From Spirochaetes bacterium GWE1_32_154 (GTDB taxonomy: Bacteria > Spirochaetota > GWE2-31-10): DNA of 39,025 nucleotides. The position numbers were made by a program, and so were the translations under genes. The DNA is taken from contig MIAY01000020.1 in the NCBI GenBank assembly GCA_001829315.1, forward strand, positions 1 to 39,025. The letters are read 5' to 3'. This document shows, piece after piece, positions 1 through 39,025 of the stretch. The notes beneath the pieces were generated by a model. The model was given only the letters and a program-made list of their open reading frames with translations. It had not been told where the DNA came from and searched no databases. Position 1 is the stretch's first letter. Each line of letters starts with the position of its first letter.

Positions 1-93
1 AACTTAGAAGTCTATATTTTAGTAATAGATGGAATGAGGTTACTGCATACCTTGAAAAGGTCGGATAGTTACCAGTAAAAGAAATTTACACCC
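1..93 (+). repeat. Left copy of 93-bp terminal inverted repeat (probable IS end)
   Basis: These 93 bases are an exact reverse complement of 38931-39023, and the match breaks at base 94 and at base 38930. The inner border reads GGGTGTAAATTT when viewed from inside the window, which resembles terminal repeats of some IS256-like elements; that family assignment is from memory and weak. A short open frame ending 25 bases before the border runs off the window edge. The simplest reading is that the window ends inside a multicopy insertion sequence whose 3' end faces inwards. Confidence 0.85.
3..68 (+). CDS. Partial ORF, possible transposase C-terminus
   Basis: An open frame enters from the window edge and ends at TAG 66-68. 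It encodes about 21 residues, starting LRSLYFSNRW and ending YLEKVG. Its stop lies 25 bp inside the repeat border, the usual place for a transposase stop relative to an IS terminal repeat. The peptide is too short to place in a family; IS256-like and IS66-like C-termini both came to mind. The same frame is repeated at the right end. Confidence 0.35.
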   Translation, partial: LRSLYFSNRWNEVTAYLEKVG

Positions 94-120
94 TAAAATC
101 TTTATAATCTATATTTCTCA

Positions 121-149
121 TTGACAACGATTTATTTATTACCTATCAT
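121..149 (+). promoter_or_regulatory. Sigma-70-type promoter for the RsbU-like phosphatase
   Basis: A perfect -35 box TTGACA (121-126) is followed after 17 bases by TATCAT (144-149). The predicted start of transcription is near 156, so translation cannot begin at the in-frame TTG at 121. This supports the ATG at 178. Confidence 0.7.
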
Positions 150-177
150 ACAGTATCATCATATCCGGAGTCGTATA

Positions 178-2289
178 ATGAATTATAAAATCAGTATGAG
201 AAAACGAGTATTATTAACAATATTACCAATAGCCATTATTCCAATTATTCTTGTTGCAGGTTTTTCTGCATTCCGGTTATTTGGTAAATTGAAAGAACAG
301 GGGAATGTTTTTTATTCAACAATTTTAACACAATTAACGACAAATATTGATTTTGTATATTCACAACACGCAATGGCCTTTGTTGATATTGCAAGAATGG
401 ATAATTTCTCAAAAATAATTAATGCACCTCAGCCAAAATCAATGAATGAAGAACGGGAATTCCTGGAAAGTCTTGGTGAAGCATCAGGAAGTGCTGCAGG
501 AAACTCAATAACGAGAGTTGTATCATCAAAGTTTCGCGGTGCTTTATATATTGTAGAATTTGATAAAAAATCATTATATTTTAATACCGATTACTTATCT
601 CACCGGTTCAGCCTTTCTGACTATACTGTTGATTTTGATAAACTGAAAACTGATAAATTCTTTCTTGATGTTTCAGCTTCACCTGAGACAGCCCGCGTTA
701 ATTACGGAAAACCAAGTGACGGTATTTTAAAAGGTTTTGAAATCGATCAAACAACCGTATTTTTATATCCTCATTTTAATGAAGGTGAAACAGTATGTAA
801 AAAGATAATGATACTTATCGTCAACAAAGATTTTATCCCTGATATTTATAAGAACATCAACAGCATTAATCACGGAACCCTTTATGTCATAGATAAATAC
901 AATAATGTTTTTGCAAAAAATCATCCTTCAAAAAATGATGATTACTACGAGTATAATGAAGAAAAAATGAAATATGAATTCTTTGAGGGCGATGAAACCT
1001 ATGTAAAAGAAGAAAAAATGGGGTTTTCAGATTATAAACTCTTAAATACCGATAGTGAAATATTAAAAATGCCGTTAGTTCAGGAAGTTATATCTCAACT
1101 TGATTCAGATATAATCAATGAAGATATTATAAGAACCGTTTCATTCAAAGGAATAGATTATTTATTTCTCGCAAAAATAGCACCTGACTCAGGTGTAAAA
1201 CTCATTTATTTCTATCCTTTAGCTTGTTTGTATAAACCTATTCACGGTATTATTTTCTGGATTGTAATTATCAGTGTGATTGTTTGTTTTATTATTATTT
1301 TAATAAGCTATTATTTAAGTCTTAAATTAAATAATCCAATCAGTTCATTATCAGTCGGTTCAAAAAAAATTGCATCAGGTGACTATAAAACACAAATTAA
1401 TACCGATGGTTTTTTTGGAGAGTTTATCGATTTAGGAAATTCATTTAACATAATGGCACGAACTATTGATGAATATAGTGAGAATATCGAGGAAATCGTC
1501 AAAGAAAGAACTGAAGAACTAAATGAAGCTGTTTATGAACTGCAAAAATCATATGATGAAAATAAAAGGGAATTGTTAATTGCCCAGAAAATACAATCGT
1601 CATTAATTCCACAAATTTTTCCAGAATCAGATCATATTGATTTCTCAGGTATGTATTTACCAATGGAAGCACTTGGTGGTGATCTTTATGATGTTCATAA
1701 AATATCCGATAAAAAAATGGGTATACTTATTCTGGATGTATGCGGACATGGAGTACCAGCTGCATTAATTACAACAATGGCAAAAATATCATTTAATTCA
1801 AATTCAAGAAAATATGAAAGTACTAATGAAATTATGCACACCGTTAATAACGAGTTATGTGATGCGATCCAGGGTTCCGGTGATTATTTAACAGCATTTT
1901 ATTGTATTGTTGATAGTGAAAAACGAACAATTCAATATACCAATGCCGCTCATAACGATATCTATGTTCTAAGACATCACGATTTATCTATTGAAATCCT
2001 TACACAAACAGGACCTGTTGTTGGTGTTGTAAAAGATATAACATATGAAGAAAATAAAATTCAATTATCTGAAGGGGATCGATTAATATTGTATACTGAC
2101 GGTGTTATTGAAGCGAGAAATGAAAAGAGTGTACTTTATGAAACTGAAAGATTCATTTCATTAATAAAAGCAAATAAAGACAAAACCCCGAAAGAATTTG
2201 TTAAATTTTTATATGATGATATTATCAGCTTTAAAAATAACACGCCAAGTGATGATGACATTGCAATACTTGTAGCCGATATAACGTAG
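178..2289 (+). CDS. Membrane-bound PP2C (RsbU/SpoIIE) serine phosphatase with extracytoplasmic sensor
   Basis: This 703-residue inner-membrane phosphatase probably dephosphorylates an anti-anti-sigma (STAS) protein in a partner-switching pathway. A first membrane segment lies at about residues 11-31 and a second at about 355-380; the roughly 320 residues between them form an extracytoplasmic sensor. A HAMP-like region (about 381-435) and a coiled coil with NIEEIVKERTEELNE lead to the SpoIIE domain. The metal-binding aspartates are visible in GGDLYD (about 500), DVCGHG (about 520), TDGVIE (about 640) and SDDDIA (about 692), so it should be catalytically active. The start is set at the ATG preceded by CCGGAG; an upstream in-frame TTG falls in the -35 box. 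A STAS protein is encoded at 33580, but any pairing is speculative. Confidence 0.9.
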   Translation: MNYKISMRKRVLLTILPIAIIPIILVAGFSAFRLFGKLKEQGNVFYSTILTQLTTNIDFVYSQHAMAFVDIARMDNFSKIINAPQPKSMNEEREFLESLGEASGSAAGNSITRVVSSKFRGALYIVEFDKKSLYFNTDYLSHRFSLSDYTVDFDKLKTDKFFLDVSASPETARVNYGKPSDGILKGFEIDQTTVFLYPHFNEGETVCKKIMILIVNKDFIPDIYKNINSINHGTLYVIDKYNNVFAKNHPSKNDDYYEYNEEKMKYEFFEGDETYVKEEKMGFSDYKLLNTDSEILKMPLVQEVISQLDSDIINEDIIRTVSFKGIDYLFLAKIAPDSGVKLIYFYPLACLYKPIHGIIFWIVIISVIVCFIIILISYYLSLKLNNPISSLSVGSKKIASGDYKTQINTDGFFGEFIDLGNSFNIMARTIDEYSENIEEIVKERTEELNEAVYELQKSYDENKRELLIAQKIQSSLIPQIFPESDHIDFSGMYLPMEALGGDLYDVHKISDKKMGILILDVCGHGVPAALITTMAKISFNSNSRKYESTNEIMHTVNNELCDAIQGSGDYLTAFYCIVDSEKRTIQYTNAAHNDIYVLRHHDLSIEILTQTGPVVGVVKDITYEENKIQLSEGDRLILYTDGVIEARNEKSVLYETERFISLIKANKDKTPKEFVKFLYDDIISFKNNTPSDDDIAILVADIT

Positions 2290-2315
2290 AATATATTATT
2301 CGAGCCTTATACAAT

Positions 2316-2360
2316 AAAAAACGGTTTGTTAAAGATTACTCTTAAACAAACCGTTTTTTT
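2316..2360. terminator. Bidirectional intrinsic terminator
   Basis: A 15-bp stem pairs AAAAAACGGTTTGTT (2316-2330) with AACAAACCGTTTTTT (2345-2359). It has an A-run before it and a T-run after it, so it can act on both strands. It lies between the convergent phosphatase and aldolase genes. Confidence 0.9.
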
Positions 2361-2385
2361 TATTTCTATCTAATTAGATAGTCCA

Positions 2386-3387
2386 TTATGCTTTATTTGC
2401 AGAACCAAGAACATTCTCATTTTTCAACTTGTAAAGTTCTTTTAATGCATCTCGTGCAGGACCTAAATATTTTCTAGGGTCAAACTCACCAGGGGTTTTA
2501 GTAAAAACTTCTCTGATTGCAGCTGTCATTGCAAGTCTTCCATCAGAATCGATGTTGATCTTACAAACAGCAGAAGCGGCAGCTTTTCGTAATTGTTCTT
2601 CAGGAATACCAACAGCGTCTTCCATTTTTCCGCCGTATTGATTAATCATTTTAACTTTATCAACCGGAACAGAAGAAGAACCATGAAGAACGATTGGAAA
2701 ACCAGGGATTTTCTTTTCGATTTCTGCTAATATATCAAATCGTAATGGAGGTGGAATTAAAACACCGTCAGCATTTCGTGTACATTGAGCAGGTTTGAAT
2801 TTTGTAGCTCCATGTGAAGTACCGATTGAGATTGCAAGTGAATCAACACCGGTTCTTTTGACGAAGTCTTCAACTTCTTCAGGTTTTGTATAGGTTGAAT
2901 GTTCAGAAGAAACTTCATCTTCAACACCGGCTAAAACACCAAGTTCACCTTCAACTGTTACACCATGTGCATGTGCATATTCTACAACTTTTTTTGTTAA
3001 AGCAATGTTTTCTTCATAAGAATGGTGTGAACCATCAATCATTACAGAAGAAAAACCAAAGTCGATACAATCTTTACATTGTTCAAAAGTATCACCATGA
3101 TCAAGATGCAAAACGATAGGAATACCTTTTCCTTTATTAAGCTCTTTTGCGTACTCAACAGCACCCTGAGCCATATATCTTAATAATGTACCATTAGCAT
3201 ATTTTCTTGCGCCGGCAGATACCTGAAGAATTACAGGTGAATTAGTTTCAACACATGCCTGTACAATTGCCTGCATTTGTTCCATATTGTTAAAATTGTA
3301 TGCCGGAATTGCATATTTACCATCGTAAGCTTTTTTAAAAAGCTCTTTTGTATTAACAAGACCAAGATCTTTGTATGATACTGCCAT
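2386..3387 (-). CDS. fba: Class II fructose-1,6-bisphosphate aldolase
   Basis: This 333-residue cytoplasmic enzyme cleaves fructose 1,6-bisphosphate to glyceraldehyde 3-phosphate and dihydroxyacetone phosphate in glycolysis, and runs the reverse in gluconeogenesis. Class II zinc and catalytic motifs are present: HLDHGD near residue 95, SVMIDGSHH, a GELG motif, SIGTSHGATKF, LHGSSSVP and INIDSD. Length and sequence strongly recall the Treponema enzyme, which is one reason to call the window spirochaetal. The ATG is preceded by AAGAGG. The gene is monocistronic, with its own TTGACA promoter and a shared terminator. Confidence 0.96.
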   Translation of the reverse strand: MAVSYKDLGLVNTKELFKKAYDGKYAIPAYNFNNMEQMQAIVQACVETNSPVILQVSAGARKYANGTLLRYMAQGAVEYAKELNKGKGIPIVLHLDHGDTFEQCKDCIDFGFSSVMIDGSHHSYEENIALTKKVVEYAHAHGVTVEGELGVLAGVEDEVSSEHSTYTKPEEVEDFVKRTGVDSLAISIGTSHGATKFKPAQCTRNADGVLIPPPLRFDILAEIEKKIPGFPIVLHGSSSVPVDKVKMINQYGGKMEDAVGIPEEQLRKAAASAVCKINIDSDGRLAMTAAIREVFTKTPGEFDPRKYLGPARDALKELYKLKNENVLGSANKA

Positions 3388-3422
3388 AATTAAACCTCTT
3401 TATAAATAAATTTATTGTTACT

Positions 3423-3451
3423 AAAGTATCAAAAAAACGAATGTTTGTCAA
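3423..3451 (-). promoter_or_regulatory. Sigma-70-type promoter for fba
   Basis: Read on the minus strand, TTGACA (3451-3446) and TACTTT (3428-3423) are 17 bases apart. Transcription should start near 3416, leaving about 28 bases before the ATG at 3387. Confidence 0.75.
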
Positions 3452-3489
3452 AAAAAATAAATGATTTTTACTCTATCAATTGAGTTTGT

Positions 3490-3517
3490 TTGATAATTTA
3501 ATTAATATATTTATAGA
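3490..3517 (+). promoter_or_regulatory. Possible sigma-70-type promoter for the sigma-54 activator
   Basis: TTGATA (3490-3495), a 16-base spacer and TATAGA (3512-3517) lie about 30 bases before the ATG at 3548. The surroundings are very AT-rich, so chance matches are likely. Confidence 0.4.
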
Positions 3518-3547
3518 AGATTTCGATACAATAGTAAGGCGGAGTAC

Positions 3548-4633
3548 ATGAGTTCCTTTTTTTATAAACACAATGATATTATAAGTTCTGCAGATGATAT
3601 TCTTTCAATGAATCCAGGTGAACTATTATTATTAGAAAATTTTGAACTGATCAATTACCTGACTGAATATCCCGAAATAGCAGTATATTCGCAAAAACTA
3701 TTCAATGAATTTAAAAAAATAAACAAAATCAAACCATATAAAGATATTCCTGTATTAATTCAAGGCGAAACCGGTACGGGAAAAGAAGTAATGTCAGGCT
3801 TTATAGCTTCTAATGGCACAAACAATTCATTCGTCGGTTTAAACTGTTCTAATTTAAGTCGTGAATTATTTGAATCAGAATTGTTTGGATATGAGAAAAA
3901 TTCTTTTACCGGTGCTTCAGCATCAGGAAAAGACGGAAAACTGCACGAAGCTCGAGGTGGCGTATTATTTCTTGATGAATTTACAGAAATTCCGCTTGAT
4001 ATGCAGTCAAAACTTTTACGCGTATTGCAGGAAAGAGAATTTTACAGGGTTGGTGGAAATAAAAAAGAACAGGTTGAAGCACGAATACTTTTTGCAACAA
4101 ATAAAAACGTACTTGATCTTGTAAAAAAAGGTGAATTTCGTGAAGATTTGTATTATAGAATCAATTTATGTGAAATAACCATCCCGCCGTTACGGGATAG
4201 AGTCGAAGAAATTATACCACTTACAATATCGTTTATTCAAAAAATAAATGAAGAATATAAAAAAAACATTCAATCAATAGAAGCCGGTCTTTTACAAAAG
4301 TTGCAAAAATATACCTTTCCGGGAAATGTGAGGGAGTTAAAAAATATAATCAGCCGCCTTGTTATATTTGAAGAAGGTAATACAATTTTTTCTGAAAACC
4401 TCAAACTTTTTGAGTCAAGTGAAAACATAGGTCTAAAAAATAATCATTCTGCATTAAACATTCAAGAACTTGATATCATACTACCGGAAACACCATTCAG
4501 CTTAATTGATGTTGAAAAAAAAATTGTCAAAATGACTATTGAAAAATTTAATGGAAATAAAACCAAAGCAAGTGAATTTCTTGGTCTTAACAGAATTCAA
4601 ATGTATGGCAGATTTAAGAATATTTTTAAATAG
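3548..4633 (+). CDS. Sigma-54-dependent transcriptional activator lacking a recognisable sensor domain
   Basis: This 361-residue AAA+ protein should open sigma-54 promoter complexes using ATP. Residues 1-67 form a short N-terminal region that is neither a receiver nor an obvious GAF or PAS domain. The AAA+ core has Walker A GETGTGKE (73-80), a Walker B GGVLFLDEF (137-145), a sensor region with FATNKN and the arginine-rich FREDLYYRINLCEI. The sigma-54 contact loop reads NSFTGA (118-123) where GAFTGA is usual; the Phe-Thr pair is kept. A Fis-type helix-turn-helix occupies about 325-361 (NKTKASEFLGLNR). ATG follows GGCGGAG. It is probably the local activator for the sigma-54-type sites at 4741, 10239 and 10416, but that link is inferred only from proximity. 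Confidence 0.92.
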   Translation: MSSFFYKHNDIISSADDILSMNPGELLLLENFELINYLTEYPEIAVYSQKLFNEFKKINKIKPYKDIPVLIQGETGTGKEVMSGFIASNGTNNSFVGLNCSNLSRELFESELFGYEKNSFTGASASGKDGKLHEARGGVLFLDEFTEIPLDMQSKLLRVLQEREFYRVGGNKKEQVEARILFATNKNVLDLVKKGEFREDLYYRINLCEITIPPLRDRVEEIIPLTISFIQKINEEYKKNIQSIEAGLLQKLQKYTFPGNVRELKNIISRLVIFEEGNTIFSENLKLFESSENIGLKNNHSALNIQELDIILPETPFSLIDVEKKIVKMTIEKFNGNKTKASEFLGLNRIQMYGRFKNIFK

Positions 4634-4740
4634 TTTAAAATCATACTGTATATAATTATACTATTTTCAATTTCGAACACATTTCACAACATTTTTATAG
4701 CTTATACCGCTAAATTCAATTGAATTCAAAATATATATTT

Positions 4741-4756
4741 TGGCATACCTTATGCT
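4741..4756 (+). promoter_or_regulatory. Sigma-54-type (-24/-12) promoter
   Basis: TGGCATACCTTATGCT matches the consensus TGGCAYRNNNNTTGCW except for A in place of T at the -12 box. The GG-N10-GC spacing is exact. Transcription would begin near 4766, directly at the ATG at 4767. A perfect 14-bp palindrome, AATTCAATTGAATT (4713-4726), lies just upstream. Confidence 0.65.
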
Positions 4757-4766
4757 TATTACTAAT

Positions 4767-5126
4767 ATGAAAGTTTTAATAATAGTAAGTAAAGATAGTC
4801 AGTTGAATTCATTATGTGATTTAATAAAAAACAGCGGTTGTGACTGTGAAGTCTACAACAACTCTATAGATGGATTACGAAAATATAAGGAAAACAGTTT
4901 TGATATCGTTATTACTGATATGAAAATGCCTTTGGTGTCCGGTCTTGAAGTGGTACGAATTATTAAGAAGATCAATAACGATACACCGGTATTAGTGTAT
5001 GGTAATTGTGATAAAACAGCGAAACTATGCAGTGAACATGGAGCTGAAAGAATAATTACGAAAGATTTCACTCCTGAATTGATTTTGAATGAGATCAAAG
5101 ACTTATGCCACAGTCTAAAAAAATAA
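4767..5126 (+). CDS. Single-domain response regulator
   Basis: This 119-residue receiver-only protein has no output domain. The phosphoacceptor Asp is in VITDMKMP and the conserved Lys near the end is in ERIITKDF. The acidic pair reads KD (VSKDS) instead of DD. The Thr/Ser switch residue after beta-4 appears replaced, since VLVYGN has Gly there, so phosphorylation-driven switching may be altered. I start it at ATG 4767 because MKVLIIVSKDS is a typical receiver start; an in-frame ATG at 4752 overlaps the -12 promoter box. No Shine-Dalgarno precedes it, consistent with a leaderless mRNA from the sigma-54-type site. It could act as a CheY-like shuttle for the chemosensory cluster, which has no cheY of its own. 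Confidence 0.85.
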   Translation: MKVLIIVSKDSQLNSLCDLIKNSGCDCEVYNNSIDGLRKYKENSFDIVITDMKMPLVSGLEVVRIIKKINNDTPVLVYGNCDKTAKLCSEHGAERIITKDFTPELILNEIKDLCHSLKK

Positions 5127-5138
5127 CGCCCTCAATAT

Positions 5139-5170
5139 CCGCCTTCTGTCCCATACAGTTGGCGGTTTTT
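5139..5170 (+). terminator. Intrinsic terminator after the response regulator
   Basis: CCGCC and GGCGG pair around an inner TTCTGT/ACAG stem, followed by five T residues (5166-5170). It sits 13 bases after the stop codon at 5126. Confidence 0.8.
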
Positions 5171-5198
5171 ATAGCATTTAGAATTTATTAAAAATACG

Positions 5199-5247
5199 AA
5201 CCCTTTCCTGCTGTTGCCCCCCAAGCACATAAGGATCGGGTTTTTTT
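5199..5247 (+). other. T-tailed hairpin of unknown role
   Basis: AACCC (5199-5203) can pair with GGGTT (5238-5242), with an inner CC/GG and a TGCT/AGCA stem and a C-rich loop, ending in seven T residues. It is GC-rich against an AT-rich background and is not needed as a terminator, because one is already present at 5139. It could be a small RNA or part of the adjacent repeat. I compared it mentally with small SRP RNA and did not find the GGAAG tetraloop region. Confidence 0.4.
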
Positions 5248-5250
5248 ATT

Positions 5251-5392
5251 AAGGCTCTTGCAGAAATCAAGAGTACTTGATAAAAAAAAGGGTACTTTTT
5301 TATGCTTACGCCATATGCGATAAAATCGCCTTAGAGGTAGCCACATGCAAAAATTCGAGATTGAAATAAAGTATTTTTGCAAGAGGCTCAAT
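5251..5392. repeat. Fold-back repeat element, copy A
   Basis: About 142 bp bounded by CTCTTGCA at the left and TGCAAGAG at the right, with a small hairpin GCGAT-AAA-ATCGC at the centre (5318-5330). The left half contains a core at 5266-5330 that reappears at 9097-9163, with about eight differences in 65 columns by eye. No transposase is present. The structure fits a MITE-like or extragenic palindromic element. Together with 5127-5250 it fills the 344-bp gap before the LemA gene, in which I see no gene. Confidence 0.6.
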
Positions 5393-5407
5393 TTATTAAC
5401 TTTTCAT

Positions 5408-5436
5408 TTGGATTTCTGTAATAATTTTATTATACT
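5408..5436 (+). promoter_or_regulatory. Sigma-70-type promoter for the LemA-TPM operon
   Basis: TTGGAT (5408-5413), a 17-base spacer and TATACT (5431-5436) precede the ATG at 5471 by 34 bases. Confidence 0.6.
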
Positions 5437-5470
5437 ATTCACGTAATAGAATATAATTCAGGAGTTCACA

Positions 5471-6058
5471 ATGTTAAAAAAATCACTTCATCTTTTTGCT
5501 CTTCTTGTTATTTTTTCTCTCACTTCATGCGGATACAACACGATTCTTGGTAATGACGAGGCAGTTAATGCTGCAGTAGGTGACATGCAAGCTGCTTATC
5601 AGAGAAGAATGGATTTAATTCCTAATTTAGTCAGTACTGTTAAAGGGTATGCTTCACATGAAAAAGATACACTTCAAGCTGTTGTTGATGCCCGATCAAG
5701 GGCAGGCTCTGTTCAGGTAACACCTGAGCTTGCCAATGACCCTGAAGCTTTTGCAAATTTCCAGAAAGCCCAATCACAAATGACGTCTGCATTATCACGA
5801 TTAATGGTAATAGTAGAACAATACCCTGATTTAAAAGCAAACGAAAATTTCAGAGACCTGCAAAATCAACTTGAAGGTACTGAAAATAGAATTAATGTTG
5901 CACGAACACGATACAATGAAGCAGTTCGAGTATTTAATTTATCAATCAGACGTTTTCCAAACAGCATAACAAACAGTATATTTTTAAAACTTACCACTAA
6001 ACAATCTTTTACAGCTTCAGAAGGAGCTCAAAAAGCGCCGGAGGTAAAATTTGAATAA
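5471..6058 (+). CDS. lemA: LemA family lipoprotein
   Basis: This 195-residue protein has a lipoprotein signal peptide, with a lipobox ending LTSC at about residue 20, so it is predicted to be anchored to a membrane facing outwards. The LemA signature follows: YQRRMDLIPNLVSTVKGYASHE, then helical segments with NFRDLQNQLEGTENRI and ARTRYNEAVRVFN. LemA proteins have a long helical fold of poorly defined function and are often encoded beside TPM-domain proteins, as here. ATG is preceded by CAGGAG. Its stop overlaps the next start by 8 bases, so the two are translationally coupled. Confidence 0.93.
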   Translation: MLKKSLHLFALLVIFSLTSCGYNTILGNDEAVNAAVGDMQAAYQRRMDLIPNLVSTVKGYASHEKDTLQAVVDARSRAGSVQVTPELANDPEAFANFQKAQSQMTSALSRLMVIVEQYPDLKANENFRDLQNQLEGTENRINVARTRYNEAVRVFNLSIRRFPNSITNSIFLKLTTKQSFTASEGAQKAPEVKFE

Positions 6059-6890
6059 AAAAAGTTTCGTTTTTCTTCTCCTTTTTGGAGCAGTTTTACT
6101 TAATTCCATCGATATTCCTCCTCTTAAAGGTTTTGTGAATGATTATGCAGGTTTTATATCAGCTGAAACGGAAGCGGTACTCACTGCAAAACTAAAAAGT
6201 CTGGAAGAAAGCGATTCAACACAAATATTCATTTTAACCATACCATCACTTGATGGTATGGATATTGAATCATACAGTATTAAAGTTGCAGAAACATGGA
6301 AACCGGGTCAGAAAAAACTGGATAACGGCGTATTATTTATCGTCTCACAAAACGACAGAAAAATGCGAATTGAAGTCGGCTACGGACTTGAAGGCGTTTT
6401 AACTGATCTTTTATCAGGCCGTATAATAAATAATGTTGCCTCACCGCTTTTTCGAGACGGGCTGTATGACGAAGGATTTGTTGCTGTTACCGACGCTTTA
6501 ATTTCCATTGTTAAAAATGAATATCAAGCTAATGACGCTCTCAAATCTGAAAAAGTTACATCAAAATCTGGTGATGGCAGAATAATAGGTTTGCTCATAG
6601 CTTTATTTTTTATTGTAAAACTAATCGGTTCTGCATCAAAAAAAGCAGGAGCTGCTTCAGGAGCGATTATGGGAGCCGGTATTCCATTACTAATCGGGGC
6701 ATTTAATCCGGTTTTAATGATTGTACTTGGTCTTATCGGTCTTGGAATGGCTTTCATTCCAATGTCCGTGGTGTATTTTGTTCTGCTTTCAGGCACAAGA
6801 GGTGGAAGCAGTGGAAGTAGTAGCGGTGGCGGATTCTCAGGCGGTGGTGGCGGAGGATTTGGCGGTGGCGGTGCTTCGGGAGGATGGTAA
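6051..6890 (+). CDS. TPM-domain (YgcG-like) membrane protein with Gly-rich tail
   Basis: This 279-residue protein has an N-terminal signal or anchor segment (about 4-20). An extracytoplasmic TPM domain follows, with GFVNDYAGFIS, KLDNGVLFIV and RKMRIEVGYGLEGVL. Two hydrophobic segments lie around residues 178-245, and a glycine-serine-rich tail ends in ASGGW. This is the usual plan of LemA-associated TPM proteins, which have been linked to photosystem repair in plants and membrane-protein quality control in bacteria; the substrate here is unknown. The start is TTG at 6051, chosen because GGAGG lies 6 bases upstream and the frame has no better start before the signal peptide. Confidence 0.9.
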   Translation: MNKKSFVFLLLFGAVLLNSIDIPPLKGFVNDYAGFISAETEAVLTAKLKSLEESDSTQIFILTIPSLDGMDIESYSIKVAETWKPGQKKLDNGVLFIVSQNDRKMRIEVGYGLEGVLTDLLSGRIINNVASPLFRDGLYDEGFVAVTDALISIVKNEYQANDALKSEKVTSKSGDGRIIGLLIALFFIVKLIGSASKKAGAASGAIMGAGIPLLIGAFNPVLMIVLGLIGLGMAFIPMSVVYFVLLSGTRGGSSGSSSGGGFSGGGGGGFGGGGASGGW

Positions 6891-7606
6891 TGAAAAAAGA
6901 AAAAAAAATGTTTTTTAATACAAACGAATGCAAAAAAATTGAATCAGCAATCACTGATATAGAGAAGAAAACTTCCGGAGAAATTGTCGTTATGACAATT
7001 AAACAAGCGGATCGTTATTTTCTACCGATACTATTATTCTCATATATAATTTCTATCATTGCAACAGTAACTTTTATGCGATTTATTCCTTATTTTTTAC
7101 CGGAAGAATTGATAAAAAAAATCATTAACATCCCTTTTACTTTTAATGATGAGTTTGCTTACATACTAAATTATGGCGTTTTGATTTCAATTGTTCTATC
7201 AATTATTTTCTTTGGCATATTTTATTCAGCATTGATACACAATAAATATTTAATCAAAGCATTTATACCACTGTCTGTACGAACTGAAAAAATCAAAAAC
7301 AGAGCATTTATTGAGTTTTACTCACGAGGTCTTCATAACACAAGAGATAAAACCGGTGTGTTATTCCTTATTTCACAGTATGAAAAACTTGTCTATATTA
7401 TTGCAGATCAGGGTATCTATTCAAAGATTGATCAGGACAGATTTAATTCTTATGCATCTGATATATCTAATTCGATAAAGAAAGGTGATAAAGTATCAGG
7501 GGTCATACAATCATTACTTGAAATCGGGAAAATCTTAGAAAAACATTTCCCTATCAGAAAAGATGATACTAATGAACTATCCAATTCAGTTATACAGGTA
7601 AATTAA
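6890..7606 (+). CDS. Second TPM-domain membrane protein
   Basis: This 238-residue protein begins with a short TPM-like stretch (ECKKIESAITDIEKKTSGEIVV). Two membrane segments follow (about 42-65 and 85-110). The rest of the TPM domain is on the C-terminal side, with NTRDKTGVLFLISQYEKLVYIIADQG. The TPM fold is therefore interrupted by a membrane hairpin, as in other short LemA-cluster partners. I prefer ATG 6890 over ATG 6884 because GGGAGGA then sits at a normal distance. It overlaps the preceding stop by one base (TAATG), so lemA and the two TPM genes form a coupled three-gene operon. Confidence 0.85.
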   Translation: MKKEKKMFFNTNECKKIESAITDIEKKTSGEIVVMTIKQADRYFLPILLFSYIISIIATVTFMRFIPYFLPEELIKKIINIPFTFNDEFAYILNYGVLISIVLSIIFFGIFYSALIHNKYLIKAFIPLSVRTEKIKNRAFIEFYSRGLHNTRDKTGVLFLISQYEKLVYIIADQGIYSKIDQDRFNSYASDISNSIKKGDKVSGVIQSLLEIGKILEKHFPIRKDDTNELSNSVIQVN

Positions 7607-7614
7607 AATTAAAG

Positions 7615-7652
7615 ACGATCTGATGATATAAAACAATCATCAAATCGTTTTT
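7615..7652 (+). terminator. Intrinsic terminator of the LemA-TPM operon
   Basis: ACGATCTGATGAT (7615-7627) pairs with ATCATCAAATCGT (7636-7648) and runs into T residues. The right arm covers the stop codon of the convergent CNNM/CBS gene. Confidence 0.85.
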
Positions 7653-8905
7653 ATTGTAATTAACACTTTTTCAACACGTCTTGTTTTCATTTTCAAAACT
7701 CTTATTTCTATCGTATCTTCATACATTATAACATCTTTCTCAAGGGGAACCCGACCTAATGCAGCGTAAATAAAACCACCGAGAGATTCATAATTATCAT
7801 CAACAGGAAGTGCGATATTTAATTTCTCATTAATTTCCGGTATATCTAATAATGCATTAACAACAAATTTATTATTCGAAATTTCTTTTATATCTTCATT
7901 ATTACTGATATCAAATTCATCATTAATATCACCGACAATTTCCTCTAATAAATCTTCAATAGTAACTAAACCGCTCGTTCCGCCAAATTCATCAATAACA
8001 ACAGCAATATGCACCCTTTTCAGCTTAAAATCTTCAAGCATTTCAAATAATGACTTACTTTCAGGAACAAAGAAAACCTCTCTAACACAATCTTTTATTT
8101 GAGTTTCCATTTTATGTTCTTTAATAATTTTAAAAATATCTTTTTGATATAAAATACCAATTATATTATCTATTTTATCTTCATACACAGGTATTCTTGA
8201 AAAACTATTTTCAGTAATTAAATCAAGTGATTCTTCAATTGTCTTCAAGCCGTCAAGTGAAAAAATTGAGGTTCTATGAACCATTACTTCTTTAACAGTT
8301 GTGTCATTAAATTCAAATATCGAATGAATCATCTTCTTTTCTTCTTTTTCAATAACACCTTCTTCTTCACCAATATTTACAACAGATTTAATCTCTTCTT
8401 CAGTTATTAAAAAATTGACTTCACCAATTTTTACGCCAAAAATACGGGCTACCATTTTAGATATCAGCATTAATAACCATGTTAGCGGAAAAAATAATTT
8501 ACTCATTGTATATATTGTGTGAATTACCGCTAAAGAAATTGATGTAGAATATGCTTTTGCAACTACTTTTGGAGTTATTTCACCAAAAATCAATAAAAAT
8601 ACCGTTGTACAACCGGTTGCAATTGCTATAGCTTTAGAATTATTCCCCAAAATAGAAATTGCCATCATTGTAGCAATAGAAGAAGCGAGTATATTAACAA
8701 TATTATTACCAAGTAATATTGCTGATAATATCTCATTCGGTTTTTTTAACCAGGCTTTTAATCGAAGTGCTTTTTTTGGTTTTTCTTCTTCAACATGACT
8801 AAGTTTACTTCGCGAAAATGCAGTAAGTGCTGTTTCAGAAGCTGAAAAAAAAGCCGAAAGAATAAGTAAAACAAAAAGTAAGATAAGCAAAAGATACAGT
8901 TCCAA
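7640..8905 (-). CDS. CNNM-CBS-CorC/HlyC domain membrane protein
   Basis: This 421-residue protein belongs to the CorC/HlyC (YhdP/YtfL-like) group linked to magnesium or divalent-cation efflux. An N-terminal DUF21/CNNM transmembrane domain (about 1-180) starts with SAFFSASETALTAFSRSKL. A CBS pair (about 200-320) carries VKEVMVHRTSIFSL and SFSRIPVYEDKIDNIIGILY, followed by DEFGGTSGLVTIEDLLEEIVGDI. A CorC_HlyC C-terminal domain (about 340-415) has YESLGGFI. The start is TTG at 8905, which has AAGGAG 7 bases upstream; the ATG 30 bases further out has no Shine-Dalgarno. It is not an operon member. Confidence 0.9.
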   Translation of the reverse strand: MELYLLLILLFVLLILSAFFSASETALTAFSRSKLSHVEEEKPKKALRLKAWLKKPNEILSAILLGNNIVNILASSIATMMAISILGNNSKAIAIATGCTTVFLLIFGEITPKVVAKAYSTSISLAVIHTIYTMSKLFFPLTWLLMLISKMVARIFGVKIGEVNFLITEEEIKSVVNIGEEEGVIEKEEKKMIHSIFEFNDTTVKEVMVHRTSIFSLDGLKTIEESLDLITENSFSRIPVYEDKIDNIIGILYQKDIFKIIKEHKMETQIKDCVREVFFVPESKSLFEMLEDFKLKRVHIAVVIDEFGGTSGLVTIEDLLEEIVGDINDEFDISNNEDIKEISNNKFVVNALLDIPEINEKLNIALPVDDNYESLGGFIYAALGRVPLEKDVIMYEDTIEIRVLKMKTRRVEKVLITIKTI

Positions 8906-8956
8906 CGAAAAACTCCTTAAACTATATATACGCACGTATTCTTTTTATAAATAAGT

Positions 8957-9172
8957 GAGGCTCTTGCAAATGTTCAATATCAAAGGAGTATTTTTGCAGG
9001 AAGCTCAAGTATAAAGAATTAATATATATTCCATAAAATAGCAAGATTTTTTATTAAACCAAAAAAACTCACTATAGAATCAGTAATAAAAACACAATCA
9101 AAAGTACTTAATGAAAAAAAGGGTACTTTTTTTATGCGTCCGCGATATGCGATATAATCAGCTTCTTGCAAA
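8957..9172. repeat. Fold-back repeat element, copy B (rearranged)
   Basis: The same modules as copy A appear in a different order. A compact hairpin, GAGGCTCTTGCAAA to TTTTTGCAGGAAGCTC (8957-9006), comes first. About 90 bp later the conserved core follows (9097-9163, with GGGTAC, a T-run, then GATATGCGATATAATC), and then CTTCTTGCA. The right edge reaches the stop codon of the HD-GYP gene. The 270-bp gap at 8906-9174 holds no gene that I can see. Confidence 0.55.
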
Positions 9173-9174
9173 AA

Positions 9175-10176
9175 TTAAATTTTTTCTCTTTCATTAATTT
9201 CTTTTAATGCATTTATTATTTCAATATCCCAGAATCCTTTTTTATATTCCTCATACAATATATCAAAAGCCGTATCAAAGGAAAGTGCATCTCTATACAC
9301 TCTTTTTGATGTAAGCGCATCAAAAACATCGGCAACCGAAACAATTTGAACTTCTATTGGAAGGTCATTTCTTTTTAACCCGTCAGGATAACCTGAACCA
9401 TCAAGTTTTTCATGATGACTTCGTATTATACCAAGATATGGCTGGAAAGTTTTTAAATTAAGACATATATTATAACCATAAACAGAATGATTTTTAATTT
9501 CTGAGAATTCCGGTGCCGTTAATCCTCCGGTTTTCAATAAAACTGAATCACGAACACCGATTTTACCAATATCATGAAGTAGAGCCCCTTGTCTTATAAT
9601 CTCTATTTTTTGCTTATCAAGTTTTAAATGCTGAGCAATATGTTCAGCAATATTAGAAACTCTTTCTGAATGACCTCGTGTGTATACATCACGGATTTCA
9701 ATTGTATAGAGAAGGGAATCAATAAATACCTGTATTGTTTCAAAATCTCTTAAATTTTCAATTCTTCTGATAAAATTATATATTTTCAGACGTAGAATAT
9801 CATTATTCACCGGTTTTGGAATAAAATCAACTATTTGATTAATAAAAATACGGTTTAAATCATTTGCATTTTCTGTTGTTGACATACAAATAATTGGAAT
9901 AGTTTCAGCATATTTTTTAATTAACTCAAGACTTGTAGTATGTTGAAAATAAAAATCTATAAGGAGAATATCAGGTTTTGTTACTTTAATTTTAATTTCA
10001 AGTTCTTCAAGAGTATTAAATACTATAGTGGTAAAGCCGTTCTCTCTGAGGTTGGCATCAAGTATTGAACAGATAACTTTAGAATCATCTGCTATATAAA
10101 TAACAATATTTTTAGCATAGTTTACAATTGTCCGGCTACATTGTTTTTCCCATAATTGTGCAATAGTATGCATCAT
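9175..10176 (-). CDS. Response regulator with HD-GYP c-di-GMP phosphodiesterase domain
   Basis: This 333-residue cytoplasmic protein should hydrolyse c-di-GMP under control of a phosphorylated receiver. The receiver (about 22-135) is intact: acidic pair D30-D31 (IADDS), phosphoacceptor D74 (LLIDFYF), Ser in ICMSTT and K121 (FIPKP). The HD-GYP domain (about 150-325) has GHSERV (168-173), HD201-202 in HDIGKIGV, HHEKLDGSGYP (254-264) and ADVFDALTSKRVYR. All expected metal and GYP residues are present. ATG follows GGGAG. It is transcribed divergently from the che operon and has the only complete receiver there, so I infer it is the phosphorylation target of the neighbouring CheA. A sigma-54-like site lies upstream. 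Confidence 0.93.
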   Translation of the reverse strand: MMHTIAQLWEKQCSRTIVNYAKNIVIYIADDSKVICSILDANLRENGFTTIVFNTLEELEIKIKVTKPDILLIDFYFQHTTSLELIKKYAETIPIICMSTTENANDLNRIFINQIVDFIPKPVNNDILRLKIYNFIRRIENLRDFETIQVFIDSLLYTIEIRDVYTRGHSERVSNIAEHIAQHLKLDKQKIEIIRQGALLHDIGKIGVRDSVLLKTGGLTAPEFSEIKNHSVYGYNICLNLKTFQPYLGIIRSHHEKLDGSGYPDGLKRNDLPIEVQIVSVADVFDALTSKRVYRDALSFDTAFDILYEEYKKGFWDIEIINALKEINEREKI

Positions 10177-10238
10177 AACTATTCTCCCGATTAGTATAGT
10201 TTGTTTTTATCAGGAAAACTAAACTATAATGTCCAGTA

Positions 10239-10254
10239 GCACTTTCCATACCAA
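10239..10254 (-). promoter_or_regulatory. Possible sigma-54-type promoter for the HD-GYP gene
   Basis: Read on the minus strand, TGGTATGGAAAGTGCT has the GG-N10-GC spacing of sigma-54 promoters but T in place of the usual C in the -24 box. It would start transcription near 10228, about 50 bases before the ATG at 10176. Confidence 0.45.
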
Positions 10255-10415
10255 ACCATCTTCAACAGACAAAAAGGTATTACGTACTCACTGTTACTTC
10301 GGTGTATGTATCAAAAAACAACAAGTATGTATAACATCGCACATATTGATAATATATTATATTTGATTCACTTCTGAAATAGACCTTAATCAACAGGTAA
10401 CCTTAACATTACGAA

Positions 10416-10431
10416 TGGCACATATAATGCT
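10416..10431 (+). promoter_or_regulatory. Sigma-54-type (-24/-12) promoter of the che operon
   Basis: TGGCACATATAATGCT matches TGGCAYRNNNNTTGCW at every specified position except the first T of the -12 box, which is A as in the site at 4741. Transcription would start near 10442. The direct repeat ACCTTAA lies upstream, at about 10383 and 10400, and could be an activator contact. Confidence 0.75.
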
Positions 10432-10460
10432 TAGAACTTTACTATCGAAGGAGCATTGGT

Positions 10461-12404
10461 ATGAAAAATGAAAATTTATTTATGGAAATTACAAATATCA
10501 TACTCAAGTATGAAAATGGGGATTTACTTGCATTATCATCACTATCAGATTTAATATACAATTTAAAAAACATAACCACTGACAATAGTTTAATACCGTA
10601 TATTGATGAAACAATTGAGGTTATTAAATATGGAATAAAAGAAGACAATTATGAAACATTCACGAAGGAGCTGTCAAAAAGAGTTGACTATATACAAAAT
10701 AGAATGGTTACCGAAATATTATTTACTGAAAAAAAATCAACACCGGTTGAAAAAATAGTGGAAATTGAAAAGATGCAAGGCGTATCAGATGAACTTATTA
10801 ATATTTTCATTGTCGAAGCAGAAGATAGAATTGCAAATGCTCAAAGATTAATACTTGAACTGGAAAACTCTTTATCGAATAGCGAAATTATTGATAATTT
10901 ATTTCAGATTTTCCATACAATTAAAGGTGAATGCGGATTTTTAAAAATTGAAACATTTGGTAATCTTACACATTCAATTGAACATATACTTGATTTATTA
11001 CGAAACAAAAAAATCGAAATTAATTCAAATGTAATTGACCGTTTACTTGAAGGTGTAGATTTATCAACCTCTATAATCTGGTATTTAAAAAAAGGAATCC
11101 TTTCATTACCGGATACTTCAGCCATAGAAGAATATTTAAAAAATATTGAACTGATAAAAAAATCTTCAGTTAATCCGCATATAATTATACAAGAGAAAAA
11201 AGATGAAGTCTTATACAAACACGAAAAAAAAGATGAACTTATAAAAGTTAAATCATCAAAGGTCAATTATATTGTTGATATGATTGGAGAATTACTGATC
11301 GCTAGCGGACAGATAGCCGATAACTCTGTTGCAGTTATTCAAACACGAAAAATAACAAAACTGCTTCAATACGCCGGTATGCAATTAAGAACAGAAAGTA
11401 TCAAAACATTATTTGGCAGTGCAAAAAGAATGGTACGTGATATATCACAAAAATTAAATAAAGTTGTCAGTATTGATGTATTTGGAGATGATCTTGAAAT
11501 TGATAGAAACCTTATAGAAAGCCTTGAGGAACCGATGATGCATCTTCTTCGCAATGCAATTCACCACGGCATTGAGAATGAAAGTGACAGATTGTTACAC
11601 GGGAAACCGGCATCAGGTCACATCACTATTGGAGCAGAACGAAAAGGAAATAACATCGTTATTTCAATTAAAGATGATGGTCAAGGACTTAATAAAAATA
11701 AAATAATTTCCAAGGCTTTGGAAAAGGGATTTATTAAACAAAACGAAATAGAAAGTTCATCAGACAATCAAATTTATAATATGATTTTTTTAAACGGTTT
11801 TTCCACCACTGATTCAGTTGATTTGGTTTCAGGACGTGGTGTTGGTATGAATATTGTAAAATCTGTTGTTGAGGCTCATAAAGGACGAATTGAAATACTG
11901 ACGGAGTCTAATAAATACTCACAATTTATGCTTAAATTTCCACTATCTACTGCAATTATTGATGGTATGATAGTAAGAATTGAAGATTCATTATTTATTA
12001 TCCCGATTTCATCTATGATTGAATCAATTAAATGTAATCCTATTAATATTCATCCGGTAAATACAATTTCGATTTATAAACTTCGTGATGAAATATTCCC
12101 GATAATTGATTTGAAAAAAATACTGGGTATAGATCAGGTTGATGGAAAAAACGATATTGGTATTGTTGTAGAAAGTTCTACAACGAAACGATTTCTTCTT
12201 AAAGTTGACGAAATAATAGCGAAAAAAGAAATAGTAATTAAATCACTTGGGAGTACATTTAAAAAACTGCAAGGGATCTCTTCAGGATGTGTTTTGTCCG
12301 GCGGTAAAATAGGATTTGTTTTTGATATTGATCAGATTGTTGAAATAAGTAAAGCATCTAATGAAGAAAATGTAGCAATAAAAGCTTCATTATGGCGCTC
12401 ATAA
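10461..12404 (+). CDS. cheA: Chemotaxis histidine kinase CheA without a P2 domain
   Basis: This 647-residue kinase autophosphorylates in response to receptor signals. Residues 1-100 form an extra helical region I cannot name. The Hpt (P1) domain at about 107-205 carries H152 in FHTIKGECGF. Only about 55 low-complexity, charged residues separate P1 from the P3 dimerisation helices (about 263-330), so there is no room for a P2 domain. The ATPase has HLLRNAIHHGIE (N365), DDGQGL (405-410), GFSTTD and GRGVGM (458-463). A CheW-like P5 domain occupies about 500-632. ATG 10461 has GAAGGAG 7 bases upstream. It is the first gene of a six-gene operon behind the sigma-54-type site. The missing P2 suggests phosphotransfer without CheY/CheB docking. 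Confidence 0.95.
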   Translation: MKNENLFMEITNIILKYENGDLLALSSLSDLIYNLKNITTDNSLIPYIDETIEVIKYGIKEDNYETFTKELSKRVDYIQNRMVTEILFTEKKSTPVEKIVEIEKMQGVSDELINIFIVEAEDRIANAQRLILELENSLSNSEIIDNLFQIFHTIKGECGFLKIETFGNLTHSIEHILDLLRNKKIEINSNVIDRLLEGVDLSTSIIWYLKKGILSLPDTSAIEEYLKNIELIKKSSVNPHIIIQEKKDEVLYKHEKKDELIKVKSSKVNYIVDMIGELLIASGQIADNSVAVIQTRKITKLLQYAGMQLRTESIKTLFGSAKRMVRDISQKLNKVVSIDVFGDDLEIDRNLIESLEEPMMHLLRNAIHHGIENESDRLLHGKPASGHITIGAERKGNNIVISIKDDGQGLNKNKIISKALEKGFIKQNEIESSSDNQIYNMIFLNGFSTTDSVDLVSGRGVGMNIVKSVVEAHKGRIEILTESNKYSQFMLKFPLSTAIIDGMIVRIEDSLFIIPISSMIESIKCNPINIHPVNTISIYKLRDEIFPIIDLKKILGIDQVDGKNDIGIVVESSTTKRFLLKVDEIIAKKEIVIKSLGSTFKKLQGISSGCVLSGGKIGFVFDIDQIVEISKASNEENVAIKASLWRS

Positions 12405-12734
12405 ATGAATAAAATAATAGATTCAATGAAAACAATAAGTAACTCAATAGAACATATTTTAAAAATTATAGATACAATGGATGACATTGCCGTTGAAACA
12501 AATAAGATTTCACTTGAGGCATCATTTGAGGTCAATCATGCTGGAGAAGCTATGCTTGGTGTCGTTACCGTTACCGATGAACTAAAAAAACTTGCTGACG
12601 AAGGCATGGAAACTGCAAAAAATGCATCAGACAAAATGGATACAATAATAAAAAAAGCTCACATCGGATTGGAAATATCAAAAGAATTATCTGATGTGTT
12701 TAAAAAGATAATTGATACATCTGATGATGTATAA
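12405..12734 (+). CDS. MCP signalling-hairpin microprotein (receptor tip only)
   Basis: These 109 residues align without gaps to the cytoplasmic signalling hairpin of the MCP encoded at 13318; by eye 37 of 92 positions are identical. There is no membrane segment, sensor or methylation-helix N-terminus. The tip reads DIAVETNKISLEASFEVNHA where a normal receptor has [17 protein letters not shown]. The residues equivalent to Tsr F373, N381 and R388 are therefore Val, Glu and His, while E385 is kept. The ATG directly abuts the cheA TAA, is in the same frame as cheA, and has no clear Shine-Dalgarno, so translation would need reinitiation or readthrough. It may be a decoy or adaptor for CheA/CheW arrays. 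A decaying receptor fragment is the alternative. Confidence 0.7.
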   Translation: MNKIIDSMKTISNSIEHILKIIDTMDDIAVETNKISLEASFEVNHAGEAMLGVVTVTDELKKLADEGMETAKNASDKMDTIIKKAHIGLEISKELSDVFKKIIDTSDDV

Positions 12735-12786
12735 AGCGATTACGAGAGGTTCATGATTCTAATTACAATTAAAAAGGAGTGTGCTG

Positions 12787-13299
12787 ATGGAAATCAAAAA
12801 AAGAAAAAGACTTACTGATTCCCGATTTTTAAGTTTTATCATCGAGAATGAAGTTTACTGCATTGATATATTAAAAGTGAAAGAAATTCTTGGTATAACC
12901 ATTATTTCACCGGTTCCACAAACACCGGATTATATTAAAGGTGTCATCAATTTAAGGGGACAAATTATTCCAATCATAGATTTACGTTTAAAGTTTGGTA
13001 TGGAATTAAAAGAATATACAAAAAGAACAAGTATTATTGTCATAGAAATTTCTTATGACGATGAATTGACACATATGGGTGTCATAGTTGACAGTATTCA
13101 GGAAGTGATTTGCATTCCTGAAGACACTATTTCTAAAGTATCGTACATTAATGGGAAAATTCAAACCAATTTCATCAAAGGCATTGCTAATACTAATACC
13201 GGAATTATTATTGTTCTTAATGTTGTTGAAATTTTAAATGAAAATGAAAAGAAATTAATAAAATCTGTAGAAGATACAGTCGAACTAAATCAGAATTAA
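12787..13299 (+). CDS. cheW: CheW chemotaxis coupling protein
   Basis: This 170-residue adaptor links CheA P5 to receptors. The CheW domain is complete: RFLSFIIENEVYCIDILKVKEI, then PDYIKGVINLRGQIIPIIDLRLKFGM, then MGVIVDSIQEV and the C-terminal FIKGIANTNTGIIIVLNVVEIL. The start is ATG 12787, where AAGGAG is 7 bases away; the GTG at 12781 is too close to that site. It is 52 bases after the microprotein and 18 before the mcp gene. Confidence 0.95.
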   Translation: MEIKKRKRLTDSRFLSFIIENEVYCIDILKVKEILGITIISPVPQTPDYIKGVINLRGQIIPIIDLRLKFGMELKEYTKRTSIIVIEISYDDELTHMGVIVDSIQEVICIPEDTISKVSYINGKIQTNFIKGIANTNTGIIIVLNVVEILNENEKKLIKSVEDTVELNQN

Positions 13300-13317
13300 C
13301 TTTAAGAGGAGAATACT

Positions 13318-14805
13318 ATGAAATTACATTTAAGGACAAAATTACTATCAGGTTTTATGGCTATTACACTATTCGGTTTAATAATCGGAATAGTAGGAAT
13401 AGTGAATATGAAAAAAATTGCAGATACCGGAACATTTCTCTATAAAAAAACAACAGTTCCTCTTGAATATACCATTACAATCTCAACTAATTTTCACCGA
13501 ATACAAATCAATTTGTATAAACTTTTTTTTACGTCGAGCAAAACAGAACAAATTGAATTATCAAATATAATTAATACTCTATCCAAAGAAATAGATGTGA
13601 ATATACAACAATTTCAAACAACATATGTTACTGAAAACGGAAAAACTGTAATGGATGAATTTATCAAATCAAAAGCGATCTTAATTGCAGGTTCACAAAA
13701 TGTAATAAAACTTATTAATCAAGGTGGAAATAATCGGGCAATCTCGTTTCTAAAAAACGAACTTCAGGACACTATAGAATTATTACGTGAACAAATTGAT
13801 TCACTTATTCTACAAAAAACAGAATTCGCAAAAGAGACGTCAGATCATAATATAGAAACAGTAGAAAAAGCATTAATATTAATGATCGCTATTATTACCG
13901 CCGGTTTTATTCTTTCCATACTATTGGCACTGGTTTTTGGTATATTTATAATATCCCGACCAATTATGACCATAACAAGAGAACTGGCTTCCGGTTCATT
14001 ACAAATTTCATCTGCATCATCTCAGTTATCAATTGCAGCTCAAAACATGGCGAGCGGATCCATCGAACAAGCATCGGGAGTTGAAGAAACATCAGCATCA
14101 ATTGAAGAACTTGTTTCCATGACGAAGCAAAATCTTGAAAATCTTCGTTCATCTAATCAACTGGCTATAAAAACATCAGAAGTATCTGAAACAGGATTTA
14201 AAGAAATGGCAGTCATGCTTAATTCAATGTTAGAAATAGGAAAATCATCAGATGATATAATTAATATAATTGATATCATTGAAGATATCGCATTTCAAAC
14301 AAATATGCTTGCTTTAAATGCCTCTGTTGAAGCTGCTCGTGCCGGTGAAACCGGAATGGGTTTTGCAGTCGTTGCAGATGAAGTTAAAAATCTAGCAAAT
14401 AGAAGTGCCGATTCGGCAAAAAACACATCAAAAATAATAAAAGAATCAATTGTAAAAATAAATGCCGGCACGGAATCTGCCAAAAAACTAAGTGAATTTT
14501 TTAAGGAAATAGTCAACAACGCTAATTCATTGTCAATAATCACAAAAGAGGTAGAAAAAGCGAGTAAAGAACAGGATCTTGGAATTGATCAAATAAATCG
14601 TGCGATTATACAATTTGATTCTGTTATTCAAAAAAATGCGGCTATTTCTGAAGAAACAGCCGGTGCAGCAGAGGAACTGGAATCTCAAGTTGAAGCACTT
14701 AATGATATGGTAAAAAAACTATTTCTCGTTATAACCGGAAAAAAAACTGAAATAGCACAATCAAATATCAATAATAGTAGATTTCTATTACCTCCTGAAT
14801 TATAG
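13318..14805 (+). CDS. Methyl-accepting chemotaxis protein, apparently HAMP-less
   Basis: This 495-residue receptor has a first membrane segment at about 10-30 and a periplasmic helical bundle of about 155 residues, similar in size to 4HB sensors. The second membrane segment is at about 185-212. The sequence passes from [12 protein letters not shown] into the methylation helix ([19 protein letters not shown]) with too little length for a full HAMP. The tip is canonical, with [20 protein letters not shown]. It ends LLPPEL with no CheR-binding pentapeptide. ATG follows AAGAGGAG. As the only receptor in the operon it is the likely input to this CheA. Confidence 0.93.
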
Positions 14806-14820
14806 AAAACGGGTGTATAT

Positions 14821-15597
14821 ATGAATACTCAAATAACGAAGGATTTTAAAGATATTATTTATCATGAATTTGGTATAAATTTTTCAGTTGAAAAGAATTT
14901 TCTATTAGAGTGTAAAATAAAAAGATTGATTCAAAAAGAAGAATATAAAAGTATTGAGGATTTTTATAAAATAATCAAATCAGGTGAAAAGAATTCAATG
15001 GAAATTCTGATTAAATACATTACAACCAATCATACTTTTTTCTTTAGAGAAAAGGATCATCTTGATAAACTTTCAGAATTAATTCTTAAAAGTACAATTA
15101 AATGTCCTGTTATATGGTGTGCTGCCAGTTCAAGCGGAGAAGAAGTGTATTCAATAATCATTTCATTACTTGAAAATGACATAAAAAATTTTTTAATAAT
15201 TGCTTCTGATATCAATAATAATGTTCTTCAGAAAATGCATAAAGGGATTTACAATATAGGCCGGTTATTCGAAACCAGCCCCTCCATAAAGGCTAAATAT
15301 TTTAAAAAAATCGATGACACACACTATCAGATTCGTCCTGACTTACGTAATTTTATCAGTATAAAAAAAATAAACCTTATTAATCCAATGTATTTTGTAA
15401 GTCAATTTGATTATATTTTTTGTAAAAACGTATTAATCTATTTTGATAGTGAAACTCAGAAAAAAGCAATTAAAAATATAATGGTAAATCTCAAAGTTGG
15501 CGGATTTTTATTTATCGGGCATACAGAAACTTTACTTAATACAAAAATGAATGTAGAAAAAGAATCAAATTCGGTATACAAATATTTAGGAGCTTGA
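14821..15597 (+). CDS. cheR: CheR receptor methyltransferase
   Basis: This 258-residue enzyme methylates receptor glutamates using S-adenosylmethionine. Family blocks are present in order: TTNHTFFFREKDHL (about 60-73), the SAM loop WCAASSSGEEVYSI (about 99-112), ASDINNNVLQKMHKGIY, FDYIFCKNVLIYFD and FIGHTETL. Thr-Asn-His replaces the more usual Thr-Asn-Glu in the first block. The ribosome site is weak (GGGTG). It is followed closely by cheB. Confidence 0.94.
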   Translation: MNTQITKDFKDIIYHEFGINFSVEKNFLLECKIKRLIQKEEYKSIEDFYKIIKSGEKNSMEILIKYITTNHTFFFREKDHLDKLSELILKSTIKCPVIWCAASSSGEEVYSIIISLLENDIKNFLIIASDINNNVLQKMHKGIYNIGRLFETSPSIKAKYFKKIDDTHYQIRPDLRNFISIKKINLINPMYFVSQFDYIFCKNVLIYFDSETQKKAIKNIMVNLKVGGFLFIGHTETLLNTKMNVEKESNSVYKYLGA

Positions 15598-15599
15598 GC

Positions 15600-16664
15600 A
15601 TGAGTACAATTAATGTGTTATTAATAGATCGCTCTGAACACATACTAAAGCTACTGTCAAGACGATTGTCTGTACATCCTGATATCAGAATCATTGGGAC
15701 TGCAAATGACCCGTATCAGGCACGAAAGATTATTGAACACAAAAAAGTTGATATTATTGTCATGGAAACAAAATTACCCCGGATGAACGGATTAACATTT
15801 ATTAAATATTTAATGAAATACAATCCGATTTCTGTAATCATTCTCAGTTCAAAAGTATACAAAAATGCAGTAATTACTAAGAAAGCAATAGATTTAGGGG
15901 TTGTTGATATAATACCTAAACAATGCGGATTTTTTAGTATTAAGAAAACGATAATGAAACTTATCAAACAAATTGAAATTATCAAAAATGATAATTTCAA
16001 TTCAATTCGAATGTTTTTAGAGAAGAAAAATAATAATGCATTTATTATTCAGCAATTATTATATAAAAAAAAAATAGATTTAATGAATAAAATAATAGTC
16101 ATTGGAACTTCAACCGGCGGAACAACCGCTCTGGAAACATTATTTAAAGAATTTGACAATAATTTTCCAGCAACACTCGTTGTTATCCACATGCCCAAAG
16201 AATTTACCCGGTCATTTGCAAACCGCTTAAATATGAGTTCTTCTATTACAATAAAAGAAGCTGAAAACGGGGAAAAAGTAGTTCCGGCTACAGTTTACCT
16301 CGCAGCAGGCGGATATCACATGACTATAGAAATTGTCAAAAATTGTAAATATATAAAACTTACAGATGGGCCTAAAGTTTTTAACCAGCGACCTGCTGTT
16401 GATATATTATTTAATTCTGTTGCCCAAATATGTCAGAAAGATACCATTGGCATCCTTCTGACCGGTATGGGTAAAGACGGGGCTGAAGGGTTACTATCGA
16501 TCAAAAACAATGGCGGTTACACAATTGCCGAAGACGAAAAATCCTGTGTCATATTTGGTATGCCAAAAGAAGCAATGGAGTTGGGAGCAGTAACAGCTCT
16601 TTTACCTTTATCAAAAATAACACAACACGTAAAATCTCTGTTAAAAATACAGAAGTCCTCTTGA
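15600..16664 (+). CDS. cheB: CheB methylesterase with a Glu-substituted receiver
   Basis: This 354-residue protein joins a receiver (about 4-125) to a methylesterase (about 163-350) that removes receptor methyl groups and deamidates glutamines. The esterase triad is intact: S171 in GTSTGG, H197 in VIHMP and D293 in GMGKDGAEG. In the receiver, the phosphoacceptor position reads E56 (VMETKLPRMNG) instead of Asp, and the acidic pair is D10-R11; K107 remains. It therefore cannot be phosphorylated in the normal way and may be locked on. ATG 15600 has AGGAG 7 bases upstream; an in-frame TTG at 15594 overlaps the cheR stop. The last gene of the operon, its stop lies inside a hairpin. Confidence 0.94.
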   Translation: MSTINVLLIDRSEHILKLLSRRLSVHPDIRIIGTANDPYQARKIIEHKKVDIIVMETKLPRMNGLTFIKYLMKYNPISVIILSSKVYKNAVITKKAIDLGVVDIIPKQCGFFSIKKTIMKLIKQIEIIKNDNFNSIRMFLEKKNNNAFIIQQLLYKKKIDLMNKIIVIGTSTGGTTALETLFKEFDNNFPATLVVIHMPKEFTRSFANRLNMSSSITIKEAENGEKVVPATVYLAAGGYHMTIEIVKNCKYIKLTDGPKVFNQRPAVDILFNSVAQICQKDTIGILLTGMGKDGAEGLLSIKNNGGYTIAEDEKSCVIFGMPKEAMELGAVTALLPLSKITQHVKSLLKIQKSS

Positions 16665-16690
16665 AATAATGTATTTAATGAGGACTTCTG
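16650..16690. terminator. Hairpin between convergent cheB and Ca2+-ATPase genes
   Basis: CAGAAGTCCTC (16650-16660) and GAGGACTTCTG (16680-16690) form a perfect 11-bp stem with a 19-base loop that includes the cheB stop codon. There is no clean T-run right after the stem, so it may act through stability alone or together with Rho. Confidence 0.55.
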
Positions 16691-16696
16691 CAATAG

Positions 16697-19540
16697 TTAT
16701 TTTGATTTTTTCAGTACCCTCATTAACTCTCCGGCGATAACAACTGCGAATGTTGCACCTATTGTAATAACCCAGTCACGGAAAGACAATGGCACCGTTC
16801 TCATAATGTCACCACCAAACTGGATTACCATGAATTGCATTATAGTTATCATAAAAATAATAGTAATAAATGCTTTGTTCTTTAAAAACCCTTTAAAAAC
16901 AAAAGTACCACTTCCAAATACTCTTGCATTAAATAAATTCCATACTTGCATAAATACAAATATATTAAAAAATAATGACTGCATATATTTGAAAGAAACT
17001 AAGTCTTTAGAAATACTTTTTATATAAAACATCATAATCAGCATCACAACAAAAAACAAAGTAGCAAATGTAAATATCTGAACAGCCATATCTCTGGTAA
17101 TAATAAAATCATTTGATTTTCGCGGCTTTTCTTTCATTACTGAAACTTGTGGCGGTTCTGTTGCAAGTGCTAAAGCTGCAAATGTGTCCATTATAAGATT
17201 TATCCATAACATCTGGGTTACTGTAAATGGTAAGGAAATCCCCATAAACGGCCCGATGAATGCAATTACTACTGCAACAACATTAATGGTCAGTTGAAAC
17301 ACAATAAATCTCTGAATATTCTTATATAACGATCGTCCCCACATTACAGCGTTTACGATACTTGTAAATGAATCATCAAGTAATATTATATCACTTGCTT
17401 CTTTTGCAACACTTGTACCCGTTTTCCCCATAGCTAAACCAACATCCGCATAATTAAGTGCAGGTGCATCATTTGTTCCATCACCTGTTACCGCAACGAC
17501 TTCGCCTCTTTCTTTAAGAAGTTTAACCGTTCTTAATTTATCAAGGGGTTTTGCTCTCGACAGGATTTTTAAATTACTAAGAATACCTCGAACCTCATCA
17601 TCATTCATTGCATTAAATTCAGGTCCGGTTAAAACGGTTCCTTTTTTATTCTCATTTGTTTTGTCTATTGAACCTATCTGCCGACCAATCTCGGTAGCCA
17701 TTAAATGATTATCACCTGTTATAACTTTAACATCTATTCCTGCATCCCGGCACATTTTTATAGCATCAGGAACATCAGGTCGTACAGGATCAGAAATTAC
17801 TATAAAACCGCACCATAATAAGTCATGAAGTTCATCTTCAATTGAAGTGTGAAGATTTTCAATTTTCCTGTATGCAAAACCTAATGTTCTCATGCCCCGG
17901 TGTTGATATCCGATTATCTCATCATGAAATAGTTGCTTTTTTTCTTGTATGTTTAACAGCGTTTTTTCCATATACATGGTACTATTTTCGAGTATAACTT
18001 CAGTAGCACCTTTTACAAGAAGAAAATAATCATTATCATCTTTAATTAATGTCGCCATCATTTTCTTTTCAGATGAGAAAGGCATTTGACTGATTATTTT
18101 TGTATTTTTTCGAATCATATCATAATCATCACCTTGTGAATTAATCCATAAAAGAAGAGCTCCTTCAGTCGGATTACCCATTACCTCTATTTCACCATTT
18201 TTTTCTTCAAGATGAGCTGTTGAATTGACTGAAATAAGTTTTTTTATGAAATCATCATTTTTTATAGTTAACTTATCCTCAAATACTGTCATTTTATTCA
18301 TAGTAAGAGTTCCTGTTTTATCGGTACAAATAACTGTTGCTGCACCTATGGTTTCACAAGCGTGCATTTTTCTAACAAGATTATTTGAAGCAGTCATTTT
18401 CCTCATACTATACGCAAGACTAAGTGTCACACTCATTGGAAGACCTTCAGGAACTGCAACAACAATAATTGTTACAGCAATCATAAAGTATTCTAAAATT
18501 TCTTTAGCAACTGAAAGAGTAATCCAGTCTGCCTGATTTTTTGAAATATAACCGGAAAGTATACCGGCACCTAAGAAAACAGCAAAAGTAATTACCCCGA
18601 ACGATATTGATTTAAGCCAATTATCCTCTTTTCCTTTGTATTCCACTTTCGTTATTATTTCAATGAGATCATGAATGATCGGATTCCATACCGGTTTAAT
18701 TAATACCCCGGTTGAAATAAACATGATACCTGTAAAAAGCCATTGGCTCAGTGATAAATCAAAATGACCATTAACTATTCCCATTATCATCATAGAAATA
18801 AATGTTAAAAACGCAAAACTAAAACCACCGACACCAATAATTTTACTTAAACCTTCAAGCTGACGGGTAAGAGGCGTTTTACCTTCAACATCTTCAATTG
18901 AAGCTCTAATTGTTTGGGCAACATCAGCTTTGTCACCTACAGCCTTGACTTTCATCACACAATGGCCACTGACTATATTAGTACCGGATAAAAGAAAATA
19001 ATATGGATAAGCATTTTCCTTTGATTCCTCCCCCGTTCCTCTTACACTCTTTTTTGCAGCAACAGACTCTCCGGTAAGTTTTGATTCATCAACTTCAACC
19101 AGAACACTTTCAAGAATCTCACCATCAGCAGGAACTTCTTCTCCGGTTTCTAAAATAACAATATCACCAACGACAACATCCCTTTTGGGTATTGAGGTAT
19201 ATTTACCATTTCTTACCGTTTTCACAGGATTTTCGTCACTTACTTTATTCAGTATATCGAATTCTTTACCGGCCTTGAATTCGTTAAAAAAAGAAAGACC
19301 TGTGGCAAGAAATATTGCAATAATAATGCCGATACCTTCAAAGAAACTACCTTCTACAAATCCGACAATTATTGATATTACTGCTGCTATAATTAATATT
19401 CTAATTATGGGGTCATTAAACTTTTCTAAATAAAGTTTCCACCACGGTGTTTTCTTAGTCGGGGTTACTATGTTTTCCCCATTTTCTTTTCTGCTCATTA
19501 AAACATCGACATCTGATAAACCCATTGACATATAATCCAT
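16697..19540 (-). CDS. PMCA-type P2B calcium-transporting P-type ATPase
   Basis: This 947-residue membrane pump most likely exports Ca2+. The actuator domain has LTGESVAAKK. The calcium-site helix M4 contains VPEGLPMSVTLSLAY. The phosphorylation site is D407 in DKTGTLTMNKM, the nucleotide-binding domain has KGATEVIL, and the hinge reads GDGTNDAPALNYADVGLAMG. Helix M6 carries WINLIMDTFAALALATEPP, the pattern of plasma-membrane-type calcium pumps. No regulatory extension is obvious at either end. I start at ATG 19540, which has GGGG six bases upstream, and not at the ATG 27 bases further out. A small membrane protein gene precedes it on the same strand. Confidence 0.93.
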   Translation of the reverse strand: MDYMSMGLSDVDVLMSRKENGENIVTPTKKTPWWKLYLEKFNDPIIRILIIAAVISIIVGFVEGSFFEGIGIIIAIFLATGLSFFNEFKAGKEFDILNKVSDENPVKTVRNGKYTSIPKRDVVVGDIVILETGEEVPADGEILESVLVEVDESKLTGESVAAKKSVRGTGEESKENAYPYYFLLSGTNIVSGHCVMKVKAVGDKADVAQTIRASIEDVEGKTPLTRQLEGLSKIIGVGGFSFAFLTFISMMIMGIVNGHFDLSLSQWLFTGIMFISTGVLIKPVWNPIIHDLIEIITKVEYKGKEDNWLKSISFGVITFAVFLGAGILSGYISKNQADWITLSVAKEILEYFMIAVTIIVVAVPEGLPMSVTLSLAYSMRKMTASNNLVRKMHACETIGAATVICTDKTGTLTMNKMTVFEDKLTIKNDDFIKKLISVNSTAHLEEKNGEIEVMGNPTEGALLLWINSQGDDYDMIRKNTKIISQMPFSSEKKMMATLIKDDNDYFLLVKGATEVILENSTMYMEKTLLNIQEKKQLFHDEIIGYQHRGMRTLGFAYRKIENLHTSIEDELHDLLWCGFIVISDPVRPDVPDAIKMCRDAGIDVKVITGDNHLMATEIGRQIGSIDKTNENKKGTVLTGPEFNAMNDDEVRGILSNLKILSRAKPLDKLRTVKLLKERGEVVAVTGDGTNDAPALNYADVGLAMGKTGTSVAKEASDIILLDDSFTSIVNAVMWGRSLYKNIQRFIVFQLTINVVAVVIAFIGPFMGISLPFTVTQMLWINLIMDTFAALALATEPPQVSVMKEKPRKSNDFIITRDMAVQIFTFATLFFVVMLIMMFYIKSISKDLVSFKYMQSLFFNIFVFMQVWNLFNARVFGSGTFVFKGFLKNKAFITIIFMITIMQFMVIQFGGDIMRTVPLSFRDWVITIGATFAVVIAGELMRVLKKSK

Positions 19541-19587
19541 CTTTAACCCCTTTTTATACAAAACCATTACTTTTAACCTGTCATAAC

Positions 19588-19618
19588 AGGACTACAAATC
19601 GATTCAATGTGTAGTCCT
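19588..19618 (-). other. Hairpin between small membrane protein gene and Ca2+-ATPase
   Basis: AGGACTACA and TGTAGTCCT form a perfect 9-bp stem with a 13-base loop, followed on the minus strand by an overlapping small stem, CCTGT/ACAGG. No T-run follows, so it is more likely an RNA processing or stability element than a terminator. Confidence 0.45.
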
Positions 19619-19627
19619 ATTAATGCA

Positions 19628-19852
19628 TTAAGAACTTTTTTTCTTTTGGATAAATGATCCGGTTACCATGAATATTATTCCAACAAAAATTGAAATTGAA
19701 CTATACATAATTGTTTGTAGATTCATCATTTTCAGTCCGTATAAAAATGGTAACCCGGCAAAACAAATTATAACAACACCAAGAACAGTAAATATAGAAA
19801 CTTCACCTTCTTCATTTTTATTTTTATTTTTAACATCTTTTATTTGACTCAT
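19628..19852 (-). CDS. Small two-pass membrane protein of unknown function
   Basis: This 74-residue protein has a charged N-terminus (MSQIKDVKNKNKNEEGE), then two hydrophobic segments (about 19-40 and 47-66) joined by a short loop, and a basic tail (QKKKSS). I do not recognise a family. The start at 19852 has GGAG 8 bases upstream; the longer frame extending to 19981 has no ribosome site. It lies 87 bases before the calcium pump on the same strand and could be a pump-associated small protein; that is only a guess from position. Confidence 0.6.
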   Translation of the reverse strand: MSQIKDVKNKNKNEEGEVSIFTVLGVVIICFAGLPFLYGLKMMNLQTIMYSSISIFVGIIFMVTGSFIQKKKSS

Positions 19853-19938
19853 TATTTTTCTCCAGTTTATATATTTAGACAGTAAAGCGATATACTTTTT
19901 TACATGTAAGAATTGTAGATAAAAGTACAGGATAATTA

Positions 19939-20331
19939 TTATTGTATTATTATAAATGGAGGAGGTCTTGAAAAAAGACAAAAAGGGAGTTCAACAAAAT
20001 AGTGACATGATAATTCTATAATTTTAAAAATTTCAAAAATATACAACGTATTATCAGGAAAGAAAAAGAAAAGGAAATAATCAAAAAAAGGAATATACTT
20101 TCTTCTTGAATATGAATCAGAAAAATACCGTTCAACTTTTTTCAGTAAGAAAAAGTTTAATTGAGAATTTAACATTACAGTATATGACTCTGAAATAGAC
20201 GAAAAACTCTGCTTTCTCATTTCTATACTATTTCCTGACTGTATAGAAAATATATTAATTAAAAGAATGAAGTAAATAACCACTGAAAATAGATAAGAAG
20301 AAAGTTTTTCATTCTTTAACGGGAACAGCAT
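19939..20331 (-). CDS. Hypothetical small protein with N-terminal membrane segment
   Basis: This 130-residue frame begins 23 bases after the fumarase beta stop, with AGAGGA 9 bases before its ATG. It has a hydrophobic segment at about 12-30 that could be a signal or anchor. The rest is rich in Phe, Ser and Tyr, with a run of Phe (FLFFFFPDN) that looks like translated AT-rich DNA. The tail overlaps the upstream extension of the next frame. I recognise no family. If it is not a gene, 19853-20354 is a 500-bp AT-rich stretch in which I see nothing else. Confidence 0.3.
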   Translation of the reverse strand: MLFPLKNEKLSSYLFSVVIYFILLINIFSIQSGNSIEMRKQSFSSISESYTVMLNSQLNFFLLKKVERYFSDSYSRRKYIPFFDYFLFFFFPDNTLYIFEIFKIIELSCHYFVELPFCLFSRPPPFIIIQ

Positions 20332-20354
20332 TATATGTATCCTCTTGAAACACT

Positions 20355-20879
20355 CTATGTAAAAATCTGATTTCCTCTAAAATCTATCCCGACTATAACA
20401 GGAAATTCTTTAACAACCAATTCTGTTATAGCTTCCGCACCGAGGTCTTCAAATGCGATAACCCGTGAGGAAACAACACATTTAGCAAGATATGCCCCTG
20501 CACCGCCAATAGTTATAAGATAAGGAGATTTATACTTTTTAATTAACTCTTTAACAAAAGGAGCTCGTGACCCTTTTCCTATTGATGCGGCAATACCGAG
20601 TTCTAAAGTCATTTCAAAAAAATCATCCATTCGATAGCTCGATGTCGGTCCGCAACTTCCGATTACATTTCCTTCTTTTGCCGGTGTAGGCCCCATATAA
20701 TAAAGTATCCTGTTTTTTAAATCAATTGGTAATGGTTCACCTTTTTCTATAAGTTCTTTAAGTCTTTTATGGGCAGCATCCCGCGCAGAGTATATAGTTC
20801 CGTTTATAAGTAATGGAATACCGGCTTTCGATTTTCGTAATTGATCTATGTCTTTGTCAATGTCAATAATAAAACTCAT
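20355..20879 (-). CDS. Class I fumarate hydratase, beta (C-terminal) subunit
   Basis: This 174-residue subunit pairs with the product of the preceding gene to interconvert fumarate and malate; L-tartrate dehydratase has the same architecture and cannot be excluded. Family blocks are LLINGTIYSARDAAHKRL near the start, YMGPTPAKEGNVIGSCGPTSSYRMD (residues about 65-90) and GAGAYLAKCVV. The start is ATG 20879 with AGAGGG upstream; the longer frame runs back into the alpha gene. The gap to alpha is 10 bases, so they are co-transcribed. Confidence 0.92.
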   Translation of the reverse strand: MSFIIDIDKDIDQLRKSKAGIPLLINGTIYSARDAAHKRLKELIEKGEPLPIDLKNRILYYMGPTPAKEGNVIGSCGPTSSYRMDDFFEMTLELGIAASIGKGSRAPFVKELIKKYKSPYLITIGGAGAYLAKCVVSSRVIAFEDLGAEAITELVVKEFPVIVGIDFRGNQIFT

Positions 20880-20889
20880 AGTACCCTCT

Positions 20890-21732
20890 TTATAGTTCAA
20901 TCGATGCATGTCGTAATGAATGGCAACAATAATTATATGCAACAGGTAAACCTGCAATATGAGTCGGATATGTAATTATTCGCACACCAAGAGCTGTTGT
21001 TTTTCCACCAACACCCATAGGCCCGATGTCGCTTTCATTAATTCGCGTTAATATTTCTTTTTCCATATCAGCGTAGAATGGATCTGAATTACATTCATTT
21101 ATTGGTAATAATAATGCTCTTTTTGAAATGTTTGCCGAGTAATCGAATGAGCCGCCGATGCCAACCCCGATAATTGCAGGCGGGCACCCCTTACTCCCTG
21201 ACGCTATAACCCCGTTAACAATGAAATTGATAATATCTTCTTTTGTCGCTGAGGGTGTCATCATTTTTAATCCGGATTGGTTTTCTGCACCAAAACCTTT
21301 TGGTACTACTGTAATTTTAATTCTATCGCCGGCTACAATATCAGTAAAAATTATTGGTGGTAGATTGTTTTTTGTATTAACCCGTTTAATCGGATCTGCA
21401 ACAATTGATTTTCGTAAATACCCTTCTTTATATCCTAATTCAACACCTGAATAAATTGCATCTTTTAATAAACCCCGTGTAAAATAGATTTCCTGTCCGA
21501 TTTCAAGATATACAAAAACCATCCCCGTATCCTGGCAAAGAGGAAAAACTTTTTTCTCCGATATATCAGCATTTTCAAGTAATATCCTTAGAATTTCTTT
21601 AGCCGACTGATTAGGTTCATCATGAATTGCCTGAATAATTGCTGACTTTATATCATCCGGCAGAAAATGCTGGGCTTTAAGAATAAGATCAGCAATAGTT
21701 TGTTTGATTATTTGTACACTTAATTCTCTCAA
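20890..21732 (-). CDS. Class I fumarate hydratase, alpha (N-terminal) subunit
   Basis: This 280-residue subunit carries the oxygen-sensitive 4Fe-4S cluster. The expected cysteines are in FPLCQDTGM (about 84), GSKGCPPAI (about 183) and NYCCHS near the C-terminus. Other family blocks are VPKGFGAENQSGLKM and GIGGSFDYS. The two-subunit form is typical of anaerobes and microaerophiles. The start is TTG at 21732 with AAGGA 8 bases upstream. It follows rpiB by 26 bases on the same strand, suggesting an rpiB-fumarase operon. Confidence 0.92.
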   Translation of the reverse strand: MRELSVQIIKQTIADLILKAQHFLPDDIKSAIIQAIHDEPNQSAKEILRILLENADISEKKVFPLCQDTGMVFVYLEIGQEIYFTRGLLKDAIYSGVELGYKEGYLRKSIVADPIKRVNTKNNLPPIIFTDIVAGDRIKITVVPKGFGAENQSGLKMMTPSATKEDIINFIVNGVIASGSKGCPPAIIGVGIGGSFDYSANISKRALLLPINECNSDPFYADMEKEILTRINESDIGPMGVGGKTTALGVRIITYPTHIAGLPVAYNYCCHSLRHASIEL

Positions 21733-21758
21733 GAAATGTATCCTTATTATACTATATT

Positions 21759-22193
21759 CTATTTTTCAAGTTTAGTAATTTTTTCAACCCTTTTCTGGTG
21801 TCTGCCACCTTCAAACTCTGATATTAAAAATGCCTTTACAATTGACTTTGCAAGCTCCGGCCCTGTAACCCTGCCACCCAGTGCAAGCACATTTGCATCA
21901 TTATGTCTTTTAGTCATTTCCGCAGAATAACTCTCATGGCATAATGCACAACGTATTCCGTTTATTTTATTTGCAGCTATTGAAATGCCTATGCCTGTTC
22001 CGCAAATAAGAATGCCGGTTGCTTTGTTCTCAAGAACTTTAGCACATACCGCCTCGGCATAATCAGGGTAATCAACAGAACTGTTATCATAACAACCCAT
22101 ATCTGTAATATCAAGTTTTAAGTCGTTTTTTATGTATTGCAAAACCTCATTTTTTAACTCAAGACCACCGTGATCGTTTCCAATATATATCAT
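21759..22193 (-). CDS. rpiB: Ribose-5-phosphate isomerase B
   Basis: This 144-residue enzyme interconverts ribose 5-phosphate and ribulose 5-phosphate in the pentose phosphate pathway. The RpiB/LacAB fold shows NDHGG at 6-10, the catalytic Cys64 in LICGTGIGISIAANK, RCALCHESYSAEM, the NDANVLALGGRV block, and EGGRHQKRV near the C-terminus. The length is normal. ATG follows AAGAGG. It probably leads an operon with the two fumarase genes. Confidence 0.95.
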   Translation of the reverse strand: MIYIGNDHGGLELKNEVLQYIKNDLKLDITDMGCYDNSSVDYPDYAEAVCAKVLENKATGILICGTGIGISIAANKINGIRCALCHESYSAEMTKRHNDANVLALGGRVTGPELAKSIVKAFLISEFEGGRHQKRVEKITKLEK

Positions 22194-22241
22194 ACTAACC
22201 TCTTATATTTTTTTTAAATGTACTATTTTCCTATAAAATGG

Positions 22242-23375
22242 TCAATTGATTTTACCATTATACATATCTTTCTCTGTAAGAACAAAACCATATTTATTCT
22301 GAACGACCCGTAAAAGAGGCACTTCCCTATCCGTTAATAACGAAATGACTACACCTTCAACCCCGTTTCTACCCGTTCGACCGGCACGATGAAGATATTC
22401 CTTTGGAGCTTCCGGTATATCCATATTGAAAACATGAGTTACTCCGTCAAGTTGTAAACCCCTTGCAGCTATGTCGGATGCAATCAGAATAGTGAGTTTT
22501 CCCGATCTGAAATCATCCATTACTTTTTTTCTGTCTAACTTTCTGAATGTCCCATGAAGTGCGCCGACTTTTAGATTATGATATTCAAGTTTAGCTGTTA
22601 AATTATCAATCTGATCGTTTTTATTAAGAAATATTAATGTCTTAAACGGTTTTATTATCCCGATAATTTTTCTCAGAGTTTCGATTTTTTCCTGCTGAGT
22701 CGTTACAAAATATTCATGAGTAATTGTTTCAGGAATAACCGGCTCACCCTCAAGTTTTACAATTTCAAATGTTTTACTTAACTGTGCTGCTTTATTGATA
22801 GTATCTTCAGTAATCGATGCAGAAAAAAGAAGAATTTGTTTTTCAGCAGCCGTTTCTTTAATAACCGACAATACAGACTCACGGTTATTAATATCCAATA
22901 ATCGATCTGCTTCATCTAAAATCACCGTTTTTATTCCACGGGCAAAGACTTTTTTTGCTTTTATAAGTTCTAAAATCCGTCCGGCTGAACCGACAATAAT
23001 ACGCGGTTTTAGTTTTAATTTATCAATTTGTCTTTTTATATTTACATTTCCGATAAGAGTTGTAGCAGTAACGGGATATTTGGAATTCGTTGCTAAACGT
23101 TCAATTTGTCTTTGAATCTGAATAACCAGTTCATGCGTCGGTGTCATGATGATAACTTCCGTTTCATTTTTTGGTGCATTCAGTTTTTCAAACAGCGGTA
23201 TAAGATATGAGAGTGTTTTACCGGTTCCTGTTTCTGACTGAACGATTAAGTCTTTATTTTCCAATGCAAGCGGAATAACTTTTGCCTGAATCGGCGTGGG
23301 TGCGGTTATTTTTTCAACAGCAAGTGCATTGATTAAATCGTTTGATATTTTTAAATTCGTAAATGAATCTGACAT
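22242..23375 (-). CDS. DEAD-box ATP-dependent RNA helicase
   Basis: This 377-residue helicase contains the Q motif (PTPIQ), motif I SETGTGKT, Ia TPTHEL, Ib VGSAGRI, motif II DEAD, motif III SAS in place of SAT, LIFLN, DIAARGLQ and motif VI HRAGRTGR. It stops soon after the second RecA domain, so it lacks the C-terminal RNA-binding extension of DbpA or CsdA. Roles in ribosome assembly or cold adaptation are typical of such minimal forms. The start is ATG 23375, which has GAAGGA upstream. Confidence 0.94.
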   Translation of the reverse strand: MSDSFTNLKISNDLINALAVEKITAPTPIQAKVIPLALENKDLIVQSETGTGKTLSYLIPLFEKLNAPKNETEVIIMTPTHELVIQIQRQIERLATNSKYPVTATTLIGNVNIKRQIDKLKLKPRIIVGSAGRILELIKAKKVFARGIKTVILDEADRLLDINNRESVLSVIKETAAEKQILLFSASITEDTINKAAQLSKTFEIVKLEGEPVIPETITHEYFVTTQQEKIETLRKIIGIIKPFKTLIFLNKNDQIDNLTAKLEYHNLKVGALHGTFRKLDRKKVMDDFRSGKLTILIASDIAARGLQLDGVTHVFNMDIPEAPKEYLHRAGRTGRNGVEGVVISLLTDREVPLLRVVQNKYGFVLTEKDMYNGKIN

Positions 23376-23537
23376 GGTTTTCCTTCTCAATTATAATATA
23401 TTCCAGGGGCTCTCTATATTAGATTAATTATTAAATCGTGCCAATGAATAATTTTAAATAAAATTGCAATTATTAAAGATTCTCCATATACTATAGTTAT
23501 TCGTTTTATGTAATCATATAACTATACGGGAGTTACT

Positions 23538-24977
23538 ATGAATAAACTTGTCTTTGTCAGTTTTGAGAAAGAAAGACTCAATGTTGAGTCGGCGTTACAA
23601 CAATTTCTGATTACAGTAAACAGGCCTGATTATTTTGATCAGTTGAACTACATTGTAAAAGAATTAGTAACAAATGCTGAAAAAGCAAATCTGAAACGGA
23701 TCTATTTTGATAATAAAGGGTTTGATATTAACAACAATGATGAATATGAAAACGCAATCGCAACATTCAGAAATGACATGCTTTTTAATTATGATGAATA
23801 TATTGAAACAGCAAAAAGCCGGGGATATTATGTAGAATTATTAATGAGTACCGTTGACCGGAAAATGATTATTGAGGTTAAAAATAATTCTGAGTTAGTT
23901 AAAAAAGAAATAGAAAGAATCAAAAATAAAATGCAGATAGCTGCACGATTTAATTCAATGGAAGAAGTAATTCAGGAAGTACTCGATCAGACAGAAGGTG
24001 CGGGGTTTGGACTGATATTATCGGTACTGATTCTTAGAAAACTCGGAGTTGATGAGAATGTTATCAATATTGGCAGTAAAGATAGTAAAACTACTTTCAG
24101 AATATCACTACCGATTGATCTTGTTAATGACAAAAAAGGTGATGTAATTGCTGAAGAAGTGGTTAAGGCAGTTGATGACATTCCACAATTCCCGCAGCAT
24201 TTTATTGAAGTTATTAATGTCCTGAATAAACCGGATAGCACATTTGAAGTAATAGGCACTATCGCAAAAAAGGATCCGTCATTTGTTGCGGCTCTATTAA
24301 AAACGGCTAATTCGGCCATTTATTCATTACCAAAGAAAGTAGAAAATATTAATGATGCTATCAGTTTAATCGGTATCAATGGTGTTAAAAATTTTGTTTT
24401 TACCTATTCAACAAGCAAAGCTCTTATGAATAAGTATAATATTGATGAAATTACAAGAATGATAACTCACGCACAAGAGGTTACGTTGTACGCAGCTTTA
24501 TTAGCTGATAAATTTAAGAAAAGAACTTTAAAAGATAATCTGTTTGTTGCAGGGATGCTTCATGATCTGGGAAAAATTATAATTCGGGGTATTAATCAAA
24601 AACTCTCTGACCATATCCAACAGGTTTGTGAAAGTAAGGGTATAAACAACTACATAATCGAATCACTGACAAATGGCTATAATCATGCGATTATAGGAGC
24701 AAAACTTGCTGAAAAATGGAATTTTCCCGATTTTCTGACTGAATCAATACAATTTCACCACATACCTCTTCAAGCAAGTGATAAAAATATCGATCTGGTT
24801 TCTATTGTTTATCTTGCAGATATAATATCTTATTATAAAGACGCTAAGTATAAATTTTCTGAAATAAATATGCAGGTTCTTAAAAGATTTGGCATTAATA
24901 CCAAAGGGGATTTTGATGTACTTATTAAACCGTTTATTGAGAAGTATGCAGAAACCAAAGAGAATTTTTTACTATAA
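23538..24977 (+). CDS. HATPase-like domain fused to an HDOD domain
   Basis: This 479-residue soluble protein has two parts. Residues about 1-195 resemble a GHKL ATPase without phosphoacceptor helices: an N-box-like YIVKELVTNAEKAN near 36-50 and a G-box-like EGAGFGLILSVLILRKLG near 152-169. Residues about 210-420 form an HDOD domain with DIPQFP, DPSFVAALLKTANSAIY and SLIGINGVKNF. Unlike many HDOD proteins it keeps HD-type residues: MLHDLGKI (H341-D342), NHAIIGAKLAEKW and IQFHH. It could be a kinase-like or anti-sigma-like ATPase controlling, or controlled by, an HD output. ATG follows ACGGGAG. It is monocistronic and divergent from the helicase. Confidence 0.85.
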   Translation: MNKLVFVSFEKERLNVESALQQFLITVNRPDYFDQLNYIVKELVTNAEKANLKRIYFDNKGFDINNNDEYENAIATFRNDMLFNYDEYIETAKSRGYYVELLMSTVDRKMIIEVKNNSELVKKEIERIKNKMQIAARFNSMEEVIQEVLDQTEGAGFGLILSVLILRKLGVDENVINIGSKDSKTTFRISLPIDLVNDKKGDVIAEEVVKAVDDIPQFPQHFIEVINVLNKPDSTFEVIGTIAKKDPSFVAALLKTANSAIYSLPKKVENINDAISLIGINGVKNFVFTYSTSKALMNKYNIDEITRMITHAQEVTLYAALLADKFKKRTLKDNLFVAGMLHDLGKIIIRGINQKLSDHIQQVCESKGINNYIIESLTNGYNHAIIGAKLAEKWNFPDFLTESIQFHHIPLQASDKNIDLVSIVYLADIISYYKDAKYKFSEINMQVLKRFGINTKGDFDVLIKPFIEKYAETKENFLL

Positions 24978-25066
24978 TTTTCTTTCAAAAGTAATCAAAA
25001 ATGAGTATAATTACTTATTAAGTTCTGAATAAGGATCAAATGTTATGAAAATAACATGAATGCTCA

Positions 25067-26035
25067 CTAAACAGACTTCTTAACTATTTTTGAAACAAAA
25101 AAACCTTCAATTCTCTGAGACGGCACTATTTTAATCGCATTGTGAATATCTTTTCTCATCGATACACCATCGACAGAACTTTTGCATTGCGTAATTTCAT
25201 TCAGTTCTTTATACCCCTTCGGTAACGGTACTATTTCACACTGAAATTGATTACAAACCTCATGTAGTACCTGTTCATTTTCCATAGTATTAAGCGTACA
25301 CGTTGAATACACGACAGTACCACCCGGTTTCACCGCTTTTAATGCACTTGTTAATAATTTCACCTGTAATCGATTGAATTTAGGGATTTCTGTTAATCTA
25401 TAGGCAAAATATGAACTCTTATCATTTATATTAAACCGCCCCTCACCTGAACAGGGAGCATCCAATAATATTTTGTCATATTTATTTTCAACATCCAATA
25501 AAAACTTCTCACCACGAGCCTGAAAAACGGAAACAATTGCAGCTTCCTGCTGATTAATATTATATTCAAGCCGTTCTTTTCTGATAAAATCAGGTTCAAC
25601 AGCATCGATAGTCCCGGTATTTTTCATCAATGCTGCCATTTGCGTTGTTTTACTACCCGGTGCTGCTGCTAAATCAAGTATATAATCCCCCGGTTTCGGT
25701 TCTAAAATAACAGGAGGAATCTGACTTGATAAACTCTGCAAATAAATATACCCTTTTGTAAAACACTCATTTTTCATTATCTGATTATCTGTTGCATTAT
25801 TTACAATAAAAGCATTTTCGATTAATGGAAAATCAGAAACTGAAATACCTGATTCCCGCAATATTTTCACAACTGTTACTTTATCACTTTTTATGGTATT
25901 AACCCGAAATGTCGTTTTGCGCACAGCCCGAATTGCCTGTAAGTATGCATTAAATTCCGCATGGGATAATATTTTCTCAACTAACTGAAATGATTCAGGT
26001 TTTATTATAGAAACACTTTCCTGTATTGATTTCAA
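25067..26035 (-). CDS. NOL1/NOP2/Sun (RsmB/RsmF-type) RNA cytosine-C5 methyltransferase
   Basis: This 322-residue enzyme methylates a cytosine in RNA, most likely 16S rRNA. The SAM fold has LDLAAAPGSKTTQMA (121-135). The two catalytic cysteines are C195 in DAPCSGEGRF and C246 in YSTCTLN. An N-terminal segment with TTFRVNTIK matches the RsmF/YebU type. The C-terminal RNA-binding extension of RsmF is missing, so it is a short form. The start is TTG 26035 with AGGAGT upstream. A different methyltransferase is transcribed divergently next to it. Confidence 0.9.
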   Translation of the reverse strand: MKSIQESVSIIKPESFQLVEKILSHAEFNAYLQAIRAVRKTTFRVNTIKSDKVTVVKILRESGISVSDFPLIENAFIVNNATDNQIMKNECFTKGYIYLQSLSSQIPPVILEPKPGDYILDLAAAPGSKTTQMAALMKNTGTIDAVEPDFIRKERLEYNINQQEAAIVSVFQARGEKFLLDVENKYDKILLDAPCSGEGRFNINDKSSYFAYRLTEIPKFNRLQVKLLTSALKAVKPGGTVVYSTCTLNTMENEQVLHEVCNQFQCEIVPLPKGYKELNEITQCKSSVDGVSMRKDIHNAIKIVPSQRIEGFFVSKIVKKSV

Positions 26036-26149
26036 AAAGAACTCCTGTTTATTTTTTAGTAAACCCTAAGAAATACTTGCCTAATCAAACATTTCTGGGT
26101 ATATATACAAATAATTTGATATAAAATCAACCGTCAATGAGGTTAAAAA

Positions 26150-26824
26150 TTGAGTTTATGCAATAAAATAAAAAGTATTCCACTGAAAAGTCGCGTTTTT
26201 TCATTTAAAACGAAAGATATCACAATAAATTACACAGATTCAATTGATTCGATTGTCAATGAAATGACACAGGAAGAATTCGGTGAAGATGAACGATTCC
26301 CTTATTACATAACAATTTGGGATTCAGGTCCGGTTCTTGCAACCTGGTTAATAGAAAATATAGAAAACATTGATACAATGACAATTCTTGAACTCGGCTC
26401 AGGAACAGGAGTTACCGGTGTTGCCTTAGCAACGGCAGGATGCAGATTAATATTTACTGATTATGAAGAGTATTCTGTAGAATTATGTGCAAGAAATGCA
26501 ATCCAAAATGGTATAAAAAATTATGATTGTTTAACAGCCGACTGGAGAAATTTCCCGGATATTGACGAGAAAATTGATATGGTTGTATGCTCAGATGTAT
26601 TGTATGAAGAAAAGCAGGTAATACCGCTGTACTCAGTTATAAAAAAGTATTTAAAACTGAATACAGCAGTATATATTTCAGATCCGCAACGAGGCCATAT
26701 TAACACTTTCATCGATTTATTACAAAAAGACAATTTTTCAGTAAAACCCGTCTATCAAAAAATAAACGGAGTTACACCTTTTAAAACTATTACAATTTAT
26801 GAAATTAAAAACATTCCTGCATGA
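26150..26824 (+). CDS. Class I methyltransferase of the METTL21/Methyltransf_16-like group
   Basis: This 224-residue enzyme has the SAM-binding loop ILELGSGTGVTGVAL, an acidic end of beta-2 in IFTDYEEYS, and the family-typical ADWRNFPD and CSDVLYEE blocks. YYITIWDSGPVLATWL before motif I matches the protein-lysine methyltransferase group (METTL18/20/21-like). The substrate is unknown; a protein lysine is the best family-based guess. TTG 26150 is the start, with TGAGGT 6 bases before it. Confidence 0.8.
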   Translation: MSLCNKIKSIPLKSRVFSFKTKDITINYTDSIDSIVNEMTQEEFGEDERFPYYITIWDSGPVLATWLIENIENIDTMTILELGSGTGVTGVALATAGCRLIFTDYEEYSVELCARNAIQNGIKNYDCLTADWRNFPDIDEKIDMVVCSDVLYEEKQVIPLYSVIKKYLKLNTAVYISDPQRGHINTFIDLLQKDNFSVKPVYQKINGVTPFKTITIYEIKNIPA

Positions 26825-26831
26825 GTCTCTA

Positions 26832-28121
26832 CTATTTTGAAATACTTTTTAAATATGCTTTAAAATCAGCATAATCTGTACTCATTCTAATAGATTTCTT
26901 TTCTTTTAGAAGGTATTCCTGTAAATTTTCAGGGATTACCGGTGATGTGCCAATTGCCTTTTCAATAACTTCACCAAATTTTGCAGGATGAGCTGTTTCA
27001 AGCAAAACAAATGGCGTTGTTGTATCACCTGTTTCAGCAATATATTCTGTAATCGCTTTATAGCCAACAGCACCATGAGGATCAAGTAAATAATGATGTT
27101 TTTCATTAACCGATTTAATTGTTTCCATAGTTTCAGCATCGGTGATTTTGTATCCGATTATATCGTGTGACATACTTTTATTATCAGCATACAATGCTTT
27201 CAATCGTGCAAAGTTTGAAGGATCACCAACATCCATTGCATTTGAAACAGTTTGAACTGACGGTCTTGCTCTGTAAACCCCGGTTTCCAGATACTCAGGT
27301 ACTGTATCATTAGCATTTGTTGCAGCTATAAATTTCTTCACCGGCATACCCATATTTTTTGCAATCAAACCGCCTGTTAAGTTACCGAAATTCCCTGAAG
27401 GTGTACAAAAAATTGGTGTTCCCAGTTTTTTAACCTGATTATATGCATGAAAATAATAAAAAGACTGGGGATATAACCGGCCGATATTTATAGAATTTGC
27501 AGATGACAACTCAAGCCACGATTTTACTTCATCATCCATAAAAGCCTCTTTTACAAGATGCTGACACTGATCAAAAGTTCCATCAACTTCCAGTGCAGTA
27601 ATATTATGTCCCAATGTTGTTAATTGTTTTTCCTGTAACGGTGACACTTTACCGGATGGATAGAGAATAATCACATTTATATTAGGTAAACCAAAAAAAC
27701 CTTTTGCAACGGCACTGCCTGTGTCCCCTGAAGTTGCAACTAATATAGTTAATTTTTTTGAACCAAGAAAATGACTCATAACCCGCGCCATAAATCGTGC
27801 ACCAAAATCTTTAAACGCAGCTGTCGGTCCGTGATATAGTTCAAGAACATATATGTTATCATGTATATTTTTTACAGGAACAGGAAAATTAAAAGCATCA
27901 TCAGTTATTTTTTTAAGATCGCTATCAGATATTTCACCGTCGACAAGTTTTTTCGCAACTGCAAAAGCAAGTTCGTCAAAACTCATATCAGCTATGATAT
28001 TCATATTAATCAGAGGAATTTCTTCCGGCATATATAAACCACGATCCGGTGCCAGACCTGCTAAAATTGCTTCTTTAAAACTCACTTCTTTTGATTTTCT
28101 TTCTGTACTGTAATATATCAT
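26832..28121 (-). CDS. thrC: Threonine synthase
   Basis: This 429-residue PLP enzyme converts O-phosphohomoserine to threonine. The E. coli-type N-terminus reads MIYYSTERKS, then GLAPDRGLYMPE. The PLP lysine is in HGPTAAFKDFGARF and the phosphate-binding region is ATSGDTGSAVAKGF. SANSINIGRLYPQSFYY and PSGNFGNLTGG follow. The length is normal. ATG has AAGGGAG upstream. No other threonine genes are nearby. Confidence 0.96.
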   Translation of the reverse strand: MIYYSTERKSKEVSFKEAILAGLAPDRGLYMPEEIPLINMNIIADMSFDELAFAVAKKLVDGEISDSDLKKITDDAFNFPVPVKNIHDNIYVLELYHGPTAAFKDFGARFMARVMSHFLGSKKLTILVATSGDTGSAVAKGFFGLPNINVIILYPSGKVSPLQEKQLTTLGHNITALEVDGTFDQCQHLVKEAFMDDEVKSWLELSSANSINIGRLYPQSFYYFHAYNQVKKLGTPIFCTPSGNFGNLTGGLIAKNMGMPVKKFIAATNANDTVPEYLETGVYRARPSVQTVSNAMDVGDPSNFARLKALYADNKSMSHDIIGYKITDAETMETIKSVNEKHHYLLDPHGAVGYKAITEYIAETGDTTTPFVLLETAHPAKFGEVIEKAIGTSPVIPENLQEYLLKEKKSIRMSTDYADFKAYLKSISK

Positions 28122-28193
28122 GGGTGTCTCCCTTAATAAATGATTTGATTGAATAGATGAATAACATATTTTTTTATTTTTTAAAAGGCGGAA

Positions 28194-30161
28194 CTAATAT
28201 ATTTCTGTAATATCAATGGTCGGCTCACCAAAAAAATACCCTTGCGAAAAATCGACACCGAGTTCTTTTACTTTATTGAAAACAGCAAGTGAATGAACAT
28301 ATTCGCTGACAGTTTTCATGTTTAACTCTTTAGAAAAATTGACAATTGTTTTCGTTATAATTTGCGATTCTCTCTCTTTGTCAATATTTTTAATCATTGA
28401 CGCATCGATTTTTATATAATCAACATCAAGTGATATGATATGATCAAAGTTCGAATATCCCGAACCAAAATCATCAATAGCAATTTTACAACCCAATGAT
28501 TTAACATCATCAATAAATGACTTAATTATCGTATAATTCTGTAAACCTTCTGATTCAAGTATTTCAAAAACAACCCTTTTAGCAGTTTCACGATTATTAA
28601 TAAGAACCGATTTGATATACCGCCTTGTATCATCATTTAAAATATCAACTACCGAAAGATTAATCGAAAATTCATATTTAAGCGAATCAAAACGATCAAA
28701 TGCTTTACTGATAATTCTTTTTGTAATGTATGGATATAATCGGGTTTTCTTTGCAATATCGAGAAAATAATAGGGGCTGATTATGTCGTTGTTTTTATTA
28801 ATTAAACGACAGAGGCATTCATATTTTTCAATAAGACCGGTTTGATTATTAACAATCGGCTGATAAAACGGAATTATCCGATCATCAGTAATTGCATCTT
28901 TCAGTATAAATGTCCATTTAATATTATTTTCATATTCTTTTGCGATTTCCAGCGTTTCTTCATATACCAGATAATGTTTTTGTAACTGTTTTGCCTTTTT
29001 TAACGCCATATCAGCATTATACAAAGCTCTTATATTGTCATCATTATTAATCTTAGCAACACCAACTGTCGCCCGGATACTGATTTCACTTTCATTAAAT
29101 ATAAATATTTTATCATTGATATTTGAGAAAACAAATGAACTTACAATGCCTCTAATCTCATCAAATGTTCCATTAGACTCGACCGACTCCATGATAATAA
29201 CTGCGAATTCATCAGATTGAAGCCTGTAAATAGTAACAAAAAAATCTGATCTTACATTTTTTAACCGGGTGGATAATTCAACCAGTAAAGAGTCACCTAC
29301 TTCATAGCCATAAAAGTCATTGACTTCCTGAAAACTATCAATATTAATTAATAATAATAACCCTACATTAATGTTTTTTAAATCTTCAAGTAATTTTGCC
29401 CGGTTTGGCAACCCGGTTAATGTGTCATAATAAATTTGTCGTAATAACCTCTGATTGTGATCTTCTAACGTCTCGGCAAGATAATTGAATGTTTTACTGA
29501 GATACCCGATTTCATCATGACTTTTAACGGGAGATCGTACAGAAAAATCTTTATTAGCAAATTTTCTAACTGTTTTATTTAATTTTCCCAAAGGGTTTAA
29601 AATAATAATTTTTATACCAAGTAACAAAAGGATCAATAATAACAAAGAAAATGTAAATGCATCAATAATAGTTTTTGATAAGATATCCTTGAACAACAGA
29701 CTTATTTTATCGGTTGAAATAATAACAGATAACTCACCAATTTTCTTCTCATTAATAATAATATCACCCGTAAAATCAAAAAGCCTTCTTTTTAAAACAT
29801 AGCTTCCATAAATTGATGAGTCATATACGATAACTTTATGGTCTTCTGTTTTCATTTTTTCATACATGATTGCAGACTGATACCCGCCACCTTTTTCTAC
29901 AACTTTTATGTAAATAATATCAGAATTTATCAGCTCACGATCAAGTATATTACTTACATTTTCAAGATTGATATTCCATAAAGGCTGAGCGATTATATCG
30001 CGAAGTTTTAAAAAATCTTTCTCATATACTGTATGAATAGTATCCAAGTACTCTTTTTTCATTGTATTATATGAAACCATTGCTCTCAAAGTCAATGAAA
30101 TTACAATACACGAAATAAAAAAAAACAAAATCTTTATAAAAAGGGAATAACTACGCTTCAT
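28194..30161 (-). CDS. Membrane GGDEF-EAL protein with degenerate GGDEF
   Basis: This 655-residue protein has a membrane segment at about 8-28, an extracytoplasmic sensor, a second membrane segment at about 165-190 and a HAMP-like region. A GGDEF domain follows (about 240-395) whose signature reads RLQSDEF, so cyclase activity is doubtful although DTLTGLPNR is kept. The EAL domain (about 410-650) starts ECLCRL instead of EALLR but retains Asn in SINLS, Glu in EILESE, DDFGSGYS, Lys in YIKID, Glu in SEYVH and QGYFFGEP. It is most likely a c-di-GMP phosphodiesterase. The ribosome site is weak (ATGGTAAC). Confidence 0.9.
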   Translation of the reverse strand: MKRSYSLFIKILFFFISCIVISLTLRAMVSYNTMKKEYLDTIHTVYEKDFLKLRDIIAQPLWNINLENVSNILDRELINSDIIYIKVVEKGGGYQSAIMYEKMKTEDHKVIVYDSSIYGSYVLKRRLFDFTGDIIINEKKIGELSVIISTDKISLLFKDILSKTIIDAFTFSLLLLILLLLGIKIIILNPLGKLNKTVRKFANKDFSVRSPVKSHDEIGYLSKTFNYLAETLEDHNQRLLRQIYYDTLTGLPNRAKLLEDLKNINVGLLLLINIDSFQEVNDFYGYEVGDSLLVELSTRLKNVRSDFFVTIYRLQSDEFAVIIMESVESNGTFDEIRGIVSSFVFSNINDKIFIFNESEISIRATVGVAKINNDDNIRALYNADMALKKAKQLQKHYLVYEETLEIAKEYENNIKWTFILKDAITDDRIIPFYQPIVNNQTGLIEKYECLCRLINKNNDIISPYYFLDIAKKTRLYPYITKRIISKAFDRFDSLKYEFSINLSVVDILNDDTRRYIKSVLINNRETAKRVVFEILESEGLQNYTIIKSFIDDVKSLGCKIAIDDFGSGYSNFDHIISLDVDYIKIDASMIKNIDKERESQIITKTIVNFSKELNMKTVSEYVHSLAVFNKVKELGVDFSQGYFFGEPTIDITEIY

Positions 30162-30259
30162 TTATTGTTACCATAATTAATTATAAACTATTATTTCATA
30201 TTATTCAATCAATATAGAACTATAAATAATATATTTTCTACAAATTCACCACAAACCTA

Positions 30260-30586
30260 TTATTCTGCCTTACGCTCATACCATAGCGGGACAAAAACAC
30301 CTTCGCCTGAAGATTTTTCACGAATATATCCCTTAAATCTATAAACCCCGCGCTCGAGTGACATAAGCTCTTCTCTATAATCAGAATCAATCGCATATAT
30401 ACGCCCGTCATCTGTTTCAATAGCAATTTCCGCCTTCGGACCTGACGAACCAGGTTTCCCAACGAATGAAGTCAGATTACCATACTTCTTAATTTCACCG
30501 GAGAATTCGACCGGTTGATATTTTTCCTTGCAACTGCATACAAGAACAGCTAATAACACTATTACAACTTTTGTATACCTGACCAT
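30260..30586 (-). CDS. Small lipoprotein of unknown function
   Basis: This 108-residue lipoprotein has a signal peptide ending in the lipobox LVCSC (Cys near residue 19). The mature part has a beta-rich, OB-like pattern (EFSGEIKKYGNLTSF, AEIAIETDDGRIYAI, GVYRFKGYIREK). I recognise no family. Its ATG abuts the TAA of the upstream metallopeptidase gene, so the two are translationally coupled and may work together in the envelope. Confidence 0.75.
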   Translation of the reverse strand: MVRYTKVVIVLLAVLVCSCKEKYQPVEFSGEIKKYGNLTSFVGKPGSSGPKAEIAIETDDGRIYAIDSDYREELMSLERGVYRFKGYIREKSSGEGVFVPLWYERKAE

Positions 30587-32245
30587 TTATTTCACCATTA
30601 CATAATAAAATAAAGATGGATCATCAGATTTTGTTATTTGAATCGTTAAATCACCGGAAACGTCACTCCATTTGTTATCAGAATGAATTGAGAACCCGAG
30701 CGGTCGTAATTCAACTTGCGTTGAAGGACTAAGCAATTCCGGCCCCATTATACCTGAAGGTGGCTTCTGCGAAAAGTTCCATATATTTGCAGGTGGTACA
30801 TGATATATTACACCGGGTATAACATCTGTTGTATGATCTTTATTTAAAGTAAAACCTGCCGGGTCCTCATAAATAATCGAGTGTAAATACTTTTCAAATA
30901 TATCATCAAAATTGTCAATTATAGCCGTTTCCTCAGGATTAGCAAACTTATAAGACTTTACTCCATCAAGAATAGCCCCGATATCAACAGTATTATTAGC
31001 CATAATATATTTAAAAAGTTCAGCCCCTCCATAATTTCTTAATAAAAAAGCACCAAAAGTATATGAAGATGCATAACTATATCTTTGATTATCATCAATC
31101 CAGTCATTAACACCGGAACGGTAATAATTACTGTTAAACTCAGGAAACCATCGAAACGGGCTATTTTCATCAGACATTCCCAGTTTTTCTGCTAATAAAT
31201 CTTCACATACCATAGCACACATTTCATTGAACCAGATTGAGGAGTTTTTAAGAGATTCTATCTTCTTTCTATTATAATGGATTAAATGCTGCAATTCATG
31301 AGCGAGGGTTGAAATAAGCATATCAGGATAAGTATACAAAAAAAAGGCATCAAGATATAACATCTCAGCGTTATTAGTTTTGATATATGAATATTCACTG
31401 GCATTTAACTCATCCTGAGTCCAATAATCTTTAGCATAGAAAAAACCCAAAGTACCTGAATCTTGAGAAGCATTGTAATCATAGTCGATATCATATACAA
31501 GAAAACTAATATGCTGATCCCCGTCTCTTCCACCATCGCCAGATTCTCCACCACCAAATTCCGTACCAAAAACATTGGTTACCATTGTATAGATTCCGTC
31601 AAGCCACGATTTTTCTGAAGTACCATCAAATTTAGCGACTAACTGATCAACCACTTCCTGATTAATCTTAGCACCACCGGTGGCATCAGCAAAATTTTCA
31701 TCAGCAACCCAGATATAACAAAACTGTCCTAACCCTTTTAAAGATGCTGATATTTGCTCATACACACCTGTTTCTTTTTCAACCCAAAAATATTTGGGTT
31801 GATCTATACTATACGTTGAACTACCGTAGGTTACTGTTTCAGATTTATTATCAATTATTGAACGGTTTTTCAATAAACGTTGATTAATTTCAGGCGGATT
31901 AGCACTAAATTTCATGGCACCTTTATGGTCTATTCTTGTAATTTTTGCAGGTGAAGTTGTATTGGTATGAATACTCTTTGCAGACGCTAACGATGAGACT
32001 TCACCTGTTTTTGAAGAACCAACAGGAGTTGACGTTGATTTATTAGCTTTCACAAGGAACACATCTTTACCGGGAATGTTTTTAATTGTATAGATTGCTT
32101 TATCGCTATTTGCAAAATCAACCTTAAAGAACGGGACTTCATCCGAATAGGTAAAAGAGACTGAGTTTGGTACGACTTCAGCTTTTTCCGGCTCACATGA
32201 GATGAACAAAACAATACATATAAGTGCTAAAAAAAAATGTTTCAT
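30587..32245 (-). CDS. M30 (hyicolysin)-like zinc metallopeptidase lipoprotein
   Basis: This 552-residue secreted protease is anchored by a lipobox, LFISC (Cys near residue 17). The zinc motif is H316-E317 to H320 in STLAHELQHLIHY, followed by FNEMCAMVCEDLL, where a downstream Glu can complete the site. About 130 residues of Ser/Thr/Lys-rich linker precede a conserved YFWVEK and FCYIWVADENF region. This layout matches spirochaete M30-type peptidases known from family annotations. ATG follows AAGGA. It is co-transcribed with the small lipoprotein after it. Confidence 0.87.
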   Translation of the reverse strand: MKHFFLALICIVLFISCEPEKAEVVPNSVSFTYSDEVPFFKVDFANSDKAIYTIKNIPGKDVFLVKANKSTSTPVGSSKTGEVSSLASAKSIHTNTTSPAKITRIDHKGAMKFSANPPEINQRLLKNRSIIDNKSETVTYGSSTYSIDQPKYFWVEKETGVYEQISASLKGLGQFCYIWVADENFADATGGAKINQEVVDQLVAKFDGTSEKSWLDGIYTMVTNVFGTEFGGGESGDGGRDGDQHISFLVYDIDYDYNASQDSGTLGFFYAKDYWTQDELNASEYSYIKTNNAEMLYLDAFFLYTYPDMLISTLAHELQHLIHYNRKKIESLKNSSIWFNEMCAMVCEDLLAEKLGMSDENSPFRWFPEFNSNYYRSGVNDWIDDNQRYSYASSYTFGAFLLRNYGGAELFKYIMANNTVDIGAILDGVKSYKFANPEETAIIDNFDDIFEKYLHSIIYEDPAGFTLNKDHTTDVIPGVIYHVPPANIWNFSQKPPSGIMGPELLSPSTQVELRPLGFSIHSDNKWSDVSGDLTIQITKSDDPSLFYYVMVK

Positions 32246-32331
32246 AATTTAATCCTTATACTAATAGTACAACAGAAGAATAAAAAAGACTACTAATTTT
32301 ATTCCATTTTTTAAAACATTATCTGTTTCTA

Positions 32332-32359
32332 TTGTAATATTTACAAAAAGAATTATAAT
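32332..32359 (+). promoter_or_regulatory. Possible sigma-70-type promoter for the receiver-kinase gene
   Basis: TTGTAA (32332-32337), a 16-base spacer and TATAAT (32354-32359) lie 33 bases before the ATG at 32393. Confidence 0.55.
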
Positions 32360-32392
32360 TTATTTTACAGAGCCTTAAAAATAAGGAAATAT

Positions 32393-33493
32393 ATGAAAAT
32401 ATTAATGATTGAAGATAATTACGATGATCTTGCAATCCTCAACGAGCATTTTAAAAAACATAAAGATTATCAGGTCGTACATTCTGATTCATTAAGAAAA
32501 TCGGTAGAAAACTTTTCTAATGAGGATATTGATCTCATTTTTCTTGACCTCTACCTGCCCGACTCCCGCGGTATTGATACACTTATAAAGTTAAAAAGTT
32601 CATTTAAGTCTATTCCAATTATTATATTAACAGAAATCAATGATGCTGAACTTGCCGTTAAAGCATTAAATTACGGAGCACAGGATTATATTGAAAAACA
32701 GGATTTAACAGCGTCTAATTTGATACGAATTATAAAGTATTCAATTGAACGAAATAAAAATATGAAAGAAATTGAAAATATGAATATAAAACTTATCGAA
32801 CTGAATTCAAAAAAAAATGAATTTCTAAGTATAGCATCTCATGATTTACGAACTCCACTTTCTACTATTTATACACTTTCTGAAATGCTTCTCACTCAGC
32901 TTGAAAACGATGAAATAAAACCGGAGAAGCTATCAAAATCATTAAATATGATTAATGATTCAAGCAGAAAAATTCTTGATCTGGTTAATTATTTTCTCGA
33001 TATTTCACGAATTGAAAGTGAGGAAATTGAGTTGTCAATAAAAAAGATTGATTACATACAATTAATACATGAAGTTGTTTCAATTCTTAGCAATTTATCA
33101 GAAAAAAAATCCATCCACATCAAAATTGAAAAAAGCATAGAAAGCATTATGGTCATGATTGATGCGGGTAAAATCGAACAGGTTTTAAATAATATTATTA
33201 CAAACGGCATCAAGTATTCAAGAGAAAATTCATCTATAACCATAAACGTTTATACTAAAAGTGACTTTCTTATCACAACAATTACTGATACAGGAATTGG
33301 TATTCCTGAAAATAAAATCGGAGAACTTTTTAATCCGTATAAACGTGCAAATAAACCAACCGGCGGTGAGAAATCAATCGGACTTGGTCTTGCAATTGCA
33401 AAAAAAATAATTCAGGCTCATAACGGCGAAATCGGTGTTTCTTCAATTCAGGAGAAGGGTTCAACATTTTATTTCAGTCTTCCGTTGAAATAG
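32393..33493 (+). CDS. Receiver-histidine kinase (REC-HisKA-HATPase), soluble
   Basis: This 366-residue cytoplasmic protein has a complete receiver (1-118: ED at 7-8, D52 in IFLDLYLP, Thr in IILTEI, K102). A coiled coil leads to a HisKA domain with H150 in SIASHDLRTPL. The ATPase has QVLNNIITNGIKYS, DTGIGIPE and GLGLAIAKKIIQAH. The receiver-first order means phosphorylation by another kinase, or phosphorelay back to the receiver, could control it. There is no membrane segment. The ribosome site is AAGGAA. The STAS gene starts 86 bases downstream. Confidence 0.93.
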   Translation: MKILMIEDNYDDLAILNEHFKKHKDYQVVHSDSLRKSVENFSNEDIDLIFLDLYLPDSRGIDTLIKLKSSFKSIPIIILTEINDAELAVKALNYGAQDYIEKQDLTASNLIRIIKYSIERNKNMKEIENMNIKLIELNSKKNEFLSIASHDLRTPLSTIYTLSEMLLTQLENDEIKPEKLSKSLNMINDSSRKILDLVNYFLDISRIESEEIELSIKKIDYIQLIHEVVSILSNLSEKKSIHIKIEKSIESIMVMIDAGKIEQVLNNIITNGIKYSRENSSITINVYTKSDFLITTITDTGIGIPENKIGELFNPYKRANKPTGGEKSIGLGLAIAKKIIQAHNGEIGVSSIQEKGSTFYFSLPLK

Positions 33494-33579
33494 TTTGTTT
33501 TTTTTCCAATTCTGTTTTATAGTATCTATAAGATTTTTGCAAAATAAAATTTTAATATTTTTAATAACTAAGGGATGCT

Positions 33580-33939
33580 ATGGAGTCGGTAACAAATAAT
33601 TTTGAGGATGGAAAAGGGTTAATCCGGTTTGATGAAAATGGAATATCAATGATTGGTGAAGTAGACAGCATTAAGTCAGGAATATTTCTAAAAAACTTTT
33701 TTGCTGATATTTTTTTATTTATTGAGGATGACGCAAATATTATTTTTAATATAACAAAACTTCAATTTATAAATTCTGTTGGCATAAAAGCTCTTGTAGA
33801 ATGGATTTCATTATTAAAAATAAAAAAACCTCTTATTAAAGTTACATTTATTTATAGTAAAAATATTTCATGGCAGGAACCTTGTGTTAAACCGCTTTTT
33901 ATTTTATCACCTGATTCAGTATCTATTAAAGCTGAGTAA
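33580..33939 (+). CDS. STAS-domain (anti-anti-sigma-like) protein
   Basis: This 119-residue protein shows the STAS pattern: ISMIGEVDSIKS, then IIFNITKLQFINSVGIKALVEWI (about 54-76), where the Ser of NSVG sits at the usual phosphorylatable position. The terminal part (PCVKPLFILSPDSV) is less typical. It may be a substrate of an RsbU-type phosphatase such as the one at 178, or of the HATPase-HDOD protein, but no gene proximity supports a specific partner. ATG follows AAGGGA. The next gene starts 3 bases after its stop. Confidence 0.7.
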   Translation: MESVTNNFEDGKGLIRFDENGISMIGEVDSIKSGIFLKNFFADIFLFIEDDANIIFNITKLQFINSVGIKALVEWISLLKIKKPLIKVTFIYSKNISWQEPCVKPLFILSPDSVSIKAE

Positions 33940-33942
33940 ATA

Positions 33943-34431
33943 ATGCAACCGGATATGATATTATTCTTTGATTTAATCTTCGATTTTATAAGAACAGGAA
34001 GGATCCACTCAACGGTAGACCACATGTCTGATTATACTCCGATTAAAAAGATCATTTTAGAATCAGAATTAACATTATTCAGATACAATGAAAGATTTGA
34101 TTCCTATTCGTTTTTTTTAAAAAACGACAACAACACATTGGTAGATATTGTTTTAATTTTTACCTTTGGAAATATCTCGGTTAATCAAATTATGATAACG
34201 CTCAATAATTCAAAAATATACTTTGAATTAGCATTATCAGATGTTGAAAAACACATCCCATTAATACATTATCAGGTAGAAAACAAAGTGAAAAAAACTT
34301 TTTTTCACAGCCTATGGGCAAAAAAAATCAGAAAGAAAGTAAAAGAAGTGATGACATTTGATGAGTTTATACTATTTCTCGATGAAAATAAAATACAGCG
34401 GGTTTTTAGAAGCAAACTAAAAACAATCTAA
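33943..34431 (+). CDS. Unknown 162-residue protein coupled to the STAS gene
   Basis: I recognise no family. The protein is soluble, begins MQPDMILFFDLIFDFI, has alternating beta-like stretches (TLVDIVLIFTFGNIS) and a lysine-rich helical end (KKIRKKVKEVMTFDEF). It starts 3 bases after the STAS stop, so the two are almost certainly co-expressed. The final 15 bases overlap the end of the convergent lipoprotein gene. Confidence 0.7.
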   Translation: MQPDMILFFDLIFDFIRTGRIHSTVDHMSDYTPIKKIILESELTLFRYNERFDSYSFFLKNDNNTLVDIVLIFTFGNISVNQIMITLNNSKIYFELALSDVEKHIPLIHYQVENKVKKTFFHSLWAKKIRKKVKEVMTFDEFILFLDENKIQRVFRSKLKTI

Positions 34432-35505
34432 AGAGAACTTACTCAACGTCAAATTGATCCCGGAAGATATAATATACAATGAATCATTAAATACTGATGA
34501 TTCTATAGCAGAAAATGGGATTTCCGAATCAAAAAGCCGTTCCTCATACCATTTTTTTGTATTACCGTTTATTGTATAAACAATATTCAACCCGTATATA
34601 TCACTTTGTTCCTTAGTTTCTTCAACAGCGGACAGTAAAAAGAAAACATTCTCTCCGGTAAACCCAACATGAACTTTGGAACAATACGGATAATATCCGA
34701 TTCTGGTAACAGTTCCCGATTCATAATAATTAACCAGTGAATTAACATCATAATAAATTACTCCGACATCCTGATGAACTGAAACAGTATCAAACAAAGA
34801 TACCTGTTCAGAAATAACTTTTCGACTTTCGATAACCATGGAACCGTCAACTTTCTTGAGGCGCAAAATATATAGTGTCTGATTTATATCTTTATAAACC
34901 ATTGAAATATAATCCAGGGTTTTTGTCACTGTAAAATCAGTTATCGTTTCAAACTCTGATGAATCAAACAAATACTGTACCATGGCATTATTTTCACTAA
35001 TTTCAACAGCATTTACATTTTCGTTTATATAAAACAAATGATTTGGTAAACCTTCAACGAAAGCAAAATCATTACACTCGATATTTAGAACGTTAAGTGC
35101 ATAATTATTATTTGCATCACCCTTATTTTTTGTAATAACTTTAAAAACACTTTTTTTCTCATTTTGATAATCTAAATAATACATTGATTCCTTATTATTA
35201 CTGATTGAAACAAAATGTTTTCCCATTACAGGATTAATCCTTTCTGCAATATCTACTCTATCAATAAAATTATACTGCCATTCATTATTATGGAATATAG
35301 CTTTTTTAATACTTAATGTAATTTCATCAGAATAAACAACCGATGTACTATCTGCTGTCACATCAAAAGAAACAAAACGGGAAAAAACATCAGTATCGAT
35401 AACATTATTTAACAAACCGGCTTTTACACGATTACTTGTATATGAACATGATAGAGTTATAACAAAACAAAGTGCTGTTAAGAAATATGTGATAGTGATT
35501 TTCAA
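34417..35505 (-). CDS. Lipoprotein of unknown function, possibly beta-rich
   Basis: This 362-residue protein has a signal peptide with lipobox ITLSC (Cys near residue 20). The mature part is a series of beta-strand-like segments (KHFVSISNNKESMYYLDY, YISMVYKDINQTLYILRLKK) that could form a beta-propeller; no named family is recognised. The start is TTG 35505, overlapping the stop of the TPR gene (TTGA) with GAGGAG upstream. It is the last gene of the rnc-ispG-TPR operon. Confidence 0.75.
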   Translation of the reverse strand: MKITITYFLTALCFVITLSCSYTSNRVKAGLLNNVIDTDVFSRFVSFDVTADSTSVVYSDEITLSIKKAIFHNNEWQYNFIDRVDIAERINPVMGKHFVSISNNKESMYYLDYQNEKKSVFKVITKNKGDANNNYALNVLNIECNDFAFVEGLPNHLFYINENVNAVEISENNAMVQYLFDSSEFETITDFTVTKTLDYISMVYKDINQTLYILRLKKVDGSMVIESRKVISEQVSLFDTVSVHQDVGVIYYDVNSLVNYYESGTVTRIGYYPYCSKVHVGFTGENVFFLLSAVEETKEQSDIYGLNIVYTINGNTKKWYEERLFDSEIPFSAIESSVFNDSLYIISSGINLTLSKFSLDCF

Positions 35506-36530
35506 AGAATCTCCTCGTATGTTAAAACATGATCTTTATTATTTTCAAGGTAATTAATTTGATCCCGGATCATCACCAGTCTTCCTGTTGACTCGGCGTA
35601 AATAAGTGAAAGTTTAAAATAATGTGAGGCAATTTGATATTCACGATTAATAAAAAGGTTATAACCAATGTAAAACATTAATTTATCAATTATAAAATCA
35701 TCGTTAACATACTTTGAAAACCTGTTGTTCTTAATGTAATTAATAAAATCAACTGGGCCTTCATATTGAAATTCGGGAACAAATTTTTTAATTTCTGTTC
35801 CATAATAGGTCATCCAGACAATTGTTGCGAGATTTAAATAGAACAAAGATTCGTTCTGTTTTTGCAACAAAGCCTCATGAACACCAAGTTGATACAATGC
35901 TTTAAGATACTTTATACCTTCTATTCTATATATTTTAAAAACATAATTAAGTGACATATCCTCTCGAATATTATAACGGATTCTTTCCCAGTATTCATTA
36001 TTTTTCTGACTGAAAAACCCTTTTAGTATTTCATGATAGGTCATTTGTTCGAGATATAAATTACCTTTTTTATTGTATAAAAGTGCAAGTTTATATTGGA
36101 TTTCAAGAATTTGATCAGGATAATCAAGATTTTCACTTTGACTTAATGCCACGCGATATTCTTTTTCAGCTTCATCGAGAAAATCGGTATTTGCATAAAT
36201 ATCAGCTACAATATAATGATATTGAGGAAAACCTCCTTCTACTTTTAGTAGAGCTTCCTTTTCTTTCATCATTTTTTTAAGCTCATATCTTGTTTTCTCA
36301 GGAAAATCAAGATTGATTTTTTCCCAATACGCATCTAAATCTTCATTGATTTTTCTCAGTCTTGATTTTTTCACTTCACTTAACGCATTTGCAAAATCTT
36401 TTTTTTCAATAAAATTTGATGCTCTTTTCAAATAAACCCAACTGGGATCTTTAAGTTCTTCAGAAAATAAAAAAGCCTGTGAGAATAAAAATATTATAAA
36501 ATAAATATTACTGCTTCGTATATTCTTCAA
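35502..36530 (-). CDS. Secreted TPR-like helical repeat protein
   Basis: This 342-residue protein has a signal peptide (about 1-23, FLFSQAFLFSEE). Helical repeats follow, with TPR-like spacing and residues: ANALSEVKKSRL, YIVADIYANTDFLDEAEKEYRVALSQ, IQYKLALLYNKKGN and ASHYFKLSLIYAES. It is probably an envelope scaffold. The start is TTG at 36530 inside the 3' end of ispG, a 23-base overlap, chosen because it gives an intact signal peptide (MKNIRSSN). Its stop overlaps the next lipoprotein gene, which suggests a functional pair. Confidence 0.8.
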   Translation of the reverse strand: MKNIRSSNIYFIIFLFSQAFLFSEELKDPSWVYLKRASNFIEKKDFANALSEVKKSRLRKINEDLDAYWEKINLDFPEKTRYELKKMMKEKEALLKVEGGFPQYHYIVADIYANTDFLDEAEKEYRVALSQSENLDYPDQILEIQYKLALLYNKKGNLYLEQMTYHEILKGFFSQKNNEYWERIRYNIREDMSLNYVFKIYRIEGIKYLKALYQLGVHEALLQKQNESLFYLNLATIVWMTYYGTEIKKFVPEFQYEGPVDFINYIKNNRFSKYVNDDFIIDKLMFYIGYNLFINREYQIASHYFKLSLIYAESTGRLVMIRDQINYLENNKDHVLTYEEIL

Positions 36531-37548
36531 GTATTAACCCCAACTCTTCTATTATATCATTATTATGTACCGTTTTAATTTTCTTTCCGTCTTTAAAAAT
36601 CAATGATTTATCAACCCCGCCTGCTATACCAAAATCACATTCACTTGCTTCTCCGGGACCATTTACTATGCAACCCATAATTGCAATCTTTAGTTTTTTA
36701 GTAAAAACCCGCCCTGCGGTGCATTCTTTTACCTTCCGTACAATTTCTGACAGATCAATTTCTGTTCTCCCGCAGGTAGGACAACTTATTATATCAATAT
36801 CCGATGAGCGAAGCCCGATTGACTCCAGAATTTTCTTACCGACACGAATTTCATCATCTTCCGGTGCAGTTAAACTCACTCTAATTGTATTTCCTATGCC
36901 CTCTTGCAGTAGCGTTCCAATTCCTATTGCATTTTTAATTGTGCCATCTGATAAATCACCCGCTTCGGTAACACCAATATGAAGCGGATAGCCAAATAAT
37001 TTTGCAGCTTCTCTATTAACGTGTATTGTTTCCATAACCGTTGATGATTTAAAAGATAAAACGATATTTTCATACCCTTCTTCAAGAAAATAGCCAATTT
37101 CTTCTTTTGCAGCTGCAATCATTATATCTATCGGATCTTTATGCAATTTTTTTAAGTGTTCAGGTAATGAACCTTTATTAATACCGATTCGTACCGGTGT
37201 GTTATGGTATTTTAAACATTCTATAACTTTCTTAACTTTTGATTTATCACCTATATTACCCGGATTTATCCGGACTTTATCAACCCCGGCCTCTATACTG
37301 CCAATGGCGAGTCTATAATCAAAATGAATATCAGCGACAATTGGAATCGGTGATTTTTTGATAACCGTTTTAAGACCTTGAAGTGCTTTTTCATCTGGAA
37401 TGGTAATTCTTATTATATCACAGCCTGATTTTGAAAGCCTGATAATTTTTTCCATACTCAAATCAACATCCCAAACAGGGTTTTTAAGCATTGTCTGAAT
37501 TGGAATATAACTGCCGCCAATTATCTGGTTTCTAACTTTTATTTCCAT
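36508..37548 (-). CDS. ispG: 4-hydroxy-3-methylbut-2-enyl diphosphate synthase (IspG/GcpE)
   Basis: This 346-residue 4Fe-4S enzyme makes HMBPP in the MEP isoprenoid pathway. It has the short bacterial form, with a TIM barrel (PIPIVADIHFDYRLA, KVRINPGNIG, PVRIGINKGSL). The cluster-binding cysteines are in ISCPTCGRTEID and MGCIVNGPGEA. ATG 37548 is preferred; a TTG directly before it is also possible with the AAGGA site. It starts 6 bases after the rnc stop. Confidence 0.95.
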   Translation of the reverse strand: MEIKVRNQIIGGSYIPIQTMLKNPVWDVDLSMEKIIRLSKSGCDIIRITIPDEKALQGLKTVIKKSPIPIVADIHFDYRLAIGSIEAGVDKVRINPGNIGDKSKVKKVIECLKYHNTPVRIGINKGSLPEHLKKLHKDPIDIMIAAAKEEIGYFLEEGYENIVLSFKSSTVMETIHVNREAAKLFGYPLHIGVTEAGDLSDGTIKNAIGIGTLLQEGIGNTIRVSLTAPEDDEIRVGKKILESIGLRSSDIDIISCPTCGRTEIDLSEIVRKVKECTAGRVFTKKLKIAIMGCIVNGPGEASECDFGIAGGVDKSLIFKDGKKIKTVHNNDIIEELGLILEEYTKQ

Positions 37549-37554
37549 CAAAAA

Positions 37555-38274
37555 TTATCCTTTTTCATGAGTTTCCGGTTTTACAAGCTTTTTATACGCT
37601 GATGTTGCGGCTGTCTTTTCTGCTTCTTTTTTTGATTTTCCGGACCCGTTTCCATAAATCTTATCATTTATTAACACTTCCATAGAAAATGTTTTATCAT
37701 GTTCAGGGCCTGTTTCTTCAATTAATCTATATTTAGGGCAATCTTTAAACTTCTTTTGAACATACTCCTGAAGTAATGTTTTATAATCAAGTCCTTTTTC
37801 TTCATTAATAACAAGCCCTATTTCATCTTTAAACAGGCGAATAACAAACTCTTCCACTTTTGTATATTTACCATCGAGATACAAGGCACCGAGAATTGCT
37901 TCAAACGCATCGGCTATGAGACCTTTTTTTTCTCTACCGCCGGTTAATTCTTCACCCTTCCCGATTCTAAGATATTTGTTGATATTTAACTTTTTCCCTA
38001 TTGCCGAAAGTATTTCTTCACTTACTATGTATGATTTAATTCTTGCAAGATCACCTTCTGTTAACAAGGGAAACTGTGTATATAAATAATCTGTGATAAT
38101 AAGTCCTAAAACGGAATCACCTAAAAATTCAAGTTTTTCATTATTTTCACCGTCGACTTTCTCATTTGAGAAAGATCTGTGTGTTAATGCGACCTCAAGT
38201 AATTCAATTGAATTGAATTTAATTCTTAACCTTTTAGCAAATTCCTTTAAATGGATTTTATCTTTACGATCCAT
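37555..38274 (-). CDS. rnc: Ribonuclease III
   Basis: This 239-residue endonuclease cuts double-stranded RNA in rRNA and mRNA processing. The signature NEKLEFLGDSVLG lies at 45-57, the second acidic cluster is in DAFEAILGALYLDG, and a C-terminal dsRNA-binding domain (about 158-230) contains GNGSGKSKKEAEKTAA. ATG follows AGGG. It leads an operon with ispG and two envelope genes. The usual acpP neighbour is present but separated by a terminator and a fold-back element. Confidence 0.96.
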   Translation of the reverse strand: MDRKDKIHLKEFAKRLRIKFNSIELLEVALTHRSFSNEKVDGENNEKLEFLGDSVLGLIITDYLYTQFPLLTEGDLARIKSYIVSEEILSAIGKKLNINKYLRIGKGEELTGGREKKGLIADAFEAILGALYLDGKYTKVEEFVIRLFKDEIGLVINEEKGLDYKTLLQEYVQKKFKDCPKYRLIEETGPEHDKTFSMEVLINDKIYGNGSGKSKKEAEKTAATSAYKKLVKPETHEKG

Positions 38275-38300
38275 AATTACCCTGTACTTTTTTTTAAATT

Positions 38301-38361
38301 AAAAAAAGGACTGACAAACCAGCCATTATTGTTGTAACACTAATGACTTGTCAGGCAGTCC
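38301..38361 (-). terminator. Intrinsic terminator downstream of acpP
   Basis: On the minus strand GGACTG and CAGTCC close a roughly 54-base hairpin with inner ACAA/TTGT and CATTA/TAATG pairs. It is followed by seven T residues (38307-38301). It lies between acpP and rnc. Confidence 0.75.
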
Positions 38362-38367
38362 CATGAC

Positions 38368-38526
38368 GGGCACTTCTAAAAACCCATCTTTAAACTTTCT
38401 ACTTCGTCAAAAAAAACGCTCAAATGCTCACATACCAAAAAAATTACTATTTTTTTCTGTATGCTCCGCTTTTCACACTTTTTTTTCCTCGTATAAAGTC
38501 TAAATATCAGTTTTTTAGAAATGCCC
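38368..38526. mobile_element. Fold-back MITE-like element between acpP and rnc
   Basis: A 159-bp imperfect palindrome. The ends are GGGCACTTCTAAAAAC (38368-38383) and TTTTTTAGAAATGCCC (38511-38526), matching at 14 of 16 positions as an inverted repeat. The centre is a hairpin, CATACCAAAAAAA with TTTTTTTCTGTATG (38431-38463), whose midpoint is exactly the midpoint of the element. The arms between are also partly complementary. No ORF is present and I see no clear target duplication. With the terminator it fills the 286-bp acpP-rnc gap. Confidence 0.65.
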
Positions 38527-38560
38527 TAAATGTAAAGTTTTCTAAAGAGCACTTAACGAA

Positions 38561-38794
38561 TTAAGCGTTTTTCTCAATATACTTTACAGCATCTCCAACA
38601 GTTGCAATCTTTTCAGCATCATCATCAGGAATCTGAATATGAAATACTTCTTCAAGCTGCATAATTAGCTCTACTGTATCTAATGAATCCGCTCCTAAAT
38701 CTTCTATGAAAGAAGACTCAAGTTTAATTTTACTTTCATCAACTGACAATCTCTCTGCGATTAATTTTTTAACTTTATCAAATGTATCTGACAT
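38561..38794 (-). CDS. acpP: Acyl carrier protein
   Basis: This 77-residue carrier holds growing acyl chains in fatty-acid synthesis. The phosphopantetheine site is S37 in [14 protein letters not shown], with the usual acidic helix II and [14 protein letters not shown] at the end. The start is ATG 38794 with AAGGGG upstream; the upstream in-frame ATG at 38812 would place that ribosome site inside the gene. Confidence 0.97.
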
Positions 38795-38826
38795 CGAAAC
38801 ACCCCTTACCATAAATTGTGTTCTTT

Positions 38827-38856
38827 ATTTTACATTAAATCAAACTTCTTTGTCAA
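38827..38856 (-). promoter_or_regulatory. Sigma-70-type promoter for acpP
   Basis: On the minus strand TTGACA (38856-38851) and TAAAAT (38832-38827) are 18 bases apart, about 33 bases before the ATG. Confidence 0.6.
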
Positions 38857-38930
38857 TGATTTTTTTCTAATTCAACCAATTCAGGGGTAAATTTATTTTT
38901 CCGGTTGATCAATTAAAGCAATTCCTCCTG

Positions 38931-39023
38931 GGGTGTAAATTTCTTTTACTGGTAACTATCCGACCTTTTCAAGGTATGCAGTAACCTCATTCCATCTATT
39001 ACTAAAATATAGACTTCTAAGTT
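38931..39023 (-). repeat. Right copy of 93-bp terminal inverted repeat (probable IS end)
   Basis: This is an exact reverse complement of 1-93. The element's inner border (GGGTGTAAATTT) lies at 38931 and directly follows unrelated sequence ending CTCCTG, so the repeat is bounded by insertion and not by gradual decay. Both window ends present the same IS end facing inwards. Confidence 0.85.
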
Positions 39024-39024
39024 G
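38956..39024 (-). CDS. Partial ORF, possible transposase C-terminus (right copy)
   Basis: This is the same open frame as at 3-68, here with one more residue (Gln) before LRSLYFSNRW, ending at a TAG 25 bp from the repeat border. It is truncated by the window edge. Confidence 0.35.
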   Translation of the reverse strand, partial: QLRSLYFSNRWNEVTAYLEKVG

Positions 39025-39025
39025 T

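Follow-up and report, generated by a model that had tools for sequence, protein, structure and literature searches.

Immediately behind cheA in a chemotaxis cluster of the window (contig C20, the whole stretch of 39,025 bases analysed here, from a genome assembly of 4.03 Mb in 43 contigs), a 109-codon ORF encodes an isolated MCP signalling tip. FlaA genes scoring well over the Pfam cut-off occur in this genome and in 0/14 control genomes, which suggests a spirochaete. Its substitution pattern argues for constraint at the protein level, making the term microprotein defensible, and the ORF is probably, if modestly so, a kept protein rather than pure debris. It is most likely the stump left when a rearrangement removed the rest of an mcp. 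Our preferred explanation as a whole, in which this stump was kept, is coupled to cheA and pairs with receptor helices, has about an even chance of being right.

The cluster is ordered cheA, ORF, cheW, MCP, cheR, cheB, and cheY is absent (Table 1). The ORF opens at ATG 12405, with zero spacing to the cheA TAA (12402-12404), and closes after 109 codons with TAA at 12732-12734. A sequence-only reading had described a TAA-ATG junction in one frame without a Shine-Dalgarno, and the DNA bears this out: no such site occurs in the 30 nt before the ORF. GGAG precedes each of the cheA, cheW and mcp genes of the cluster. No terminator-like site was found between cheA and cheW, and we infer that translation of the ORF is coupled to cheA termination.

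Table 1 Features of the window's che cluster and its flank
Feature	Position	Strand	Basis
Receiver-HD-GYP gene, divergent from cheA, flanks cluster	9175..10176	-	Pfam; paralogous cluster has it too
cheA (Hpt, HATPase_c, CheW-like domains)	10461..12404	+	ORF call, Pfam
cheA TAA / ORF ATG abutment	12402..12407	+	Sequence; without Shine-Dalgarno
MCP-tip ORF, 109 aa (microprotein candidate)	12405..12734	+	Open frame, Pfam MCPsignal, gap-free hairpin alignment, conserved second codon positions
cheW, own Shine-Dalgarno AAGGAG before ATG 12787	12787..13299	+	ORF call, Pfam, sequence
Full-length membrane MCP (4HB_MCP_1 + MCPsignal)	13318..14805	+	ORF call, Pfam
cheR	14821..15597	+	Pfam
cheB, altered receiver phosphorylation site	15594..16664	+	Pfam, comparison

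Two neighbouring genes deserve mention in their own right. In the CheB receiver, Glu replaces the phospho-acceptor Asp of three compared relatives and the acidic pair has Arg in second place; the CheB segments with the methylesterase active site look intact. The receiver-HD-GYP gene of the window is 71% identical to that of the paralogous cluster (L040 11237-12238, +) and could be an output for a che system that lacks cheY.

The ORF was earlier taken for a soluble copy of an MCP signalling hairpin with its length preserved, and the comparisons agree. Residues 1-90 match positions 18-107 of 172 in the Pfam MCPsignal profile (PF00015; 7.5e-14, 52.4 bits, curated cut-off 34.6), and among solved structures the ORF product comes closest to MCP signalling domains such as Tsr 1qu7. 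All 109 residues align without a gap to the receptor hairpins of eight relatives (five other receptors of the same genome and receptors from genomes G008, G354 and G366), and hydrophobic positions are retained at 28/33. The similarity begins at a Met that all eight relatives share and covers the whole ORF; neither the cheA tail nor the spacer 3' of the ORF has any that could be detected. An extension into the cheA tail that had been seen by eye (AIKAS vs AIKTS) was rejected, its alignment scores being no higher than those of shuffles. With 109 residues only, the ORF has neither the sensor or membrane region nor the full signalling domain with adaptation helices that define a chemoreceptor.

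The tip itself is altered. In Tsr numbering (ORF position + 343), the replacements F373->V30, N381->E38 and R388->H45 are as the sequence-only reading gave them, and I377->K34, V398->T55, G393->M50 and F396->V53 are changed as well, while the equivalents of E385, G390, E391, G395 and E402 are kept. Across 38 receptor hairpins (37 from this genome and one from G008), just 7 have F at position 373 and 17 have H at position 388; both positions vary among own-genome receptors, so their changes are not special and carry less weight than the sequence-only reading gave them. N381, G393 and F396 are invariant in 38/38 of the hairpins, and their replacement by Glu, Met and Val is exceptional; among the four invariant tip residues N381, G390, G393 and F396, the ORF keeps G390 alone. 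Of the five published trimer contacts, which we take to be Tsr F373, N381, E385, R388 and V398, four are changed and the Glu is kept, two of the changes (373 and 388) being ordinary in this genome. Those contacts come from an alignment of five residues (Phe, Asn, Glu, Arg, Val) with the trimer contacts of Tsr and Tar (PMC8466855).

Other che clusters are laid out differently behind cheA. On contig C1, the order in the paralogous cluster is cheA, transmembrane (TM) receptor-like gene, cheY, MCP, cheW, cheR, cheB, and the same divergent HD-GYP gene is present; the G354 and G366 clusters read cheA, TM receptor-like gene, cheY, cheW, MCP, cheR, cheB; and a short contig of G008 carries cheA, cheY, cheW and MCP. 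In G354 and G366 the next gene begins before the cheA stop and overlaps it; in C1 it begins ~26 nt beyond that stop. Both the TM receptor-like gene and cheY of these three clusters are absent from the window cluster. The TM receptor-like protein (~423-443 residues; L040 7590-8897, -; L092 5986-7257, +; L093 9180-10511, -) is conserved and follows cheA in three clusters. Its tip is degenerate in part and its C-terminus conserved, and beyond MCPsignal no family scores over its Pfam cut-off. Descent of the ORF from this gene was rejected, at 14 bits against 74 bits to ordinary MCPs. The ORF is nearest to the MCP of the C1 cluster (44% amino acid identity, gap-free), and we therefore favour an mcp stump over a remnant of the TM receptor-like gene. 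In the simplest history, an mcp would have stood behind cheY and ahead of cheW, the C1 arrangement, the stretch behind cheA would have been lost, and the tip part alone would have survived. Breakpoint remnants or homology of such a rearrangement were sought and none is recognisable, which counts against our preferred explanation, as do the single genome, the lack of orthologs and the lack of a Shine-Dalgarno.

Natural chemoreceptor proteins consisting of the tip only are rare. Of the 43 receptor-like matches in the genome, the ORF is the sole tip-only frame, the others all lying in frames of >350 codons; in five further genomes, 0/127 hairpin matches are tip-only, all lying in frames of >270 codons except for one 155-codon frame at a contig end. 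Neither 393 genomes of the phylum nor a GTDB r220 scan yielded an ortholog; the GTDB scan returned just two distant matches titled Arcobacter and Cupriavidus (27-37% identity). Viral contigs held no relatives, and no small tip-only frame lay beside cheA in ~30 further cheA loci, each taken with 1.5 kb of flanking sequence. A review of CheA domain architectures leaves a receptor domain unmentioned, and a literature search for tip-only receptors or CheA-receptor fusions gave no close match. The sequence-only reading had foreseen that absence of the ORF after cheA in relatives would point to a decaying fragment. This held in part: no ortholog turned up in relatives, but their clusters have another layout, so the absence shows a lineage-specific origin rather than decay.

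Decay is nonetheless the strongest alternative: the ORF could be a now functionless mcp fragment, still open since its truncation was fairly recent, with its divergence gathered earlier in a longer receptor that was divergent already. We consider this a substantial possibility, somewhat short of even, as it accommodates the occurrence in a single genome, the absent ribosome-binding site, the truncation at both ends, the loss of otherwise invariant tip residues, and a cluster altered throughout, with cheY and the receptor-like gene missing and the CheB phosphorylation site changed. It sits poorly with the three exceptional tip changes, which occur in 0/38 hairpins; a functional long receptor with such a tip is not in evidence. 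Since those residues are otherwise invariant, the pattern suggests, short of proof, that the sequence had already ceased to work as a receptor tip when much of its divergence arose. Internal stops, moreover, occur in no receptor-like match of this genome or of the five others.

Neutral decay since loss of the tip constraint fits the substitutions poorly. Identity to the C1 MCP at codon positions 1/2/3 is 0.60/0.77/0.47, and the corresponding values for cheB of the window and C1 clusters are 0.69/0.78/0.48, the second positions of the ORF being about as conserved as those of cheB. Although 22/51 residues invariant in the eight relatives are changed and both ends are truncated, the 109 codons contain no stops, gaps or frameshifts relative to intact relatives. 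When receptor DNA was evolved neutrally until 22 invariant residues had changed, with indels uncounted, the frame stayed stop-free in 5-8% of runs, the changes were as conservative as those of the ORF in 3-6%, and both held in 0.3-0.8%. A codon model written for this analysis rejected a neutral foreground branch (2 lnL difference 9.3) over a span that does not separate the time before truncation from the time after. Synonymous sites are near saturation in this comparison and omega is therefore not estimable. Part of the ORF branch may predate the truncation, and the constraint signal may date from when the fragment belonged to a longer receptor.

Under the preferred reading of a kept mcp stump, the fragment would have remained between cheA and cheW after the rearrangement and been retained as a small helical protein. 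Ribosomes finishing cheA on a cheA-cheW-mcp-cheR-cheB message would restart at the abutting ATG, and the product would retain a receptor tip's hydrophobic pattern without membrane segments, methylation helices or most trimer contacts. Single-sequence AlphaFold2 gave one long straight helix (mean pLDDT 90.8, pTM 0.42; the other four models at pLDDT 65-76), and the corresponding stretch of the MCP encoded in the window turns at residues 48-50 (mean pLDDT 65.9, pTM low). The long-helix model and the Met at the invariant turn glycine hint, at low confidence, that the hairpin may be weakened. The product is predicted to pair as a coiled coil with receptor helices of the second, specialised che system, an action we put forward tentatively and think unlikely in itself, and would thereby temper or space that array; canonical CheA/CheW docking would be less likely. 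It is a slightly longer shot that the cheA-coupled microprotein replaced the membrane receptor-like partner and now regulates the second array by coiled coil without canonical contacts.

A variant within the same kept-microprotein reading, akin to the decoy or adaptor for the CheA-CheW lattice that the sequence-only reading suggested, makes the product a dominant-negative decoy that binds CheA and CheW like a receptor tip and titrates both. Thermotoga receptor tip fragments of ~85-90 residues occur in solved entries 4jpb and 3ur1, presumably CheA/CheW complexes, and the equivalents of E391 and E402 are kept. The changes I377->Lys, N381->Glu, V398->Thr and G393->Met stand against it, with most trimer-contact positions altered and canonical docking thereby argued against, as does the predicted straight helix in place of the canonical hairpin turn, both models having low pTM; we regard a decoy as improbable. 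Read-through of the cheA stop into a CheA-receptor-tip fusion, which had been offered as another option and would put the tip on the kinase itself, is unsupported and very improbable: coding is uninterrupted on either side of the TAA and the cheA C-terminal tail exceeds that of the paralog by ~8-10 residues, but genes that abut with zero spacing necessarily share a frame, the RNA near the stop shows no unusual structure (z -0.22) and the tail is without receptor similarity.

If made and kept, the ORF product would offer the cell a simple means of adjusting the make-up of its array at a constant ratio to CheA. It resembles the MCP signalling domain (PF00015) in family match, gap-free hairpin alignment and conserved hydrophobic pattern, but consists of the tip only, without sensor, TM, HAMP or methylation helices and with N381, G393 and F396 replaced. 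The TM receptor-like gene of C1, G354 and G366 shares its post-cheA slot, MCPsignal domain and partly degenerate tip, yet encodes a far longer protein with membrane segments and a conserved C-terminus and differs in the hairpin (14 vs 74 bits). Soluble single-chain MCP signalling domains occur in several genomes (PMC4692393), and these and Thermotoga Tm14 (3g67, 3g6b) likewise have a signalling domain without a membrane anchor. They carry a complete signalling domain (the 3g67 chain has 213 aa) or two per chain, whereas the ORF is a single tip segment of 109 residues whose contacts are altered. Nearest in extent are the fragments in 4jpb and 3ur1, which are constructs for structure work with canonical contacts; the ORF is genomic with its contacts changed and, if made and kept, would be the natural counterpart of such fragments.

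Follow-up and report, generated by a model that had tools for sequence, protein, structure and literature searches.

The window is identical with contig C20, 39025 bases long, from a draft genome of 4.03 Mb in 43 contigs, and encodes a CheB whose receiver domain is without the normal site of aspartate phosphorylation. The source organism is probably a spirochaete, as FlaA (PF04620), a marker of spirochaetes, gave four matches in this genome and none in 14 control genomes. The protein probably represents a pseudo-receiver CheB that originated from the duplication of a whole chemosensory cluster and works at a fixed level without phosphorylation feedback. It is most likely a natural version of the feedback-free CheB so far known as a laboratory mutant. 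Phosphorylation feedback on CheB has been credited with uniform kinase activity between cells, and Escherichia coli with CheB D56E showed a bimodal activity and poor migration in soft agar (PMC5809149). A natural cluster free of this feedback, in a cell whose sister cluster keeps it, would provide a ready comparison for the purpose of the feedback. The mechanisms switching bacterial pseudo-receivers have been stated to 'remain a mystery' (PMC12632262); in the window CheB a pseudo-receiver is fused to an easily assayed enzyme.

Gene and domain organization

The cheB gene is located directly downstream of cheA, cheW, an MCP gene and cheR. Cluster and domains comprise the following features (window coordinates, strand).

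9175-10176, minus: HD-GYP response regulator with an intact receiver, oriented divergently from cheA and included in the duplication of the cluster (Pfam Response_reg and HD_5)
10461-12404, plus: cheA, 647 amino acids, Hpt histidine context and motifs for ATP binding present, one module some 50 residues long missing
12405-12734, plus: open reading frame of 109 amino acids, detached MCP signalling tip (Pfam MCPsignal, 1-90)
12781-13299, plus: cheW, 172 amino acids, start possibly the ATG six bases on (Pfam CheW)
13318-14805, plus: MCP, 495 amino acids, four-helix-bundle sensor, methylation-site-like motifs (Pfam 4HB_MCP_1 and MCPsignal; motif scan)
14821-15597, plus: cheR, receptor methyltransferase, 258 amino acids (Pfam CheR)
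15600-16664, plus: cheB, 354 amino acids, CheB-family methylesterase with pseudo-receiver (translation, Pfam, phmmer, AlphaFold2 model)
15600-15965, plus: receiver domain, residues 1-122, fold retained, phosphorylation residues gone (Pfam Response_reg, 6-116)
15627-15629, plus: D10 codon
15630-15632, plus: codon 11, Arg where the acidic pair normally has its second Asp
15765-15767, plus: codon 56, Glu at the phosphoacceptor position instead of Asp (GAA, GAT in the paralogue)
15771-15773, plus: codon 58, Lys replacing a conserved Glu
15918-15923, plus: codons 107-108, conserved Lys retained, the next Pro replaced by Gln
15966-16085, plus: linker, residues 123-162, fastest-diverging part of CheB (25% identity to the paralogue, dN/dS 0.49)
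16086-16664, plus: esterase domain, residues 163-354, with S171, H197 and D293 (Pfam CheB_methylest, 166-343)

The esterase domain (CheB_methylest, PF01339, residues 166-343) scored 207 bits against a cut-off of 24, the Ser-His-Asp triad is present, and the neighbourhood is chemosensory. Judged by its sequence, the protein is a CheB-family methylesterase with a predicted receptor methylesterase/deamidase activity. The initial annotation had described the triad S171, H197 and D293 as intact, and the translation agrees. Ser and His were found in all 108 CheBs of the alignment described below and Asp in 107, the remaining one having a gap.

Duplication of the chemosensory cluster

A second copy of the whole cluster lies on contig C1 of the same genome, at about 122.8-132.2 kb. 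Both copies open with the divergent HD-GYP response regulator and cheA and close with cheR-cheB. The proteins of the two copies are 70.8% (HD-GYP regulator), 66.6% (CheA), 70.3% (CheW), 69.0% (CheR) and 55.0% (CheB) identical. The CheB from C1, the paralogue of the window CheB, is canonical (D10, D11, D56, K107).

In G353 and G365, two genomes of greater distance, the common order is cheA, soluble MCP-like protein, cheY, cheW, MCP, cheR, cheB, which is probably the older arrangement. The window cluster retains cheW, an MCP of the G353/G365 type, cheR and cheB, and has lost the soluble MCP-like protein and cheY; cheY is present in the C1 cluster and in both distant genomes. The window MCP matches the MCPs of G353 and G365 end to end (44.6 and 41.3% identity) and the C1 MCP in the second half only. 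In place of the soluble protein and cheY stands the remnant of 109 amino acids, which begins at the base after the cheA TAA stop, in the same frame. It aligned without gaps to residues 425-533 of the C1 cluster MCP, with changed tip residues and the membrane part absent. This MCP tip may either modulate the array as a soluble protein or be a relic.

No orthologue of the window CheB copy was present in the genomes searched, and no genome of the same genus occurred among 60 genomes or among the matches listed from 392 genomes. Outside its own genome, the closest matches to the window CheB among those listed were 46% (best score) and 49% identical. A search of plasmids with the window CheB yielded only matches below 60% identity.

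Residues of the phosphorylation site

The receiver was aligned in a set of 108 CheB receivers, the window CheB and 107 others of the same phylum, own paralogues included. The set was drawn from the matches listed and consists mostly of best matches to the window CheB, hence it is not a census; most esterase-only or receiver-only rows were left out, as were L008, which lacks a receiver, and three duplicates. Of the 108 sequences, 104 have Asp at position 56, three have Gly (L007 of the same genome, L116 and L119) and only the window CheB has Glu. At position 11, Asp was likewise found in 104 sequences, Asn in two, a gap in one and Arg in the window CheB alone. At position 58, 98 sequences have Glu and two have Lys, the window CheB among the latter. 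K107 is shared by 107 of the 108, including the window CheB, while the following Pro (102/108) is replaced by Gln in the window CheB only.

The initial annotation had named a Glu at the phosphoacceptor position, an acidic pair broken to Asp-Arg and a retained Lys. The translation of 15600-16664 gives E56, D10-R11 and K107, respectively, and the altered residue behind the Lys (K-Q, not K-P) is to be added. In phmmer, the window CheB aligned over its length with Salmonella CheB (1a2o), with no gap near residue 56. D51, the nearest Asp, was considered as substitute phosphoacceptor and rejected. No nearby Asp replaces D56, since D51 precedes beta-3 in the model and is invariant in 28 of 28 aligned CheBs beside their own D56. 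This alternative, raised by the initial annotation, was thus checked in both structural model and alignment.

Pseudo-receivers have been defined as receivers recognized by PF00072 without key active-site residues (PMC12632262). The window receiver is recognized by Response_reg with 60.5 bits (cut-off 30.2), and both D and DD2 are replaced. It keeps S83 (Ser/Thr position) and K107 as a canonical CheB does, but lacks the Asp phosphoacceptor behind beta-3 and the acidic Mg2+-binding pair (D10 R11). As far as sequence can tell, it would be unable to take part in ordinary Asp phosphorylation, with no Asp at the site and Arg as second acidic residue.

An isolated point mutation was rejected as explanation. 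According to the initial annotation, Asp in orthologues would point to an isolated mutation or a sequencing error. Paralogue and all near relatives do have Asp at position 56; the isolated mutation was not borne out. A lineage-specific loss is indicated instead, because ten conserved receiver positions are altered in the window copy alone. Among the 108 receivers, the E56/R11 state was seen in the window copy only.

Structure models

In the AlphaFold2 model of the window CheB (mean pLDDT 88, pTM 0.57), strands (E) and helices (H) of the receiver follow in the order E4-9, H13-24, E29-35, H38-47, E52-55, H64-74, E78-83, H90-98, E103-106 and H111-130. Beta-3 covers residues 52-55 and E56 is the next residue. 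The model of the paralogue (pTM 0.58) has identical beta-3 boundaries, with D56 at that place. The window receiver model superimposed on the Thermotoga maritima CheB receiver 3t8y with Z 21.1 and an rmsd of 1.9 Å over 132 residues, the esterase model on 1chd with Z 34.9 and 1.3 Å over 196 residues. The two-domain rmsd to 1a2o was 14.0 Å for the window CheB and 10.9 Å for the paralogue, a canonical control that was also not modelled in the closed form.

Methylesterase activity

Phosphorylation normally opens CheB (PMC8609364). The D56E exchange in E. coli CheB prevents phosphorylation, and a basal activity of about 10% of that of CheB-P remains (PMC2873904). This mutant has been assumed and modelled as unphosphorylated CheB, and the catalytic rates rise from D56E over the wild type to the isolated catalytic domain (PMC5809149). 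In Pseudomonas aeruginosa, CheB2 D55E had a modestly raised pentapeptide affinity only (PMC7698151). The proposal of the initial annotation that Glu turns the window CheB into a constitutively active methylesterase finds no counterpart in these mutants: E. coli D56E is basal, not switched on, and the effect in CheB2 is modest. The loss of phosphorylation feedback, suggested by the same source, is very probable. The feedback should be gone because the receiver lacks ordinary Asp phosphorylation while the esterase triad is intact.

The window CheB likely works at a fixed, unregulated rate, since E. coli CheB D56E is not phosphorylated and has basal activity. The analogy is imperfect, as E. coli D56E retains Asp 11 and Glu 58, where the window CheB has Arg and Lys. 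In the proposed sequence of events, the whole chemosensory cluster was duplicated and the receiver of the window copy of CheB then became a pseudo-receiver. CheA would no longer phosphorylate this CheB, which would demethylate the receptor of the cluster at a fixed level set by the amount of protein. That level is probably near the basal, autoinhibited rate. For adaptation, the cluster would depend on CheR and CheB acting on the receptor according to its activity, with no kinase-driven CheB feedback.

A CheB locked in the active state is an unlikely alternative to this basal level; E56, R11 and K58 would hold the receiver open and the esterase would always run at full rate. S83 and K107, the would-be holders of a phosphoryl mimic, are kept, and residue 11 of CheB is presumably equivalent to residue 13 of CheY. 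The variant CheY D13K/Y106W, altered at the latter residue, is constitutively active (PMC11528121). Many response regulators can be partly activated by Glu at the Asp position, and no other replacement is as common in receivers without this Asp (PMC12632262). Against a lock stand the activity of E. coli CheB D56E, which is basal and not high, and the change, in this copy alone, of the Pro after the Lys and of nine more conserved receiver positions, a pattern more in keeping with relaxed constraint than with the tuning of a switch.

Evolutionary rates and constraint

Changes specific to the window and to the paralogue copy were counted at sites where both outgroups (G353 and G365) agree. CheA has 22 window-only and 15 paralogue-only changes (418 sites), CheR nine and eight (151 sites), and CheW 18 and four (137 sites). 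In CheB, 54 window-only changes face seven paralogue-only changes (258 sites). They divide into 30 and one in the receiver (98 sites), five and none in the linker (18 sites) and 19 and six in the esterase domain (142 sites); the asymmetry differs between receiver and esterase (Fisher p 0.002). In a tree of 12 CheBs, the branch of the window CheB measured 0.87 and that of the paralogue 0.11; the corresponding lengths were 0.83 and 0.06 in the receiver and 0.51 and 0.09 in the esterase domain. Columns kept in at least 85% of the other CheBs were regarded as conserved, 27 in the receiver and 40 in the esterase domain. The window CheB departs at 12 of the former, two of them in common with the paralogue, and at three of the latter, again two in common. 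Without the shared departures, the difference remains (Fisher p 0.0003).

The change is more than a point change; it is specific to the window copy and concentrated in the receiver. By these comparisons the loss of constraint is centred on the CheB receiver and incomplete, with no such asymmetry in CheA and CheR. The esterase domain is also accelerated (19 against six changes), so its constraint may be weaker too, and CheW is accelerated likewise. The receiver showed a pairwise dN/dS of 0.22 and the esterase domain one of 0.12, and upper bounds for the window branch were 0.44 and 0.24; all four values are rough, as dS is saturated. The window receiver seems to be kept as a fold, not as a switch.

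It is quite improbable that the duplicate cluster is decaying and its CheB is on the way to a pseudogene. The deletion of cheY and of most of an MCP, with an MCP tip left behind, the missing CheA module and the accelerated CheB and CheW would suit decay. However, all main reading frames of the window cluster are intact, the constraint on CheA and CheR is about that on the paralogues, and the rough dN/dS values of both CheB domains also count against decay. When the observed differences were placed at random, a stop-free receiver remained in only 0.35% of neutral simulations, or in 4.2% with half the differences. A pseudogene state of the whole cluster was rejected as first choice on the basis of the frames, the rate comparison, dN/dS and simulations.

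Comparably improbable is a pseudo-receiver under another form of control, in which a ligand, a protein partner or another modification opens and closes the esterase. Such control is established for some bacterial pseudo-receivers (PMC12632262), and the receiver is still somewhat constrained (dN/dS 0.22, with saturated dS). However, no partner or ligand site was found in the analysis, nor an orthologue that would reveal a new constraint. A sequencing or assembly error at the key codons, conceivable in a single draft genome of 43 contigs, has a negligible probability and was rejected, as at least four conserved receiver codons (11, 56, 58 and 108) differ from the paralogue, codon 11 at all three bases, with the frame undamaged.

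CheA, loss of cheY and putative output

Four CheAs were aligned, and the window CheA alone is without a module, roughly 50 residues long, that lies between Hpt and the dimerization helices. It is present in the CheAs encoded at L060:1-2008 (minus strand), L135:7884-9986 and L136:10508-12697 and deleted in that at 10461-12404 (plus strand) of the window. No Pfam family reached its cut-off on the module, which was not recognized as P2; DUF4388 scored best (16.3 bits against 25, CheA of G353). By eye, the module resembles MshEN/GspE-N repeats. Its position is taken to be that of P2 in E. coli CheA. P2 promotes the binding of CheY in E. coli (PMC10782961). A docking role of the module is a guess.

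The window CheA keeps the Hpt His context, the N-box and the DDGxG and GRGxGM motifs. The CheR motifs are also kept, and the window MCP has two full methylation-site-like motifs. In the window cluster, the branch that would carry phosphate to CheY and CheB looks dismantled; the motifs of kinase, methyltransferase, esterase and receptor are still present. Next to cheA, the HD-GYP regulator has intact receiver and HD-GYP motifs. It is the natural candidate for the CheA phosphate, because the cluster has no cheY and the regulator, with its motifs intact, was duplicated along with the cluster. Phosphate from the window CheA may pass to this regulator, and the output might then be the breakdown of cyclic-di-GMP and not motor control; both steps are less sure than those proposed for CheB. 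The genome encodes five further CheA-type kinases above the H-kinase_dim cut-off, and a CheY from elsewhere in the genome could be the partner of the window CheA. In 21 genomes, close relatives of the HD-GYP regulator were limited to the two copies of this genome (71% identity to each other); the next best-scoring match was 35% identical, and partial matches to the HD domain reached 43 and 46%. A stand-alone receiver protein at 4740-5126 (plus strand) of the window has Ser-Lys at the place of the acidic pair and keeps Asp and Lys.

A wider reading is possible but doubtful. It assumes that the duplicate cluster was rewired into a natural chemosensory pathway whose feedback loop is open. CheA would signal only to the HD-GYP cyclic-di-GMP phosphodiesterase, and a fixed CheB, possibly permanently open via R11-E56-K58, would keep demethylation at a constant background level. 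The loss of CheY, of the CheA module and of the CheB switch would have been the joint loss of one functional branch.

Comparison with known systems

A Wsp-type system was considered for the window cluster. The output of Wsp-type chemosensory systems is a GGDEF response regulator (WspR). The regulator adjoining the window cheA has an HD-GYP domain in place of this GGDEF output.

The window CheB resembles the canonical CheBs of Salmonella (1a2o) and Pectobacterium atrosepticum (6ymz) in receiver, esterase domain and triad (full-length E 1.9e-70 and 2.4e-72, respectively). It differs in the missing phosphoacceptor Asp, the Arg in the acidic pair and the Gln after the conserved Lys. With the pseudo-receivers reviewed in PMC12632262 it shares recognition by Response_reg without D and DD2, Glu being the commonest replacement there, but the window pseudo-receiver is joined to a CheB esterase. 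The term 'CheB' is absent from the main text of that review. F3-class CheBs of Campylobacterota are likewise naturally free of phosphorylation control, according to PMC9321776; their receiver is absent, whereas that of the window CheB is present but disarmed.

Other disarmed receivers were found in the CheBs L007, L116, L119 and L057, which have Gly at the phosphoacceptor position and occupy other branches of the esterase-domain tree. In this tree, L007 and L116 are sisters and the window CheB pairs with its own paralogue. Disarmed CheB receivers appear to arise repeatedly, because the Gly-site CheBs branch apart from the window CheB. L007 belongs to the same genome as the window (contig C17, L138:9168-10196, minus strand); its receiver is still more degenerate than that of the window CheB, with an L-N acidic pair, Gly for Asp and no Lys, and Pfam finds no receiver. 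Its cluster on C17 also encodes a CheA-receiver hybrid and two proteins that look cyclase-like by eye. The sister L116 derives from genome G048 and L119 from G047. Among 11 distant CheBs of other phyla, obtained by a contig scan with the window CheB, ten have Asp at position 56 and one, L057 from a Planctomycetota MAG, has Gly. In L056 and L058, from Anaerolineales and Aquidulcis MAGs, R-P stands instead of K-P after beta-5.

The listings of literature searches in open-licence PubMed Central contained no report of a natural CheB whose phosphosite is Glu. A direct counterpart of the window CheB is the E. coli mutant CheB D56E, with Glu at the same position and the phosphorylation feedback removed. 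The window CheB differs from it in being natural, in carrying R11, K58 and Q108 and in belonging to a cluster that has lost cheY and the CheA module.
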